Positions 1-64,000 of a DNA stretch of 64,000 nucleotides are shown here, in pieces. The notes below the pieces were generated by a model that ran no database searches, was not told the origin of the DNA, and saw nothing but the letters and a program-made list of their open reading frames with translations. Positions within the stretch are counted from its first letter, which is position 1; each line of letters starts with the position of its first letter. The position numbers and the translations under genes were made by a program. Source of the DNA: Thermotoga sp. Ku-13t (GTDB lineage Bacteria > Thermotogota > Thermotogae > Thermotogales > DSM-5069); NCBI RefSeq assembly GCF_011057685.1, contig NZ_LNFY01000001.1:682001-746000 (forward strand), written 5' to 3'.

Positions 1-288
1 GTGATTCCTTCACAGGAACTCAGAGATCTCTACGAACACCTCCTTGCACAGCGAAAGAGAACCGTGTGGATCATCACTATCGAGACAGATCGAACCGATG
101 AAGTCATTCAGCACCTGAAAGGAATTCTCAGGGAAACCGACGCGGTCAAGATTTTTTCAAAAGGAAAGCTTGGCATCTTCATACGCGATGTTGACGATCC
201 CATCGCGAAATCGATTCAAAAGAGGATAGAATTGGCCTTGAAGCAGTGCTCTTCTCACTGCAAGATTTCCTTAAGAAAGGCACGCTGA
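1..288 (+). CDS. C-terminal part of a degenerate GGDEF-fold protein (partial)
   Basis: The reading frame is open to the window edge, so the GTG at base 1 may be an internal valine. The 95 visible residues follow the alpha/beta rhythm of the second half of a GGDEF domain: a hydrophobic strand with IITIE, a helix ending ILRETDAVK, then GKLGIFI where GGDEF proteins carry RYGGDEF, then a helix starting with alanine. The GGDEF signature itself is absent, so the domain should not make cyclic di-GMP. It could be a receptor or a purely structural nucleotidyl-cyclase fold. Family assignment is tentative; that this is a real coding region is likely from the length and the following promoter-like gap. 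Confidence 0.5.
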   Translation: MIPSQELRDLYEHLLAQRKRTVWIITIETDRTDEVIQHLKGILRETDAVKIFSKGKLGIFIRDVDDPIAKSIQKRIELALKQCSSHCKISLRKAR

Positions 289-302
289 GTTTTGAGCTGT
301 TC

Positions 303-332
303 TTGAGTTTTTTCTGAGCTTTTTATTACAAT
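303..332 (+). promoter_or_regulatory. Probable sigma-A promoter for the zinc-ribbon/MshEN gene
   Basis: TTGAGT at 303-308 and TACAAT at 327-332 are separated by 18 bases in an AT-rich gap just upstream of the gene starting at 373. Each box has one or two mismatches to consensus. Confidence 0.45.
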
Positions 333-372
333 TTTCTAAGAGTTTTCACCTAAACTTTTTCCGAGAGAGAGG

Positions 373-702
373 GTGACAGTTACGCACAAGTTCAAGTGCA
401 TCAACTGTGGGGACGAGAGTTACTCAGCTGCGTCGCTGGAGTATCAAAAGTTCCCGAGGTGTGAGAAATGCGGGGGTAAAATATTGAGAGTGCACCCGCC
501 CATGAAACTGGGTGAGATATTGATCGCCTTGGGAATGATAAACGATCTTGACCTTCAGAGGGCTTTGAAGATCCAGAACGATCTGAGCGAGCATCTCGTT
601 TTAGGTAAACTTCTCATCAAGCTCAAGCTCATCAGCACAACAGAGCTCGAAAGAGCGCTGAGGCTTCAGCGCGACATGATGGGTGGCACAGCGATTCAGT
701 AG
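373..702 (+). CDS. Zinc-ribbon plus MshEN-domain protein
   Basis: Small 109-residue protein with two domains. Residues 8-32 hold two Cys pairs, CINC and CEKC, typical of a small zinc ribbon. Residues 43-105 hold two copies of a pattern LGxxLxxxxxIxxxxLxxALxxQ separated by a short linker, the signature of the MshEN domain (N-terminal domain of type II secretion/type IV pilus ATPases), which in several proteins binds cyclic di-GMP. No ATPase domain follows, so this is a stand-alone MshEN protein. The start is GTG at 373 after a GAGAGAGAGG purine run. Its 3' end overlaps the convergent ABC ATPase gene by 7 bases. It may be a cyclic di-GMP-responsive adaptor; that role is inference. Confidence 0.7.
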   Translation: MTVTHKFKCINCGDESYSAASLEYQKFPRCEKCGGKILRVHPPMKLGEILIALGMINDLDLQRALKIQNDLSEHLVLGKLLIKLKLISTTELERALRLQRDMMGGTAIQ

Positions 703-1475
703 ATCGCGTACGGCAGGCCCGTCGAGGGATCCTGGATCAACCTGAAACGGGTGTTGTACACGCACTCCAGTAGTTGCTCGGTCAGTACGCTTTTTGGATG
801 ACCTTCTGCAACAATCCTGCCATCCTTCATAATCACGATCCTGTCGGAAAGCCTCACGGCAAAGTTTATCTCGTGGAACGCTGCCAGGATAGTTCTCCTT
901 TCCTCGTGTAACTTCTTCAATATGTTCAGCACCTCGACCGCGTGGCCCGGATCCAGATGCGCCGTCGGTTCATCGAACAGAAGGATGGGTGTATCCTGCG
1001 CGAAGATTCGGGCGATCGAAACACGCTTTCTTTCACCAGCGCTCAACTCGTTGAAATATCTGTCGAAATACGAGAGTGCGTCGACCTTCGCGAGGGCTTC
1101 CTTCGCTTTTTGAAAGTCGAGTTCGTCCCAAGAAGCGAACAGACTGTTCTTGTACGGGAGTCTCCCTGTCAGAACTATCTGACTCACACGGAACGGATAG
1201 ATGGGGTTGAGATCTTCCGTGACGAAACCGACCGTTCTTGCCAGTTTTCTTCTGCTTGTCTTACTCGGTTGCATGTTCCCGACCAGAACGGTGCCACTCT
1301 TTGGTTTCAACAACCCTGCCACGAGTTTCAAAAGGGTCGTCTTTCCCGAACCGTTCGGCCCTATGAGCGAAACGAACTCACCTTTTTCGATTCGCAGATT
1401 TATGGACTTCAGTACAAGTTCATCGGTGTAACCGAAATCGACGTTGCGTAAAAGTATTTCAACCACGGCCTTCAC
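696..1475 (-). CDS. btuD: Cobalamin/iron-siderophore type ABC transporter ATPase (BtuD-like)
   Basis: 259-residue ATP-binding subunit that would power import through the permease encoded just upstream. Visible motifs: Walker A GPNGSGKT near residues 39-46, the Q-loop region, ABC signature LSAGERKR near 145, Walker B ILLFDEPT and the H-loop AAFHE. It belongs to the FecE/BtuD family. It overlaps the permease gene by 17 bases and is the last gene of a three-gene operon whose leader is a cobalamin riboswitch, which makes vitamin B12 or a corrinoid the likely substrate rather than a siderophore. Confidence 0.87.
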   Translation of the reverse strand: MKAVVEILLRNVDFGYTDELVLKSINLRIEKGEFVSLIGPNGSGKTTLLKLVAGLLKPKSGTVLVGNMQPSKTSRRKLARTVGFVTEDLNPIYPFRVSQIVLTGRLPYKNSLFASWDELDFQKAKEALAKVDALSYFDRYFNELSAGERKRVSIARIFAQDTPILLFDEPTAHLDPGHAVEVLNILKKLHEERRTILAAFHEINFAVRLSDRIVIMKDGRIVAEGHPKSVLTEQLLECVYNTRFRLIQDPSTGLPYAIY

Positions 1476-2445
1476 CCTTCTTTATCAAAACTAGCATCAC
1501 GGGTACCCCAACGAAAGCCGTCACAACACCTATGGGCATCTCCGATGGACTCACCATGACCCTCGCGAGCGCATCGCAGACGGCTAAGAAAGACGCACCG
1601 ATCAGGGCACTCGAAATGAGCAGAACTCTGTGGTCGGCCCCGAACAACCTCCTGGCCATGTGGGGTGTGATCATGCCCACAAAACCTATCACGCCAGTTT
1701 TTGACACCACAGAAGCTGCCGCGAGACTTCCCAGACTGTAGACGATCAGCTTGACCAGTTCGGTGTTCACACCGCTTATCTTCGCGTGGATTTCTCCCAT
1801 TGCCATCGCGTTCAGCTGGTAAGACAGTCCGAGCGACACGATGAAGAAGATCACAAAAGAAACGAACGGACCAGGCAAATCGTCCCAGCTCACACCGGAA
1901 AGACTGCCGAACAACCACACGTACGCGTGTGTTATGTTCCTGCGCAAAAGCATCAGCAACGTGATCGTGGCCGAGTTGAAGAGTACGCTGATCATCACTC
2001 CGCTCAGGATCAACTCCACGATAGGTATGGTACCGTTCTTCTTTGCCAGGACGATGGCTGTCAATGAGGCAACCATGGCGAAGGCGAAACTCAACGCTGG
2101 CAATTTGTACAGAATCTCGAAACTGCTCACGGTGGCCAGATATATCGACAGGACCGCTCCGAAGGAGGCGCCGGAGGAAACACCCAGCAGATAAGGATCC
2201 ACCAGAGGGTTGCGCAACAGGCCCTGAAACGCTGCTCCCACAGAGGCCAGGCTCGCCCCAGCTATCAGACCCATGAACACGCGGGGCAGTCTCAAATTCC
2301 ACACGATTGGTTTATACTTCGAAGCTGGATCGATCAGCGCCCGGATCGTTTCCACGAAGCTCACCTTGACCGATCCAAGTGACAGACAGACGAGAAACAG
2401 GACCGCAAACAGTGAAACCAGGGCGAGCCATCTGAACCTTTTCAC
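1459..2445 (-). CDS. btuC: FecCD-family ABC permease (BtuC-like)
   Basis: 328-residue polytopic membrane protein of the FecCD/BtuC family. It starts with a hydrophobic helix, carries the family hallmark region with NLRLPRVFMGLIAG near residue 50, the GVSSGASFGA segment near 90 and a C-terminal GFVGMITPHMARRLFG stretch, the loop that docks on the ATPase. About ten membrane helices are expected for the family. It overlaps the substrate-binding protein gene by 4 bases. Substrate specificity is inferred from the riboswitch upstream. Confidence 0.87.
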   Translation of the reverse strand: MKRFRWLALVSLFAVLFLVCLSLGSVKVSFVETIRALIDPASKYKPIVWNLRLPRVFMGLIAGASLASVGAAFQGLLRNPLVDPYLLGVSSGASFGAVLSIYLATVSSFEILYKLPALSFAFAMVASLTAIVLAKKNGTIPIVELILSGVMISVLFNSATITLLMLLRRNITHAYVWLFGSLSGVSWDDLPGPFVSFVIFFIVSLGLSYQLNAMAMGEIHAKISGVNTELVKLIVYSLGSLAAASVVSKTGVIGFVGMITPHMARRLFGADHRVLLISSALIGASFLAVCDALARVMVSPSEMPIGVVTAFVGVPVMLVLIKKGEGRG

Positions 2446-3338
2446 CTTTGATCACCGTAGAAATCGTCGTAGAACCTGTCTATGTACGTTATCAGCTGTG
2501 GTACCGGTAAACTCAGCATGTAACCATCGTAAATGTAAATGCGTTTGTTCTTGACAGCTTTCAATGATTTCAGTATCGGATGGTTCGAAATCTTCTCCTT
2601 GATCTGTTCCTCAGCACCCGGGGTGTAATTCGCAACGATGAGGACGTCTGGGTTCTCAGAAACGATGTACTCCAGGGAAATCGGGAGAAAACCGTTCGGA
2701 CCTGTGAAAGCTGCCGCTATGTTTGCACCACCTGCGAGCGTGATCAGTTCATTCAAATAAGAACCCTGACCACAGGTCCAGACCTCTCTAACGTCCGGTC
2801 CAGGGATGTCCATCAGGTAAACCACTTTGATTCTTCTGTCGAGTGGCACGTTGTAGGCTTTCTTGGCGACGGTCAGGTAGTATTCTTGAAGATCGTTTGC
2901 AAGCTTTCTTGCCTTCTCAGGCACACCCATGATCGTGCCCACAAGAACCAGGTCGTTCAGAATCTGCTGTATCGTGTTGGCGTTGAGAACCACCGCTGTG
3001 AGTCCCTGCTGTTCGAGTTTGAGAACCTCGGGTAGCTGAAAGCCACCGAAGGTGAACACGATGTCTGGTTTCAAATTGAGGATCTTTTCGAGGTTCAGTG
3101 GGAAGAGATCTCCGATCCTCTCGGCTTCGAAGTCGTCCCAATTCGTAACAGCGACGATCTTGTCTTCTAGGCCAAGGTACTGCAGAAACTTCGTGGTGGA
3201 AGGTGCGGCGCAAACCACGCGCTCTGGTCTTCGATCGATCGTGACCAGTCTGCCTGCGTCATCAACGATCGTGATGGGGTACGCCAGTGCGAGTGAAAGG
3301 AGCACGACGAGCAACGTCAGGGTTAGAAACTTTCTCAT
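2442..3338 (-). CDS. btuF: Periplasmic cobalamin-binding protein (BtuF-like)
   Basis: 298-residue class III solute-binding protein. A Sec signal peptide (MRKFLTLTLLVVLLSLALA, cleavage near ALA-Y) is followed by the typical start ITIVDDAGRLVTI and RPERVVCAAPSTT. There is no lipobox, so it should be released to the periplasm. The ATG at 3338 is chosen because GGGAGGTG lies 5 bases upstream; an in-frame TTG at 3356 would put that ribosome binding site inside the gene. It is the first gene of the operon, directly behind the riboswitch expression platform. Confidence 0.85.
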   Translation of the reverse strand: MRKFLTLTLLVVLLSLALAYPITIVDDAGRLVTIDRRPERVVCAAPSTTKFLQYLGLEDKIVAVTNWDDFEAERIGDLFPLNLEKILNLKPDIVFTFGGFQLPEVLKLEQQGLTAVVLNANTIQQILNDLVLVGTIMGVPEKARKLANDLQEYYLTVAKKAYNVPLDRRIKVVYLMDIPGPDVREVWTCGQGSYLNELITLAGGANIAAAFTGPNGFLPISLEYIVSENPDVLIVANYTPGAEEQIKEKISNHPILKSLKAVKNKRIYIYDGYMLSLPVPQLITYIDRFYDDFYGDQR

Positions 3339-3363
3339 CGTAACACCTCCCGGCAAAATTTTT

Positions 3364-3394
3364 CACCACCTTCTCGGTTCCGGAGAAGGTGGTG
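3364..3394 (-). promoter_or_regulatory. Riboswitch expression-platform hairpin (terminator-like)
   Basis: A 12-bp perfect stem (CACCACCTTCTC / GAGAAGGTGGTG) with a 7-base loop sits between the aptamer and the btuF ribosome binding site. On the minus strand it is followed by AAAAATTTTG, a short U run, so it could be a weak intrinsic terminator or could act by placing a structure close to the Shine-Dalgarno sequence. Confidence 0.6.
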
Positions 3395-3573
3395 CATTCA
3401 TCGAAGGGCAGGTCTCCCGGCTTCCGGATCGTCCTACTCCCCACGCCTTCCCAGCTTTCGCCAGTGGCGTTCGTGGGTTTCGTCCCCGGTTACGGTGGCG
3501 TCCCCGCGCCGGATTTTCACCGGACTTCCCTTTTAAACCCTTCCTGGGGTACCCTCCGACGCCTCCTATGAAC
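3395..3573 (-). ncRNA. Cobalamin (adenosylcobalamin) riboswitch aptamer
   Basis: Read on the minus strand, the leader contains the conserved order of a cobalamin riboswitch: TTTAAAAGGGAA, CCGGTGAAAATCCGG, the GCCACTGG core, GGGAAGGCG, and the B12 box AAGCCGGGAGACCTGCC. The outer P1 helix can form between TTCAT near 3571 and ATGAA near 3398. In this family cobalamin binding switches the expression platform off, so uptake genes are repressed when B12 is plentiful. It controls btuF-btuC-btuD. Confidence 0.93.
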
Positions 3574-3583
3574 TTTCTATCCC

Positions 3584-3614
3584 ATTATACGACGCATTCA
3601 CCGGGTGATGTCAA
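3584..3614 (-). promoter_or_regulatory. Promoter of the btu operon
   Basis: On the minus strand a perfect TTGACA (3614-3609) and a perfect TATAAT (3589-3584) are separated by 19 bases, a little long. Transcription would start near 3577, just before the riboswitch P1 helix. Confidence 0.7.
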
Positions 3615-3623
3615 CACGTCTTG

Positions 3624-3650
3624 AAAGAACAAAGGGGGCCAGTGGCCCCC
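3624..3650 (-). terminator. Intrinsic terminator after the sugar ABC ATPase
   Basis: A stem GGGGGCC / GGCCCCC with a 3-base loop followed on the minus strand by TTTGTTCTTT, about 30 bases after the stop codon of the ATPase gene. Confidence 0.8.
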
Positions 3651-3682
3651 AATGGGAACAAAAATGTTCTTCTATCTCATCT

Positions 3683-4786
3683 TCAGATGATAGCCTTCTG
3701 CGTTTCTTTGTCGAACACGTGGATCGTGTTCATGTCGAAGACGAGGTCTATCCTTTCACCCTCTTTCGCCTTGGTCCTCGGATCGACCCTGGCAACGAGT
3801 GTGTCCTCTCCGCACGTCACGTGCAAGAGCGTTTCGCTACCGAGAGGTTCAACCACATCGACGGTCCCTGTGATGGTGTTCTCAGGCTGTGGCGCCAGAG
3901 CGAACAATTTGTCGAAGATGTTCTCCGGTCTGATGCCGAACACGACTTCCTTGTCGATCCATTTCTCCAAGATGGGTTCGTGCTCCTTCACGACCTTGAC
4001 CTTGAAACCGCTCGTTTTTATCCAGATCCCACCCTTTTCTGCGATCACGACCGCGTTCAGGAAATTCATGGCGGGGCTTCCAATGAAACCTGCAACGAAC
4101 ATGTTCGCGGGTTTGTTGTAAACTTCGTAGGGTGTTCCTATCTGCTGAACCGTCCCATCCTTCATGACGACGATCTTGTCAGCCATCGTCATCGCTTCAA
4201 CCTGGTCGTGCGTGACGTATATGACGGTCGCTTCAAGCCTGTGGTGCAATTTCTTGAGCTCGCTCCTCATCTGCACCCTCAGTTTCGCGTCCAGGTTTGA
4301 GAGTGGCTCGTCGAACAGGAAAACCTTCGGATTCCTGACGATGGCCCTGCCGACCGCGACGCGTTGCCTCTGACCGCCGGAGAGCTGTCTGGGTTTCCTG
4401 TCCAGAAGATCCTCTATACCCAGAATTCTCGCGGCTTCTCTGACTCTCCTGTCGATTTCATCCTTTGGAAACTTCCTGAGTTTCAAACCGAACGCCATGT
4501 TCTCATAAACAGTCATGTGTGGATACAGAGCGTAATTCTGGAAAACCATCGCGATGTCCCTGTCTTTTGGCTCAACATCGTTGACAACTCTTCCGTCGAT
4601 CTTTATCGTGCCTTTCGTTACTTCTTCAAGACCTGCGATCATCCTGAGAGTCGTGGTCTTGCCACAACCGGATGGTCCAAGCAGAACAACGAACTCCTTG
4701 TCTTCCACAGTCAGCGTAACATCTTTCACGGCAACGACTTTGTTGTCGAAGATCTTCGTAACGTTCTCAAGCTCAACCTTAGCCAT
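3683..4786 (-). CDS. ugpC: MalK/UgpC-type sugar ABC transporter ATP-binding protein
   Basis: 367-residue ATPase of the carbohydrate-importer (CUT1) class. Walker A GPSGCGKT near 37-44, Q-loop VFQNYALYPH, signature LSGGQRQRV, Walker B FLFDEPLSNLDAKLR and H-loop VTHDQ are all present. The C-terminal third is the OB-fold regulatory domain of the MalK family (FGIRPENI and later strands). No permease or binding-protein genes are adjacent, so it is probably a shared ATPase serving several sugar transporters, as MsmX does in Bacillus. It follows the Phd-like gene by 4 bases, in one transcription unit. Confidence 0.88.
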   Translation of the reverse strand: MAKVELENVTKIFDNKVVAVKDVTLTVEDKEFVVLLGPSGCGKTTTLRMIAGLEEVTKGTIKIDGRVVNDVEPKDRDIAMVFQNYALYPHMTVYENMAFGLKLRKFPKDEIDRRVREAARILGIEDLLDRKPRQLSGGQRQRVAVGRAIVRNPKVFLFDEPLSNLDAKLRVQMRSELKKLHHRLEATVIYVTHDQVEAMTMADKIVVMKDGTVQQIGTPYEVYNKPANMFVAGFIGSPAMNFLNAVVIAEKGGIWIKTSGFKVKVVKEHEPILEKWIDKEVVFGIRPENIFDKLFALAPQPENTITGTVDVVEPLGSETLLHVTCGEDTLVARVDPRTKAKEGERIDLVFDMNTIHVFDKETQKAII

Positions 4787-4790
4787 CGAT

Positions 4791-5054
4791 TCACACCTCC
4801 TCGATGTCTTCCTGAAAGAGTTCTTTCTGGCTCACTGCTCCGTGGACCGAGGGATCACCGATCTCGAGCAGATACAGATCGTACACTTGCTCCAGGAAGT
4901 TCATGATCTTTCTGTAACGCTCGTAGTCCATCACAACGGCTGCTGGTATTCCGTTCTTCGTCACCACGATGTCCTTCTGGCGAGCCTTCTTCAGCACCTC
5001 AGAGAACTTCGCCTTCGCATCGGCAAGGTTGAAGAATTCGAACTCGTTCCTCAC
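4791..5054 (-). CDS. Phd/YefM-family antitoxin-like protein without a toxin partner
   Basis: 87-residue protein whose first half matches the Phd/YefM DNA-binding antitoxin fold: NLADAKAKFSEVLKKARQ, then VVTKNGIPAAVVMDYERYRKI. The C-terminal half, acidic and ending ELFQEDIEEV, is where such antitoxins wrap their toxin. No RelE/Doc/PIN-like reading frame is present on either side. It lies directly upstream of ugpC, and its promoter overlaps a strong palindrome. The likely job is autoregulated transcriptional control of the unit that includes ugpC; an unlinked toxin cannot be excluded. Confidence 0.75.
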   Translation of the reverse strand: MRNEFEFFNLADAKAKFSEVLKKARQKDIVVTKNGIPAAVVMDYERYRKIMNFLEQVYDLYLLEIGDPSVHGAVSQKELFQEDIEEV

Positions 5055-5066
5055 TCCATTCCTCCC

Positions 5067-5084
5067 TGACTAGAATTATAGTCA
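5067..5084. promoter_or_regulatory. Palindromic operator over the phd-ugpC promoter
   Basis: TGACTA, six bases, TAGTCA: 16 of 18 positions are symmetric. It covers the whole minus-strand -10 box, the place where Phd/YefM antitoxins bind to repress themselves. Confidence 0.55.
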
Positions 5085-5103
5085 AGTTAACCAGAGATTT
5101 CAA
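5075..5103 (-). promoter_or_regulatory. Promoter of the phd-ugpC unit
   Basis: On the minus strand TTGAAA (5103-5098), a 17-base spacer and a perfect TATAAT (5080-5075), directly upstream of the GGGAGGAAT ribosome binding site of the Phd-like gene. Confidence 0.75.
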
Positions 5104-5144
5104 CCCCCCTGTCCGAGCGGAGGTGGTAACGCTCAAAACTAAGG

Positions 5145-5150
5145 TATAAT
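5145..5150 (+). promoter_or_regulatory. Candidate -10 box for the kinase operon
   Basis: A perfect TATAAT 35 bases before the kinase start. The region 17 bases upstream (GGTGGT) is a poor -35 box, so the promoter call is partial. Confidence 0.4.
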
Positions 5151-5184
5151 ACTAAGGAAAACTTTCTGGAGGAGAAATGTCGCC

Positions 5185-6657
5185 GTGCTGAGCCAGACGT
5201 CCTATCACAGGCTCTATTCTCTCCTTTCCAGTTTCATAAGGGAAATAATGAACGCAACGGAGCCAGAGCTTCTGCTCGACGCATTGATGAGGATCTTTGA
5301 AAGGTTCGTTGACTGTGAACGCATCGTTGTTCTCGACAAGGATTTCAACATCAAGAAAGCGAAAAACGGAACCGTACAGCTCGACGAGCAACTGAGAATG
5401 ATGATCCGCTGGGTTGTGGACAGTCATTCCCCCATGTCTCTGCCGCAGGGAGATACGCTGGTGCATATCTTTCCACTGGTCAAGGCGAACAAAGCGCTGG
5501 GAGTGCTGCTGGCCTGGAGCAAGGACGAAATAATTGTGGAGACATCGGAGCTGCTTCGAACCTTCGCTTTTCTGTCCGCGATCGTTCTGGAAAACCTGGA
5601 ACTGTACTCTTCGTTGCAGGTTCAACACAGAGCGGTGGAAGAAACGAAGAATTACATGCAGAGAATTCTCGATTCGTTTCCGCAGCTCATAGCTGTGTTC
5701 GATGAAGATGCGAGGATCGTGTTCGCAAACAGTGGCTATCTCAAATTCTCATTCAGTGAGGAATTCACTTCAAAGATAGTCCAGCTGGTTCAGAAAACGT
5801 TCCTGACCAATTTTCGTCAAACGCTCGAGCTAGAAGAAAGCTCAAACTTTTACTCGATCGTTGCTGAACCCATAGAGCACGAAGGTCGACCTCAGGTGCT
5901 GCTGGTCGTTACGGATGTGACGAACACGAAAGAGGTGGAAAGGCTCAAAGCTATAGACCAGCTGAAAACAGAATTCGTAGCGAACATCTCCCACGAATTG
6001 AAAACACCCCTCGCGGCAATCAAGGCTTACGCAGAGACGATCCTCACCAGCATGGAAATGCTAGATCAGCAGACCCTGAACGAGTTCGTTCAGATCATAT
6101 ACAGAGAGAGTCAGCACCTGGAATCGATACTCGAAGAATTGCTCGACTTCTCGAAGCTGGAGCAGAAGACGCTCGTGCTCAAGAAAACCACGTTCGATTT
6201 GACTGGATTGGTGCGAGAGACGATGAAATCGCTCGAGGAACTCGCAAGATCAAAACAGGTCAGGCTGGAACTTCTGACGAGAGAACCGGTCCTGATCAGG
6301 GCGGACCAAAAGCGGCTGAGACAGGTCGTAATGAACCTTCTGAGTAACGGTGTGAAGTATTCCAAGGAGAACGAGAGTGACAAATACGTCAGGGTGAAGA
6401 TAGAAAGGAAGGACGATAAAGTTTTGCTCGAGGTTTCGGACAACGGCATAGGGATACCGAAAGAGTACCATCAAAAGGTGTTCGAAAGATTCTTCAGGCT
6501 GGGAACCGTCATGGACTACAGGGTTGAAGGAACCGGCCTAGGACTGACGATAGCCAAACAGATCGTGGAACTTCACGGAGGACGCATATGGCTGGAGAGT
6601 GAGCCAGGTATTGGAACCACGGTGTATGTCGAACTACCCGCGGGGGTTGAACGATGA
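5185..6657 (+). CDS. Sensor histidine kinase, HK853-like (GAF-PAS-HisKA-HATPase)
   Basis: 490-residue kinase. Residues about 1-140 look like a GAF domain, 155-245 a PAS domain, then a dimerisation helix with the phospho-acceptor in FVANISHELKTP (His270), and an ATP-binding domain with N box LLSNGVKYS, G1 DNGIGIP, F box FERFF and G2 GTGLGL. No convincing membrane helix, so it is probably cytosolic. Sequence and operon context (HDOD, rbfA, truB, ribF follow) match T. maritima HK853 (TM0853), whose structurally characterised partner is RR468. The start is GTG 5185, 10 bases after GGAGGAG; a four-codon ATG reading frame overlaps it. The next gene overlaps by 4 bases. Confidence 0.88.
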   Translation: MLSQTSYHRLYSLLSSFIREIMNATEPELLLDALMRIFERFVDCERIVVLDKDFNIKKAKNGTVQLDEQLRMMIRWVVDSHSPMSLPQGDTLVHIFPLVKANKALGVLLAWSKDEIIVETSELLRTFAFLSAIVLENLELYSSLQVQHRAVEETKNYMQRILDSFPQLIAVFDEDARIVFANSGYLKFSFSEEFTSKIVQLVQKTFLTNFRQTLELEESSNFYSIVAEPIEHEGRPQVLLVVTDVTNTKEVERLKAIDQLKTEFVANISHELKTPLAAIKAYAETILTSMEMLDQQTLNEFVQIIYRESQHLESILEELLDFSKLEQKTLVLKKTTFDLTGLVRETMKSLEELARSKQVRLELLTREPVLIRADQKRLRQVVMNLLSNGVKYSKENESDKYVRVKIERKDDKVLLEVSDNGIGIPKEYHQKVFERFFRLGTVMDYRVEGTGLGLTIAKQIVELHGGRIWLESEPGIGTTVYVELPAGVER

Positions 6658-7517
6658 AACTGGAAGAGATCATCACGAGGATAGAAGAACTTCCAACACC
6701 TGATCCAGTCGTTCAAAAGATCATCGCCGTGGCTTCGGATCCCAACGCTTCGGCCAAGGATCTGGCGGAAGTGATAAAACTGGATCCGAGCCTCGCTGTG
6801 CGTGTACTGAGACTCGTCAACTCGGCTTACTATGGGTTGCCCAGGAAGGTTACTCAACTGAGCGAAGCGGTGATGATACTTGGCTTTAAGACCGTCAGAA
6901 ACCTGGCTCTGAGTGTGTTCACTTACAGCTCACTGGTGAGGAGGAAAAGATCTTCGATAGATCACACAGCGCTCTGGAAACATTTCGTGGGCGTAGCCGT
7001 TGCGTCCGAGCTGATGGCACAGTTCGTGGGCTATCCCAACAAAGAAGAACTCTTCATTTCCGGTTTGCTCCACGACATAGGAAAGGTAACTCTTGAATTT
7101 GTATCACCCGAGATGTTCATGGCAGTGGCCAAACTTGCTAAGACGCTGAAAATATCCTTTTTTGAAGCTGAGAAGAAGCTCGATCTTCCAAACCACGCAC
7201 TGATCAGCATGAAAACAATCGAACGGTGGGGATTACCGGAGCTCGTATCGCACACGTGTGGAGGACACCACACACCAGAAGCCTTCGCGGACAGTTTGTA
7301 TTCGGACGTGATAAGCATAGTTCACGTGAGCGATTTCTTCGTGAACACGATCAACTATGGAGAGTCATACTCTTATGGTGGATTCGTTCTTTCATCACAC
7401 GCGCTGAACCTTCTTGGGCTCAAACCAAGGATGCTCACGAGCTATTTGAAGAAACTGAAGGAAAAGCTCATAACTGCGGACGAATTCCTGAAAATCGAGC
7501 AGGAGGCGGTATCATGA
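6654..7517 (+). CDS. HDOD domain signalling protein
   Basis: 287 residues matching the HDOD domain: LPTPDPVVQKIIAVASDPNAS, LAEVIKLDPSLAVRVLRLVNSAYYGLP, and a later HD-like segment LFISGLLHDIGKVTLE. HDOD proteins are catalytically reduced HD-fold proteins found in two-component and cyclic di-GMP signalling. Here an HDIGK motif is still visible, so residual metal binding is possible. The gene is translationally coupled to the kinase before it (ATGA overlap) and to rbfA after it, suggesting it works in the kinase pathway, though no direct partner is shown. Confidence 0.82.
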   Translation: MKLEEIITRIEELPTPDPVVQKIIAVASDPNASAKDLAEVIKLDPSLAVRVLRLVNSAYYGLPRKVTQLSEAVMILGFKTVRNLALSVFTYSSLVRRKRSSIDHTALWKHFVGVAVASELMAQFVGYPNKEELFISGLLHDIGKVTLEFVSPEMFMAVAKLAKTLKISFFEAEKKLDLPNHALISMKTIERWGLPELVSHTCGGHHTPEAFADSLYSDVISIVHVSDFFVNTINYGESYSYGGFVLSSHALNLLGLKPRMLTSYLKKLKEKLITADEFLKIEQEAVS

Positions 7518-7870
7518 GGCCGGATTACAGAAAAGCGATGCTGGAATCGGAAATCGTTAAACTCATTTCCGAAGCCCTGAGGGAAGCGAAAGACCCGAGA
7601 CTGAAGGATCGGATTATCACAGTTTCGCGTGCAGAACTATCGACCGACAAACGTTTCGTCGATGTTTACATCAGCGCGATGGGAGACGAGACGGAAAGGA
7701 AGGCCCTGGTCGAATATCTCAACAAGATCAAGGGTTATTTCAGAACCTATCTGGCGAACAATCTCGATCTCTACGTCACTCCACAGGTTCGTTTTAAGGA
7801 AGATCCTGGTATAGAGGCGAGCGTACGCGTTCAGGAACTTCTCAACAAACTCAAGGAGGAAAAGAAGTGA
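7514..7870 (+). CDS. rbfA: Ribosome-binding factor A
   Basis: 118-residue single-KH-domain protein that assists late maturation of the 30S subunit and 16S rRNA 5' end. The start MRPDYRKAMLESEIVKLISEAL and the stretch VSRAELSTDKRFVDVYISAMG match the RbfA family. ATG 7514 overlaps the HDOD stop codon, preceded by AGGAGG. It is followed by truB with a 4-base overlap, a common pairing in bacteria (rbfA-truB-ribF). Confidence 0.9.
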   Translation: MRPDYRKAMLESEIVKLISEALREAKDPRLKDRIITVSRAELSTDKRFVDVYISAMGDETERKALVEYLNKIKGYFRTYLANNLDLYVTPQVRFKEDPGIEASVRVQELLNKLKEEKK

Positions 7871-8793
7871 GCGTGTCCGGGATCTTGCTTGTGGACAAGC
7901 CGAAGGGGTCGACATCCCACGACGTTGTCGAAGAAGTCAGGAGAAAACTGAACCAGAAGCGTGTGGGGCACGCGGGAACGCTGGATCCTTTCGCAACAGG
8001 TTTGCTCATCGTGGGTGTGGGCAGTGCGACGAGATTGCTCGAATATCTCATGAACCATCGCAAGGTGTACAGAGTCCGAATGAGACTCGGTCTCATTACG
8101 GACACGTTCGACATAACTGGAAAAATCCAGGAAGAAAGACCGTGCAACGCTACGAAAGAACAGATCCTTGAAGCGATCAACAGTTTCGTCGGAACGTACG
8201 TTCAAGTTCCCCCAGCCTATTCGGCGAAGAAGTACAGGGGAGAAAGACTCTACGAGCTCGCGAGGCAGGGCAAGATCATAAGACTACCCCCGCGAGAGGT
8301 GACGATCTATCGGATAGAAAACGTTGAGATCGAAGACCTTTTTGTCTCATTCATCGTTGAAACGAGCCTGGGAACGTATGTTAGATCCCTGTGCATGGAC
8401 ATCGGTTACAAACTCGGCTGTGGCGCCACCGCCGTGGAACTGAGAAGGCTCAGTGTGGGGCCCTTCAGGGTTGAAGATGCCGTGGATGTCTACGCACTCA
8501 CACCGGAAGAGCTGACGAAGCGGCTGATACCCATGTCTAGGGTGCTGGATTTTCCAAAGGTCTGGATCAATGATGAGGCAGTGAAGAAGACGCTCGATGG
8601 GATGAAAATACGCCTGAACGACATCGTTCACTACGAACCGTTCGAGAAGGACTCGATCGTGCAGGTTTTCAACAACGATCGTCTCATCTGCCTTGCACGC
8701 TCCGAACGGCGCTCCACGTTTTTGAAGACGCTACGAGAACATGAGAGAAACGAAGCGATCCTGAAACCGTTCAAGGTGTTCAAGGAGAACTGA
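7867..8793 (+). CDS. truB: tRNA pseudouridine-55 synthase
   Basis: 308-residue TruB, which makes pseudouridine at position 55 of the tRNA T-loop. The start GILLVDKPKGSTSHDVV and the catalytic motif HAGTLDPFATG (Asp40) are intact; YSAKKYRGERLYELAR and the TYVRSLCMDIG segment are also typical. The C-terminal portion from about residue 235 corresponds to the PUA domain. GTG start overlaps the rbfA stop by 4 bases. Confidence 0.93.
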   Translation: MSVSGILLVDKPKGSTSHDVVEEVRRKLNQKRVGHAGTLDPFATGLLIVGVGSATRLLEYLMNHRKVYRVRMRLGLITDTFDITGKIQEERPCNATKEQILEAINSFVGTYVQVPPAYSAKKYRGERLYELARQGKIIRLPPREVTIYRIENVEIEDLFVSFIVETSLGTYVRSLCMDIGYKLGCGATAVELRRLSVGPFRVEDAVDVYALTPEELTKRLIPMSRVLDFPKVWINDEAVKKTLDGMKIRLNDIVHYEPFEKDSIVQVFNNDRLICLARSERRSTFLKTLREHERNEAILKPFKVFKEN

Positions 8794-8796
8794 GCC

Positions 8797-9534
8797 ATGT
8801 ACGTCACGACCATAGGTGTGTTCGACGGGGTACACTTAGGACACAAAGCGCTCCTCAAGAGGGTACAGCAGATCGCAGATGAACATAGCCTTCGTTCTAG
8901 AGCCTTCGTTGTATCACACCCGTTCGAACAGCTCAAAGGCGAATTCGATGGCCTGATTACGAGTCACGAAAGACGAATATTGCTGTTGAGTCAGTATCTC
9001 GATGAAGTTTACCTTCTGGATCTGAGAAAGATAAAAGATATGACAGCGGAATCTTTTTTCGAACAGTTCCTCGCACGGGATACAAGAATTCTCATCGTGG
9101 GAAAGGATTTCAGGTTCGGTAGAAACGCCCTGGGTGATTCGACGCTGCTCGAAAAACTGTGCAGAGAAAAGGCCATAGACCTCGAAGTGTTCGACGAAGT
9201 AGCAGATGAAAACCATGTTCGCATAAGCAGCTCACGGATCAGAGAGTTGATAAAAAAAGGCAGGATGGAGGAAGCAGAAAGACTTCTCGGCCACGATTAT
9301 TTGCTCGAAGCCGTAGTTCTGAACACTTCAAAATCAGACTCGACAGGCGTCGTCGAGTTGAAGATCCCTGAGGGGCTCATCAGGCCCGAAAACGGAATTT
9401 TCGAGGCCGAAGAGAGGAATTTGAACATCAGAGGAAGGCTCATCCTGGACCGCGAGGCGAGGTTGATCACCCAGCCGGTGCGGCTCGCACCGGGAACGTA
9501 CGTTCATCTGAAACTCTCGGGGGGAAGGACATGA
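8797..9534 (+). CDS. ribF: FMN adenylyltransferase, RibF family, lacking a normal riboflavin kinase domain
   Basis: The first 170 residues are the nucleotidyltransferase half of RibF (FAD synthetase): TIGVFDGVHLGHKALL, VGKDFRFGRNALGD and the ISSSRIRELIKKGRMEEAERLLG motif. Family members, including the T. maritima enzyme of about 290 residues, continue with a riboflavin kinase domain of roughly 120 residues containing GFPTAN. Here only about 70 residues follow, without GFPTAN or a recognisable kinase sheet. The gene is complete: it has its own stop, and the next start overlaps it by 4 bases. FMN to FAD conversion should remain; riboflavin to FMN is doubtful. Confidence 0.85.
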   Translation: MYVTTIGVFDGVHLGHKALLKRVQQIADEHSLRSRAFVVSHPFEQLKGEFDGLITSHERRILLLSQYLDEVYLLDLRKIKDMTAESFFEQFLARDTRILIVGKDFRFGRNALGDSTLLEKLCREKAIDLEVFDEVADENHVRISSSRIRELIKKGRMEEAERLLGHDYLLEAVVLNTSKSDSTGVVELKIPEGLIRPENGIFEAEERNLNIRGRLILDREARLITQPVRLAPGTYVHLKLSGGRT

Positions 9535-11390
9535 GGATAGGCGTGGTCACCGGGATAAGCAGGTCCAATCCTTACGTGTTCTACGTGAGGATTGACCAGA
9601 AGGACGGTAAACCTTCTCACATGTTACAGATAGACGACGTCGTCAAGGTACAATTTCGTTACCATCCACAGGGGGAGCTCGTCTATTACGGTGTCGTGGT
9701 CGAGATCGAGGCGAAATGGGATTTTGGACCTCTTTCGGGTTACGAAGAAGAACTCGCCTTGAAGGGTCTTTCTCCCGCCAGTCCCATTTTCCTTGCCACC
9801 GTGATGACGACGAGGATGCTGAAGATCGAAGATGGCAGAATCGTACCGGACGCTCCGCAGGTACCACCTCCACCGGGTGCAACAGTGGATCTGGCGCGCG
9901 ATGAGGAGATAGACACTGCACTCGGGTTCGACGAAATAATCCAGAAACATTACGCGATACCTATAGGCGTGTTCAGAAATGGAAGGCCTGCTTATGCGGA
10001 TGTGCGCTACGTACTGGGTGAAAACGGCGCCCACATAAACATATCCGGCCAATCCGGTGTGGCTGCAAAGACGTCTTACGCCACGTTTCTCGTCAAGTCT
10101 TTCCTCGATACAGGAAACAGGTTGAAAGACAAGAACGAACTGATGGCCGCACTCGCCAGGTCACGCTTCATCATCTTCAACGTCAAAGGTGAAGGTTTGC
10201 TGTTTCTGGACAAATGGTCGAAGGACTGGAAGGAACTGGAGGGGACAGAAACGAGAAGGTCCTGGCAAGAGATGTACGAAACTCTCCAGATCCACGCAGA
10301 ACCGTTCAGGATCGTCAAGTTCTATGCCCCCAAGAAGCCGCACAGAGATGAACCGTGGGTCAACAAACGAAACGAAGGCGTCGAAACCTACGGCTGGGAC
10401 ATCGTGGACATAATGAAACTCGGGCTTTTCGAACTGCTATTCGACCAGGAGGAACTCGAAAAGAACCAGAACCTGCAGCTCGCAGTCATGAGCGTTCAAG
10501 AAGTCCTTCAGCAGCGTTTTGAAGATGCAATCCAGAAGGCGAGGGAATTCTGCAGGAACAACCATATAAGAGTACCCGCAGATCCAGAAATGGTTATCAG
10601 AACGGCCATTGCGAACGGTTTCGACGTGAAGGCGAGAGCGGATCTTCCAGATGGGCTGGACGATCTGATCGAGATGTTCGAAAAAGACGAAGAATTCAAA
10701 ACGAGAATCGCACAGGAAGTCCAGGGAAAGTCAACGATCGCAGCACTGATCAGAAGGTTGAAGGCCGCGAAAGCCGTCGGGTTCGACCTTCTGTGGATGA
10801 AGACGGATTTTCTCAAATTCGATTCATCGAAAAGTAAGCGCATCGATTGGGACAGACCAGGCCAGGTGACGGTGATAGACATATCCAAATTGCGCAGCAG
10901 GCCACAATACTTCGTCGTCGGGGCAGTGTTGCTGGAAGTCATGAAATCCAGGGAGGAAAAGACCAACCAAGATCCGGTGTTCATATTCCTAGACGAGTTG
11001 AACAAGTACGCACCACGTTACGGTGGAGGGGCTTTGAGCTCTATCTTCAGGGACATAGCGGAACGCGGAAGATCCTTCAGGATCATACTGGTCGGTGCCG
11101 AGCAGACAGCCTCAGAGGTGGACTATCGTATCATCACACAGTCCTCCACAACCGTCGTTGGAAGGCAGAAAGGAGCCGAACTTGCCAAACCGGAGTACTC
11201 ACACCTGACCAACGAGCAGAAAGCTAGAGCCGCGCTGCTTCAACAGGGCGAGATGATCGTGGATCAACCGTTCATGAGGATACCGATCACGATCAGGTTC
11301 CCATTACCCGCCTGGTGTACACGGGAAGACGGTGCCGCGGAAGAGTGGAGCAAGAAAGATCTGGAGAAGAGACTCTTTGGAGGAGATTGA
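9531..11390 (+). CDS. HerA/FtsK-superfamily ATPase with an atypical P-loop
   Basis: 619-residue protein of the HerA/DUF87 type: an N-terminal small beta-rich region (residues 1-120), then an ATPase core. The P-loop region is ISGQSGVAAKTSY near 171-183, one residue longer than the usual GxxGSGKS and with alanine before the lysine. The Walker B strand is FIFLDELNKYAPR followed by an RGRSFRIILVGAEQTASEVD segment that resembles the sensor/arginine-finger part of HerA. HerA ATPases pump DNA with NurA nuclease in archaea; no NurA-like gene is adjacent. It is coupled to ribF by a 4-base overlap. Confidence 0.75.
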   Translation: MRIGVVTGISRSNPYVFYVRIDQKDGKPSHMLQIDDVVKVQFRYHPQGELVYYGVVVEIEAKWDFGPLSGYEEELALKGLSPASPIFLATVMTTRMLKIEDGRIVPDAPQVPPPPGATVDLARDEEIDTALGFDEIIQKHYAIPIGVFRNGRPAYADVRYVLGENGAHINISGQSGVAAKTSYATFLVKSFLDTGNRLKDKNELMAALARSRFIIFNVKGEGLLFLDKWSKDWKELEGTETRRSWQEMYETLQIHAEPFRIVKFYAPKKPHRDEPWVNKRNEGVETYGWDIVDIMKLGLFELLFDQEELEKNQNLQLAVMSVQEVLQQRFEDAIQKAREFCRNNHIRVPADPEMVIRTAIANGFDVKARADLPDGLDDLIEMFEKDEEFKTRIAQEVQGKSTIAALIRRLKAAKAVGFDLLWMKTDFLKFDSSKSKRIDWDRPGQVTVIDISKLRSRPQYFVVGAVLLEVMKSREEKTNQDPVFIFLDELNKYAPRYGGGALSSIFRDIAERGRSFRIILVGAEQTASEVDYRIITQSSTTVVGRQKGAELAKPEYSHLTNEQKARAALLQQGEMIVDQPFMRIPITIRFPLPAWCTREDGAAEEWSKKDLEKRLFGGD

Positions 11391-11391
11391 T

Positions 11392-12741
11392 GTGACCCTT
11401 AAAAATTGCCTGGTTTATCAGAACGGTGAGTTCGTCAAAATGGACCTGCACGTTGAGAATGGTATCTTCGTGGATAAGCCTTCTGCGCCTTTCATAGACG
11501 CGACCGGTTACTACGCCATGCCGGGTTTTGTGGACACGCACGCACACGTCATAGGTACCGGGCACAAGTACGGATATCTGAACCTGGAAAACGTTGGATC
11601 GCTCGAAGAACTGCTGGAAACTTTGAGACAGAGCACAGAGAAAATGATCATAGGCAGGGGCTGGAGCGAGGAAAGTTTAGGATCGAGACCCACGAAGCAA
11701 CTCCTCGATCAGATCGATAAACCTGTTTTTCTCATCAGAAGGTGTGGACATGTCGCGATCGGCAACTCCGCGCTGATGGAATTGATCGGGATCTGGAAAG
11801 AAGACGGTATTTTCAAGGAGAGAGAACTGGAAGAAGTCAGAGAACGTCTGCCATCGAGAGAAGATGAAAAATTCTTCGCCACCGGTCAGAAACGATTCCT
11901 GATGCACGGGGTAACGTTCGTCCATTCGGACGACCTTCACGGTCTCAGCTGGGCAGATCTGAAGAAGATCATCAAGAGTTCCAAGGTGAGGTTGCTGGAG
12001 AAGGTGTACTTCGAATCTGTTAGTGAGCTCGAAAGTTTTAACGAGTTCGGTCAGCTTTCGGATCGAGTCTACGTGAGAGCGGTGAAAGTGTTCGCAGACG
12101 GTTCAATCGGAGCCAGAACCGCGTGGCTGAGCGTTCCGTACGCCGACGATACTGCAAACTACGGAATGAAATTGCTCAACGAAGAACAGCTCGAAAAGTT
12201 CGCAACCCTGTGTGACGAAAAAAATGTTCAGTTGTGCGTCCATGCGATTGGAGACGAAGCGGTCCATATGGTAGCGACTGTCTTCAGCAGGCATCCGAAC
12301 CACAGGGTCATACACGCTCAACTGGTGAAAGAACAAGATCTTTCGATGTTGAAGGACAGCTTTTTCTCCATTCAACCACATTTCGCCATCGAGGATCGTA
12401 GCCTCATGGAGTCTGCCCTGCCGAAAGATCTGAAGGCGTTGCGTTATCCGTTCTTGTTGCTGCTGCAGCGTGGTTTCAAGATTGCCTTTTCGACCGATGC
12501 CCCCGTCTCACCGGAAGATCCAAAGTACGTCATCGAAGCTGCTCTGAAGCTCGGCTTCACAAAAAGGCAAGTCGTAGAACTCTACACGATAGCGGGTGCA
12601 AGGATGGCAGGGTTGAAGAACCTTGGAGAGATCAGGACGAACTTCCTGGCGGACTTCTGCCTGTACGAGAGAGAGCCTCTTCTGTTCGACGAAGACCCCG
12701 TTGCGGTTTACGTGGCGGGAGAACTGGTGCATCAAAAATAA
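11392..12741 (+). CDS. Amidohydrolase family protein (YtcJ-like)
   Basis: 449-residue metal-dependent hydrolase. Visible: the first metal site GFVDTHAHV (His50, His52), the later HAIGDEAVH, VIHAQLV, and the C-terminal STDAPVSPEDP with the conserved aspartate. The arrangement, including KVFADGSIGARTAWLS, is characteristic of the YtcJ/amidohydrolase-3 group. Substrate unknown. Start is GTG 11392 with GGAGGA 7 bases upstream, just behind the HerA-like stop; a longer frame from 11332 would run deep into that gene. Last gene of the operon; tRNA-Thr on the other strand begins 3 bases later. Confidence 0.82.
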   Translation: MTLKNCLVYQNGEFVKMDLHVENGIFVDKPSAPFIDATGYYAMPGFVDTHAHVIGTGHKYGYLNLENVGSLEELLETLRQSTEKMIIGRGWSEESLGSRPTKQLLDQIDKPVFLIRRCGHVAIGNSALMELIGIWKEDGIFKERELEEVRERLPSREDEKFFATGQKRFLMHGVTFVHSDDLHGLSWADLKKIIKSSKVRLLEKVYFESVSELESFNEFGQLSDRVYVRAVKVFADGSIGARTAWLSVPYADDTANYGMKLLNEEQLEKFATLCDEKNVQLCVHAIGDEAVHMVATVFSRHPNHRVIHAQLVKEQDLSMLKDSFFSIQPHFAIEDRSLMESALPKDLKALRYPFLLLLQRGFKIAFSTDAPVSPEDPKYVIEAALKLGFTKRQVVELYTIAGARMAGLKNLGEIRTNFLADFCLYEREPLLFDEDPVAVYVAGELVHQK

Positions 12742-12743
12742 AA

Positions 12744-12820
12744 TGGAGCAGGCGGTGGGACTCGAACCCACACCCTCCGCCTTACCAAGGCGGCGCTCCA
12801 CCGCTTGAAGCTACGCCTGC
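12744..12820 (-). tRNA. tRNA-Thr (anticodon GGT)
   Basis: On the minus strand a 77-base cloverleaf with acceptor GCAGGCG / CGCCTGC, anticodon stem CCGCC / GGCGG with loop TTGGTAA, T arm GTGGG-TTCGAGT-CCCAC and an encoded 3' CCA. Anticodon GGT reads ACC/ACT threonine codons. Confidence 0.93.
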
Positions 12821-12829
12821 ACCATTTCG

Positions 12830-12858
12830 AGTATACCAAAAACCCTTCGCAGGTTCAA
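12830..12858 (-). promoter_or_regulatory. Promoter of tRNA-Thr
   Basis: TTGAAC (12858-12853), 17-base spacer, TATACT (12835-12830); start of transcription expected only a few bases before the mature tRNA end. Confidence 0.75.
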
Positions 12859-13143
12859 GTATACCCGGCCCACTCGTTTTTCTTTAAGACTCTTTTGGAA
12901 GACCTCAGATGCGATAAACATGCACTATGCTCAAAGCTACCCGCACAGAACACAATCTGGACAGTTGAGACAAGAGTGTTGTTTAGTATTACTAACAGAG
13001 TAAGAATATAACATACCCAATTGTACTTGATTTTCACCTATAATTTAAGAATTCCTTCACAGAGATTAAAAGTATTACCAGTTTAATATGAGTGGAAATC
13101 GTCGTATGGGGGTATATCTGAAGTTATATTTTCAAATCAAGCT
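12859..13143. other. AT-rich intergenic region upstream of the HD-GYP gene
   Basis: About 285 bases without a convincing gene. It is richer in A+T than its surroundings and holds several -10-like boxes (for example TATAAT at 13039-13044) without good -35 partners, and a perfect palindrome TTAGTA-T-TACTAA at 12983-12995. No RNA gene is recognisable. Confidence 0.5.
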
Positions 13144-14091
13144 ATGGACAATAAAAAGTTCCTTGTAATAGCCAAAATCGATTCTGTGCTGGCACAAATT
13201 GTGTTTACATTGTTTAGAGACTCGCTTGAAGTCGTTCAAGATGCCGAGGTTGCCCTGAGATTGTTGCAGAGAAATCACACAGATTATGATCTTGTGCTGA
13301 TCGACGGTAAGACATTGCCGCGTTCGGAAACAATACAGTTCGCAAGATCGGTTCGTGAAAACATCTCTCCCGTTTTCCCCGGCATGGTGGTGGTCCAATT
13401 CTCCTTCGACTTGGAATTGATCAAGGCCGGTATCGACGCTTGCATGGATGAAGACACGATCTTCGATCTCATTGTGTTCGACAGTAATGGTTCGATGAAG
13501 CAGCTTGCCCTCGTCATCAATTTCATGGCAGACCTTCTGAAGAACAAGGATTCGAACCTCCACCGTCACTCGACCAGAGTGAAGACTTTCACGCAAATTC
13601 TTGTGGCCCTCTGTGTTGAGGAAGGAATCTTACCACTATCTAAGGCGTATCACACTACGATTGCCAGCTATTTCCACGACTTTGGAAAACTGTTGATCTG
13701 CGAATCGATCCTCAACAAACCTTCGAAGTTGTCCGAAGAGGAATTCTCCGTCATGAAAACGCACACCAGTCTGGGTGTCAAGGTTCTTGAGAATCTCAGC
13801 AAAATTTTCGCGCAGAACAACTTCGTGAACGTTCTGTTCAACGTTATGAAGTACCATCACGAGCGTTTCGACGCGAGAGGATATCCCGAAGGTTTGAGAG
13901 CCGAGCAGATACCGCTCGAGGCGAGGATAGTTGCCATCGCAGACGTGCTCGAAGCTTTGACAACCGACAGACCATACAGGAACGCTTACAGTTTCGAGGA
14001 AGCTCTCAACATCATGACCGAAGAACAAGAGCATTTCGATCCGAAGCTGCTTCAGCTGTTCATCGAAAACGCGGAACTGTTTAGAGATTAA
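13144..14091 (+). CDS. Response-regulator-like HD-GYP domain protein
   Basis: 315 residues. Residues 1-120 resemble a receiver domain with a possible phospho-acceptor in DYDLVLID (Asp54), but the acidic pocket and the conserved threonine/lysine pattern are weak. Residues 135-315 are an HD-GYP domain: HRHSTRV, FHDFGK (His178-Asp179), MKTH, YHHERFDARGYPEGL, IADVLEALTTDRPYR. HD-GYP enzymes hydrolyse cyclic di-GMP; the motifs needed for metal binding look intact. No clear ribosome binding site precedes ATG 13144, so the start is less certain. It converges on dnaE with 3 bases between stops. Confidence 0.83.
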   Translation: MDNKKFLVIAKIDSVLAQIVFTLFRDSLEVVQDAEVALRLLQRNHTDYDLVLIDGKTLPRSETIQFARSVRENISPVFPGMVVVQFSFDLELIKAGIDACMDEDTIFDLIVFDSNGSMKQLALVINFMADLLKNKDSNLHRHSTRVKTFTQILVALCVEEGILPLSKAYHTTIASYFHDFGKLLICESILNKPSKLSEEEFSVMKTHTSLGVKVLENLSKIFAQNNFVNVLFNVMKYHHERFDARGYPEGLRAEQIPLEARIVAIADVLEALTTDRPYRNAYSFEEALNIMTEEQEHFDPKLLQLFIENAELFRD

Positions 14092-14094
14092 GCC

Positions 14095-16626
14095 TCACAC
14101 AAAACGAATCCGATACCAGTCCAGTAGAGGCCTCACACCTTCCAGAACGACCCTCTTACCACACAGTGTGGTTTGAACGCTTTCCGTTTCGCTGGCTTCT
14201 TCGAAATCTCTCTCGTCGAAACAGTTATCCATTTCGTAGACGATTCCTTTCACACCGTCCAATTTTTTATGCTCGAGCACATTCCCATCGGGCGAAAGGA
14301 TCAAAACGTAGTAGCCGTCAGGAAGGCTGTTCTTCAACTGACATATCGTCATTCCATCGCTGGCGAACTTTCCTGAGACCTTAACGGCCACGGGAAGCGT
14401 TCGCGCCGAGGCAAACACCTCCGACAGCGGTGCAAACTTTCTGTCAAACTCAACCTTCCACGGGCTCAAGGCGAATCCAAAAGCCTTCATCTCCAGTTCG
14501 GTGATGTCCATTTCGTCGTAAGATATCTTCTGCCTGTTCTCAACACGTTTTCCAAAGACCTTGGCTGCGACCTGACTCAGCTCCTGATCGAACCCCTTTT
14601 GAACCGCTTCGAAATCTTCCATCGCGGCCGCTCTGCTTTCGTACATCTCGTCGAAAGCTCCAGCCCACACCAGTTTCTGAACCGTTGAAAGAGGAAGTTT
14701 CGTCTTCTCGATGAAATCCTTCAGATCGTTGAGGGGCGACATCTGTCTGCACGTGCGCGCGATGGATTCGCTCACTCCGTTCACGGTTTCCAGTGGCAAA
14801 TGGAAGGTTTTCTCGTCGGTGCGGACCTGGTTCACAGAAGGTGGTAGAACGCGATAACCCATGGATCGGAGCTCCTGCACTGCGAGAAAGATTTTGTACT
14901 GGTCCGAGGAATGCTCACGGATGTAAATTTCAAAGAACTCCCTCGGCCAGTGTGTTTTCAAATACGCCAGCTCGTAACTGAGATGCGCGTACGCCACGCT
15001 GTGAGATTTGTTGAACGCGTAAGAAGCGAACTTGACAAGGATATCGCAGAGCCTGTCGACGAATTCAGGTGCATAACCCTTTTCTCGAAGCCTATCTTTG
15101 AATTTGTTCATCGCAGATTGAATGATCTTAGGATCCTTTTCGGAGATCGCCTTTCTGAAAAGATCGGCTTCCACAGCACTGAAACCCGCAAAATCCATCG
15201 CAAGCCTCATCACCTGCTCCTGATAGACGATCACTCCGCGAGTCTCCGGGAAGAAGTCGTGATCTAATTTCATACGCCCACGCTTTTTCATCGCGTACGT
15301 TTTTTCAAGTCCAGCGCTGAGCGGGCCAGGTCTGTTCATGGCGAGCAAGATCGAAAGTTCGTCCAAATTGGTTGGCCTGATCGTTCTGCACAAACTCCTC
15401 GCGGTCCTCGATTCGAGCTGGAATATCCCGCATGTTCTTCCTCTGCTCAGCATTTCGTACGATTCAGGATCTTCAGTCTTGACTGTGCTCACACCGACAC
15501 GTTTTTTGATCCTGTCCAGAACAGTTAGAGTTCTCAGCCCGAGCAGGTCTATCTTCACCACACCAACGTGCTGCAGAGAATCCATGTCGTATTCAACGAT
15601 CGGTTCTTCCGCGGAGGGCACCAGGGGCAGATTCAGCGGCTCGGCCGCCACGATGATGCCCGCCGCATGAACGCTCCTTCTGAGAGGCAGGCCAACCAGG
15701 TACTTCAGCACGTTCGGATTCGGCTTCAAATTGAGCCTTGAAGCTTCGCTGGTGAGATTTTTCTCAGTCAGTGTGACGAACGTTGAGATCTGTGCGAAGT
15801 AGGGAAAGGATCGCTTCAAGAGGTTCAGTAATTGTTCTCTCTGCTCATCGGCCACGTCGATGTCGATGTCGGGCAGTTCGGTGCGCCCCTCGTGCAAGAA
15901 CCGTTCGAACATCAGATCGTGTGCGATCGGATCGATGGACGTTATGCCGAGCAGGTAAGCCAAAAGGCTCGCCACAGCGCTGCCTCTGCCCGGTCCGATC
16001 AAAATCTGGTTTTCTCTCGCGATGTCGACGATGCGCTTCACGGTGAAAAAGTAAGGCTCAAAGCCAAGCTTTTTCACCAGCTCTATCTCCCTCGAAAGTC
16101 TCATCTTTCGATCTTCCCGAACACGACGCAGAAGTTCGTCCAGCCAACCCGCTTGAGGGGATAAAAGTTTGTGAGAAACCTTCAATTCGTACGCGCTCGC
16201 ACCGAGCGCGGCGGCAGGATCGGTGAGAACATCGGGAAGATCTCCAGGTCCCTGCGGTTCTGCACCGACCAGACGCGCCATGAAAAAATGTGCATCGTAA
16301 AGCGAGCGGTCCAGATAGTAGATGAGCTTCACATCGTCGAGCCGTAAGAAATTCAATTCAGGTTCACGGTTTACGTTGTACGATTTCACCAGTTCTTCGA
16401 ATTCTTCACGATCACGCGCGTAATAGATCTTCCCATTCATTCTGAGACCGTGAACAGGGATGAGTCCGCTTTGCCCGCACAGAACGTTGAAAAGAACGGC
16501 GGCATGAAAATTGTTGTCTGCCAGAAGCAGAGACTTCAAACCTTTCTCCTTCGCGAACTCAGCGAGCTGTTCGAGCCTAACCACAGAGCCATCGAACGAA
16601 TAAGGTGAAACGATGCAGGGAATCAT
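14095..16626 (-). CDS. dnaE: DNA polymerase III alpha subunit, short DnaE type
   Basis: 843-residue DnaE-type replicative polymerase. The palm carries PDIDIDVADEQR (Asp253, Asp255) and the third carboxylate in VVKIDLLGLRTL; fingers contain GIFQLES, LAMNRPGPL and VYQEQVM. It is about 300 residues shorter than Escherichia coli DnaE but matches the length of the Thermotoga enzyme (about 842 aa). The N-terminal PHP region (MIPCIVSPYSFDGS) has lost the usual HVHSxxS metal ligands, so PHP nuclease activity is unlikely. It is the last gene of a nine-gene run and overlaps rluD by 4 bases. Confidence 0.92.
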   Translation of the reverse strand: MIPCIVSPYSFDGSVVRLEQLAEFAKEKGLKSLLLADNNFHAAVLFNVLCGQSGLIPVHGLRMNGKIYYARDREEFEELVKSYNVNREPELNFLRLDDVKLIYYLDRSLYDAHFFMARLVGAEPQGPGDLPDVLTDPAAALGASAYELKVSHKLLSPQAGWLDELLRRVREDRKMRLSREIELVKKLGFEPYFFTVKRIVDIARENQILIGPGRGSAVASLLAYLLGITSIDPIAHDLMFERFLHEGRTELPDIDIDVADEQREQLLNLLKRSFPYFAQISTFVTLTEKNLTSEASRLNLKPNPNVLKYLVGLPLRRSVHAAGIIVAAEPLNLPLVPSAEEPIVEYDMDSLQHVGVVKIDLLGLRTLTVLDRIKKRVGVSTVKTEDPESYEMLSRGRTCGIFQLESRTARSLCRTIRPTNLDELSILLAMNRPGPLSAGLEKTYAMKKRGRMKLDHDFFPETRGVIVYQEQVMRLAMDFAGFSAVEADLFRKAISEKDPKIIQSAMNKFKDRLREKGYAPEFVDRLCDILVKFASYAFNKSHSVAYAHLSYELAYLKTHWPREFFEIYIREHSSDQYKIFLAVQELRSMGYRVLPPSVNQVRTDEKTFHLPLETVNGVSESIARTCRQMSPLNDLKDFIEKTKLPLSTVQKLVWAGAFDEMYESRAAAMEDFEAVQKGFDQELSQVAAKVFGKRVENRQKISYDEMDITELEMKAFGFALSPWKVEFDRKFAPLSEVFASARTLPVAVKVSGKFASDGMTICQLKNSLPDGYYVLILSPDGNVLEHKKLDGVKGIVYEMDNCFDERDFEEASETESVQTTLCGKRVVLEGVRPLLDWYRIRFV

Positions 16627-17552
16627 CTCAGCGACTCCTCGTACAGACGTCTTAACGCGGCCTTGAAATCCTCAGGAAGCGGGGCGATGAACTTCATACG
16701 CTCACCCGTTCTCGGATGTGCAAACTGCAGAATCGAAGCATGCAGCATCTGCCTATCGATGGGTATGGGATCGGTTCTACCGTACAGTTTATCACCCAGT
16801 ATCGGATGGCTTATGTATTTCATGTGAACCCTTATCTGGTGCGTTCGACCTGTCTTAGGATACGCAGCAACGAGTGATGCGAGATTACCAAAACTCCTCA
16901 GCACTCTGTACTGAGTCAGTGCGACTCTACCTTCCTTAGCCACGGTCATCTTCACCCTCAGAGTTGGATGGCGAGCAACGTTGATCTGTATCTCGCCTTC
17001 GCTCTTCTCTGGTCTGCCCTGAATCAGGGCCAGGTACATCTTGAACACTTCCCTGTTTTTGAACTGCTGTGACAAAGATCTGTGAGCAAGATCGTTCTTT
17101 GCAACCACCATGACCCCGGAAGTGTCTTTGTCCAGTCTGTGAACGATGCCGGGTCTGAGCTCTCCACCTATGCCCTGAAGGTCTTTGCAGTGGTACAGCA
17201 ACGCGTTGACGAGAGTACCGCTCGTGTGTGAAGGAATAGGATGAACGATCATCCCCGCAGGTTTGTTCACAACGATGATGTCCTGATCCTCGTAAAGAAT
17301 CCCGAGTTCTATGGGTTCTGGAAGAATTTCCAGCTGTTTGGGGGCTGGACGGTCCGGAAGCGTGATCTCGTCGTTTGGTTTGACCCTGTAACTGGGTTTT
17401 TCTATCCTGCCATTGACCCTTATCTGGCCTTCTTTTATAAGTTTTTGAAGGAAGGAACGTGAAACAACCTTTGGCAATCGAGAAAGAAGGAAAAGATCGA
17501 GCCTCTGCCCCGTTTCATTCTTGCCCACCTTTATCGTCAAGAGGTTCCTCAC
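16623..17552 (-). CDS. rluD: RluA/RluD-family 23S rRNA pseudouridine synthase
   Basis: 309 residues with an N-terminal S4 RNA-binding domain (FLQKLIKEGQIRVNGR, near 35-50) and a catalytic core with the signature GIVHRLDKDTSGVMVVAKN containing the catalytic aspartate; RTHQIRVHMKYISHPILGD is also conserved. Members modify uridines in 23S rRNA helix 69 or related sites; the exact target is not determined by sequence. The first 38 bases overlap lspA. Confidence 0.9.
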   Translation of the reverse strand: MRNLLTIKVGKNETGQRLDLFLLSRLPKVVSRSFLQKLIKEGQIRVNGRIEKPSYRVKPNDEITLPDRPAPKQLEILPEPIELGILYEDQDIIVVNKPAGMIVHPIPSHTSGTLVNALLYHCKDLQGIGGELRPGIVHRLDKDTSGVMVVAKNDLAHRSLSQQFKNREVFKMYLALIQGRPEKSEGEIQINVARHPTLRVKMTVAKEGRVALTQYRVLRSFGNLASLVAAYPKTGRTHQIRVHMKYISHPILGDKLYGRTDPIPIDRQMLHASILQFAHPRTGERMKFIAPLPEDFKAALRRLYEESLR

Positions 17553-17961
17553 CTCTCAAGAGGCTCACGAGAACCAATATTCCACCAACGCTTATGAAGA
17601 AATCTGCCACGTTGAAGACCGCAGGAAAATACCTGACGTTTATGAAATCCACGACGTATCCGAGTCTGAACCTGTCTATCACGTTACCGATCGCGCCACC
17701 GACGATCATCTGTAAACCGATCTTCGTCAATGCCGAACATTTGACAAAACTTGGAACCAGCGACAGAAAAAACGTGGCGAAGAACGTCACCCAGAGTACC
17801 CATGGAGATCTCGCAAACATGCCGAACGCTATTCCGGTGTTCTTGGTGTAACTCAGCCAGACGAAACCCGGAACAACGAAAGTTGGTACAATCAGGAATC
17901 GCTCAACCAGCATCTTTGTCAGCTGATCCACCAAGATCACGAAAGTGATCCAGAACATCAC
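17515..17961 (-). CDS. lspA: Lipoprotein signal peptidase (signal peptidase II)
   Basis: 148-residue inner-membrane aspartic protease with four hydrophobic helices. The two catalytic aspartates lie in GNVIDRF (Asp96) and FNVADFF (Asp120), the family signature. It removes signal peptides from prolipoproteins. It overlaps cheR by 4 bases and rluD by 38 bases; lspA-rluD pairing is common in bacteria. Confidence 0.92.
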
Positions 17962-18773
17962 ATCACCCTCTGATAGAAGAAGGGACTGACAATTCTCAAA
18001 CCCAGTTCGTTGTAGTTGAAGATGCGCTCGGTACTTCCCACGAACAGTATACCCCCGATCCTCAGAGCTTTCGCAAAGTTTTGATAAAGCTGCGCCTTGG
18101 CACTCTCCTCGAAGTAGATGACCACGTTCCTGCAGATTATCAGATCGAGGCCCTGCGGGAAGGGATCTTGAAGCATGTTGTGCTTCTGGAAAGTCACACG
18201 TTTCTTCACCACATCCTTGATTCTGTAAAAACCATCGACGATTTCGAAGTACTTATCGATGTATGATTTTGGCGTACTGATCATGGACCGTGGCTCGTAC
18301 ACACCGTTTTTGGCCTCCTGAAGCGCCTTGTCATCTATGTCTGTAGCCAGTACGTACGCGCCAGCAGGTGCGTTCAATTCTTCAAGCAAAATCGCAAGCG
18401 AGTAAGGTTCTTCGCCGCTAGCGCAGCCCGCACTCCAGGATTTGAAGCGCGATCTAGATAGAGATAGCAGTTCGGGGAGATATTTGTCTCTCAGTTCCCA
18501 CCATTTCTCTGGATTTCTGAAGAACTCCGTCACGTTGATCGTCAACTTGTCGAGGAACTCTTCCTTAACGGCGCTGTTGGTCAGCAAAAGGTTCAGATAC
18601 TCCTTGTAGGAGGATAATCTGTACTTTCTTATCAGTATTTCTATCCTGCGTTTCATACGGTGTGGTTTGTAACCGCTCAGATCGAGCCCGAAGTGCCTGT
18701 GAACTTCTTTAACGAACCACTGGAACTCTTCCATGGGCAATTCACCAGACGATTGGGAAAGAAAATCCTGCAT
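17958..18773 (-). CDS. cheR: CheR-type chemotaxis methyltransferase
   Basis: 271 residues that use S-adenosylmethionine to methylate glutamates on chemoreceptors. The N-terminal helical domain ([24 protein letters not shown]), the [13 protein letters not shown] segment, the SAM-binding [15 protein letters not shown] and the [11 protein letters not shown] motif are present. ATG 18773 follows AAGGAG by 8 bases and overlaps the end of the upstream gene by 32 bases. Other chemotaxis genes are not in the window. Confidence 0.92.
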
Positions 18774-19503
18774 ACCACCGCTCCTTCTGTAGTTTCATAA
18801 CGACAGCGATCTGACCCAATTTTATCCTCGCTTCGAGACCGTTGGTCCCGAGGAGGAACCATTCTTCATCTTTGACCCAGCCCATGGAAATTGAAAAGGC
18901 CTGATCCAGATACTGACCGATCAGATAAACGTTCTTCCGCTCGACAGCGAACCGGAAACCATTACCGGGGATGACGAAAAACATGAACGGATCGAAGAAA
19001 ACTCCCGCACCATATCCTCGGCTCGAGACGAAACCACCCACCTGCACCGAGCCGATCGGAAAAGTGAAACCCAAATGGTGTTGCCCTTCTGAATCTATAC
19101 ATGCGTTGAAGAAAGGCGTCTTGAAGAACAGCGCGTTTTCAGAACCCAACGTGACACCCAAGCCACCATCGAAAGCCCAGGCAACCAGTGAATAACTGTG
19201 AAAATCGATGTTCGAAAAAACGGTTTGAACCAGATGCGGAGCGTTGAAACGAACACCACCTGGTTCCAGATTGACGTTGAGATATTTCAAATTTTCGAGA
19301 GGTGAACTGATGGGCAAAAACCAGTTCCCCTCCAGTTTTACACCGAGGGGAACGTCCAACAAAGCACTGACGCGCCAGAATTCGACACGCGGCACTATCC
19401 TTATCCCAAAATATGCATCGCTACCCAGCGTGTATTCCAGATTGATCGTCGCCGCGAAAACCATTAAGGTCAGGAAAAGTACGAACGCGGTGTAGAGTTT
19501 CAT
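18742..19503 (-). CDS. Secreted beta-rich protein, possible outer-membrane barrel
   Basis: 253 residues of unknown family. A Sec signal peptide ([19 protein letters not shown]) leads into a sequence of alternating short hydrophobic strands and glycine/aromatic turns, such as [17 protein letters not shown], ending in a terminal Trp (FSFPIVW). That pattern suggests a beta barrel or beta sandwich in the outer envelope (the toga). It overlaps yebC by 4 bases and cheR by 32 bases. Function unknown. Confidence 0.65.
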
Positions 19504-20261
19504 TGGCCAAGCTGTGACAAAATGGCCTCCATCTCAGCATCGTCCATCTCGAAGTTCGAAAACACTTCCTGCACGTCGTCCATGTCCTCAAGGGCGTTCA
19601 AAAGCGCGAGCAGTCTTTCTGCATCCTTACCCGTGACGCGTACTGTACTCTTCGGTACGTACTCTATGTTCGCCTCGACCTTGTAACCGTTCGCTTCGAG
19701 CGCATCTTTTATCTTCATGACGTCTTCGGGACTCGAAACGATCCTCACAGGATCCTCCTGGTCTTTTATATCCTCGGCTCCAGCGTCGATCGCGAGCATC
19801 ATCAACTCTTCAATGTTCGCAATCTGTTCCCTCGACACCTGTACGACACCTTTTCTCTCGAACACCCAGCCCACCGAACCAGGCTCCGCCAGACTACCTC
19901 CATGTCTGCTCAGAACGTGCCTGAGTTCCTGCGCAGTTCTGTTCTTGTTGTCTGTCAGCGTTCTGATGTACAGCGCTACCCCACCTGGTGCATAGGCCTC
20001 GTAAATGATTTCTTGGAATTCCGCGCCCTCTATTTCTCCCGTGCCCCTCTTGATGGCCCTTTCGATGTTCTCTTTCGGCATGCTGGCTGCCTTGGCCCTT
20101 TCGATGGCTGCCCTCAGGCGCGGGTTGGTGTCCGGGTTCCCTCCTCCTTCACGTGCGGCGACGATCAGCTCACGTATGAGTTTCGTGAACAACTGGGATC
20201 TCTTCGCATCCTGGGCCATTTTCTTGTGCTTTATGTTCGCCCATTTGTTGTGACCAGACAT
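19500..20261 (-). CDS. yebC: YebC/PmpR-family protein
   Basis: 253 residues, the full family length. The start [14 protein letters not shown] and the segments [32 protein letters not shown] and [19 protein letters not shown] are family hallmarks. Members act as transcriptional regulators (PmpR) or, as shown more recently, as factors that help ribosomes through proline-rich stretches (TACO1/YebC). Which applies here cannot be told. Confidence 0.93.
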
Positions 20262-20280
20262 GTTCCAACCTCCCGTCCTT

Positions 20281-21633
20281 TCAGTCTCGTCTCAAGTATT
20301 TTACCACCAACATCGTGGAATCGTCATGCTGGGGTGCTTCCCTGCAAAAACGCTTCAGCTCGTTTTGAAGTCTGGTTATGATTTCACTCGCAGACACTTC
20401 TCTCGAACTTTTCACAACTGACATCAGCCTTTCCAGACCAAACTCTTCTCCAGTTTCGTTCCTCGCCTCCGTGACACCGTCAGTATAAATCAGGAGCGCA
20501 TCACCTGGGTGCAAATCGATCTCGACTTCTCTGTAATACACGTCTTTCATGATACCCATGGGAAGCTCATGAGCCTCCATGAGGGAAACCTCATCACTGT
20601 GCATCAACAAGATGGGATTGTGACCTGCGTTTATCACGCTGACTTTTCCATCTCTGTGAAGGCACATGAGCACGATCGTCACGAACCTGTCTTCCGACAG
20701 ATCGTCGCACAGGACGTTGTTCAATTCGCTCGCCAGATGGGAAAGCTCGGAAGAGTTCTTCGCGAGTACCCTCAGCGTGCTCCTCAAAGACGTCATGAGC
20801 AGAGCCGCAGGAATACCTTTGCCAGAAATATCGGCGACGGTAACGAGGATGCATCCCCTCACCGGAATCACGTCGTAGTAATCTCCTCCAACTTGCACCG
20901 CAGGAGTCATGCTCGCGGCGATGTCGAAATGCTCCAAACTGGGCAATTGCCTTGGCAGAAGGTTCATTTGAATACGCCTGGCGATCTCGAGCTGCTCCCT
21001 GATCCTCTGTCTCTCGATCTCTCTCCACAAACGCGTGTACCTTTCACAAGTCGCTGCAAGCTGGAATGCCGCGGCTTCGAGTATCTTCCTGTCTGCAGCG
21101 GTGAAAATGCCACTCTCTTTCTCGATCAAGGTTATGCGTCCCCAGCTGGTTCCTCCACTCCTTACAGGAACGGAGAGCAGATTCTTGACTTTCATCCCGT
21201 GATCAGGTTCTATCAGCACAACGCCCTCGAGAGTATCGAGCAGATCCTTGGCCACGGGGATCGAATCGATCTGATCGTAACTTTTTTCGTAATCTATCTT
21301 CTTTCCAAGCACCGTCAGCTCCACAACGATCGCTTTGAACGGTACGGTCTGTCTGAGCACGTCGCTCAAGGTTTCGAAGATCTCTGATGGATCCACAACG
21401 TTCGCAAAAATGTTGTTCAGTTCGAAGAGCGTGGCTATTTCCTGATAGGTTCTGGTCAATTCCTCCAAGTGCTCGTTCAAAAGACCCGTGTATTCTTGAC
21501 GGAGTGTTTTCATCTGGTCCAGCGCCTGCTGTAGAAGTTTCAGCACTTCTCTTCTGTCGATCGCCCCATTTTCCGAGAACATCTTTGCGAACTTGCTCAG
21601 CTTCTCGTAGACGACTTCGAAGCTATCGGGCAC
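20281..21633 (-). CDS. GAF-SpoIIE PP2C-type protein phosphatase
   Basis: 450 residues: an N-terminal helical/coiled region (1-85), a GAF domain (about 85-205), a connecting helix [19 protein letters not shown], then a SpoIIE/PP2C phosphatase domain with [44 protein letters not shown] and HDDSTMLVV. All metal-binding aspartates are visible. These enzymes usually dephosphorylate anti-sigma-factor antagonists. It overlaps the adjacent receiver-only regulator by 11 bases, suggesting the regulator controls it in trans. Confidence 0.88.
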
Positions 21634-21997
21634 ACCCCGTCACTCTCCGCACTTCCTCGATGAGCTTGACGGGACTGAACGGCTTGGTGAGAAAACCGTT
21701 CGCACCGCTCTGCAACGCCGTCCTGGCGTCGTCCTCCCCACCCTTGGCAGTAAGCACGATCACGGGTACGTTCGAAAGTTCGGGATCGGTGCGCATACGC
21801 TTCAGCACCTCAAAACCGTTCAGGCGAGGCATCATGATGTCGAGTATCACAAGGTCCGGCTTGGCAGATGCCATCTTCTCGAGGGCTTCCACCCCATCAC
21901 GCGCCTCCTCGACAATGAAACCTTCTTTGGTCAAGTTGAAGCCCACGATCTTTCTCAGCACATCGGAATCATCCACAACCAGCACTCTGCAGCTCAA
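21623..21997 (-). CDS. Single-domain response regulator, RR468-like
   Basis: 124-residue stand-alone receiver domain. The acidic pair DD (9-10), the phospho-acceptor in LVILDIMMP (Asp53), the switch Thr in VLTAKGG and the Lys in LTKPFSP are intact. Sequence and setting (followed by SpoIIE phosphatase, yebC, cheR, lspA, rluD, dnaE) match T. maritima RR468 (TM0468), the known partner of kinase HK853. The HK853-like gene of this window lies at 5185-6657. It overlaps the DUF2344 gene by 4 bases. Confidence 0.88.
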   Translation of the reverse strand: MSCRVLVVDDSDVLRKIVGFNLTKEGFIVEEARDGVEALEKMASAKPDLVILDIMMPRLNGFEVLKRMRTDPELSNVPVIVLTAKGGEDDARTALQSGANGFLTKPFSPVKLIEEVRRVTGCAR

Positions 21998-22626
21998 CGT
22001 TTCGCCCCCAATAACTCACTCAGTTCGATGTCACCACACATCGCCTCGAGCCTTTGAACGAGTACCATCTGGCATTCTTTCACGAAGAGCGATTCGTACA
22101 GATACTTCGCTTTAACAAGGTTCCCTCTGTCTTGATAATACACTATAGCAATAAATCTGCCAAGTTTTTTAAAGTGAACATCTTTGAAAAAGTCCCCCAC
22201 CGCTCCAGACTTATCCTTCTCGGGGATGGAAATGCGATTCTGAGAATCGAAGCGAGCGAGGTCAACACAGTCTGATGGCACAAAGATTTTGAAGAGATAA
22301 CCTGTCACAAGTTTGTTGATGTCTAGGTCCGTCCACCACAATTGTGCCGGCCACAGACCTTCCACAGCAGTTTTCTGAAGTCGCTGGAGCAGATCTGCTT
22401 CGTATTGCTGCACACGAACCCTGACGTAAAGTGCCAGATCGAAAACTCCTGTGGGTGTGGGATCGAGAAAAGAGATCCTCGGCTTTTTGTGAAAACCCTG
22501 GCTGAATTCGAGAGCCGTGCCGGCCCTTCTGAGGTTCCTCTCTATGGCGCTTGAAGTATCGATAGCGGAAAGAAAACGCATCAAACCCATCTTCTTGTAT
22601 CTGAGAACGACATACACCACGATCAC
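21994..22626 (-). CDS. DUF2344 (radical-SAM-linked) protein
   Basis: 210 residues. The opening RYKKMGLMRFLSAIDTSSAIERNLRRAG and FSQGFHKKPRISFLDPTPTGV match the DUF2344/TIGR03936 family. In most genomes this domain is fused or adjacent to a B12-binding radical SAM protein and is linked to tRNA/rRNA modification; here no such partner is next to it. Probable GTG start at 22626; the gene is the first of the nine-gene minus-strand run ending at dnaE. Function unproven. Confidence 0.75.
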   Translation of the reverse strand: MIVVYVVLRYKKMGLMRFLSAIDTSSAIERNLRRAGTALEFSQGFHKKPRISFLDPTPTGVFDLALYVRVRVQQYEADLLQRLQKTAVEGLWPAQLWWTDLDINKLVTGYLFKIFVPSDCVDLARFDSQNRISIPEKDKSGAVGDFFKDVHFKKLGRFIAIVYYQDRGNLVKAKYLYESLFVKECQMVLVQRLEAMCGDIELSELLGAKR

Positions 22627-22675
22627 CCGCAGAACGATTTGTCCGCTCGATTATACTATGTTTGGAGGCGAAAAC

Positions 22676-24172
22676 TTGTACTACAAAGTTTCGAGGGACC
22701 CCATCCACTCGGAGATATTCCTTTACCCGCTCGAACTGCTCGCGGTCGACACGAGACCCGTGCAGAGGCTCAGGCAACTCTCTCAGCTCGTGGGAGCCGA
22801 ATGGGTTTATCCCGGTGCGAGTCACACGCGTTTCGCGCACTCGCTCGGTGTGATGCACATCGCCGGGCTGTACGCAGAAAGACTGTTCCAGGAACACGCG
22901 AAGAGGAGAATAATAAGGCTCGCCGGCCTACTGCACGACGTTGGTCATGGTCCCTTCAGTCACCAGTTCGACGACGTGGTCTACCGCAGGATGGGTTTGC
23001 AGGACGGTCACGATGAACACAGAGAAAGAATCCTGCTGGAACTGATGCCGATAGAGATGTTCAAAGCTTACGAGAAAATATCAGAACCCAGGAAGAAAGA
23101 AGCCATCAGGAGGGACCTTCAGCAGACTATGGGTATCGAGGATGTGACCGTCGAGAGTTTGAGGATGCTCATGCAACAAGTGAACGAAGTCTTCAAAGGT
23201 GAAGAAAAGGGTGCTGCAGAGTTCAACGTGGTCCAAGGGCCACTAGGCGCGGATAGACTGGATTTCCTGTTGCGGGATTCTTACTACAGCGGTACGACCC
23301 ATTTCGGCGTGGGAGCGGTGGACAGGATTATCAGAAATTCTTATTTGAAAACGAAGGATTCAAAACCCATCCTCTGTTACCACGTGAAAGTGCTAGATCA
23401 GATCTACACGAGCCTGTTTGGAAGATTCATGATGTACAAGAACGTTTATTTCCACAAAACTTCAAGAGCCGCAGACTTGATGATACAGGAGATTCTGTCG
23501 CTCGTTTACAAACCCCTCAGGTTCGCTGAGAGAGTGAACGATCTTGAAAAGTTCCTCGATCTGACAGACCAAGCCCTTTTCGCAGAGATAAAATTCGAAG
23601 CCAAGAAAATATTCGAAAAATATCGAGTCAACGATGAGAACGAGCTGGAAAGTTCCGATCTGGACGAGGACGAGTACAACCTCATCGAGGCGTACAAGAT
23701 TCTGCGAAGGCTGGAAACCAGGGACTTATGGAAACTCATCGTGGAGATCAGTTTCACCGCTGAAGGTGCGGATCCCTACGTGATGAGCGTCGGAATCGTT
23801 GCAGACACTCTGCAGAAGATAAGATTGAGGCTCGAAAAACTCGTCGATTCGAAGGAGGTACCCGACGAAGACCGCAGGATGTTGAGGAAGTTGCTCGACG
23901 ACTTTGAGGTTGTGTTCAAATCCGACACACCGTACAAGCTGTCTCTCGTGCACCCGCAGGAATTCATCAACAGCAACGTTTTTCTGTACGAGCCCCAGAC
24001 TGACACCGTGATCTCTCTCGAAGATTACGTGAAGAACTATCCAGCGTACAAACTTCTGGCAAGCAATTTGGTTCAGATCGTGCGCGTCTACGTTACCGAG
24101 GACGTCAGGGACCTGCTGACCAGATACAGCATCGTGCCGAATGTGAAACTTCAACTCACGACACGCTGGTGA
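22676..24172 (+). CDS. HD-superfamily phosphohydrolase (dGTPase/SAMHD1-like)
   Basis: 498 residues of the YwfO/SAMHD1-like HD family: DPIHSEIFLYPLE, RLRQLSQLVG, SHTRFAHSLGVMHIA, the HD motif GLLHDVGHGPFSHQFD, and GPLGADRLDFLLRDSYYSG with the fourth metal-binding aspartate. Members hydrolyse deoxynucleotide triphosphates or act on other nucleotides. TTG 22676 is chosen because GGAGG at 22664-22668 lies 7 bases before it; the in-frame ATG 22658 lies upstream of that site. It converges on the DUF1385 gene with one base between stops. Confidence 0.85.
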   Translation: MYYKVSRDPIHSEIFLYPLELLAVDTRPVQRLRQLSQLVGAEWVYPGASHTRFAHSLGVMHIAGLYAERLFQEHAKRRIIRLAGLLHDVGHGPFSHQFDDVVYRRMGLQDGHDEHRERILLELMPIEMFKAYEKISEPRKKEAIRRDLQQTMGIEDVTVESLRMLMQQVNEVFKGEEKGAAEFNVVQGPLGADRLDFLLRDSYYSGTTHFGVGAVDRIIRNSYLKTKDSKPILCYHVKVLDQIYTSLFGRFMMYKNVYFHKTSRAADLMIQEILSLVYKPLRFAERVNDLEKFLDLTDQALFAEIKFEAKKIFEKYRVNDENELESSDLDEDEYNLIEAYKILRRLETRDLWKLIVEISFTAEGADPYVMSVGIVADTLQKIRLRLEKLVDSKEVPDEDRRMLRKLLDDFEVVFKSDTPYKLSLVHPQEFINSNVFLYEPQTDTVISLEDYVKNYPAYKLLASNLVQIVRVYVTEDVRDLLTRYSIVPNVKLQLTTRW

Positions 24173-24173
24173 A

Positions 24174-25046
24174 TCAACCCAGATATTCTGGCCCTTCACT
24201 TTTAGCCGAATCGGGCAAGACCCTCTTCAAAGCAGCGATTGCCACCTCGAGCTGTGAATCATCGGGTCGGGCGGTCGTCAACTTTTGGAAGAACAAACCC
24301 GGATAGGAGAGAATTTTCAAGAGTCTTGGTCCTTTCGCCGAGATCCGAAGAAATTCATAAGCGAAACCCGCAGTCAGAGGAAGAAAAACCAGCCTGCTGA
24401 AGAACCTCCAGACGAGGCTCTTTGAAGCGAGAGGACTGACCAGGGAAAGTATTACAACGGAGAAGAACAGGAATATCATCACAAAGCTGGTACCACAGCG
24501 AGGATGGATGGTGCTGTATTTTTTGATTTTCTGCAGTTGGAGCTGTTCACCGTTTTCGTAAGCGTTGATCACCATGTGTTCGGCTCCATGGTACTGGAAG
24601 ATCCTCTTCACATCTGGAAAGAAGGATATGATCCACACGTAGAGCACAAAGAGGATCAACCGTAAGATTCCCTCAACGATGGCAAAGGCGATTTCGTTCT
24701 TCCTTAAGAAGCTGAAGAGCCCGGTGATCCACATCGGTAAAACGACGAACAGACCCAGTGCAAGAGCGAACGCAAACACTGTGGTCCAGAAGAGTTCGGA
24801 CTTCTTGATCTTCTCGCCGCTGCTCAGCTCAGCGGATCTGTTCAAAGCTTTGATACCGAAGTAAAGGGAAAAGTACAAACTCACAAACCCTCTCAAAAAA
24901 GGTACTCTGAACAGTTTGTTTGCGGTCACGGAACTTTCCGACAGGTCTTCCACCACGATGTTTCCATCTTTATCCCTGACGGCCATGGACACTCTGTTTC
25001 CAAGCATCAGCACACCCTCGATGATCGCCTGTCCACCGATCCTCAC
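24174..25046 (-). CDS. DUF1385 membrane protein (YqhQ-like)
   Basis: 290-residue integral membrane protein. The start VRIGGQAIIEGVLMLGNRVSMAVRD and the central FQYHGAEHMVINAYENG are diagnostic of the DUF1385 family; four or five hydrophobic helices lie between and after them. The biochemical role is not known, although the family is widespread. GTG 25046 has AAGGAGG 8 bases upstream; an in-frame ATG at 25091 lies inside the kinase gene and lacks such a site. Last gene of the transglycosylase/two-component unit. Confidence 0.82.
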   Translation of the reverse strand: MRIGGQAIIEGVLMLGNRVSMAVRDKDGNIVVEDLSESSVTANKLFRVPFLRGFVSLYFSLYFGIKALNRSAELSSGEKIKKSELFWTTVFAFALALGLFVVLPMWITGLFSFLRKNEIAFAIVEGILRLILFVLYVWIISFFPDVKRIFQYHGAEHMVINAYENGEQLQLQKIKKYSTIHPRCGTSFVMIFLFFSVVILSLVSPLASKSLVWRFFSRLVFLPLTAGFAYEFLRISAKGPRLLKILSYPGLFFQKLTTARPDDSQLEVAIAALKRVLPDSAKSEGPEYLG

Positions 25047-25059
25047 AGCACTGCCTCCT

Positions 25060-26355
25060 TCAGCACGATGGAAGCTTGACGATGAACTCACTTCCTTTGC
25101 CTATCTCGCTCACCAATTCAATGCTACCACCCATCGCCTTGACCAACTTGTCCACCAGAGCAAGGCCCAGTCCATAACCTGGAGTGGATCGGGAGCGGTC
25201 AGATTTGTAGAATCTCTGAAAGATCTTCTTCCTCTCCGATTCGTCTATACCGATGCCAAAATCTTTCACGCTGGCCCAACCATCACCGCAGCGTAAGACA
25301 ACTCTCTTTTCCTGCGTTGAAAACTTCACCGCGTTTTCCACGAGAGCTTTCAAAACGATTTGAAGTACCCTCAGATCCGCACAACCGTATCCTTCGCCTT
25401 CAACTTCGAAGACGAAATCTCTGAACTGCTTTGAAAATTCTTCAGCTTCTTCTTGAAGAAACTTTCGCAGGTCCATTTTGACGATCTCCACTTTTGTAAC
25501 CGGCTTCGAAAGAGTGAGTAGATTTTCCGTGAGGTTCGTGAGCTGCTGGGCCGTCTCCTTGATCGTTCGCGCCGACTCGATGACGATCTCACCGTTCGTA
25601 GGGAATTTCTCTATCAGTTCCGCATAACCTTGTATGCTCGTCAAAGGTGTCCTCAGTTCGTGTGAGACGTCGTTGACAAAATCGTTCTGCATTTCAAAGC
25701 CGAGCTGGAGTCTGTTCAGCATTTCGTTGATAGTCCTGGCAAGCTCGGAAACCTCGTCTGTTCCTCCAGGATCGTAAACGCGCTTGGTCAGATCCGACGC
25801 GTTTATGTTTCTCAGTTCCTCAGTGATCCTTTTCATCGGGGCGAGAGATCTGTTCACAAAATAATGCCCCAGGAGGAAAGAAAACAGAGAGAAAACCATC
25901 CAGAGGACCAAAAACATGCGTGCCAGAAGCTTTAAAAAATCTCCCATTCCGCCGGCCGGAGAGAGCAGATACACTTCGTTCTGTCCAACTAAGGTCTGGA
26001 CCAGCAGTTTCACGACGAGGTACTCGGTGTTGCCGAGTTTCAAATAAGTGGGTTTCTTGGTCGCAAGAACGTGCGACAAGAACTTCCTGTAATTTTCGTG
26101 CTCTGTGTCTATCGTCCCAAGGATGACCTCACCGGAAGAGTCGATGATGACCAAGCCGGCTGGCAGACCTGATCTTGGCACACCCATCATGGGTCTGCGC
26201 AGGTAAGCCGTGACAGCCTGCCTCAGTAGCTCCACCGAACGGGATATGTGTACCTGCTTCGTCGCGTTGTAAGCGAGCAACAATCCCAGCCCGAGCACCA
26301 GGGAAAACAGAATCGTTTGAGTTATCGTCAATCTCCATTTAAGCGTCGAGAACAT
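25060..26355 (-). CDS. Membrane sensor histidine kinase with HAMP domain
   Basis: 431 residues. A first membrane helix (near 10-28), an extracytoplasmic region, a second helix (LVLWMVFSLFSFLLGHYF near 150), a HAMP domain (MKRITEELRNINASDLTKRV), phospho-acceptor helix FVNDVSHELRTPLTSIQGY, and an ATP-binding domain with DFGIGI, FQRFYKSD and GYGLGLALV. ATG 26355 is preferred (GAGGGG 8 bases upstream) over the TTG two codons earlier. The G2 box reads GYGLGL rather than GTGLGL. Overlaps the regulator gene and pairs with it; the signal is unknown. Confidence 0.88.
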   Translation of the reverse strand: MFSTLKWRLTITQTILFSLVLGLGLLLAYNATKQVHISRSVELLRQAVTAYLRRPMMGVPRSGLPAGLVIIDSSGEVILGTIDTEHENYRKFLSHVLATKKPTYLKLGNTEYLVVKLLVQTLVGQNEVYLLSPAGGMGDFLKLLARMFLVLWMVFSLFSFLLGHYFVNRSLAPMKRITEELRNINASDLTKRVYDPGGTDEVSELARTINEMLNRLQLGFEMQNDFVNDVSHELRTPLTSIQGYAELIEKFPTNGEIVIESARTIKETAQQLTNLTENLLTLSKPVTKVEIVKMDLRKFLQEEAEEFSKQFRDFVFEVEGEGYGCADLRVLQIVLKALVENAVKFSTQEKRVVLRCGDGWASVKDFGIGIDESERKKIFQRFYKSDRSRSTPGYGLGLALVDKLVKAMGGSIELVSEIGKGSEFIVKLPSC

Positions 26356-26992
26356 ACCCAACGCCCCTCACTGTCTTCAAGAACTTTGCGGCTTCCCCGA
26401 GCTTATCCCTGATGTATTTCACGTACACATCGACCACGTTACGGCTGATGTTTTCTGAATCTCCCCAGACCCTTTCGAGCAACTCTTCCCTGCTGACCGC
26501 CGTACCCCTTTTCTCACAGAGTATTTCCAATATTGCGGATTCTCTGTCCGAAAGACTCACCTCTTTTCCGCCGATGTAACGCAGTTTTCTCAGCCTTGGG
26601 AAGAATTCAACATCGCCTATTTGGAACCTGTCTCTCTTTCTCACCCTCTTCGCCACACTCTCAACCCGCGCGAGTAGCTCGTCCAGATGAAAAGGTTTCG
26701 GAACGTAATCGTCCGCCCCCTTCTTGAGCCCCTTTATTCTGTTCTCGACTTCACCACGTGCGGTGAGCACCACGACTCCAACTTCGTCATCGATCGACCT
26801 GATTCTTTCGAGCACTTCGAATCCGTCCATTCCAGGCAACATGAGATCCAGAATGACCACGGCAGGATCGAACAACTGAAAAGTCTGCCAGGCTTCCTCT
26901 CCATCCCTGGCGATCCTGACCTCATAACCGTGGCTCTCGAACAGTATCTGCAACAGGCGCGATATTTTCTGGTCATCCTCAACGATCAGCAA
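26339..26992 (-). CDS. OmpR/PhoB-family response regulator
   Basis: 217 residues: receiver domain (acceptor in AVVILDLMLPG, switch Thr VVLTARG, Lys VPKPF) and a winged-helix DNA-binding domain (LSDRESAILEILC, VSREELLERVWG, VVDVYVKYIRDKL, VRGVGYVL). The TTG at 26992 is 16 bases from the nearest AAGGAG; an in-frame ATT at 26998 would be 10 bases from it and would restore the typical start xRLLIVEDD. The gene overlaps the transglycosylase gene by at least 14 bases and is followed by its kinase. Confidence 0.88.
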   Translation of the reverse strand: MLIVEDDQKISRLLQILFESHGYEVRIARDGEEAWQTFQLFDPAVVILDLMLPGMDGFEVLERIRSIDDEVGVVVLTARGEVENRIKGLKKGADDYVPKPFHLDELLARVESVAKRVRKRDRFQIGDVEFFPRLRKLRYIGGKEVSLSDRESAILEILCEKRGTAVSREELLERVWGDSENISRNVVDVYVKYIRDKLGEAAKFLKTVRGVGYVLDA

Positions 26993-27515
26993 GCGAATGG
27001 TTCATCAACTCCTTGTAGCGCTCCAGCACCTTGACAGCATAGGAACTTCTCGAGTTTCCACCGTTGTAGGCCTCCAGTGCTTTGAGTATGTTTCCGTTGT
27101 TTCTTTCGAGATGGTACTTGAGGTAGAGCGCCCCGAACTCTACGTTCAGCCGGTGATCCCACAGCAACCTCACCCAACCATCTTCAGGCTCGTTCAAGTT
27201 GTAAATTTTGCAGACAAAACGTGCGGTCTCCGGTTTTATCTGGGTTAAGCCAAGCTCGCCGTGCATTCCCACCACGTTTCTGAACTCGCTCTCCGCGAGT
27301 ATGAGTGCGATCATCAAAAGGTGATCTATTCCCAAGCGGTTGCTCACATCGACGATCGCTTCATAAAGGCTCGTCACATAGGCTTCGTCGGTGGTCAATC
27401 CGTGCTTCGATCTTGTTTCCACAACGAGATCTGTGAACCAGTCAGGCACTCCTTGCGAAAGCAACAAGGTCACCTGCACGGGGAGAAATATGACCAACAA
27501 CTTCAGAATTTTCAC
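26979..27515 (-). CDS. Secreted lytic transglycosylase (SLT/GH23 domain)
   Basis: 178 residues with an N-terminal signal sequence (MKILKLLVIFLPVQVTLLLS) and an SLT domain: catalytic Glu in LAESEFRNVVG, GLTQIKPETA, VEFGALYLKYHL and ALEAYNGG. It cleaves peptidoglycan glycan strands forming anhydro-muropeptides. GTG 27515 has GGAGG 11 bases upstream. Being first in an operon with a two-component system suggests cell-wall stress signalling; that is inference. Confidence 0.87.
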   Translation of the reverse strand: MKILKLLVIFLPVQVTLLLSQGVPDWFTDLVVETRSKHGLTTDEAYVTSLYEAIVDVSNRLGIDHLLMIALILAESEFRNVVGMHGELGLTQIKPETARFVCKIYNLNEPEDGWVRLLWDHRLNVEFGALYLKYHLERNNGNILKALEAYNGGNSRSSYAVKVLERYKELMNHSLADR

Positions 27516-27539
27516 TTTCTGCGCAACCTCCGTTTCTGA

Positions 27540-27545
27540 TATAAT
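27540..27545 (+). promoter_or_regulatory. Candidate -10 box for dnaX
   Basis: A perfect TATAAT lies 17 bases before the dnaX ATG, so the transcript would begin within about 10 bases of the start codon, nearly leaderless. No good -35 box. The complementary strand of the same bases (TATATC) could serve the divergent transglycosylase gene. Confidence 0.45.
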
Positions 27546-27562
27546 CTGGTTTGGTGAACCGC

Positions 27563-28966
27563 ATGGAAGCGCTCTACAGAAAATACAGGCCGAAGAGCTT
27601 CTCCGAGGTTATAGACCAGCTTCAGGCCAAACTGGTTCTCCAGAATGCTATTTTAACCGATCGCGTGTCACACGCTTACATCTTTTCTGGCCCGCGGGGA
27701 AGCGGGAAGACCACCCTTGCGAGGATACTGGCAAAGGCCTTGAACTGCCCGAACCGCAAAGGTTATGAACCATGCTGCGTTTGCGATAGCTGCATTTCGA
27801 TCGACAAAGGAAGCCATCCGGATGTGCTCGAGCTTGATGCCGCCTCGAACCGCGGTATAGACGAAATAAGAAGGATCAGGGACGCCGTGGTGTTCAAACC
27901 CATGATGGGATCGTACAAAGTTTACATAATAGATGAGTTCCACATGCTCACAAGGGAAGCCTTCAACGCCTTGTTGAAAACTCTCGAAGAACCCCCGAAA
28001 GGTGTTGTGTTCGTACTCGCAACGACCAATTTGGAAAGAGTTCCACCAACGATCGTTTCGAGATGCCAGGTGATAGAATTCAAAAGCTTCAGAGAATCGG
28101 ACATTCTGCAGCATCTCACCCGCGTCGCTGCGCAGGAAAAAATCGATGCAGATCGAGAAGCCCTCGCCCTCATCGCGAAACGCGCCTCGGGTGGCATGCG
28201 GGATGCATTGACTTTGCTGGAACAGGTATCGAGCTACGCTTTTGGCGAGAAGATCACGGTTGAAACGGTGGAACGAGCCCTGGGGCTCGCACCAGCTAGG
28301 ACTGTGAGAGAATACCTTCAAGCGCTCATGAGCGGTGATGTAAAGAATGCGACCGACATAATCGAGAGAGTGTACGAGGATGGCTTCGACATCGACCAAT
28401 TCGTCCAGCTCTGTCTGGAACAGCTGGAAGAAACGATCGCGGCAGATCCTTCGGTTGAAACTATCGCCTTAGCGAGAGACCTGATGAACATGGCCAGTGA
28501 GTTGAGACTCTTCGAGAACAAGAGAATAGCGTGCAAACTGCTCTCGATGGACATCGCGATGAAGAGAAGTGCGAAAGCCAAAGCAGTGGAGTCCGTCGAA
28601 AAAACAGAAGCCCAGGAGCGAATAGAGCAGACACAGAAAGTGGAACAACAATCCCAGCAGAGCGAGACGGTGGATATCTCCAAGGTCTTGGAATATCTGA
28701 AGGAACATGGCGATATGGCCATGTATGTGGCACTCGTCCAAGCCAAGGTTTCTAAAAAAGACAACAGAATAGAGATATCGTTCCTACCTTCACAGAGATT
28801 TCAGTACGAATACTTGAGAGAAAAACTGTTCGAACTGGAGTACCTCTTCAAAACTCAACTCAAATCCAATGTGGAGGTCGAACTCAAACTCGATGAAGAG
28901 CGCGAAAGGCAGTTGCTTGAAAAGCTGCAGAAAATGTTTCCGGGCAGGATCAGGATAGAGGAGTGA
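27563..28966 (+). CDS. dnaX: DNA polymerase III subunit gamma/tau
   Basis: 467-residue clamp-loader ATPase. MEALYRKYRPKSF start, Walker A GPRGSGKT, a four-cysteine zinc module (CPNR, CCVC, C), Walker B VYIIDEFHML, sensor 1 ATTNLERVPPTIVSRCQ, and sensor 2 GGMRDAL. After about residue 335 comes a glutamine/glutamate-rich linker and a short C-terminal domain. No in-phase slippery site for a gamma/tau frameshift is seen. ATG 27563 is used; upstream TTG/GTG codons are alternatives. Followed by ybaB, as in T. maritima and many bacteria. Confidence 0.93.
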   Translation: MEALYRKYRPKSFSEVIDQLQAKLVLQNAILTDRVSHAYIFSGPRGSGKTTLARILAKALNCPNRKGYEPCCVCDSCISIDKGSHPDVLELDAASNRGIDEIRRIRDAVVFKPMMGSYKVYIIDEFHMLTREAFNALLKTLEEPPKGVVFVLATTNLERVPPTIVSRCQVIEFKSFRESDILQHLTRVAAQEKIDADREALALIAKRASGGMRDALTLLEQVSSYAFGEKITVETVERALGLAPARTVREYLQALMSGDVKNATDIIERVYEDGFDIDQFVQLCLEQLEETIAADPSVETIALARDLMNMASELRLFENKRIACKLLSMDIAMKRSAKAKAVESVEKTEAQERIEQTQKVEQQSQQSETVDISKVLEYLKEHGDMAMYVALVQAKVSKKDNRIEISFLPSQRFQYEYLREKLFELEYLFKTQLKSNVEVELKLDEERERQLLEKLQKMFPGRIRIEE

Positions 28967-28971
28967 TGGGG

Positions 28972-29325
28972 TTGAAAAAGATCAAGGGCTTTGGTGGAAG
29001 GAGTTATGGTCCCAAGGGAGAATCGAAAGATTTGAGTCTGGCTTCTATTCAGAAAATGCAAGAAGAGATGGCGAAGAAGGTTCAGGAACTCGAAGCGAGT
29101 TTCGGCCAGATGGAAGTTACCGCAACGGCCGGCGGAGGCGCGGTCAGGGTGACCGCCGCGTGTGATTATCGAATCTTGTCGATCGAGTACGACGACGAAC
29201 TGCTGCAGGATAAGGAGATGTTCAACGATCTGATCATCGCCGCAGTCAACGAGGCTCTTCGAGAAATTCAGAAGCGAAGGGACGAAGAGATGGCGAAGCT
29301 CGTCCAGGGCGGACTGAGTTTGTGA
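28972..29325 (+). CDS. ybaB: YbaB/EbfC nucleoid-associated protein
   Basis: 117 residues. A basic N-terminus is followed by a helix (LASIQKMQEEMAKKVQELEASFGQ), VTATAGGGAVRVTA, and a C-terminal helix DLIIAAVNEALREIQKRRDEEMAK, the EbfC DNA-binding dimer fold. TTG 28972 lies 8 bases from GAGGAG; GTG 28963 and ATG 28966 are in frame but too close to it. Typical dnaX-ybaB pairing. Confidence 0.87.
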   Translation: MKKIKGFGGRSYGPKGESKDLSLASIQKMQEEMAKKVQELEASFGQMEVTATAGGGAVRVTAACDYRILSIEYDDELLQDKEMFNDLIIAAVNEALREIQKRRDEEMAKLVQGGLSL

Positions 29326-29347
29326 ATTTTTACACAATCTTGTCTTT

Positions 29348-29361
29348 TTCTCAATTGAGAA
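29348..29361. promoter_or_regulatory. Palindrome in the gap promoter region
   Basis: A perfect 14-base palindrome TTCTCAATTGAGAA, directly followed by -10-like TATCAT (29366-29371) and the gap ribosome binding site AAAGGAGG. TTGTCT at 29340-29345 is a possible -35 box at 20 bases. Candidate operator for the glycolytic operon. Confidence 0.4.
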
Positions 29362-29375
29362 GCAGTATCATATAA

Positions 29376-30405
<1,030 letters not shown>

Positions 30406-30407
<2 letters not shown>

Positions 30408-30438
30408 GGGAGCCTTGCTCCCTCACTTTTTGAGGGGG
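30406..30438 (+). promoter_or_regulatory. gap-pgk intercistronic hairpins (attenuator / RBS-sequestering pair)
   Basis: GAGGGAG (30406-30412) can pair with CTCCCTC (30418-30424), followed by ACTTTTT: an intrinsic-terminator-like hairpin. The same CTCCCTC can instead pair with GAGGGGG (30432-30438), the pgk Shine-Dalgarno sequence. The two structures exclude one another. Confidence 0.6.
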
Positions 30439-30445
30439 TGAAACG

Positions 30446-31633
30446 ATGAAGAAGATGACCATCAGGGATGTAGATCTGAATGGGAAAACTGTCATCATGA
30501 GAGTGGACTTCAACGTTCCAGTGGAGAACAACAAGGTCACAGATGATACACGCATCGTGGCGGCATTGCCCACCATAAAGTATGCTGTGGAACACAACGC
30601 CAAGGTCATACTGCTCTCACACCTCGGAAGGCCGAAAGGAGTCGATCCAAAATACAGTTTGAAACCCGTTGCGGATCACCTCAAGCAGATCTCCGGCCTG
30701 AACGTCATTTTCGTACCCCATGTCGTTGGAGAAGAAGTGAAGAAAGCTGTCCAGGAAGCCAAATCTGGTGATGTCATCGTCCTGGAGAACACGAGGTTCC
30801 ACCCGGGAGAGGAGAAAAACGATCCCGAGCTAGCGAAGGCCTGGGCCGAACTGGCCGACATCCACGTGAACGATGCCTTCGGCACGGCTCACAGGGCCCA
30901 CGCATCAAACGTTGGTATCGCTTCGTTCATCCCGAGTGTGGCGGGATTTTTGATGGAAAAGGAAATAGAATTCCTGAGCAAAGTGACTTACGAGCCTGAT
31001 CATCCGTACGTGGTTGTCCTCGGCGGTGCGAAGGTGTCCGACAAGATAGGTGTCATCACGAACCTGATGAACAAGGCGGACAAGATCCTCATAGGCGGGG
31101 CAATGATGTTCACGTTCTTGAAAGTTCAGGGCGTGAACGTCGGTTCTTCCTTAGTCGAGAATGACAAGCTCGACCTGGCCAAACAGATACTCGAACAGGC
31201 TGAGCAGAAAAAAGTCAAAGTGGTACTGCCTGTAGATTGTGTCATGGCGCAGAAGATAGAAGCCGGAATCGAAAAGAAAGTTGTCGATCTGAAGGACGGT
31301 ATCCCGGAAGGCTGGATGGGTCTGGACATCGGACCCAAGACAGCTGAGCTGTTCGAGAAAGAGCTCGCGGATGCCAAGACCGTTGTCTGGAATGGACCCA
31401 TGGGCGTCTTTGAAATAGATGACTTCGCGGAAGGCACTAGAAAGGTCGCCCTGGCGATCAGCAAGGTCAAGGGTACCACAGTGGTCGGTGGAGGAGACAC
31501 AGCGGCAGCGGTCGCCAAGTTCAATCTAGAATCAGCTTACTCGCACGTTTCGACCGGTGGAGGAGCTTCTCTGGAGTTCCTGGAAGGTCGAGAGCTACCC
31601 GGCATAAAGAGCATCGCTGACAAAAAAAAATAG
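30446..31633 (+). CDS. pgk: Phosphoglycerate kinase
   Basis: 395 residues; transfers phosphate from 1,3-bisphosphoglycerate to ADP. Conserved [63 protein letters not shown] and GGGDTAAAV are all present. It ends ADKKK at a TAG that follows nine A residues (31622-31630). A -1 shift there reads on into the triosephosphate isomerase frame without a stop, giving a PGK-TIM fusion like that purified from T. maritima. The ribosome binding site is GAGGGGGTG. Confidence 0.95.
31622..31630 (+). promoter_or_regulatory. A9 slippery site joining pgk to tpi
   Basis: Nine A residues read as AAA AAA AAA immediately before the pgk TAG. Slipping back one base gives AAA AAA ATA GGT AGG GTG, i.e. KK-IGRV, continuing in frame into tpi. 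Could work by ribosomal frameshift or by polymerase slippage inserting one A. Confidence 0.75.
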
Positions 31634-31638
31634 GTAGG

Positions 31639-32391
31639 GTGATCCTGGCCGGCAACTGGAAAATGCACAAGACCAACCAGGAAGCCAAGCTCTTCGTGAA
31701 CCAGCTGGTCAATAAATTGGCGGGCAAACGTTTCAAAATAGTCGTTTGCCCGCCTTTCGTTTCCTTGGTCGATGCGGTTGAACTCACGCGCGGAACCATT
31801 ATCTCTGTCGGTGCCCAAAACTGCCACTTCGAACGTAGTGGAGCGTTCACCGGCGAAGTTTCGCCCACGATGTTGAAAGCGATCGGCGTTGAATTCGTGA
31901 TCATCGGACATTCCGAACGCAGAAAATACTTCAACGAAACTGACGAAATGATAAACAGGAAACTGAAAGCGGCCATCAAAGAGGGCTTGAGACCCATACT
32001 GTGTGTTGGTGAAACGAAGGAAGAACGTGAGAAAGGCCTGACTTTTTGCGTCGTTGAGATGCAGATCAGACAAGCACTTTACAATCTTTCGAGGCAGGAA
32101 GTTCAGAACCTCGTGATAGCTTATGAACCCGTGTGGGCCATCGGTACGGGCATCGTGGCCAGGCCGGAGCAAGCTCAAGAGGTACATGCATTCATCAGGA
32201 AATTGCTCCGTGAACTGTACGATGAAGAGCTCGCGGAAAGCACACCGATTCTGTACGGCGGGAGCATAAAACCGGACAACTTCTTCGCGATCATGGCCCA
32301 GCTGGATGTGGATGGCGGTCTGGTGGGTGGTGCCAGCCTGGACGAACAGTTCGTTAAGCTTGCAGAGATCGTTCAGACCTTTGTAGAATGA
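31639..32391 (+). CDS. tpiA: Triosephosphate isomerase (likely made as C-terminal part of a PGK-TIM fusion)
   Basis: 250 residues from GTG 31639. AGNWKMHK with the catalytic lysine, GHSERR with the catalytic histidine, YEPVWAIGTG with the catalytic glutamate and YGGSIKP are present. The GTG lacks a properly spaced ribosome binding site (upstream is the A9 run, TAG and GTAGG), so translation mainly by frameshift from pgk is likely. The 3' end overlaps the convergent comB gene by 38 bases. Confidence 0.93.
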   Translation: MILAGNWKMHKTNQEAKLFVNQLVNKLAGKRFKIVVCPPFVSLVDAVELTRGTIISVGAQNCHFERSGAFTGEVSPTMLKAIGVEFVIIGHSERRKYFNETDEMINRKLKAAIKEGLRPILCVGETKEEREKGLTFCVVEMQIRQALYNLSRQEVQNLVIAYEPVWAIGTGIVARPEQAQEVHAFIRKLLRELYDEELAESTPILYGGSIKPDNFFAIMAQLDVDGGLVGGASLDEQFVKLAEIVQTFVE

Positions 32392-33049
32392 ACGAGCTTC
32401 CATCGAAAATCGGCACGACAGAATACAAATCGATCTGCGAGCAGTACTCGACGTCTCTGAGAAATCCTTTTTCGATGAGTTCTCGACCGTGCTGAGACCT
32501 ACTGATGGTTTCGAAAACTGAACTATTGCACCGCCAAACGGACTCAGCTATCAACGCTGAGTCCGTCTTTTCTTTTTCACCGCTCAGCGCCACGATCGCA
32601 CCCGCACAGAGCACATCTTCCAGAGCGATCCTTCCATTCTGACCGGAACAAACGATCGTAAAAGAATCGTGCCTTTTCAACTCGCGCACGATCGAGGAGA
32701 GGTTCAGAAAGCTCGCTGCGTAGAGAAATTCACACTCAATCCTTTGAATCGCACGCGTACCGTTGGTGGTCGACAGCACGATCTCTTTTCCCTGAACCAG
32801 ATCGCTCAAGTATTCAAGCGGCGAATTTCCAAGATCGAAACCTTTCGGTTTCACACTCCTCCTTTCTCCGCACACGAGGACGTCTTTGTTCTTCTTCACG
32901 AGCGCCTGCTTCAACGTTGGGACTGGTTCTACTGAAGTTGCCCCGTTCGCCAGGGCCGTGACGATAACACTCGTGGCTCTGAGCACATCGATCAAGACAC
33001 AAACCTTTGCCCTTATCTTTTCTTCCGGTACGAAGACCACATTGATCAA
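32354..33049 (-). CDS. comB: ComB-family 2-phosphosulfolactate phosphatase-like protein
   Basis: 231 residues of the ComB family: CVLIDVLRATSVIVTALANGA near the N-terminus, GERRSVKPKGFDLGNSPLEY, STTNGTRAIQ and CSGQNGRIALEDVLCAGAIV. In methanogens ComB dephosphorylates phosphosulfolactate on the way to coenzyme M; the bacterial role is unsettled. It is the last gene of a long minus-strand run, 4 bases after glutaredoxin, and its 3' end overlaps tpi on the other strand. Confidence 0.8.
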   Translation of the reverse strand: MINVVFVPEEKIRAKVCVLIDVLRATSVIVTALANGATSVEPVPTLKQALVKKNKDVLVCGERRSVKPKGFDLGNSPLEYLSDLVQGKEIVLSTTNGTRAIQRIECEFLYAASFLNLSSIVRELKRHDSFTIVCSGQNGRIALEDVLCAGAIVALSGEKEKTDSALIAESVWRCNSSVFETISRSQHGRELIEKGFLRDVEYCSQIDLYSVVPIFDGSSFILQRSERSLQA

Positions 33050-33053
33050 GGTT

Positions 33054-33296
33054 TCATTTCACTCCCAGAAGTCTGTCTATCTTTTCCTTATCGAAGCCTA
33101 TGACGATCTGGTTACCTATTTCTATCACGGGCACAGCGGTTTGACCCGTCTTTTTGACGAGACGTTCTGCCGCGGATGGATCCTTCGAAACATCCAGCTC
33201 GGTGAATTTCAGTCCCAGCTGTCTGAAATAATTCTTCGCCCTCGCACAGTACGGACAGGTGGGAGTGGTGTAGATGGTGATCTTAACGTGCTGCAT
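33054..33296 (-). CDS. Glutaredoxin-like protein
   Basis: 80-residue thioredoxin-fold protein with a CPYC active site (Cys14, Cys17), a TAVPVIEIG cis-proline loop and a C-terminal IGFDKEKIDRLLG helix, matching small NrdH/glutaredoxin types. ATG 33296 follows GGAGGTGAT by 5 bases; in-frame GTG 33305 and ATG 33302 overlap that site. A general disulfide or mixed-disulfide reductase role is likely. Confidence 0.85.
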   Translation of the reverse strand: MQHVKITIYTTPTCPYCARAKNYFRQLGLKFTELDVSKDPSAAERLVKKTGQTAVPVIEIGNQIVIGFDKEKIDRLLGVK

Positions 33297-33301
33297 GGGC
33301 A

Positions 33302-33991
33302 TCACCTCCTCATGTCTTCTTTGATGGCCTGTATGGTCTGAACATCGAGATAAAGCCTTTGAAACTTTTTCCCATCGACCGTTATCGTCAAGGGTTTCTC
33401 GAGAGACCCTTTCACCGAGTAGAACCTCAAGGCGTTCCTGCTGGCCTCGTAGATCAGTTTGTAAAACGCGGCCGTTGTCAGTGTGTTCTCGTTCTTAATC
33501 TCCTTCAACCATTGACGGACCAGAATATGATCGAAGGGATTGCCCTTCCTCACACTCAAACTCCTCAAGAAGTTCTCGAAACTTTCGACTCCGTTGCCAA
33601 GCATGTACCTGGCGAGTTTTTTTATCTGCTGTGAATCAACAATGGCGTAGTATCTGAAACTCGAGGAAAATTCGATCATCGATTCAGTGAAACTGAAGAC
33701 TTCCAGCGGATTCTGAACGTCAAGCGATCTGTTGTTCAACGGGTTGAACGCGTACTGCGGAAGCTCGATCACGTACAACATTTTTTTCGTGGCGTCCACA
33801 CGGATGAAATACGCCTTCTGCTGATCTTTAAGAATGAAAACATAGTGTACTACGGGCGATGCAAACTCGGGAGAACGCCTCAAACTGTTCAAAGAGAGAA
33901 TGAACCAGAGACCAAAGCCCGCTGCAACAAAGATCAAGGCCAGAAGAATCCAGAACAGACCCGTCTTCCTCTTTTTGATCGCCACGCTCAT
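33302..33991 (-). CDS. Membrane-anchored protein of unknown function
   Basis: 229 residues. A basic N-terminus (VAIKKRKTG) and one hydrophobic helix (LFWILLALIFVAAGFGLWFIL, 12-32) anchor it in the inner membrane with the rest outside. The outer part is mixed alpha/beta, with no cysteines or catalytic motif that I recognise. It overlaps yqeK by 4 bases. In Firmicutes yqeK often neighbours a LytR-type membrane protein, and the topology here is similar, but the LytR-CpsA-Psr motifs are not visible. Confidence 0.6.
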   Translation of the reverse strand: MSVAIKKRKTGLFWILLALIFVAAGFGLWFILSLNSLRRSPEFASPVVHYVFILKDQQKAYFIRVDATKKMLYVIELPQYAFNPLNNRSLDVQNPLEVFSFTESMIEFSSSFRYYAIVDSQQIKKLARYMLGNGVESFENFLRSLSVRKGNPFDHILVRQWLKEIKNENTLTTAAFYKLIYEASRNALRFYSVKGSLEKPLTITVDGKKFQRLYLDVQTIQAIKEDMRR

Positions 33992-34605
33992 GCACCTCCA
34001 GGCTCATCGTAGTTGTTTTCAGTGAACGATCTGGGTCTTCTCTTACGCAACAACCAGTTCCACATTTCGACCGTCTCCGAAAGCAGAAGGTATTCCTTTT
34101 TCATCGCATAGCAAACCTTGCTCCTGAGAGTTCGAATCAAGGCCTCGTCTAAATCACGTTCTGCCAGTCTTCTCAAATCTTCAACGCCTTCGTACACTCT
34201 CGTTTCTTCCAGGGCATCGGCGAGAAAGACGATCTTTCCGACCTCGTTCATTCCGGCCTTCCCGCTGGTGTGAAAAGCAACGGCATCGAGCACATCCTGA
34301 TCGTCGAACTTGAATCTTCTCTTCAGATACTCCGCCGCGATCTTTCCGTGTAGGAGAACCGGATGCTCGAGTTCCATTTCACTCGGCTCGATGCCGTAAG
34401 ATCTTGCAATCCTCAACAGTTTGGTTGCCGGAACGTCCCTGAACGCATCGTGTGCCAAGCAGGCAACGACCACTTTATCTTCGTCGACTCGATGTAACTT
34501 TGCAAGCTTTCTCGCGAATTCGCAACAAGAAAGCACGTGCTGCTTTCGCTTCGGACTCGATAAGATGTCGAGTACGTGTCTCAGCTCTTCGATTATGCGC
34601 CGCAC
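33988..34605 (-). CDS. yqeK: YqeK-family HD-domain hydrolase
   Basis: 205 residues of HD fold: KRKQHVLSCCEFARKLAKLH, VVACLAHDAFRD with the HD pair, HPVLLHGKIAAEYL, VAFHTSGKAGMNEVGKIVFLADALEETR. YqeK proteins are symmetrical diadenosine tetraphosphate hydrolases in characterised Firmicutes examples. The C-terminal 20 residues are a basic then acidic tail. It follows the DUF503 gene by 3 bases. Confidence 0.82.
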   Translation of the reverse strand: MRRIIEELRHVLDILSSPKRKQHVLSCCEFARKLAKLHRVDEDKVVVACLAHDAFRDVPATKLLRIARSYGIEPSEMELEHPVLLHGKIAAEYLKRRFKFDDQDVLDAVAFHTSGKAGMNEVGKIVFLADALEETRVYEGVEDLRRLAERDLDEALIRTLRSKVCYAMKKEYLLLSETVEMWNWLLRKRRPRSFTENNYDEPGGA

Positions 34606-34608
34606 TTC

Positions 34609-34890
34609 TCACCATCCTTCTCTCTCGAACTCGACGATTTCCAACCCGTAAGTCGATTCCAGAGCGTTACTTATCTGTTCCACGGTGTTGTCAACGACCT
34701 CCTTTGCGGAATTCACAACCGCGATCCCTATTTCAGCCCAGCCTTTCGAATCGCACATACCCACCTCAGAGATGGAGATGTTGTATTTGCTCCTCAATTC
34801 GTTGATCAGCTTTTTGATCAAACTGCGTTTTTCCTTCAGGCTGCTTACGCCGAACAATCTCAGTTTGAAGCTCACGACAGCTACGTGCAT
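34609..34890 (-). CDS. DUF503 (YlxP-like) protein
   Basis: 93 residues. LKEKRSLIKKLINELRSKYNISISEVG and the later WAEIGIAVVNSAKEVVD match DUF503, a small family often found near translation genes (nusA-infB-rbfA in Firmicutes). A possible role in ribosome function is inferred from that context and from the EF-G-like gene just upstream here. Confidence 0.82.
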   Translation of the reverse strand: MHVAVVSFKLRLFGVSSLKEKRSLIKKLINELRSKYNISISEVGMCDSKGWAEIGIAVVNSAKEVVDNTVEQISNALESTYGLEIVEFEREGW

Positions 34891-34905
34891 CGAGCGTTTC
34901 TCACC

Positions 34906-36966
34906 TCAGGCGTTCTGCTGTTCCTGTTTCCTTTCCTGAATGATCTTTTCCTGAATGTTCGGTGGAACCTCCTGATACCTCAGGAACTTCATGGTGAAAT
35001 ACCCTCGTCCGCTCGTGATGCCGGACAGCCTGCCAGAGAAGTCGAGCATCTCCGCCAGCGGCACTTCCGCCTTTATCTTGGACATACCACGACCAGCGGG
35101 TTCCATACCTTGAGGTCTTCCCCTTCGGCTCGTTACCTCACCCATGACGTCGCCCGCGACTTCATCCGGACAGAATATCTCCACTTCCATGATGGGTTCG
35201 AGTATGACAGGTCTGGCTTCTTCCATGCCTTTCCTGAAGGCCTGAATCGCCGCGATCTGGAATGCGATATCCGAAGAGTCAACTTCGTGGTAGGATCCAT
35301 CGAACAGTGTCACGCGGACGTCAACCACAGGGTACCCCGCAAGGGAACCGCGTTTCATAGCTTCGATGACACCCTTCTCCACCGAAGGGATGAAGTTCTT
35401 CGGGATCGCACCACCGAAAATCTTATCGACGAACTCGAAGCCCGCTCCGCGTGGAAGTGGTTCGAGTTCTATCTTCACGTGTCCGTACTGACCGTGACCA
35501 CCCGTCTGTTTCTTGTGCTTGTACTCCGCTATAGCCTTTCTGGTTATGGTTTCTCTGTAGGCGATCTTCGGCTTGCCGACGTCCACTTCCACACCGAAGA
35601 TGCTCTTCAGCTTTTCTATCATCACATCCAGATGGATCGTTCCAAGACCTGAGACAACGGTTTCGCCCGTTTCGGGATCGTATTCCCATTTGAAGGTTGG
35701 GTCGCTTTCAGCGAGCCTCGCCAGGCCGTTGTTTATCTTATCTATGTCGGTTTTGCTCTTCGGATTGACGGACCGTGAGAACATCGGTTCCGGGAACTGG
35801 GGGGGAACGATCTTCAATTTTCTGTCCTTGTGAGTTAAGGTTTCTCCCACGCTGCCTTCCCTCAATTTCGGTAACACCACGATTTCCCCGCAGGACGCTT
35901 CCTCTACTTCCACCTGCTCCTTCCCGCGGGCGAAGTAGAGTTTGCTTATCCTATCGCTCGTTCCGCGGTTCACGTTCACGAAGTTGTCACCGGGTCTGAC
36001 GGTCCCAGCTATGACCTTGATGTAGCTCACGCGTCCAACGAACGGGTCTGCAACGTTCTTGAAGATGTACGCGCAGAAAGGCTCAGTCTCACTGGGGGAA
36101 ATTTCAATCTCTTCTCCACTTTCCAGTACGGCCCTTAACGGTTGTGCTTCTTTCGGGTTCGCACCCAGTTCTACAATGGTGTCGAGCAGCAGATCGATTC
36201 CTATTCCTTTTTCTGCAGAGCCACAGAGTGCCGGTACAACGGCTCCGGACTTGTAAGCTTTGACAAGGGCGTTCCTCAGTTCTGCCTCGTCGACTTCCTG
36301 ACCTTCAAGGTACTTTTCCATCAGTGCATCGTCACTCTCCACGATGTCTTCCAGTAACTTGAGTCTGGTTTCTTCGACCTTCTTCTGCAACTCCGACGGA
36401 ATGCTCACAGGCTTAGCCTTGCCATCCTCGTAGACGTATGCCTTCATACCGACCAGATCCACCAAGCCTTTGAAATCGGACTCGGCACCGATCGGCAAAA
36501 CGAGGGGTACAACTTTACATTCGAACGCCGACTTCACCGATTCCAGAGCATTTTCAAAGTTTGCCCTTTCTTTGTCCATCTGGTTCACAAAGACCAGTAT
36601 GGGCCTGGACATTTCCTGGGCCAGTTGCCATGTTCTTTCTGTTTGTATCTCCACACCGGCAACCGCGTTGATCACACTCACAACGTTCTCACTGACAAAG
36701 ATCGAGTTGATAACGTCAGCTATGAAATCGCCGAAACCAGGTGTGTCGATCACGGTCAGAAGATGATCCTTCCACGTGAAGGTGAACACGTGGGAGTTGA
36801 TGCTTGAACCTTTCGATTCTTCTATCGGATCAGTGTCAACGAATTTGGTTGAGATTCGATCGACCAGACCGGCCGTTTTCAGGATCGAGCTCACCAGAAG
36901 GGACTTTCCTGATCCGTTATGACCAACCAGAACGAAGTTCCTTTTCTTCTCAGTAGCGATTGCCAT
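34906..36966 (-). CDS. Elongation factor G-like GTPase
   Basis: 686-residue translational GTPase paralogue. G1 reads GHNGSGKS (15-22) instead of GHIDAGKT; G3 is DTPGFGDF instead of DTPGHVDF; G4 is NQMD (128-131) instead of NKMD. Domain IV (TGGHGQYGHVKIELEPL, FVDKIFGGAIPKNFIPSVEKG) and domain V (MGEVTSRRGRPQGMEP) are like EF-G. This is the EF-G-like group known in Thermotogae and other phyla alongside true EF-G; its role is not settled. It heads the DUF503-yqeK part of the minus-strand run. Confidence 0.87.
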   Translation of the reverse strand: MAIATEKKRNFVLVGHNGSGKSLLVSSILKTAGLVDRISTKFVDTDPIEESKGSSINSHVFTFTWKDHLLTVIDTPGFGDFIADVINSIFVSENVVSVINAVAGVEIQTERTWQLAQEMSRPILVFVNQMDKERANFENALESVKSAFECKVVPLVLPIGAESDFKGLVDLVGMKAYVYEDGKAKPVSIPSELQKKVEETRLKLLEDIVESDDALMEKYLEGQEVDEAELRNALVKAYKSGAVVPALCGSAEKGIGIDLLLDTIVELGANPKEAQPLRAVLESGEEIEISPSETEPFCAYIFKNVADPFVGRVSYIKVIAGTVRPGDNFVNVNRGTSDRISKLYFARGKEQVEVEEASCGEIVVLPKLREGSVGETLTHKDRKLKIVPPQFPEPMFSRSVNPKSKTDIDKINNGLARLAESDPTFKWEYDPETGETVVSGLGTIHLDVMIEKLKSIFGVEVDVGKPKIAYRETITRKAIAEYKHKKQTGGHGQYGHVKIELEPLPRGAGFEFVDKIFGGAIPKNFIPSVEKGVIEAMKRGSLAGYPVVDVRVTLFDGSYHEVDSSDIAFQIAAIQAFRKGMEEARPVILEPIMEVEIFCPDEVAGDVMGEVTSRRGRPQGMEPAGRGMSKIKAEVPLAEMLDFSGRLSGITSGRGYFTMKFLRYQEVPPNIQEKIIQERKQEQQNA

Positions 36967-36993
36967 TTCTATACACCTCCATCTCTTCCGTTT

Positions 36994-38640
36994 TCAATCA
37001 GATTTCTGAACCACCAGGAGTGAAACTGGAATGGCCCTCGTCCAGCCAGTCGGGGTTCTACTCACGATCTTATCCTTGATGACCATCACGGAGGAACTCC
37101 CTCCGTCGAAGTTCATGGCCGAGTAGAAACCCTTGCTCATGCAGAAATCGACTAATTCATCGTAATTGACACCCCCAGTGCCATTTTGATCACTTATGAC
37201 CACGAGAACCACCTTCCCGTCCTGCGTCGTGGCGATCAAGGTTCTGGTCGCATTGACCCTCGCGATGTTGCCACCGTAACGGTTTTTCTCCTGGTTTCGA
37301 TCCGGTATCGGAGCACCCTGATAGAGCAACAGAGGTCCCGCTTCGACCGCATGCTTTATTCTGTATGGGAAGTTCGTGTTTATGACGTACTCCACGGGAT
37401 CACCGGGTCTCACTTCTTGCAGGTATTTTTCGTACTTATTCGAGATAGCCAGGACAAAACCCGCCTCAGGGACCCTGGATGTCCAGCCCCTTGAGACGAC
37501 TTTTCCTTTTTCAACCACAAAATAGAGCATATCGTCCCTCTTCGGTATTGGAAGTCCGAATTCCTTCGTAAAAATGAGTACTTCCCCGATCGCCACAGTG
37601 TTGATGCCTTTCACAATGAACAGAAGCTGTCCAATGCGCACGTTGATGTCGAAGTAAAACCTCTCTATGTGTACAGTTCCAGCATAAGTGTACACGAAGA
37701 CTGGCCTGTCACCGTAAGGAGCCTGCAGGATCTTGCCGTCAACGATCAAGAGGCCTATCGGCATTGCCGTGTTGGGATCGAAATAACTCGCATTGACACC
37801 GGCTATCGCGTTGTTCTTCATCACCATGGCATCGACACTCTCCAGCGTGCCTATGCCGGAAGAACTGATCGCGGGCCTCAGTTCCACCACGGTTGGGTCT
37901 ATCCACAGATAGTTCACCAAGACCTCTTTGTTGCTGATCCGCTCGGTCGTCTGTTGCCAGTAGACACCGTTGGCGATCCATTCTTTACCGAGCATCGGCA
38001 TTCTCAGTTCAAAGGTGAGTGCGCTCGGTTCGAACTTCGAAACCATCACAGGTTCGACATCAACACCGAGTTCGAGCTCCACCCTCACGGATGTCGCGTC
38101 GGCCTGGATCTTCACCGGGTCAGCCGCGGTGGCGAAGTTGATGCACGGTGATATCTCGACAACCAGCTTTCCCTTCGACGTGCGTGTGGAAACCATCTGC
38201 TCCGAGACAAAGCCGACGAAGTTCAATCTGAGCCGGTTCTTTTCAAAATTCGCCGAACTGAGGATCGGTACGCTGTCCAGGAGCACCGGCTGACCCGATG
38301 GTGTCTTTTCCGCTCTCAATTGGAGAATCTGCTGAAGTACTTCCGCTTTGATGAAAACTTTTTTGTCGATGAACTTTGCCGCATTTTCGTACACGTCGAG
38401 GAAGTCCACCGTCACGTTTCCATCCTTCGTGAGCAAGACGATTTTTTTCTCAAAGATGAGATAGGCACGTCCAGAAACTTCGGAAAGTACGAAGGTCAGT
38501 CCGAGCTTTTCCAGCTCTTTCACATCAACGAAACCGTCTGATTCCTCAAGTAAAACGAATTTTCCCTGCAAGCCAACGAGTACCTGACCTGCGAAACAGC
38601 TCACAAAAAGCAAAACGAGAATCAAAGGCAAAAATTTCAT
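36994..38640 (-). CDS. Exported phosphodiester glycosidase (NAGPA-like) family protein
   Basis: 548 residues with a signal peptide (MKFLPLILVLLFVSCFAG). The N-terminal 220 residues are beta-rich and resemble copper-amine-oxidase N1/AMIN-type wall-binding modules. The C-terminal half, from about 255, is an NAGPA/DUF2233 domain: GVNASYFDPNTAMPIGLLIVDG, ARVNATRTLIATTQDG, LVVISDQNGTGGVNYDEL and MNFDGGSSSVMV. Such domains cleave phosphodiester-linked sugars. Likely acts in the periplasm or toga on a wall or teichoic-type polymer; substrate unknown. Overlaps the phosphorylase gene by 4 bases. Confidence 0.78.
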   Translation of the reverse strand: MKFLPLILVLLFVSCFAGQVLVGLQGKFVLLEESDGFVDVKELEKLGLTFVLSEVSGRAYLIFEKKIVLLTKDGNVTVDFLDVYENAAKFIDKKVFIKAEVLQQILQLRAEKTPSGQPVLLDSVPILSSANFEKNRLRLNFVGFVSEQMVSTRTSKGKLVVEISPCINFATAADPVKIQADATSVRVELELGVDVEPVMVSKFEPSALTFELRMPMLGKEWIANGVYWQQTTERISNKEVLVNYLWIDPTVVELRPAISSSGIGTLESVDAMVMKNNAIAGVNASYFDPNTAMPIGLLIVDGKILQAPYGDRPVFVYTYAGTVHIERFYFDINVRIGQLLFIVKGINTVAIGEVLIFTKEFGLPIPKRDDMLYFVVEKGKVVSRGWTSRVPEAGFVLAISNKYEKYLQEVRPGDPVEYVINTNFPYRIKHAVEAGPLLLYQGAPIPDRNQEKNRYGGNIARVNATRTLIATTQDGKVVLVVISDQNGTGGVNYDELVDFCMSKGFYSAMNFDGGSSSVMVIKDKIVSRTPTGWTRAIPVSLLVVQKSD

Positions 38641-39929
38641 TCGATCACCTCAAGCACGATTGGTAATGGTTCAACCGCTTGTTCCGAAAACACATACGCC
38701 GATTCAACGATCTTCAGCGCCGATTCCAGATCGCTCTTTTTCGAATAATACACCTTCGCGATCACATCGTTCACCATCACCCGATCCGAAACCTTTTTCA
38801 GCAACTCTATACCAACGGAGTGATCGATGGTGTCTTCCTTTTTCGACCTGCCACCGCCGAGCAGCACACAAGCATTACCTATGCGTTCCGCATCGATCTT
38901 TGCAACGTAACCTTCTCTTTGAGCTCTCACTTCCACGACGTCCCTGCTGATGGGCAACTTTGTCGGCTCATCAACGATGAAAGGATCTCCTCCATGCATC
39001 TCTACGAACTTCTTGAATCGTTTCAACGGTTCTCCAGAACGGACCTTTTCCTCTATGTCATCAAAACTAACCTTTACACCTGCAAGGTCGAGCATTTCCT
39101 TCACAAGGGTGTACGAAAGTTCCATCACATCCCGTGGTCCCTGTCCCTTCAAACACTCTATGGCTTCGAGCACCTCGAGGGCGTTGCCCACCATCTTACC
39201 GAGTGGCTGGTCCATGTTCGAGATCACTGCCTTCGCCTTTTTCCCGTTGCGCTTCACAATGTCGAGCATCAACGAGGACAACTTTCTGGCCTGATCCAGA
39301 TCCTTCATGAAAGCGCCCGAGCCAACCTTCACATCGAAAACTATCGCGTCTGCTCCAGCGGCCAACTTTTTGCTAACTATACTCGAAGCTATCAGGGAAA
39401 GATTTTCGACCGTCGCCGTGGCATCCCTGAGCGCGTAAATTTTCTTGTCCGCAGGCACAAGGTTTTCTGTCTGACTGACGATGGAGAACCCCACTTCCTC
39501 CACTACCTTGAGGAACTGCTCCTTGTCCAGAGACGTCTTCATACCGGGTATCGATTCGAGTTTGTCTATCGTACCACCGGTGTGACCCAGACCACGACCG
39601 GACATCTTGGCAATCTTGATTCCAAAACACGCAGCGATCGGAAGTACAACGAAGCTGATCTTGTCTCCCACACCCCCGCTGGAATGCTTGTCGAGCTTTA
39701 TCCCACTGAGGGAGGAAAGGTCCAGCCGATCGCCGGAATCGAGCATCGCGATAGTTAGATCGTAAGTTTCCCGTTCGTTCATACCGCGGAAATAAACCGC
39801 CATGAGGAAAGCGGCCATCTGATAATCTGGAATCTCTCCGCGAGTGTAACCCTGCACGACGAATCGAATTTCTTCTTCACTCAGCTCGAATCCATCGCGC
39901 TTTTTCTTTATGATATCGTACATCCTCAT
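38637..39929 (-). CDS. pdp: Pyrimidine-nucleoside (thymidine) phosphorylase
   Basis: 430 residues. MYDIIKKKRDGFELSEEEIRFVV start, the phosphate-binding KHSSGGVGDK, MSGRGLGHTGGTIDKLES, FVDVKVGSGAFMKDLDQA and C-terminal region match the thymidine/pyrimidine-nucleoside phosphorylase family. It splits pyrimidine nucleosides with phosphate to a base and ribose- or deoxyribose-1-phosphate. Coupled to the upstream kinase and downstream glycosidase by 4-base overlaps. Confidence 0.92.
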   Translation of the reverse strand: MRMYDIIKKKRDGFELSEEEIRFVVQGYTRGEIPDYQMAAFLMAVYFRGMNERETYDLTIAMLDSGDRLDLSSLSGIKLDKHSSGGVGDKISFVVLPIAACFGIKIAKMSGRGLGHTGGTIDKLESIPGMKTSLDKEQFLKVVEEVGFSIVSQTENLVPADKKIYALRDATATVENLSLIASSIVSKKLAAGADAIVFDVKVGSGAFMKDLDQARKLSSLMLDIVKRNGKKAKAVISNMDQPLGKMVGNALEVLEAIECLKGQGPRDVMELSYTLVKEMLDLAGVKVSFDDIEEKVRSGEPLKRFKKFVEMHGGDPFIVDEPTKLPISRDVVEVRAQREGYVAKIDAERIGNACVLLGGGRSKKEDTIDHSVGIELLKKVSDRVMVNDVIAKVYYSKKSDLESALKIVESAYVFSEQAVEPLPIVLEVIE

Positions 39930-41179
39930 GTTTCCACTTCCCTCTTGATCGGTAATCTCACGGTGAAGGTCGTTCCGACTCCGATCTCGCTGCTCACAGT
40001 TATTTCCCCACCATGTCTATCAACTATGGATTTGACTATCGATAGGCCTAGTCCAGAACCCCCCATCTTCCTGCTCCTGCCCTTGTCCACCCTGTAGAAC
40101 CTGTCGAACAGCCTCGAGAGGGCTTCCTTCGGTATGCCGGGCCCTGTGTCTGAAACTTCTATCTTTGCACGATCGTCTTCTTTCGCAATTTTGATTTTGA
40201 CTTTCTTCTCACCGATCTCCTTCAATGAAGTGTATTTGATCGCGTTGTCGACAAGATTCAGAATCATCTGTACCATCCTGTCCTGGTCAGCCCACACAGT
40301 TACATCATCGCACTGTGCACTGACTTCAACTCCGTATTCCTTCGCGAGGGGTTCGACGATGGAAAGCACGTAGTTGATGACCATGCACAGGTTCGTTTCT
40401 TTGAACTCGAACCTCGCTTCGCCCGATTCCATGCGCTCTAAATCCAACAGGTCGTTTATGAGCCGCGACATTCGTGCCGACTCGTTCTCGATGATCGTGA
40501 GGAATCTCTTGCGCGTTTCCACGTCCATATCCGGATCGCTCAAAAGCGTCTCTGCGTACCCGTGTATGGATGTTAGCGGTGTTCTCAGTTCGTGTGAAAC
40601 GTTCGATACGAACTGCTTTCTGAGCTCGTTAAGTTCGTGCTCCTTAGTCACATCCCTCATCACGATGATGATTCTTCGTTCCCCTCCAGGTAAGATCACC
40701 GGTATCATCTTGCAGGCGTAGTATCTTTTTTCATCGTTCACATACATGACGATCTCAGCATCCTGCGTTTGCCAAGCGTTGACGGTTTCTTCGAACATTT
40801 CGATCAGATAGTAGTCCTCGACGATTTCGTATATTTTCCTCGCGATGGGCTCGGATCGTGTGATCTTCTGTGCGGCCGTGTTGGCGAACGTTATGGTCCC
40901 ATCTGCTTCCACGAAGAGTATGGGATCAGAAATGTTGTCGAGCAACGTTAAAATGTTCTCTCTGCTCCTCTGAGCTCTGGATAGTTCTTCTTCCAACATT
41001 TTCAGCTTCTTGCGGAGACGTTCTAACACATAAGAGGGTGGAGAGTCCTCGACAACGTCCGCCAGCTCTGCCACCCTCCTGAAAAACTTCAGAAGATTTC
41101 TGTTGGACCTCGAAAGCGATAGCGAGTACAAAAAAAACGCTGTCGCTGCCGCTGCGGCGACGAAGAGCAGGACTAACAC
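39926..41179 (-). CDS. PhoR/HpkA-like sensor histidine kinase with PAS domain
   Basis: 417 residues. A single N-terminal membrane helix (LVLLFVAAAAATAFFLYSL), a coiled coil (about 45-75), a PAS domain (80-190), the phospho-acceptor motif FVSNVSHELRTPLTSIHGY, and an ATP-binding domain with LVDNAIKYT, DTGPGIP, FDRFYRVD and GLGLSIVK. This organisation matches T. maritima HpkA and PhoR. Follows the regulator by 3 bases; the pair is probably DrrA/HpkA-like. Signal unknown; phosphate starvation is a family-based guess. Confidence 0.9.
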   Translation of the reverse strand: MLVLLFVAAAAATAFFLYSLSLSRSNRNLLKFFRRVAELADVVEDSPPSYVLERLRKKLKMLEEELSRAQRSRENILTLLDNISDPILFVEADGTITFANTAAQKITRSEPIARKIYEIVEDYYLIEMFEETVNAWQTQDAEIVMYVNDEKRYYACKMIPVILPGGERRIIIVMRDVTKEHELNELRKQFVSNVSHELRTPLTSIHGYAETLLSDPDMDVETRKRFLTIIENESARMSRLINDLLDLERMESGEARFEFKETNLCMVINYVLSIVEPLAKEYGVEVSAQCDDVTVWADQDRMVQMILNLVDNAIKYTSLKEIGEKKVKIKIAKEDDRAKIEVSDTGPGIPKEALSRLFDRFYRVDKGRSRKMGGSGLGLSIVKSIVDRHGGEITVSSEIGVGTTFTVRLPIKREVET

Positions 41180-41182
41180 GAA

Positions 41183-41902
41183 TTATTCTTCCTTCCCCGG
41201 ATCTCTGAACTTGTAACCTTTGCCCCTCACAGTGATTATGTACTTCGGATTGGACGGATCTTCTTCGATCTTCGTTCTCAGCCTTCTGATGTGTACGTCC
41301 ACTGTTCGTGTGTCACCGTAGTAGTCGTAACCCCAGAGCTTGTCGAGCAAAACGTCCCTGCTGAAGACTTTACCTTCATTCTCGGCAAGGAACCTCAGAA
41401 GCTCAAACTCGAGTGGCGTCAGGGCGACCTTTTGACCATTGACCCTGACTTCATACCTTTCGACATCGATTTCCAGACCCTTTGCCACGATCTTCTTCGG
41501 TCTCTCCTCGCGCTCCTGGGCGCTCAGCTGGATCCTTCTGAAAATCGCCTTCACGCGTGCGATCATCTCCCTGACGCTGAATGGTTTTGTGACGTAATCA
41601 TCCGCGCCGAGCTCCAGACCAAGAACTTTGTCGAACTCCTCGCCCTTCGCGCTCAGGAATATGACGGGTGCATTCTTGTACTTCTCCATGGATCTGAGCT
41701 GCCTGACGAGTTCAAAGCCGTCCATCTGCGGGAGCATGATGTCCACGATGAACATGTCCACGTTCTCGTTCGTGGCGACCTTGAGTGCTTCCTCTCCGTC
41801 GTAAGCTTTGAGCACATCGTAGCCTTCGCGCGCCAGGTTGTAACTCACAAGCTCGATGATCGAAGGATCGTCATCGACAACCAGAATCTTCTTCTTGGCC
41901 AT
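41183..41902 (-). CDS. PhoB/DrrA-like response regulator
   Basis: 239 residues: receiver domain (DDD near 11-13, acceptor in MFIVDIMLPQMDG, VIFLSAKG, VTKPFS) and an OmpR-type winged helix (LTPLEFELLRFLAENEGKVFSRDVLLDKLWG, RTVDVHIRRLRTKI). ATG 41902, with AAAGGG 7 bases upstream, gives the usual MAKKKILVVDDD start; a longer frame begins at 41944. The length equals that of T. maritima DrrA as I recall it. Confidence 0.9.
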   Translation of the reverse strand: MAKKKILVVDDDPSIIELVSYNLAREGYDVLKAYDGEEALKVATNENVDMFIVDIMLPQMDGFELVRQLRSMEKYKNAPVIFLSAKGEEFDKVLGLELGADDYVTKPFSVREMIARVKAIFRRIQLSAQEREERPKKIVAKGLEIDVERYEVRVNGQKVALTPLEFELLRFLAENEGKVFSRDVLLDKLWGYDYYGDTRTVDVHIRRLRTKIEEDPSNPKYIITVRGKGYKFRDPGKEE

Positions 41903-41953
41903 GGCCACACCCTTTCGGGTACACCTCCTTTCACGAACATTCACCGTGTTAAC

Positions 41954-41983
41954 ATTATAACAGACAAGTGAATGAAGTGCCAG
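41954..41983 (-). promoter_or_regulatory. Promoter of the drrA/hpkA-like operon
   Basis: On the minus strand a perfect TATAAT (41959-41954) with CTGGCA (41983-41978) 18 bases upstream, 52 bases before the regulator start. Confidence 0.55.
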
Positions 41984-42004
41984 AGTCTTTCCTACTCGTT
42001 TCTG

Positions 42005-42970
42005 TCACATTTCTCCAACCTGAGCGAGAAAATCCAGAAGGAATCCTTTTAAATAGCAAGAAAATTCTTCCATGATCTGTACCGTGATGTTCTTCAAACC
42101 TTTCAACCGTTCTGTGCTGGCTTCAAAGTCGTTCCAGGACAGAACTTTATCGAGTCCTGGGTAGACCGTTTCGAACATCTTGTCCACATCGTACAGTTTC
42201 CTCAGGCCAAGCAACCGAACACGCTGAATGAGTTCTCTAAGATTCCTGGTACGTTTCGGTTGCGCTTCAACGATTGCTTTCACAGTTTCTTCATCCTTGA
42301 GGTACAGCAAATAAGCCAGATACTCATCGTAGGAGAAGTGTCTGTACGCGAGTTCCATACCCTTGTTTCTGTTCCAGAGAAGGCTTTCAAGAACGTCTCC
42401 CAATCTACCAGGCGCGTTGTGGTAAGGCATCGACAGATCTTCGAGATGGTGGACGGCCCTCGCGAGGAACCTGTAGCCCCAGTAACGATCGCCTTTTCGA
42501 AAAGCTTCTCTGGACATCTCAACGAAGTACAGGAAAGACTCGCTGCCCTCGAAGAAATCGAAGAACAGGAGTTTGTATTTCATGTGCCTCACACCCTGGC
42601 TGTTGCCTATGATGGACTGAAGTTTCGACAGATTCAAACCTTCGTCCATGCCGAGGTCAGGCTCCACAGAGTAAACCGTCAGCACCTGCCAGACGGGCAC
42701 TCTGCCCCCGATCGGTGTCGGGTCCGGAGGGTAGAACTTTGCCCAGGCTGGAACAAAGTTGCTCACGAACCGACCGCAGATGTCGTCCAGCACCAATCTT
42801 TCGGTGTTGTAGATCCTCTTTTCCTCGTAACTGTAAGGTGTTATCTGTATCAACTCGTTGGCGTTGGGAAGGGCAGATTTCACAATCAAATAGGTGAGTG
42901 TTTCGTGCGCAGACCAGGAAAAAGCCATAACGACCAGGAGCAAAAACGATGCGACCGCCAACCTTCTCAT
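42005..42970 (-). CDS. Exported zinc phospholipase C / S1-P1 nuclease-like protein
   Basis: 321 residues. Signal peptide MRRLAVASFLLLVVMAFS is followed at once by WSAHETLTYLIV, the N-terminal tryptophan and histidine that bind zinc in phospholipase C and S1/P1 nucleases. A second metal motif, AVHHLEDLSMPYHN, lies near residue 190. The overall helical content also fits. Substrate (lipid or nucleic acid) cannot be told. ATG 42970 has GGGGGTGA just upstream; a frame starting at 43030 lacks one. Confidence 0.6.
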   Translation of the reverse strand: MRRLAVASFLLLVVMAFSWSAHETLTYLIVKSALPNANELIQITPYSYEEKRIYNTERLVLDDICGRFVSNFVPAWAKFYPPDPTPIGGRVPVWQVLTVYSVEPDLGMDEGLNLSKLQSIIGNSQGVRHMKYKLLFFDFFEGSESFLYFVEMSREAFRKGDRYWGYRFLARAVHHLEDLSMPYHNAPGRLGDVLESLLWNRNKGMELAYRHFSYDEYLAYLLYLKDEETVKAIVEAQPKRTRNLRELIQRVRLLGLRKLYDVDKMFETVYPGLDKVLSWNDFEASTERLKGLKNITVQIMEEFSCYLKGFLLDFLAQVGEM

Positions 42971-43016
42971 AATCGTCACCCCCAAGAAGAATTTATCATG
43001 TTCGGTGAAAGACTGG

Positions 43017-43053
43017 GCATACGAAAGCAAAAGAGAGCATACGTGAGCATACG
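43017..43053. repeat. Helically phased GCATACG direct repeats upstream of the aminotransferase gene
   Basis: GCATACG occurs at 43017, 43037 and 43047, that is, 20 and 10 bases apart; the last two are full GCATACGTGA copies. They lie 80-110 bases upstream of the -35 box of the aminotransferase promoter. Confidence 0.6.
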
Positions 43054-43129
43054 TGAGAAAGAGAAAGTAGAACCATATTTGGTCGAGATTAATTCCTGTT
43101 GGCTAAGGATTGCCATATTTTGCCAGACT

Positions 43130-43157
43130 TTGAATTTTTTAGCACAAGTGTTATCAT
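43130..43157 (+). promoter_or_regulatory. Promoter of the ornithine aminotransferase gene
   Basis: TTGAAT (43130-43135) and TATCAT (43152-43157) with a 16-base spacer, 29 bases before the ATG. Confidence 0.6.
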
Positions 43158-43185
43158 GTTGTTGCGTAGAAAGGAGGAACCCTGC

Positions 43186-44421
43186 ATGAGGAGCCAGGAC
43201 TACATCGATCTGGAATACGCGTACGGTGCGCACAACTACAAACCAATCCCTGTTGTCATCGATAGAGCTGAACGGGTTTGGGTTTGGGACGTGGAGGGAA
43301 AAAGGTATCTGGACATGCTGTCGTCTTACTCGGCTCTGAACCACGGTCACAGGCATCCAAGAATAATCAAAGCACTGGAACAGCAGCTTCAGAAGGTCAC
43401 GCTCACGTCGCGCGCCTTTCACAACAGCGTTCTCGGCCTCTTTGAAGAGAAGCTCGCGAAATTTGCAGGTTACGATAAGGTCCTTCCCATGAACACGGGA
43501 GCAGAGGCGGTGGAAAGCGCCCTCAAGGTTGCAAGAAAATGGGCATACTACAAACGCGGAATTCCAATGAACGAGGGCAACATCATCGTCGCGGAAGGCA
43601 ACTTCCACGGTCGAACGATCACCATAGTCTCGTTCTCGACGGAACACCAGTACAGAGACGGGTTCGGACCGTACACACCAGGTTTCAAGATCGCTCCGTT
43701 CGGAGATGCGAAAGCCGTCGAAGCTCTCATCGACGAGCGCACGCTTGGCATACTCGTTGAACCGATTCAAGGTGAAGGCGGTGTGCGTGTGCCACCTCAT
43801 GGATATCTTGCAGAACTTAGAAAGATCGCAACAAAACACAGAATCTTGCTCATGTTCGATGAAATACAGACGGGACTGGGTAGGACTGGAAAGATGTTCG
43901 CGTGGCAGTGGGAAGACGCCAAACCAGACGTGCTCATACTCGGAAAGGCTCTCGGAGGAGGAGTTTACCCGGTCTCCGCGGTGCTGACAAGCAACGACGT
44001 GATGGACGTGTTGAAACCTGGAGATCACGGTTCAACCTTCGGAGGCAATCCACTGGCGGCCGCAGTGGGTATCGCGGCGATAGACGTTCTCGTTGAAGAG
44101 AAACTGGACGAGCGGGCGAAAGTTTTGGGTGAGTACTTCATGGATCAGCTCAGAAAGATCAGGAGTGATTACGTCAAGCAAATCAGAGGAAAAGGCTTGC
44201 TGATAGGTGTCGAGATAAAGAAGGAGTTCGGTACGGCGCGACCTTTTTGCGAAAAACTCGCACAGCTGGGAATACTGTGCAAGGAGACTCACGAACAGGT
44301 CATAAGATTCGCCCCACCACTGGTCATAGAAAAAGACGAAATCGACTGGGCACTCGAGAGGATCGAAAGAGTGCTGACAGAACCCATCCAGGTGCAAACG
44401 AAGGTTGCAAAGCTGGCCTGA
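43186..44421 (+). CDS. rocD: Ornithine aminotransferase-type class III aminotransferase
   Basis: 411 residues. PLP-dependent class III enzyme: MNTGAEAVESALKVARKWAY, AEGNFHGRTITIVSFST, EPIQGEGGVRVPP, LMFDEIQTGLGRTG, and LGKALGGGVYPVSAV with the PLP lysine. The start SQDYIDLEYAYGAHNYKPIPVVI and LDMLSSYSALNHGHRHP are characteristic of ornithine aminotransferase (RocD) rather than acetylornithine aminotransferase. It would convert ornithine and 2-oxoglutarate to glutamate semialdehyde and glutamate. AAAGGAGG lies 9 bases before ATG 43186. Followed by a strong terminator, so monocistronic. Confidence 0.88.
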   Translation: MRSQDYIDLEYAYGAHNYKPIPVVIDRAERVWVWDVEGKRYLDMLSSYSALNHGHRHPRIIKALEQQLQKVTLTSRAFHNSVLGLFEEKLAKFAGYDKVLPMNTGAEAVESALKVARKWAYYKRGIPMNEGNIIVAEGNFHGRTITIVSFSTEHQYRDGFGPYTPGFKIAPFGDAKAVEALIDERTLGILVEPIQGEGGVRVPPHGYLAELRKIATKHRILLMFDEIQTGLGRTGKMFAWQWEDAKPDVLILGKALGGGVYPVSAVLTSNDVMDVLKPGDHGSTFGGNPLAAAVGIAAIDVLVEEKLDERAKVLGEYFMDQLRKIRSDYVKQIRGKGLLIGVEIKKEFGTARPFCEKLAQLGILCKETHEQVIRFAPPLVIEKDEIDWALERIERVLTEPIQVQTKVAKLA

Positions 44422-44432
44422 TGAAAACTGCG

Positions 44433-44456
44433 GGGGGGCCGGCTTGGCCCCCTTTT
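44433..44456 (+). terminator. Intrinsic terminator after rocD
   Basis: Stem GGGGGCC / GGCCCCC with a 5-base loop followed by TTTT, 12 bases after the stop codon. Confidence 0.85.
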
Positions 44457-44516
44457 AGACTTTCTTCAGATCCGTTGAGGGATATTCGCCTTCCGGTGCC
44501 CTCCTGTAAAGTTTCC

Positions 44517-44544
44517 TTCAACTCATCTGCGCACCTATTACGCT
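44517..44544 (+). promoter_or_regulatory. Possible promoter of the flavoprotein gene
   Basis: TTCAAC (44517-44522) and TACGCT (44539-44544), 16-base spacer. Both boxes are imperfect; expected because the upstream terminator isolates this gene. Confidence 0.35.
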
Positions 44545-44581
44545 AAGATTTTTCCGAGAGAAGCTCGAGGGGGAGTTTGGC

Positions 44582-45295
44582 ATGAAACCTTTCATCGTGC
44601 TCCTGGGTGCTTCCGAAAGGAAGTATGGTTGTTCGTCCCAGTTGCTTCACATCGCTGCGGAGGGCGTTCGAGATGCCCATGGTGATTTTGAGATCCTTTA
44701 CCTTCCAGACTACAGCATAAAACCTTGCATAGGCTGCGTCTCAGACGAGGAAAAGCTCTGTAGATATCCGTGTTTGATCCAGGATGACGACTTCAACAGG
44801 ATCGCTTCTAAACTCGTTGAAGCCAACGGTTTCGTGATAGCCACACCGGTCTACTGGTACGCCCCAAACGGAATTTTGAAAAATTTCATCGACAGGCTCA
44901 CGAGCCTGGAGGCCATGATCGACCACGTGGGTAAAAGCTTGCTCGAAGGAAAGGTGGCCGGATTCATCGCAACAGGGTCCGACAGCGGCGTCATGATGGC
45001 CATATCTTACCTGGCCATCACGTTCAACAGCATGGGCGTTCACGTTGTACCCTGGTCTATGGCTTACACACACACGCAAGATCCAACAACAGACGTTCAG
45101 GCGATGATGGATGCGTACAACGTTGGTCTGCTGGTGACGAAAACGGCACGAGTGCTGATGGAGTATGAACCGATAGGATACGAACCCAACGTGGACTTGG
45201 AAAGGTTGAAAAGAAAGGTGCTGGAAGTGAGACAGCGTTTCACTGAACAGAGGGTGCTCAGACTCGAGAAGTTCGGGCTCTCGAAAGGAGAGTGA
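44582..45295 (+). CDS. NADPH-dependent FMN reductase / iron-sulfur flavoprotein family
   Basis: 237 residues of flavodoxin-like fold: FIVLLGASERKYGCSSQLL with the FMN phosphate-binding loop, FVIATPVYWYAPNGILKNFIDRL, and a cysteine cluster CIGC...CRYPC (near 43-60) typical of the iron-sulfur flavoprotein group. Electron partner and substrate are unknown. GGGGGAG is the ribosome binding site. The peptidase gene follows 7 bases later. Confidence 0.8.
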   Translation: MKPFIVLLGASERKYGCSSQLLHIAAEGVRDAHGDFEILYLPDYSIKPCIGCVSDEEKLCRYPCLIQDDDFNRIASKLVEANGFVIATPVYWYAPNGILKNFIDRLTSLEAMIDHVGKSLLEGKVAGFIATGSDSGVMMAISYLAITFNSMGVHVVPWSMAYTHTQDPTTDVQAMMDAYNVGLLVTKTARVLMEYEPIGYEPNVDLERLKRKVLEVRQRFTEQRVLRLEKFGLSKGE

Positions 45296-45302
45296 AGGAA
45301 GT

Positions 45303-47189
45303 ATGTGGTCTGTGACGAGCTTCGCCAGGTTCGTCGTTCCAACCGAAGTTAAGATCAGTCCCGATGGAAACTGGATCGCTTACACTGTCAAGAGGATAGT
45401 TCCAGAGAAAAACAAAAGTGTCAGGCAGGTTGTTCTATACAGACTCGATACTGGAGAGCGTTTCTTTTTACCTGAGGACACCTCGAAACCCAAATTCTCG
45501 CCGAGTTCAAGAAAACTGGCTTATCTGAAAAAGGACGAAGAAAAGAGCTGTCTCTGCGTGATGGAACTGGCCAACTTCTCAACCTACACGTTGACGGCGG
45601 CGGAGTCCATAAGCTCTTTCGACTGGTCATTCGACGAGCGCAGATTGTTCGTGATAACTCCGAAGAAGAGGCGTGACCCTGACCTGTACTTTGAAACGCG
45701 CATCCCGATTTGGTTCGATGCGAAAGGCTTCTTAGACGACCAGACGAACGTGTTTCACATCTTCGACACCGAATCATGCCAGGAACTCGACCAGTTCGAG
45801 GAGAGAAACTTAACTCACGCGTTCTGGGGGAAAGCCGGCATCGTGTACACGATCCATCACGAGAGAGAACCGTTCACCCGTTTCGATGTCGTCCTGTACG
45901 ATGGAAGAGGCAAAAGGTTGATACTCCAGGACGTCGGTCTCATCGCGACGGGGGAGTCACAGTGGGGGTTGATACTGCTCGGAAGGAAGAAAAAGAACGC
46001 CTTCGAGCACGATTATGTTTATCTTCTCAAAGATCGAGAACTCGTTCCACTCACCGAGGAGTACGGCTTGGATAACTCCGGTCACATAAGCTTGGAAGTC
46101 TGGGCGGCAGACGGTGAAACTTATCCCATCGCGTCTGGAAGATGGGTTTACTTCAAGAGTGGGGAAAGAGGGAACGTGAAACTGGAGAGGATCGATTTGT
46201 CGTCGAAGAAAAAAGAGACCATCCTCTCTGAAGGAGCGGTGAGCTGTTTCGATGCAAGCGAAGATGGAAAGGTCGTTTATGTGTCGGTGAACGATGGAGA
46301 GGGAGCTGAGGTGTACGTGCACCGTGAAGGGCGCAGTGAGAGGGTCACAGCCCTCAACGAACAGTTCCTCTCTACCCTGAAGGTGAGGAAACTGAACCAT
46401 TTCGAATACTTAAGCTTCGACGGTACGAAGATCGATGGATGGTACCTCAAGCCCGACAATTCTCCGGCTCCATTGATCGTCTTCGTCCACGGCGGTCCAA
46501 AAGGTGCATACGGAAAATGTCTCTATTTCATGGGCCAGCTCCTCGCGCAGGAAGGATTCTTCGTGCTGTATACAAACCCGCGAGGCAGTGACAACTACGA
46601 TGAAAAGTTTGCCCTTGCAGTCAAAGAGAGAACTGGTATGGAAGACTTCAAAGACATCCTCAGCGGTGTGGAAGAGCTGAAGAAGAGAGAAGCGATCTCG
46701 GACATCGGCATCACGGGCATCAGCTACGGTGGATTCATGACGAACTGGGCGATAACGCAGACGGACATGTTCAAGGCGGCGGTGAGTGAGAACGGCATAA
46801 GTTACTGGTTCACGAGTTACGCCTTTTCAGACATAGGTTTCTGGTTCGATAAAAGTCTGATCGGTGACGATCCTCTCTTGAACGAAAACTACAGAAAACT
46901 CAGCCCCATCTTCTATGCGAAGAACGTGAAAACACCTCTGTTACTCATACACAGTCTCGAAGATTACCGCTGTCCCCTCGATCAGTCGCTCATGTTCTAC
47001 CACGTGCTCAAAGATCTGGGGAAAGAAGTGTACATAGCGATTTTCAAGAAAGGCGCACACAGTCACAGCGTTCAGGCGAGTTATTCACACAGGTTGAAAC
47101 GGTACAAATTGATCCTCGAGTTCTTCAAGCAGAAACTCTTGCTTAAGCGCGACACGTTCGATCCGACAGAATGTTTCAAGACCGATTGA
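45303..47189 (+). CDS. S9 family (acylaminoacyl-type) peptidase
   Basis: 628 residues. The N-terminal 370 residues have repeated short beta blades (for example IKISPDGNWIAYTV-like and SIDWSFDERRLF-like units), a beta-propeller gate. The C-terminal alpha/beta-hydrolase domain has oxyanion segment VHGGPKGAYG, nucleophile GISYGGFM, aspartate in HSLEDYRCP and histidine in KGAHSH. No signal peptide, so it is cytosolic and trims oligopeptides. The end overlaps the convergent radical SAM gene by 14 bases. Confidence 0.9.
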   Translation: MWSVTSFARFVVPTEVKISPDGNWIAYTVKRIVPEKNKSVRQVVLYRLDTGERFFLPEDTSKPKFSPSSRKLAYLKKDEEKSCLCVMELANFSTYTLTAAESISSFDWSFDERRLFVITPKKRRDPDLYFETRIPIWFDAKGFLDDQTNVFHIFDTESCQELDQFEERNLTHAFWGKAGIVYTIHHEREPFTRFDVVLYDGRGKRLILQDVGLIATGESQWGLILLGRKKKNAFEHDYVYLLKDRELVPLTEEYGLDNSGHISLEVWAADGETYPIASGRWVYFKSGERGNVKLERIDLSSKKKETILSEGAVSCFDASEDGKVVYVSVNDGEGAEVYVHREGRSERVTALNEQFLSTLKVRKLNHFEYLSFDGTKIDGWYLKPDNSPAPLIVFVHGGPKGAYGKCLYFMGQLLAQEGFFVLYTNPRGSDNYDEKFALAVKERTGMEDFKDILSGVEELKKREAISDIGITGISYGGFMTNWAITQTDMFKAAVSENGISYWFTSYAFSDIGFWFDKSLIGDDPLLNENYRKLSPIFYAKNVKTPLLLIHSLEDYRCPLDQSLMFYHVLKDLGKEVYIAIFKKGAHSHSVQASYSHRLKRYKLILEFFKQKLLLKRDTFDPTECFKTD

Positions 47190-48084
47190 ACTGCCCGCCA
47201 CCGGCGGGCTTAAACTTTGCCCCCTGGAAGGTGTTTCTGCGTTCCAGTTCAGTTTCTATCGCGCTGATGATCTGCCACTTTGAAAGCCCCCACCTGGCAA
47301 ACAGTGTTCCCATCTTCGGTGGATCGGAGGTCAACCTGTGTATCACGATGCTCGGTGAAAGGTGTTCCAAGAAGGCTATGGTTCTTTCGACAAACTCTTC
47401 AAAGCTCACTGGTTGAAAAGCACCTTTTTTGAACAACTCACCGAGCAGGCTGTCTTCCACCACGTAGAGCGAATGCATCTTGACACCGTCCACTCCCAGA
47501 TAGGAAAGAGTTCTTGCGGTGTCGATGACGTCTTCAAGTTCGTCCCATGGCAGATCAACGATCACGTGGGCGACGATTTCAAGACCGTGTTTCTTCGCCC
47601 TGACTACTGCATCGATGAACTCCGCGACACCGTGTCCCCGACGCAGTATCCTCAACGTTTTCGAATTTATGGTTTGAAGCCCAAGTTCCAGCGAAACGTC
47701 CACCCTGGCTTTGAACTCGTCGAGCAGCTTCAGAACCTCTTCGGGAACGCAGTCCGGTCTGGTGGAAACTGCGAGCTGAACGATCGAATCGTCCACGAGG
47801 GCTTCGGAGTACCTCTCTCTCAAAACATCTATCGGCGCGTAGGTGTTGCTGAACGATTGAAAGTACGCGATGAACTTGGTTGCGTTGTATTTTTTCATCG
47901 CCCACTCTCTCTGCTTGAGCACTTGCTCGCGGATTGACAGATTGTGCAGCGCGTTGAATCCACTGCCGGTGGGATCGCAAAAAATGCAGGGACCAGATTT
48001 TTCTCTGTTTGGACACGTGAAGCCGGCGTCTATGACCAGTCGATGCACGCGAGCACCGTAACGGCGTTTCAGATGATCACTCAA
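47176..48084 (-). CDS. Radical SAM protein, YhcC/TIGR01212 family
   Basis: 302 residues from TTG 48084. The cluster motif is the long form CPNREKSGPCIFC, preceded by LVIDAGFT; FQSFSNTYAPIDVLRERYSEAL and STRPDCVPEEVL and LELGLQTINSKTLRILRRGHG are family signatures. Homologues usually have an RYNxLS stretch before this start, and here DRYNKLSDHL is encoded upstream with only an ATT (48102) as a possible start behind GGAGG. Function of the family is not firmly established. Last gene of the twelve-gene run. Confidence 0.85.
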   Translation of the reverse strand: MSDHLKRRYGARVHRLVIDAGFTCPNREKSGPCIFCDPTGSGFNALHNLSIREQVLKQREWAMKKYNATKFIAYFQSFSNTYAPIDVLRERYSEALVDDSIVQLAVSTRPDCVPEEVLKLLDEFKARVDVSLELGLQTINSKTLRILRRGHGVAEFIDAVVRAKKHGLEIVAHVIVDLPWDELEDVIDTARTLSYLGVDGVKMHSLYVVEDSLLGELFKKGAFQPVSFEEFVERTIAFLEHLSPSIVIHRLTSDPPKMGTLFARWGLSKWQIISAIETELERRNTFQGAKFKPAGGGQFNRS

Positions 48085-49322
48085 CTTGTTGTACCTGTCA
48101 ATCTTCGAATCGCCTCCTCACATTTCTTGTAAACATGTTCGGCATCGACCGTGGGATACTCCCCATCGTAATAGACCCAGCGACCTTTGATCATCGTCGC
48201 GAAAACGTCCGAGGAGCTCCCCGCATGCACGATGTGGTTCTTGATCTGACTCCGCGGCACGTACCAGGGTCTATCGATGTCGACAACGATCAGGTCTGCA
48301 TCGGCTCCAACCTGGATCCTTCCTTCCGTCAGTCCCACCGCCTTGGCACCTTGTTCGATCGTCATGCACAGGGCCTGTTCGGCAGAGATGTTCCTCGGAT
48401 CATAGAGTTTTTGGAGCAGGCTTGCCAGCCTCATCTCGTGCCACACGTCGAGACTGTTGTTGCTCGCAGCCCCATCAGTACCCAGGCAGACCTGAACCCC
48501 AGCCGCGAGGAATTTCTGCACTGGAGCTATGCCACTGCCCAGCTTCAGATTGCTCGTGGGGTTGTGAACCACGAAGAAGTTCTCCTGAGCAAGCAGGCGA
48601 ATGTCTTCGTCCTTCACATGGACGCAGTGCGCGAACAGAACTTTGCAGTATTTCAACGAAGTCTCTAGCAGATCTCTCAGCTCGTACTTCTCCTCGGCGG
48701 TTTCGTAGAGGTGTATCATCACGGGTGCTTCGAGATCCAGAGCAACCCTGGCTATTTCGTCTATGTAACTGGTTGAACAGCTGTATGGAGCGTGTGGACC
48801 GAATCCTACTTTTATCAATCCATCCCTGTCGTTCCACCTTTCGTAGTACTCGATGTTCTGTCTGAGCCTTCCCTTGTCCGAATCCAGATCCACCAGGCCT
48901 CGCGTGATCAAAACTTTCATGCCAAAATCGAGAGCCGCTCTCGCCACCGCATCGCAGTGAAAGTACATGTCCGCGTACGCGACGACGCCCCGCCTCGCCA
49001 TCTCCAGCTGTGCCAGCATCGTGCCGTAGTAAACGTCCTCCTCGGTCAGTTTCTCCTCTATGGGAAATATCTTCTCCGTGAGCCATTCTCTGAGTCTCAA
49101 ATCCTCCGCTAAGCCTCGCATCAACGTCATCGCGGCATGCGTGTGTGCGTTGACGAAACCGGGCATGACGAGCCTTCCAGACATATCGTACACTTCGTCT
49201 GCAATTAACCCTTTCAAATTTCCCATCGCAGCGATCCTGCCATCCTTCACGAGTACGTCAGAAATTTCTGGCTCTGAACGAACATCCCTCAGAATCAAGG
49301 CGTTCTTGAGCAAAATCTTCAT
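48081..49322 (-). CDS. mtaD: 5'-methylthioadenosine/S-adenosylhomocysteine deaminase
   Basis: 413-residue amidohydrolase. Metal ligands GFVNAHTHAAMTLMRG, HLYETAEE, FAHCVHV and LGTDGAASNNSLD are present, in the pattern of T. maritima TM0936, which was shown by structure-guided work to deaminate MTA, SAH and adenosine-type substrates. It forms inosyl derivatives in methionine/SAM recycling. Overlaps its neighbours by 4 bases on each side. Confidence 0.87.
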   Translation of the reverse strand: MKILLKNALILRDVRSEPEISDVLVKDGRIAAMGNLKGLIADEVYDMSGRLVMPGFVNAHTHAAMTLMRGLAEDLRLREWLTEKIFPIEEKLTEEDVYYGTMLAQLEMARRGVVAYADMYFHCDAVARAALDFGMKVLITRGLVDLDSDKGRLRQNIEYYERWNDRDGLIKVGFGPHAPYSCSTSYIDEIARVALDLEAPVMIHLYETAEEKYELRDLLETSLKYCKVLFAHCVHVKDEDIRLLAQENFFVVHNPTSNLKLGSGIAPVQKFLAAGVQVCLGTDGAASNNSLDVWHEMRLASLLQKLYDPRNISAEQALCMTIEQGAKAVGLTEGRIQVGADADLIVVDIDRPWYVPRSQIKNHIVHAGSSSDVFATMIKGRWVYYDGEYPTVDAEHVYKKCEEAIRRLTGTTS

Positions 49323-50752
49323 AGGTTCATCACAGCCTTTTTCACGGATTCCAGAATCGAACTCGCTTCTTTTTCCGTTGAACCCACGACTTTCACGTAG
49401 ATCTTCAGCTTCGGTTCAGTGCCGGAAGGCCTGATGTAGATCTTTGCCGATTCCAATTCGAGCAAGAGTGTCTCGCTGGGTATCTCCGGATCTTTTTCGT
49501 AATCGTACACGCGCTTCACTGAATGATCGCCAACTTTGATGGGGGGAGAAGCCTTAAGCGTTTCGTATTTCTGCCTTGCTTCTTGAGGACTTTCAAAAGG
49601 TATCGAGATCAATTCCTCGAAGTGATAGCCATAAGCTTCGTACAAATCCTTCAAAAGTTCGATTGGATCGTACTCAGAGCAAAGTGCAGCGACCATCGCA
49701 GAACCAAGAACTCCATCCTTGTCCCTCACGAGGTCCCCCATGAGATAACCGCAGCTCTCCTCGAAAGCAAGAAAGTAACTGAAGTTCGTTTGCTTCAAGG
49801 AGGTTTCTATGAGGTGTCCTATGTACTTGAATCCGGTCGGGGTTTCCATCACCTTCAAGTTCAGTTCCTCACACATCGGTTTGACCATGTCGGTGGTGAC
49901 GATGGTTTTGATCAGACAGCTCCCAGGTTTCGCTCTGCGTCTCAACATCTCGGTCAGCAGGATTCCCACCTGGTTGCCGGTCAACCTTTTTCCATCCACG
50001 ATCAAGCCAACTCTATCGCAGTCAGGATCGGTCGCGATACCGAACCTCACGTTGCGTTCGTTGCACACTTCTTTCACCCTGTCGAACGCCTTCTCGTCTT
50101 CTGGATTCAGCGAACTGACTCTGGAGAAGTCCGGATCGAATTCCATCTGTTCCTCAACCACGATCACGTCGAATCCAAGTTCACGCAGGACCATGGGAAC
50201 AAAGCGAGCACCCGTGCCTTGAAGCGGTGAATAAACGATCTTGCCACCGCTTCTCACATAGTCTTTCACCAGTCGTACGATCCCCTCAACGTAACGTTCC
50301 TCCACCTCTTTCGGAACAATGTTCATCGGGGCTTTCCTCTTCGCCTCAACGGACTTTCCCAGCAGGGAAGAGATCTTCTCTGTGTGTTCTGGTATGGCCT
50401 GAACACCATCGTTCGTGTACACCTTGTATCCGTTGTACTCAGCAGGGTTGTGACTCGCGGTGATCACCACACCAGCACCAGCGCCGAGTTCCCGGACAGC
50501 GAAAGAGAGGAGAGGAGTCGGAACCGGTGCATCAAAGATGAACGTTTCGATACCGCACTCTGAGAACGTTTGGGCGGCTATTTTCGCAAAATGGTTTGAA
50601 TTCCTCCTCGTATCGTGGGCGATGACTACCCCATTCAAACCTTCCTCGTGCATCCACAGAGACACAGCACGTGAAACACTGATCACGAGTTCTTCATCGA
50701 ACTCTCCTTTCCTCATGATCCCCCTTACACCACCCGTGCCGAACACGATCAT
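49319..50752 (-). CDS. Phosphoglucomutase/phosphomannomutase family enzyme
   Basis: 477 residues of the alpha-D-phosphohexomutase superfamily. Active-site serine in ITASHNPAEYNGYKVY, metal loop ATDPDCDRVG, sugar-binding ESCGYLMGD, and phosphate-binding RPSGTEPKLKIY are all intact. The start FGTGGVRGIM is the phosphoglucomutase-like form (FGTxGxRG). Probably interconverts glucose- or mannose-1- and 6-phosphates. Coupled to recN and mtaD by 4-base overlaps. Confidence 0.88.
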   Translation of the reverse strand: MIVFGTGGVRGIMRKGEFDEELVISVSRAVSLWMHEEGLNGVVIAHDTRRNSNHFAKIAAQTFSECGIETFIFDAPVPTPLLSFAVRELGAGAGVVITASHNPAEYNGYKVYTNDGVQAIPEHTEKISSLLGKSVEAKRKAPMNIVPKEVEERYVEGIVRLVKDYVRSGGKIVYSPLQGTGARFVPMVLRELGFDVIVVEEQMEFDPDFSRVSSLNPEDEKAFDRVKEVCNERNVRFGIATDPDCDRVGLIVDGKRLTGNQVGILLTEMLRRRAKPGSCLIKTIVTTDMVKPMCEELNLKVMETPTGFKYIGHLIETSLKQTNFSYFLAFEESCGYLMGDLVRDKDGVLGSAMVAALCSEYDPIELLKDLYEAYGYHFEELISIPFESPQEARQKYETLKASPPIKVGDHSVKRVYDYEKDPEIPSETLLLELESAKIYIRPSGTEPKLKIYVKVVGSTEKEASSILESVKKAVMNL

Positions 50753-52296
50753 GAGAGCTCACCCCACACTTTCTCTCCACCGATCATGCGCAGCAGTTCG
50801 CTCTTTCTTTCTTCTACTCCAAGGGCTTTCACGTGCATCGTGTTTCCATCTTTTACTACTGTAAAATGGGTGTCGGCGAGTCTCGCTATCTGCGGTAGAT
50901 GCGTGACCACTATGACCTGAGAATTCTTTGACAGTGTTTTCAACTTTTCTCCGAGCACGTTCCCGACAGTTCCCCCGATCCCACTATCGATCTCATCGAA
51001 GACAAAAACGCGTCCAGCTTCGTTCGCAACCGAAAGGTGTACGGCCAGAACCACACGGGAAAGTTCACCACCGGACAGAACGTCTTTCAATGGTTTGGTT
51101 TCACCGTCGGTTCCAACCACGAAATCGATATCGCTGAAACCACTCGCGGTCAAACGATCCAGCTTTTCGACCCTCACAGAAAAATCAAGGTTCATGGCGA
51201 GCTGGTTGAGATGGAACCTGACCTGTCTTTCGAGTTCGGTCGCGGCTTTTAACCTGTTTTCATGAAGCTCTTGCGCCAGTTTCAAACAGAGCTCCTCCAG
51301 TCGACGACTTTCACTTTCTGCGACTTCCAGTTCTTGTTTTTTCTCGAGCAATTCCTTTCTTTCTTTTTCCAGTCTTTCCCAGTTCCTCCTTATGTCTTCC
51401 CAGTCGGGACCGAAACGTCTCCTGAGCTCGTTGTACACATTCAGTCTGGCTTCCAGCTCGTAAGAATCCTCAAGCTGCAATTGATCGACGAACTTTCGAA
51501 TCAGCCTCTGCAGCTCGTTCGATTTTTCAGCGATGTCTTTGAGCATCTCCGGTAAATCTTTTGGCACCAGAGGCACCATCTTCTCTGTAGAAGCGGCCAG
51601 TTTCCAGAGCCTGGTCGTCGAATCCTCACTCAGCACGTGCGATATCTCGTCTATGAGGGAAAGGATCTGCCTGGCTCTGTTGATCCTTTCGAACCTTTCT
51701 CTGAGGGATCTTTCTTCGTCTTCGCTCGGTTTGTGCCTTTCGAAAAAGCTGAGCTCCCTGTTGAACTGTTCGATCCTTTCTTCCAGCGCTTCTATTCCAG
51801 TTTCGCTCAGAAGCTTTTCGAGCTCAACCATCCGCCTGTACGCCCTCGTGTACTCGGAAAGCATCTGATCGTTGCCCGCAAGCTTGTCCAAGAGTGACAG
51901 CTGATAACGTTTCTTGAGCAAGTTCACGTGCGTGTTCTGCTGGTGGAAGTGGACGAGATCTTCGAACAGTCTTTCAACGATCGATTGTGGATACATCCTT
52001 CCGTCGATCCTGTAGGTCCACCTTTTGCCCGCGTTCAGAGTCACGATGTGCTCGCCTTCCTGAATGCCCAGTTCTCTCAGTTCCTCATCGACCTGATCGA
52101 CGTTCACGAGCGCTTCGAGCCACGTGTTCTCGTTCTCGAACAGTTCCACCCTTTTTCCAAAGAGCGCCTGCAAACCTTTGAGAACCACGGACTTGCCAGC
52201 ACCCGTCTCACCCGTTATGACGTTGAGGCCCTCACTGAATTCGAGGTCGAAGGATTCGAAATACAGCAGATTTTTCCCGCTGTACCTCAGGATCAT
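50749..52296 (-). CDS. recN: DNA repair protein RecN
   Basis: 515 residues, slightly short for RecN. SMC-like architecture: N-terminal Walker A GETGAGKSVVLKGLQ, two coiled-coil arms (about 130-220 and 270-360) and C-terminal head with VLSGGELSRVVLAVHL signature, VFVFDEIDSGIGG Walker B and QVIVVTHLPQIA. It acts in recombinational repair of double-strand breaks. Sits 14 bases after the uvrD-like gene, so repair genes are grouped here. Confidence 0.92.
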   Translation of the reverse strand: MILRYSGKNLLYFESFDLEFSEGLNVITGETGAGKSVVLKGLQALFGKRVELFENENTWLEALVNVDQVDEELRELGIQEGEHIVTLNAGKRWTYRIDGRMYPQSIVERLFEDLVHFHQQNTHVNLLKKRYQLSLLDKLAGNDQMLSEYTRAYRRMVELEKLLSETGIEALEERIEQFNRELSFFERHKPSEDEERSLRERFERINRARQILSLIDEISHVLSEDSTTRLWKLAASTEKMVPLVPKDLPEMLKDIAEKSNELQRLIRKFVDQLQLEDSYELEARLNVYNELRRRFGPDWEDIRRNWERLEKERKELLEKKQELEVAESESRRLEELCLKLAQELHENRLKAATELERQVRFHLNQLAMNLDFSVRVEKLDRLTASGFSDIDFVVGTDGETKPLKDVLSGGELSRVVLAVHLSVANEAGRVFVFDEIDSGIGGTVGNVLGEKLKTLSKNSQVIVVTHLPQIARLADTHFTVVKDGNTMHVKALGVEERKSELLRMIGGEKVWGELS

Positions 52297-52310
52297 GAAT
52301 CATCACTCTC

Positions 52311-54200
52311 TCATTCGGTCATGTCTATCCATTCCACTAACTCTGTCGGGATCTTCTCGACGAAATCAGGTAACCTCATCCAGGAAAAGTAGTTCCTCTT
52401 CACCGATTCTTGTCTTAGAATGTAGAGCAATTCCTTCGCACGTGTTATGGCGACGTAGAAGATCCTCTCTTCCTCATCCAGCTTACCGTCCATTATGGCG
52501 TAATAGCTGGGGAAATCTCCAGGATTCACACTCAGAACGAACACCACGTCCCACTCCAGACCCTTCGCCTGATGCACTGTCGTCAGGGTGACCTTTCCCT
52601 TGCCCGGCTCCCGGGTCACATCTTCGCTGATCATCAAATCGGAGAGGAACCTCTCCAGGGATTTGTAGCGTTCAGCCATTTCGATCAACCTTTGTACGTC
52701 GAGCTGTCTTTCGACAAAGTCTGGATAGTTTTCTTCCAGATACTGCTTGTAAAAGCTTTCGTACAGACTCTCTATCTTTTTCGAAACACCCTCCTCTTGC
52801 AGCAGATGCGAGAAGATCTCACGGAGCTTTAGCAGGGATGGCTTTTTGGCTGGGAAACTTTCAAATATAATGTCTATGTCCATGGATTCCACCGAAGCCG
52901 CATGATCTGCAAAGGCGGAAGCCGTCTTCGCACCGACACCGGGGAACAATCTCGCCACTCTGATCCACGAAACCTTCTCTTTGGGATTCTGGACCAGCCT
53001 GAGGAAGGCCAGAACATCCTTAACGTGTGCTGTTTCTGTGAACCTCATTCCAGAGAGGATTCGAAAATCGATCTGGTTCCTGGTCAGTTCCATCTGTATA
53101 TCGAACGAATGTGAATGACTCCTGTAGAGGATACCTATCTGGCTGGGCTCGTAACCGAACTCGATCAGTCGCAGAATCTCTTTGGCCACGAAGCTCGCCT
53201 CGGCCGCTTTGTCCCACGTGCTGACTACCTTCGGTTTGACACCGTTGGGTTTGACCGATCTGAGCACCTTGGGCACACTGCTTCTCGGGATCATGGCGTT
53301 AACAAGTTCGACGATTCTTTCGGTACTTCTGTAGTTTGTCTGTATTTTGAATATCTTTGCGCCCGATCGAGCGAAATCTTTCACGTTTTCGAACCTCGCA
53401 CCTCTGAACGAATAGATACTCTGAGCATCGTCCGCCACAACGAACGCGTTTCCGTGCACGCTAGAAAGATAATCCACCAGTTTCAACTGCAGAACGTTCG
53501 TGTCCTGGAACTCATCCACCAGGAGCCATCTGTATTTTGAAGCTTCCCTCTGCTTGATATGAGGATCATTTTCGAGAAGGAAGACTGTCAAAGTTAAGAG
53601 ATCGTCGTAATCTACGCAGTTTTGCGTTTTCTTTTCGAGAGTGTATTCTCTGTAAATTTCCTCCACGATGTTTTCGAATTCCAGATGTTTCGGAAAGAGT
53701 GTTGACAGAGCCTCCCTGATGGAACTCAACGTGTTCGCACTATAAGAGAAAACTTTTTGAAGTATCGATGGCGATGGAAAGTGTTTTTCCTTCTCTTCGG
53801 TGAATATCCTGTCTAGGACCCTGGTCCTCACATGTTTGATGAGGCTCAGAGAGTCTTCTTCATCGAGTATCGTGAAATTGGGCGTCAATCCGACCCTGGG
53901 AGCGTACTTTCGGAGAATAAGGTTGCACACGTGGTGGAAGGTGCCTGCTGTCAGTTCCTCCAGGTCCATCCCTGTGACCTGCTTCGCGCGTTCGATCATC
54001 TCGTTCGCCGCAGCACGCGTGAACGTAACAAGCAGAACCTGCGAAGGCTTCACCCCGCTCATGAGTAGATGCAGCAGCTTGTACGTGATGACACGTGTTT
54101 TTCCAGAACCAGGTCCGGCGATCACCAGAGACCTTCCTGATGATTCGAGAACAGCTTTCCTTTGCTCCTCATCAAGTTCCTGAAGATAATCGACTTTCAC
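52311..54200 (-). CDS. uvrD: UvrD/PcrA/Rep-type DNA helicase
   Basis: 629-residue superfamily 1 helicase. LDEEQRKAVLESSGRSLVIAG-type Q motif, Walker A GPGSGKT, TFTRAAANEM (Ia), VDEFQDTNVLQ (II), VADDAQSIYSFRGA (III), NYRSTERIVE (IV), TVHQAKGLEWDVVFV (V) and VAITRAKELLYI (VI) are present. GTG 54200 is used (GGTGGTGA just upstream). Shorter than E. coli UvrD (720 aa); lacks the C-terminal tail. Likely mismatch/nucleotide-excision or replication-restart helicase. Confidence 0.88.
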   Translation of the reverse strand: MKVDYLQELDEEQRKAVLESSGRSLVIAGPGSGKTRVITYKLLHLLMSGVKPSQVLLVTFTRAAANEMIERAKQVTGMDLEELTAGTFHHVCNLILRKYAPRVGLTPNFTILDEEDSLSLIKHVRTRVLDRIFTEEKEKHFPSPSILQKVFSYSANTLSSIREALSTLFPKHLEFENIVEEIYREYTLEKKTQNCVDYDDLLTLTVFLLENDPHIKQREASKYRWLLVDEFQDTNVLQLKLVDYLSSVHGNAFVVADDAQSIYSFRGARFENVKDFARSGAKIFKIQTNYRSTERIVELVNAMIPRSSVPKVLRSVKPNGVKPKVVSTWDKAAEASFVAKEILRLIEFGYEPSQIGILYRSHSHSFDIQMELTRNQIDFRILSGMRFTETAHVKDVLAFLRLVQNPKEKVSWIRVARLFPGVGAKTASAFADHAASVESMDIDIIFESFPAKKPSLLKLREIFSHLLQEEGVSKKIESLYESFYKQYLEENYPDFVERQLDVQRLIEMAERYKSLERFLSDLMISEDVTREPGKGKVTLTTVHQAKGLEWDVVFVLSVNPGDFPSYYAIMDGKLDEEERIFYVAITRAKELLYILRQESVKRNYFSWMRLPDFVEKIPTELVEWIDMTE

Positions 54201-54213
54201 GTTTTCACCACCG

Positions 54214-57200
54214 TTAGAAAACATCGAGACCGACAGAACCTGTCACAGGATCGAAAGAAAAGCTCTTCTTCGGGAATTCCTTTATGAAGAATTTGAACGA
54301 TAATTTCTCCAGGCTGAATCCTCCGACCGTCGAAAAACTCGTTTCGAACACCAAACCCCAGCAGTGCAGATCCTTTGTCATGGCCAGATCCAGAGAACTG
54401 ATCTGAAAAGGTTGAATGCGACCAGAAAATGAAACCTTCACCGATGGGTCGAACCCCGACAATTCATAGGAAGCTTTCAACCTGTAAGAATTTCTGGTGT
54501 ATGTGAGAGATATGGCGTGTCTGGCAGATCCTGTGTAAAAAGATCCTCCCGCCTGCAGCGTCAGAAGATCGAAAGGTTGAACGTTCAGAGTGTAACGAAC
54601 CAACAGATCAGGCCTCTCCATGAACAAAAAGCTTTTACCTCTGATGCTCAACTTGTTTTCCAGCACATCGATGGGGATTTCTCTGTCGTAACGGTAAGTG
54701 AATTTCGTCTCGTGACTGAACGATCCAGCTCCAACATTTATATCCCAGTCTGTTCTGTCCAACTTCTCATTCTCGATTAGATACACCGTCTCTGTGTAGA
54801 TGGAAAAGCGCAGTGAGAAGAGGTCGAACGTGGTCGTGGTTTTGAACAGAAGATCATCCCATTTGAAACTGATCAGATCGTACCCTGTCGAAAGCTCGAA
54901 ACTACTGGTTGGAACTTTCAGGACCGCTGAAAATGTGGCTTTTGAAAGATCTGAAAGATCTGAAAAACCGGAATAGGTGACGTTGTTCAATGAGGCTCTG
55001 TTCTGATATATGACCGCGATGGAGAAGAAATCAACTGGCTTCAACGTGAAGTTCGCCTTACTCGTCTGCGAAAAGAGATACTCTGGTTCTTTCCCATGGG
55101 CGAGCCAGAGACCGGCGCGGAGAGCAGAATCGAACGAAATGTCGAACCAGCCTCCTCGCAACAGTGCAGTTCTCATGGGCAAGTTTGAATCTAGCTGGAA
55201 GTAATTCTTCGAGTAATTGTCCGTTATGCTTATTCCACTCAATTCGTAAGTGCCGTTCAGTGATAAATTGAGCTGCTTGAAGGCGTACGGGAGTTTCCAC
55301 CGGGCAGAAACGCTGTAGCGACCGAATGTGTAAAATTCATCAACGTGATCGAAAAGGCTACCTTCATTGTACTGGAGCGATGAAATATGCGAGAAATTGT
55401 TGATGGCCAGCAAGAAGGGTTCTTCCAGAACGGTGAATTTCTTTATTGAAACGCTTGGCATAGTCCAGCGAGTATAATCTTGAGACTTGCTGACGGAACT
55501 CTGGATTACGAAATCTTTCGTAGGGTTTAAGGTGTATTGGAACGAAAATCTCTCGTTACTGAAGTATGCATTCAGTTTTGAAAAAAGCGATGGTACAGTC
55601 AGCGTCGTGTTCATCTTATAGCTTCTTCCAGCTGGACCTTCGAGATTGTACACGCTCGTTGTGAGTTTCCAATTTTCCTGCTCGTAATTGAGCGTCAATT
55701 GAGAATAATTCCCGGCCTGATCGCCTTTCTCTCTGAAACCTATCCGCGTGGTCACGTAACCCTGCGGGAAGGTCACACTGTATAGGCTCTCCACACTGAA
55801 CCCTTCGTCTTTCGAATAACCCATTTTAACAGAGAACGGTTGCGGCCCTTCGCGCAGCGAAACGAAATAGACTGGTAAGTAAATGGTTGGTACGTCGTAG
55901 ATGTATAGCACCACGTTGTAGGCGGCCAGATACTCTTTCTCCTTTATCTCAACGTCAATCGCTTGAAGCCTGTAATGCGGTTTTTCAAACTCACACGTGG
56001 TCAGATAGGAAATGCTGAGCTGGGCAGATTCACCTCGCATTCTTGAAGATTCTGCCGCGAAATAGATCGTGTGCTTAACCTTCTCTTCATCTGTGAAGAT
56101 CGTTTTGCCCTTAGATTGAAGAACCAACGCTAGTTTTTCGGAAAACACGTACAGCAACTGTTGAGCTCTTATTTGTGTATCTTTTTTTGTGTAGAGCACG
56201 TTTCCTTCCGCGAGAATCTTTTCCACCTCATTTGAATCGTTCAGAAAAACCGTCAGCGTTGCAGACTGGATCGTCACATCTTCGTACCGAACCTCGACTC
56301 CATTTGAGAGGATCAGTCTTCCCTTCTCGACCAGCACGTTACCACCTTTCAGCTCCATCGTTCCAGCTTGAACTTGCGAGGCGAGGAAGACAACAAAAAC
56401 GATGACCAGAAACCTCGTCAGAAACTCCCTCAGTCTGTAACTGATCCTTGTGTCGAGCAGCACGAACAGCAAAGCTCCCACGATTCCAAAGCTCAGGTCT
56501 GGCAACCACGCTGCGAGGACAGGATCTATCAAACGTTCTTTCCCCATGGCACTGACCCAGGCACCTGAGCCCTGGTACAGCACGATCAAAGTGAACGTCA
56601 GTATGACGCCCCAGGACTTGCTTTTCAAATTGAACATGAGTGAGAGAGGAACGCCCACGAGGGCTATTATGATCGGACCCAGAGCGATGGAGTAGCGTGA
56701 ATGAAGTTCCACGATCCACGGTGCAGGATCTATTCCCAGCTTCTTGAGTGTAACTATTCTTTCTCTCAACTCCTCGCTCTTCATGTCCCTAGGAGTTTTC
56801 CCACTTCTCAAGATGGATTCGATGTCCTGTTTCAAATCGAGTTCCACTTTTGAAAAGCTCACATCGAACCTCAAAAAGCCGTCCTTATCGACCCTGTACA
56901 TCCGTCCGTCGTACATGAACCACTTGTCGTTCTCTTTCATCACACGACGTGCAGTGATGATTTCTTCCTCAGAAGGTTCGTTCCTGAACAGCACGACGTT
57001 CTCAAGTATCCCATTTTGCCTGTCATATTTCTTCACGTAAAAGTATTGGTTCTCATCGACTTTGGTAAGCACGTTCTCGCTGATGAAGACTTCGGGTTTT
57101 CTGTAAACGTACTTCGAGAGCACCTGGTCAGCCTTCTGATTGAAAACGGGAACGATCCTGTCGTTGAGCATATACGCGACAAGGCTGAGAACTGCACCGA

Positions 57201-57516
57201 GCAACAAGAATGGAACGATCAGCACTTTCAAGGAGATCCCGTGCACCTGCATGGCCATGAGTTCACGATCGTTTGACAGCTTTGACAGCACCCAGAACAC
57301 GGCAAGTAGGATTCCCACAGGTACACCGAGCGCTGTGAAATAGGGAAGATAGTAGTACAGGATTCTCAGCAGAACAAAGAAACTCACCCTGTGTCTGACG
57401 ATCAGATCGGAAAGCTGGTAGAGGATTTCTACACTGACGAAGATTATGAACCCACCGAGTCCGATCAACACGGGGCCCAGGGAGAGCTTGAACAGATATT
57501 TAATCAGAATCGTCAA
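54214..57516 (-). CDS. LptF/LptG-type permease fused to an LptA/LptD-like outer-membrane protein
   Basis: 1100 residues in one uninterrupted frame. Residues 1-355 form a YjgP/YjgQ (LptF/G) permease: helices near 8-32, 47-78 and 97-116, a periplasmic beta region 118-270, helices near 275-296, 303-323 and 337-354. Residues 361-384 (RLREFLTRFLVIVFVVFLASQVQA) look like a signal peptide with a V-x-A cleavage site. Residues 385-505 are OstA/LptA-like; 506-560 carry LptD features (TTCEFEKPHYRLQA, LYIYDVPTIYLPVYFVSL); the rest is beta-barrel-like and ends in Phe. TTG start with GGGAGGG 8 bases upstream, overlapping phoU by 17 bases. Possibly a polyprotein cut into inner- and outer-membrane parts. Confidence 0.85.
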   Translation of the reverse strand: MTILIKYLFKLSLGPVLIGLGGFIIFVSVEILYQLSDLIVRHRVSFFVLLRILYYYLPYFTALGVPVGILLAVFWVLSKLSNDRELMAMQVHGISLKVLIVPFLLLGAVLSLVAYMLNDRIVPVFNQKADQVLSKYVYRKPEVFISENVLTKVDENQYFYVKKYDRQNGILENVVLFRNEPSEEEIITARRVMKENDKWFMYDGRMYRVDKDGFLRFDVSFSKVELDLKQDIESILRSGKTPRDMKSEELRERIVTLKKLGIDPAPWIVELHSRYSIALGPIIIALVGVPLSLMFNLKSKSWGVILTFTLIVLYQGSGAWVSAMGKERLIDPVLAAWLPDLSFGIVGALLFVLLDTRISYRLREFLTRFLVIVFVVFLASQVQAGTMELKGGNVLVEKGRLILSNGVEVRYEDVTIQSATLTVFLNDSNEVEKILAEGNVLYTKKDTQIRAQQLLYVFSEKLALVLQSKGKTIFTDEEKVKHTIYFAAESSRMRGESAQLSISYLTTCEFEKPHYRLQAIDVEIKEKEYLAAYNVVLYIYDVPTIYLPVYFVSLREGPQPFSVKMGYSKDEGFSVESLYSVTFPQGYVTTRIGFREKGDQAGNYSQLTLNYEQENWKLTTSVYNLEGPAGRSYKMNTTLTVPSLFSKLNAYFSNERFSFQYTLNPTKDFVIQSSVSKSQDYTRWTMPSVSIKKFTVLEEPFLLAINNFSHISSLQYNEGSLFDHVDEFYTFGRYSVSARWKLPYAFKQLNLSLNGTYELSGISITDNYSKNYFQLDSNLPMRTALLRGGWFDISFDSALRAGLWLAHGKEPEYLFSQTSKANFTLKPVDFFSIAVIYQNRASLNNVTYSGFSDLSDLSKATFSAVLKVPTSSFELSTGYDLISFKWDDLLFKTTTTFDLFSLRFSIYTETVYLIENEKLDRTDWDINVGAGSFSHETKFTYRYDREIPIDVLENKLSIRGKSFLFMERPDLLVRYTLNVQPFDLLTLQAGGSFYTGSARHAISLTYTRNSYRLKASYELSGFDPSVKVSFSGRIQPFQISSLDLAMTKDLHCWGLVFETSFSTVGGFSLEKLSFKFFIKEFPKKSFSFDPVTGSVGLDVF

Positions 57517-58207
57517 ACAGAACGCCCTCCCTGCCTTTGAACGGCTTCATCTGATCTTTGAAACACTTGTAGTTTTCACCCAAGATGGCGTACAACACGG
57601 CTTCAACAACGTTCGTACAGAGGTCCGCTATCTCTTCGAGCTCGCGTGCGATCTCCAGAAGACATAGGGCACGCTCCAGTTGTTCGGGTTTCTCATTCAA
57701 CAGGTTGATGAACTCTAACCTCACTTCCTGAAAGAATTCGTCTATTTCGTCGTCTTTCGTGCATATCTCGAAAGCGGCCTCCGATCGCATATCGGCCATG
57801 ACACCGAGAGTTTCTTTGAGGAGTCCTGCCACATTCTTAGCCATCCTGATGATCTTAGGATCAACGTTCGCAGACTGTTCTCTGTAGAAAGAGAGCAGAA
57901 TCTGGGCAATTCTGCGCGTTCTATCGCCTATCTTCTCGAGGGTGTTCGCCACCTCAACCGAACTGATGAGGAATCTGAGGTTGAAACCCGTGGGAGCATG
58001 TGTACCGAGTACGACCGCGGCCTCTTCCCTGAGCTCGACTTCCATCGCATCGAGCACATCGTCGTCCTCAACAACCTGTTTTGCGGAGGCACTCTGCCTG
58101 TTTTCCATCGATTCTATGACCCTCATCATCATTTTCTCGGTGAACCAGCCCATCTTCATGAGAGCCCTTTTGAACCTCTCCACCTTCTGATCGAGCAACC
58201 ACCTCAA
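57500..58207 (-). CDS. phoU: PhoU-family protein
   Basis: 235 residues, all helical, with two PhoU repeats: VEVANTLEKIGDRTRRIAQILL near 95-115 and LEIARELEEIADLCTNVVEAVLYA near 185-210, each with the conserved ExxxD metal-binding pattern. PhoU proteins restrain phosphate uptake and PhoR signalling or partner Na/phosphate symporters. No pst genes are nearby. TTG start overlaps the nadK stop. Confidence 0.87.
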   Translation of the reverse strand: MRWLLDQKVERFKRALMKMGWFTEKMMMRVIESMENRQSASAKQVVEDDDVLDAMEVELREEAAVVLGTHAPTGFNLRFLISSVEVANTLEKIGDRTRRIAQILLSFYREQSANVDPKIIRMAKNVAGLLKETLGVMADMRSEAAFEICTKDDEIDEFFQEVRLEFINLLNEKPEQLERALCLLEIARELEEIADLCTNVVEAVLYAILGENYKCFKDQMKPFKGREGVLFDDSD

Positions 58208-58986
58208 GATTCACTCACACCCCTTCCATAACCCACTTTGCTTTTCAGGACGGAGAAGAAATCGTAACCGGCGGGTCTCAAAAGCGAAAAAGTTTTACTG
58301 GACTTGCTCACGAGCACCTCTCTGGTTGTTCCAACACAGACTCCATCGATCACCAGCTCGGATTCGAGCTGGCTCGAAATGTGAATGGTTTTTGCGGCCG
58401 GCAGTATTATGCTACGGTTCTGAAGATAATACGGCGCCACGGGCATGATCTGTACAACGTCACAACTGGGTATGACTATGGCTCCGCCGAGCGAAAGGTT
58501 GTAAGCCGTGGAACCTGTGGGTGTGGAGACGAGTATACCGTCTGCGAAGAAATCTAAATCACTGCAACCATCAACAAACACCCTGAATTCGCTCATGGGT
58601 TTTGCCCTCGCACGTAGAATCGCATCGTTGACGGCTTCGTGCTCTTTCTGATCCGCCACGACCTTCAGCATCCATCTATCTTCCCGTACGAGATTTCCAT
58701 TCCTGAGATCTTCAAGGAATCGCTCCGCTTCTTCCACCCTGTAGGTGGTCAAAAAACCGATCCTGCCCGCTTTGAATCCCACGATCGGTACGGACACGCA
58801 CTTCACCGCCCTCAGGACGGTTCCATCGCCACCAACTACGAGCGCAAAGTCGCACGCTTTCTCCACACGTTGACAGGAAAGCTGCTGAACATCGATAACC
58901 TCAAGATGTTTTCTCACGCTTTCGAACAGTTCCCTCGCCTCTCTATCCCTTCCGGACTTGTACAGAATGACACAGCTGTGTCTCAA
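58204..58986 (-). CDS. nadK: NAD kinase
   Basis: 260 residues. VVGGDGTVLRAVK (52-64) with the catalytic GGD, GRIGFLTTY, NDAILRA and STPTGSTAYNLSLGG are family signatures. Phosphorylates NAD to NADP. TTG 58986 overlaps the yggT stop (TTGA). Confidence 0.92.
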   Translation of the reverse strand: MRHSCVILYKSGRDREARELFESVRKHLEVIDVQQLSCQRVEKACDFALVVGGDGTVLRAVKCVSVPIVGFKAGRIGFLTTYRVEEAERFLEDLRNGNLVREDRWMLKVVADQKEHEAVNDAILRARAKPMSEFRVFVDGCSDLDFFADGILVSTPTGSTAYNLSLGGAIVIPSCDVVQIMPVAPYYLQNRSIILPAAKTIHISSQLESELVIDGVCVGTTREVLVSKSSKTFSLLRPAGYDFFSVLKSKVGYGRGVSES

Positions 58987-59285
58987 CGCAACCTCACCGC
59001 CAGATCTATCAGCGTTCTGACGAGGAAATTGTCCAGGAACACGAGCAGAAAGATCGCTATCATCGGCGTGATGTCCACAGGTCCTACGGGCGGAATGAAC
59101 CTTCTTAAAGGCTTCAGCAGAATGTTCGCGATCGCATCAATGGACTGTCTGAACATAGAGTATCTGAAGGGTGTTATCCAGCTCAGGATTACTGAGAATA
59201 TCACGGCGAAAAGCTCTATGTAGATGAACAGCTGAAGAACCCTTGCCAGCGCGTAGAGAAGATTCGAGATTACGAACATACTCAC
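58983..59285 (-). CDS. yggT: YggT-family membrane protein
   Basis: 100 residues with two hydrophobic helices (LQLFIYIELFAVIFSVILSWI and MIAIFLLVFLDNFLVRTLI) around the conserved NILLKPLRRFIPPVGPVDITPMI, the YggT signature. Usually next to yggS, as here. Function not well defined; linked to cell division or osmotic tolerance in other bacteria. Confidence 0.88.
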   Translation of the reverse strand: MSMFVISNLLYALARVLQLFIYIELFAVIFSVILSWITPFRYSMFRQSIDAIANILLKPLRRFIPPVGPVDITPMIAIFLLVFLDNFLVRTLIDLAVRLR

Positions 59286-59953
59286 TCTCCTTTCAAAATC
59301 GCCCTACCGATCCTGACCATCGTTGCACCTTCTTCTATGGCCACTTCAAAATCGTTCGTCATACCCATCGACAGGTGAACGACATTAGGCCAGCGATCGA
59401 CGAGCTCATCACGAAGTTCTCTGAGCCTTCTGAACACCCACCGAACCTGTTCCGCGTCCTCGACCAGGGGAGCCATCGTCATCAGACCGATCACCTCAAC
59501 GTGTGGAAAATTACTCGAAAACGTTAGAAGCTCCGACAGCGATCCTTGTTCGACACCTGCCTTGGTTTCCTCCCCTGAGACGTTCACTTCGATCAAAATC
59601 TTTTGTCTCTTTTTCAATTTCGATGCGACCCTTTCTATCTCAACAATTTCTTCCCGCCTGCAAACTGAGTGTATGTATTCACACCTCGGAACGATGTACT
59701 TGATCTTGTTCGTCTGGATCCTGCCTATGAAATGCCACGTTGCGTCGGGAACTGATTCGTACTTCTTCACGAGTTGTTGAGCGTAGTTTTCGCCGAAATC
59801 TTCAACACCAAGCTCCCTCAGCTTGATTATCTGCTCCAAACTCGCTTCTTTCACGACCACGACCAACCTGACAGAATCCGGATCACGATGCGCCCTCAAG
59901 GCTGCCTGAGCAATTCTTTCCTTTATCCTCTGAAGGTTCTGCTGGATATCCAT
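59282..59953 (-). CDS. yggS: YggS-family PLP homeostasis protein
   Basis: 223 residues. LVVVVKEAS holds the PLP lysine (Lys35), with FGENYAQQL, WHFIGRIQTNKIKYI, LIEVNVSGEETKAG, LMTMAP and LSMGMTNDFEVAIEEGATMVRIG matching the family. It binds PLP and buffers its level without catalysis of known substrates. ATG 59953 has GAGGGG about 9 bases upstream; its first 71 bases overlap the end of ruvB. Confidence 0.92.
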   Translation of the reverse strand: MDIQQNLQRIKERIAQAALRAHRDPDSVRLVVVVKEASLEQIIKLRELGVEDFGENYAQQLVKKYESVPDATWHFIGRIQTNKIKYIVPRCEYIHSVCRREEIVEIERVASKLKKRQKILIEVNVSGEETKAGVEQGSLSELLTFSSNFPHVEVIGLMTMAPLVEDAEQVRWVFRRLRELRDELVDRWPNVVHLSMGMTNDFEVAIEEGATMVRIGRAILKGE

Positions 59954-60932
59954 CGAAGAGACCACCCCTCACTCTCTTGTAACCGAGATGCTGGTATGCA
60001 AGATCCGTAGCAGCTCTGCCACGCGACGTTCTGACTAAAAGACCTGAACGAAGCAGGTAAGGTTCGTACACTTCCTTGAGCGTGTCGATCTCCACGTTCA
60101 GAGTGGCCGCGAGCGCCTCCAGACCCACGGGTCCCCCATCGTAAATTTCTATGATCGTGCGCAGTATCTTTCGATCCATCTCGTCGAGTCCGAGGGAATC
60201 TATCTCGAGAATGTCCATGGTCCTGAGAACCGTGTTCGGCGTTATCCTCTCTTCCCTCCGCACGGTCGCAACATCCCTCACGCGTTTCAACAGTCTCAAT
60301 GCCGTACGGGGTGTTCCCCTCGAGCGCTGGGCGATCAACCAGGCTGCCTCCCGTTCTATGGGTATGTTCATGAGCTGGCACGCCCTTTCGACGATCTTCG
60401 TTAGCTCGTCCACACTGTAGAAATCGAGTTCGAAAATCATGCCAAACCTGTTCCTGAGAGGCGGACTGAGCAGACCACTCCTTGTGGTCGCACCGATCAG
60501 CGTGAAAGGTTTCAGCCTGATCCTAACGGACCTGGCCGTTGGTCCCTTACCGATCATCACATCCACCTGGAAATCCTCCAGCGCCGAATACAGCACCTCT
60601 TCTGCAGGTTTGCTCATTCTGTGGATCTCGTCGATGAAGAGCACATCACCTTCTTCAAGGCTCGACAGTATGGCCGCGATGTCTCCACCACGCTCGATGA
60701 CAGGGCCACTGGTGATGTATATGTTTTTCCTCAACTCTCTTGCGATCACATAAGCAAGCGTTGTTTTCCCGAGGCCAGGAGGTCCTGCGAGTAACACATG
60801 ATCCAGCGGTTCTGAACGCAGTTTAGCCGCCTGAAGTGCTATTCTGAGCCTTTTTTTTATTTCCTCCTGTCCAACGTACTCGTCCAGGCTGTCCGGTCTG
60901 AAACTCGGTAACGACTCGATTTCTTTCATCAC
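59883..60932 (-). CDS. ruvB: Holliday junction branch-migration ATPase RuvB
   Basis: 349 residues. Walker A GPPGLGKT (50-57), Walker B LFIDEIHRM, sensor GATTRSGLLSPPLRNRFG, and the winged-helix end GPVGLEALAATL...EPYLLRSGLLVRTSRGRAATDLAYQHLG. The AAA motor drives RuvA-bound junctions. About 20 residues past the usual end (from GYPAEPS on) are encoded over the start of yggS and look unrelated to family sequence. Overlaps asnS by 4 bases. Confidence 0.93.
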   Translation of the reverse strand: MMKEIESLPSFRPDSLDEYVGQEEIKKRLRIALQAAKLRSEPLDHVLLAGPPGLGKTTLAYVIARELRKNIYITSGPVIERGGDIAAILSSLEEGDVLFIDEIHRMSKPAEEVLYSALEDFQVDVMIGKGPTARSVRIRLKPFTLIGATTRSGLLSPPLRNRFGMIFELDFYSVDELTKIVERACQLMNIPIEREAAWLIAQRSRGTPRTALRLLKRVRDVATVRREERITPNTVLRTMDILEIDSLGLDEMDRKILRTIIEIYDGGPVGLEALAATLNVEIDTLKEVYEPYLLRSGLLVRTSRGRAATDLAYQHLGYKRVRGGLFDGYPAEPSEDKGKNCSGSLEGAS

Positions 60933-62227
60933 GGATACACCCTGTAGAGGGTCCTCGCAAACGGAATGGCTTCTCTGATGTGTTCAAGTCCACAGATCCA
61001 TGCGACTGTACGCTCAACACCCAACCCGAAACCACTGTGCGGAACGCTTCCCCACTTCCTCAGATCCAGATACCACTGGTACTTCTCGATAGGCAGGTTG
61101 AACTCCCTGAGTCTCTCGACCAGAAGATCGTAATCGTGTATCCTCTGAGAACCTCCTATGATCTCACCGTAACCCTCGGGAGCGAGCAGGTCCGCACACA
61201 GGACGACTTCGGGTCTGTTCGGGTCTGGCTGCATGTAGAAAGCTTTCGCTTTTCTGGGATAGTGTGTGACGAACACGGGTTTTTCGAACTGCGAGGCGAT
61301 CATCGTTTCCTCATCACCGCCGAAATCGTCGCCCCACTGAATATCGACACCCTTCGACTGCAGGAACCTGATCGCTTCATCATAGGTTATGCGCTCGAAC
61401 GGAGGCGTCACTTTTTCCAGTTTCGAGATGTCCCTACCGAGGGCTATTAAATGATCGGAGGCGTTCTCGAGCACGTATTTGACTATGTAGGAAACCAGTT
61501 CCTCCTGAAGCTTCAGGTTGTCTTCGTGTTCGTAATACGCGACTTCTGCCTCATGCATCCAGAACTCTATCAAATGCCTCCTCGTTTTTGACTTCTCCGC
61601 CCTGAAGGTCGGACCGAGGTTGTACACCTTACCGAAAGCCAGGCAGGCTGCTTCCAGGTAGAGCTGACCGGTTTGCGTCAAATAGACCTTACCGTAATCG
61701 AAATAGTCGAGCTCGAACAGGTTTCCCGCAGTTTCACCGATAGATCCGGTGAAGATCGGCGTATCGATCAGAACGAATTTCCTTTCCTTATAAAACTGCC
61801 TTATCGCCCATATGATCGCATCTCTGACCCAGAGTATGTGAAACTGTCTTCTCGAGCGCAACCATAAATGTCTGTAACTCATGAGAAAGTCTATTCCGTG
61901 ATCTTTCTTGGAGATAGGATAGGGCTCTTCAGGAATCTGAACGGGTATCACGTCGCTGGCAAGTATTTCAACACCGTAAGGAGATCGACTGTCTTCCTTC
62001 ACCAAACCTCTGACAATAACACTGGATTCGATTCGAAGTTTCCCAGCCCTCTCGAACACGTCCTCCGGAACCGTTGAACGTTCCACAATTATTTGGACGA
62101 AGCCCGTACCATCTCTGAACTGCAGAAAATGTATTTTACCGCTCGAGCGCAAGTTCCACACCCAGCCGCGAAGTTCTACCTGCTGACCAATGTAATTTTT
62201 CAACTCCTCCACATAAACCCACTTCAT
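60929..62227 (-). CDS. asnS: Asparaginyl-tRNA synthetase
   Basis: 432-residue class IIb synthetase: an N-terminal OB-fold anticodon domain (VELRGWVWNLRSSGKIHFLQFRDG) and a catalytic core with LTQTGQLYLEA, motif 2 FRAEKSKTRRHLIEFWMHEAE and motif 3 GFGLGVERTVAWICGL. The C-terminus reads IPFARTLYRVYP where most AsnRS have IPFPRTP. ATG 62227 follows GGGGAGG; a longer open frame to 62368 is non-coding leader. It is the first gene of the twelve-gene minus-strand run. Confidence 0.9.
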   Translation of the reverse strand: MKWVYVEELKNYIGQQVELRGWVWNLRSSGKIHFLQFRDGTGFVQIIVERSTVPEDVFERAGKLRIESSVIVRGLVKEDSRSPYGVEILASDVIPVQIPEEPYPISKKDHGIDFLMSYRHLWLRSRRQFHILWVRDAIIWAIRQFYKERKFVLIDTPIFTGSIGETAGNLFELDYFDYGKVYLTQTGQLYLEAACLAFGKVYNLGPTFRAEKSKTRRHLIEFWMHEAEVAYYEHEDNLKLQEELVSYIVKYVLENASDHLIALGRDISKLEKVTPPFERITYDEAIRFLQSKGVDIQWGDDFGGDEETMIASQFEKPVFVTHYPRKAKAFYMQPDPNRPEVVLCADLLAPEGYGEIIGGSQRIHDYDLLVERLREFNLPIEKYQWYLDLRKWGSVPHSGFGLGVERTVAWICGLEHIREAIPFARTLYRVYP

Positions 62228-62356
62228 CGATAGACCTCCCCTGAACGTCGAAAAATTTCGAACCCGAAGGTGGTTACAATTAAAATGATACCATCTGTCT
62301 GTGATCCGAATCTGTCGAACAAGAACACAACACGTTGAAGCGGGAGTACCCGAGTC

Positions 62357-62385
62357 TTGAACATGCAAGAACGATGTGTTATAAT
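62357..62385 (+). promoter_or_regulatory. Promoter of tRNA-Cys
   Basis: TTGAAC (62357-62362), a 17-base spacer and a perfect TATAAT (62380-62385), 10 bases before the tRNA 5' end. Confidence 0.88.
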
Positions 62386-62395
62386 GCGAACGGAA

Positions 62396-62471
62396 GGCGA
62401 CGTAGCCAAGCGGTTAAGGCGGGGGTCTGCAAAATCCCTATACGTGGGTTCGAATCCCACCGTCGCCTCCA
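62396..62471 (+). tRNA. tRNA-Cys (anticodon GCA)
   Basis: 76-base cloverleaf: acceptor GGCGACG / CGTCGCC, anticodon loop CTGCAAA between GGGGT and ATCCC, T arm GTGGG-TTCGAAT-CCCAC, and encoded CCA. Anticodon GCA reads cysteine codons. Confidence 0.93.
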
Positions 62472-62472
62472 G

Positions 62473-62495
62473 GGGAGGGGTTTCCCTCCCTTTTT
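62473..62495 (+). terminator. Intrinsic terminator after tRNA-Cys
   Basis: GGGAGGG / CCCTCCC stem with a 4-base loop followed directly by TTTTT. Readthrough would be needed for rtcB to share the tRNA promoter. Confidence 0.85.
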
Positions 62496-62521
62496 GCTCA
62501 GCCTTCCTCGGGGTGATCCTT

Positions 62522-63919
62522 ATGGATATCAAGCGCATCGACAAGTACATCTTCAGCATCAAGGGCAAGAACGTTGACGCCATCGTCTTCACAGATCAAG
62601 AAACCATCAACGATCCGGAGTTCAGGGAAGCTCTGCAACAGATCGTGAACGTCACACACATGCCAGGGATCGTGGCCGCACTCGCGATGCCAGACATACA
62701 CTGGGGTTATGGTTTCCCCATCGGCGGGGTTGGAGTCTTTGACGCAAAAAACGGAGTCATTTCGCCAGGCGGCATAGGTTTTGACATAAACTGCGGGGTC
62801 AGATTGATGCTGACTTCTCTCAGCTTCGAAGAGGTTAAACCACACCTGCGCAAGCTCGTTGAGGCTATCTATGAAAGTGTACCTGTGGGCGTTGGTGCGA
62901 GCGGGGCACTCAAAGTGAGTGAAAAGACGTTGCGGAAGGTGTGCATCGAGGGTGCACACTGGGCCGTCGAGAACGGCTACGGTCTGAAAGAAGACCTAGG
63001 ACGAATAGAAGACACGGGCAGACTTTCTCCAGCGAATCCGGACCATGTTTCTTCGAAAGCGTTCGAACGTGGTCTCGACGAACTGAACACGCTCGGGGCA
63101 GGTAATCACTTCATAGAGATACAGAAAGTTGAAAGGATTTACGATCCGACCGTTGCGGAGGCCTTCGGCCTGTTTGAGGGACAGGTGGCGATATCCATAC
63201 ACTGTGGGAGCAGGGGATTCGGCCATCAGATAGCGACCGACTACATACAGATCATGCGAGACAAACTTGCACAGCACAACAAAGATCTTCCGGACAAGCA
63301 ACTCATAAACGCTCCGTTCGATCATCCGATAGGCCAGCAGTACTTCAGTGCGATGAACTGTGCTGCGAACTACGCCTTTGCCAACAGGCAGATGATCGGC
63401 CATGCAGTTGGAACGATCTTTTTGAAGATTTTCCCAACGGCGCGAGTGTGGCTTCTCTACGATGTCGCACACAACATCGCGAAAGTGGAAACATACAATG
63501 GTAGACGATTGATAATACACAGGAAGGGCGCCACGAGGTCTCTGGGCCCGAACAACCCGCTGCTTCAAGTTGTTTATAAATCCATTGGACAACCCGTGCT
63601 CATTCCCGGCAGTATGGGAAGCGCCTCCTATGTGCTGGTCGGCACGAAGAAGGCCGAAGAACTATCCTACGGAAGCACGGCGCACGGTGCGGGCAGAACC
63701 TTGGGGAGAAGAGCCGCGCTGAGGAATTTGAGTTATGAGGAAGTGCTGAAAGAACTGAAGGAAAAAGGCGTAGAAGTGATGAGCAAGGGTAAGAAAACGC
63801 TTGTGGAAGAGGCGCCCGAAACTTACAAAGATGTGGATCGGGTTGTGGAAATCGTCGATCAGGTTGGACTGAGTAAAAAAGTTGCAAGGCTTATACCACT
63901 AGGTGTGGTCAAAGGATGA
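62522..63919 (+). CDS. rtcB: RtcB family RNA ligase
   Basis: 465 residues, full RtcB length. Metal site in SPGGIGFDINCGVR (Asp88, Cys91), LGAGNHFIEIQ, SIHCGSRGFGHQ, NYAFANRQ, and AHGAGRTLGRR near the guanylylated histidine, all as in RtcB. It joins 2',3'-cyclic phosphate and 5'-OH RNA ends using GTP, in tRNA or rRNA repair. ATG 62522 has GGGGTGAT 4 bases upstream; an open frame from 62357 only exists because it runs through the tRNA. The next gene overlaps by 4 bases. Confidence 0.92.
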   Translation: MDIKRIDKYIFSIKGKNVDAIVFTDQETINDPEFREALQQIVNVTHMPGIVAALAMPDIHWGYGFPIGGVGVFDAKNGVISPGGIGFDINCGVRLMLTSLSFEEVKPHLRKLVEAIYESVPVGVGASGALKVSEKTLRKVCIEGAHWAVENGYGLKEDLGRIEDTGRLSPANPDHVSSKAFERGLDELNTLGAGNHFIEIQKVERIYDPTVAEAFGLFEGQVAISIHCGSRGFGHQIATDYIQIMRDKLAQHNKDLPDKQLINAPFDHPIGQQYFSAMNCAANYAFANRQMIGHAVGTIFLKIFPTARVWLLYDVAHNIAKVETYNGRRLIIHRKGATRSLGPNNPLLQVVYKSIGQPVLIPGSMGSASYVLVGTKKAEELSYGSTAHGAGRTLGRRAALRNLSYEEVLKELKEKGVEVMSKGKKTLVEEAPETYKDVDRVVEIVDQVGLSKKVARLIPLGVVKG

Positions 63920-64000
63920 AGTTCTATCTGAACCTTGAAGGTGTCGCTTCGACTCTCTACATCCTGCTCACACAGGGTGCGATATTCACAGGCCTCGCTC
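63916..64000 (+). CDS. Start of a membrane protein (possible transporter), partial
   Basis: 28 residues visible from ATG 63916, overlapping the rtcB stop (ATGA). MKFYLNLEGVASTLYILLTQGAIFTGLA is hydrophobic with a short polar start, like the first helix of a major facilitator-type transporter. Too short for a family call. Confidence 0.45.
   Translation, partial: MKFYLNLEGVASTLYILLTQGAIFTGLA

Follow-up and report, generated by a model that had tools for sequence, protein, structure and literature searches.

One open reading frame on the minus strand of the window (the 64,000-nucleotide stretch of Thermotoga sp. Ku-13t DNA analysed here) encodes an LptF/G permease followed directly by what is very likely LptD, and the fusion is real and conserved. 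Our preferred interpretation, which we consider probable, is that signal peptidase cuts this product at the predicted site A384/G385, so that the permease would stay in the inner membrane and LptD would go on to the outer membrane as a protein of its own. The frame lies where a sequence-only reading of the window had placed it, at 54214..57516, but that reading gave no strand; the plus strand is interrupted by stops across the interval, and the coding strand is minus. The features of the frame are collected in Table 1.

Table 1. Features of the LptF/G-LptD fusion, with positions in the window.
Feature	Position	Strand	Remarks
Whole ORF, LptF/G permease - putative internal signal peptide - LptD	54214..57516	minus	1100 aa, TTG start
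LptF/G permease, residues 1-355	56452..57516	minus	six predicted membrane helices, coupling glutamate E85
Predicted periplasmic beta-domain of permease, residues 149-226	56839..57072	minus	strands in model
Putative internal signal peptide, residues 361-384	56365..56436	minus	basic permease tail, hydrophobic core, V-Q-A; predicted cut A384/G385 (56365/56364)
LptA-like periplasmic domain of LptD, residues 385-560	55837..56364	minus	
Predicted outer-membrane barrel of LptD, residues 561-1100	54217..55836	minus	predicted models
Cys508 (TTC motif)	55993..55995	minus	aligns with E. coli LptD C173; C in 58/58 LptDs
Cys1052 (LHCW motif)	54361..54363	minus	C in 50/58 LptDs; match to E. coli C724/C725 by eye

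The source genome is 2.08 Mb in size and 99.5% complete. The frame shares 17 bases with an upstream PhoU-domain ORF (57500..58207) and 11 bases with a downstream UvrD-type helicase ORF (52311..54224), and the genes around it include those for NAD kinase, YggT, an alanine-racemase-like protein and an SMC/RecN-type protein; since these neighbours are housekeeping genes, the local context is uninformative on lipid export.

The two halves correspond to LptF/G and LptD

The predicted model of the fusion matches solved LptF/G and solved LptD structures over most of the length of each, with a pTM of only 0.48 for the full-length 1100-residue model. The first 355 residues had been read as a six-helix LptF/G permease, and the profile, the model and the solved structures all bear this out. 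Pfam LptF_LptG covers residues 6-351 (E 1.3e-78, 264.9 bits, profile positions 1-351 of 353), and the permease model, which fits solved chains, has six membrane helices, the third and fourth of which are separated by a periplasmic beta-domain. E85 aligns with the coupling-helix glutamate, given as E84 in LptF and E88 in LptG (PMC10094684), and is invariant in 32/32 sequences. This is the single permease gene in the source genome, and its product falls under both NCBIfam equivalog cut-offs (151 vs 230 for LptF, 136.7 vs 240 for LptG); it is therefore a member of the family that can be assigned neither to LptF nor to LptG.

LptA-like and LptD-like segments had been proposed to follow the permease, and the family profile, the models and the pattern of conservation agree that they do; we conclude that the second half of the fusion is very likely LptD. 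Taken alone, the query matches an LptD profile weakly (residues 486-574, E 7.8e-06) and scores 14.2 bits against Pfam LptD_N, short of the cut-off of 20.4. The Pfam barrel PF04453, a narrow model that is positive in 2/14 control genomes, has no match anywhere in the source genome. The family profile improves on the query alone, with E 6.7e-06 against E. coli LptD, and the predicted models rank LptD structures as their top matches; the LptD-half model has a pTM of 0.64 and its rmsd to LptD is large, 6.8-10.5 among the top three matches. These models place an N-terminal LptA-like domain ahead of a large barrel, so that structure prediction, the check that the sequence-only reading had proposed, returns a predicted barrel at residues 561-1100, the absence of which would have spoken against that reading. 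A barrel with another job, such as a porin or a sheath protein, that is no more than LptD-like is disfavoured by profile and structure rankings that put LptD first, and we regard it as very unlikely.

In E. coli LptD a disulfide between C173 and C725 joins the N-terminal domain to the end of the barrel (PMC8423444). Cys508 aligns with C173, and Cys1052, matched by eye to C724/C725, is its likely disulfide partner, in the manner of E. coli C725. Our comparison of LptDs has 58 rows, namely the query, LptDs from 56 genomes and a standalone LptD from genome G005 (see below), and in eight of them the Cys1052 position is His or Lys (G077, G079, G080, G081, G082 and G084 of family f2; G086 and G087 of family f3). 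In these LHHW/LHKW lineages the predicted LptD disulfide seems to have been lost or moved. The terminal phenylalanine that had been pointed out is present (F1100), but it is not a family feature: the last residue of the 58 mature LptDs is F in 32 and M in 24, and we set it aside as a weak signature of the barrel. Fused frames of about 1450-1490 residues occur in family f9 (L099, L107, L110, L123), the LptD part being about 350 residues longer than in the window.

The fusion is conserved across the Thermotogota

The permease is present in 100/103 Thermotogota genomes. It reads through the join in one frame in 97 of the 99 informative genomes, many of them single-contig, which answers the earlier suggestion that the same architecture be sought across the phylum. 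The 97 comprise the 94 genomes of the join set together with G097, which reads to a contig end, and G093 and G041, in which the frame breaks elsewhere; the join set thus contains 94 of the 100 permease genomes, leaving out G093, G041, G001, G005, G054 and also G097, in which 44 residues remain before the contig ends. The gene is split in G054 and G005, and in G001 it is cut off before the join. No permease match was found in G004, G032 and G055 (3/103 genomes); in G004 and G055 fragments of LptD lie at the ends of contigs, and in G032 there are no such fragments. Among 111 loci there are 83 frames with a complete LptD. In 81 of them the frame also includes the permease; the other two, L061 and L086, agree in length and in scores and are apparently one contig entered twice.

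Homologues split into two genes at the same place, with an error of sequencing or annotation joining them here, had been named in advance as an observation that would count against the fusion. In G054, a single metagenome-derived genome (contig apparently L061, JAKJGQ010000064.1), the halves are indeed adjacent genes: the permease ends with EPLKRLLG, and its stop is separated by four bases from an ATG, absent from the fused relatives, that opens MHLRYKSFSPVLFIISLFFIILSGTKVFSATAYID... This is what two real genes wrongly joined elsewhere by sequencing or assembly would look like, but with two splits among 99 informative genomes the fusion is not undone in the remaining 97, and in a tree of the permeases (a quick method, 104 rows, without G001, G014, G041, G093 and G096) G054 falls within a 19-row group of fused relatives with an SH-aLRT of 100. 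We therefore reject an assembly or annotation error, whose probability we put close to nil. Because the split copy is nested among fused ones, the tree points to G054 as a later split of a fused gene.

The second case differs, in that G005 has LptF and LptG as separate neighbours and LptD on another contig, beginning MVIKKFKKNQIFHILILIILLIPLMAFTQDEN... (loci L084 and L199). Both G005 permeases lie on long basal branches, a position compatible with two histories: an early fusion that was later lost in G005, or a fusion that arose after the line of G005 had diverged. A search with the G005 LptD gave 12 standalone LptDs of 820-883 residues, with an N-terminal signal peptide in 7/12 as annotated. 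Their starts, such as ...FSTSLFS/EN and ...INTGFS/QD (cut sites placed by eye), have an ending that is common to many of the internal copies.

A search of the whole database returned 64 matches, 31 of them fused or partial copies and the remainder permeases of about 780-830 residues. The protein searches scored 7993 and 7997 candidates that shared the most words with the query, and one of them yielded the best 120 of 125. Alignment A2 combined 55 of 60 references (without L052, L063, L099, L107 and L110), the LptD of the window and 13 full-length proteins of the P series. One protein, P0129 (1188 residues), is a divergent fusion with permease, LptA-profile and LptD-profile matches; it too contains a stretch resembling an internal signal peptide, and its cysteines lie in TTC and CNCW motifs. 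Given this protein, the LptF/G-LptD fusion may not be confined to the Thermotogota.

The segment at the join resembles a signal peptide

E. coli LptF ends in ...NLWDTVPVRRLRASFSRKGAV, and the corresponding part of the fusion, ...VLLDTRISYRLREFLTRF, continues directly into LVIVFVVFLASQVQA-G. With hhalign the permease alignment extends to LptF residue 363 of 366, and LptD is matched from residue 383-387 of the fusion onwards, equivalent to about residue 48-52 of E. coli LptD (9a39, 9kn3, 9ia0, 9ia5). The fusion thus consists of two nearly complete proteins joined head to tail. Residues 361-384 are RLREFLTRFLVIVFVVFLASQVQA, in which the positively charged segment, the hydrophobic core and the V-x-A site of the sequence-only reading are all found; the site is V-Q-A (382-384), immediately ahead of G385. 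Residues 381-384 are the sole stretch of the model with a pLDDT under 50.

A loose -3/-1 rule is satisfied in 89/94 joins, and we dropped it as proof of cleavage because shuffled joins satisfy it nearly as often (79.8 expected). Nor does hydropathy discriminate between a signal peptide and an anchor; the join segment is as hydrophobic as true membrane helices, with a median best 19-residue value of 2.1. With the loose motif uninformative after shuffling, the case for a signal peptide rests on the aligned columns and on the natural splits. The column statistics, which are without a shuffle control of their own, were taken from 92 of the 94 join-set genomes. Immediately before the LptD start (-1), 81/92 genomes have A, G or S and 11/92 another residue, and at -2 59/92 have F, Q or Y; S, G or T occurs at -6 in 53/92 and at -5 in 63/92, and positions -7 to -14 are 77-96% hydrophobic and nearly uncharged. 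In the loop preceding the hydrophobic segment K and R exceed D and E in 90/94 genomes. That the join segment acts as a signal peptide is very likely, because standalone LptDs in two lineages carry its equivalent at their N-terminus, behind a start codon.

These observations fit a scheme in which the basic cytoplasmic tail of the permease (DTRISYRLREFLTRF) would also provide the positive charge with which the signal peptide begins, and the hydrophobic stretch after it would start a second round of export through Sec. A cut by signal peptidase I after V-Q-A would leave the permease with a stub that forms a seventh helix. Omp85 would fold the released LptD into the outer membrane, and the C508-C1052 disulfide would lock it. 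Two copies of the permease with LptB2 would form the pump, an LptA/C-like protein would connect this pump with LptD, and the machine would carry a glycolipid that is not LPS.

If the protein stayed uncut, the seventh helix would instead anchor the periplasmic domain of LptD in the inner membrane with the barrel in the outer membrane, forming a covalent bridge. The single frame maintained across the phylum is as expected for such a bridge, and the hydropathy of the segment is sufficient for a membrane helix. However, only residues 385-560 would be available to span the gap, approximately what E. coli LptD has in addition to LptC and LptA; a separate LptA/C-like gene is kept, standalone LptDs occur in two lineages, and a small residue at -1 would serve no purpose. 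We consider the uncut bridge unlikely, if less so than a porin-like or sheath-like barrel. From comparison of the genes, cleavage into permease and LptD is favoured, because LptD has no extra periplasmic spacer, the LptA/C-like gene is separate, and LptDs that stand alone imply that attachment to the permease is not needed.

Partner proteins and a probable cargo

The sequence-only reading had called for a search for lptB and lptC homologues, and the first were found: LptB is above cut-off in 98/103 Thermotogota genomes. No separate membrane-anchored LptC was recognised in the source genome, but it does encode a separate LptA/C-like protein of 206 residues with its own signal-peptide-like start, and one Omp85 protein. 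Pfam LptD_N is positive in 92/103 genomes, although this profile covers the starts of LptA and LptD alike. The lptB gene overlaps by four bases the end of a gene for an OmpH/Skp-like chaperone (PF03938, E 8.4e-20; L098:5861-7047, G000:C1), which links lptB to outer-membrane building. The gene for the LptA/C-like protein lies directly after a coiled-coil gene with an SLH match below cut-off (L097:4604-6421, G000:C11), which we take to resemble the toga anchor Omp-alpha.

LptE has no match in the source genome, and it is described as poorly conserved (PMC10353723). E. coli is reported to be viable without LptC after changes in LptF (PMC9972910), which makes a machine that lacks a classical LptC plausible. 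LpxC, of lipid A synthesis, is found in 0/103 Thermotogota genomes (control positive in 4/14 genomes). Because LptB occurs in 98/103 genomes and LpxC in none, we propose by analogy a non-LPS glycolipid as the probable cargo. A study of Borrelia puts forward glycolipids as Lpt cargo in diderms that lack LPS and, in the part that bears on this, names T. maritima as having both Lpt orthologues and glycolipids (PMC10353723); it is from this study that we infer a glycolipid cargo for the Thermotogota.

Taken further, these elements would make up a polyprotein exporter used throughout the phylum, in which the tail of the pump is the start of the LptD signal, a single cut separates the products, the leftover helix replaces that of LptC, and a minimal machine (LptB, LptF/G, one LptA/C and LptD) coats the toga with a non-LPS glycolipid. 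We offer this combined proposal tentatively, the balance being somewhat against its holding in full.

A near-complete trans-envelope lipid exporter, LptD included, is thus encoded in a phylum for which the survey consulted recorded few of the outer-membrane genes that it covered (PMC8871954). The exporter supports the idea that the toga, the loose sheath around these thermophilic bacteria, is a true, lipid-decorated outer membrane, and it adds an LPS-free Lpt lineage for the question of what cargo Lpt first carried. If true, it would be an unusual gene design for one chain to yield, by means of an internal signal peptide, both the pump of the inner membrane and the gate of the outer membrane at a fixed ratio.

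Comparison with known systems

As in the Lpt system of E. coli (LptB2FG, LptC, LptA, LptD and LptE), the Thermotoga machine has the permease fold with its coupling glutamate, LptB, an LptA/C-like protein, and an LptD with an LptA-like domain, a predicted barrel and a pair of cysteines that likely corresponds to the C173-C725 disulfide. It differs in having permease and LptD in one gene and one permease gene rather than two; in addition, no LptE was found and no membrane-anchored LptC recognised in the source genome, and LpxC was not found in the 103 genomes. A gene of comparable design is that for the cytochrome b/c1 precursor FbcH of Bradyrhizobium, in which cleavage at an internal signal peptide frees a second protein from the multi-helix membrane protein that precedes it. 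Both FbcH products remain at the inner membrane, whereas one product of the LptF/G-LptD fusion would reach the outer membrane.

Borrelia burgdorferi likewise has Lpt in a diderm without LPS and with a proposed glycolipid cargo, but its LptF, LptG and LptD are described as separate genes (PMC10353723). Diderm Firmicutes resemble the Thermotogota in having a single LptF/G homologue rather than two; their LptD is reported as not found (PMC5007114, in the portion on these genes), whereas that of the Thermotogota is attached to the permease. A 16-gene survey records the Thermotogae as without nearly all of the outer-membrane genes studied, bamA excepted (PMC8871954, in its account of this group), and this blank would be explained by distant homology hidden under the name of a permease (YjgP/YjgQ or LptF/LptG family). 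We did not find the fusion described in the literature searched, and it may have been noticed earlier, for example in the review of Putker et al. 2015, cited for Lpt orthologues in T. maritima by PMC10353723. The parts of this system are known; the design of the gene and its phylum-wide use without LPS are what is unexpected.
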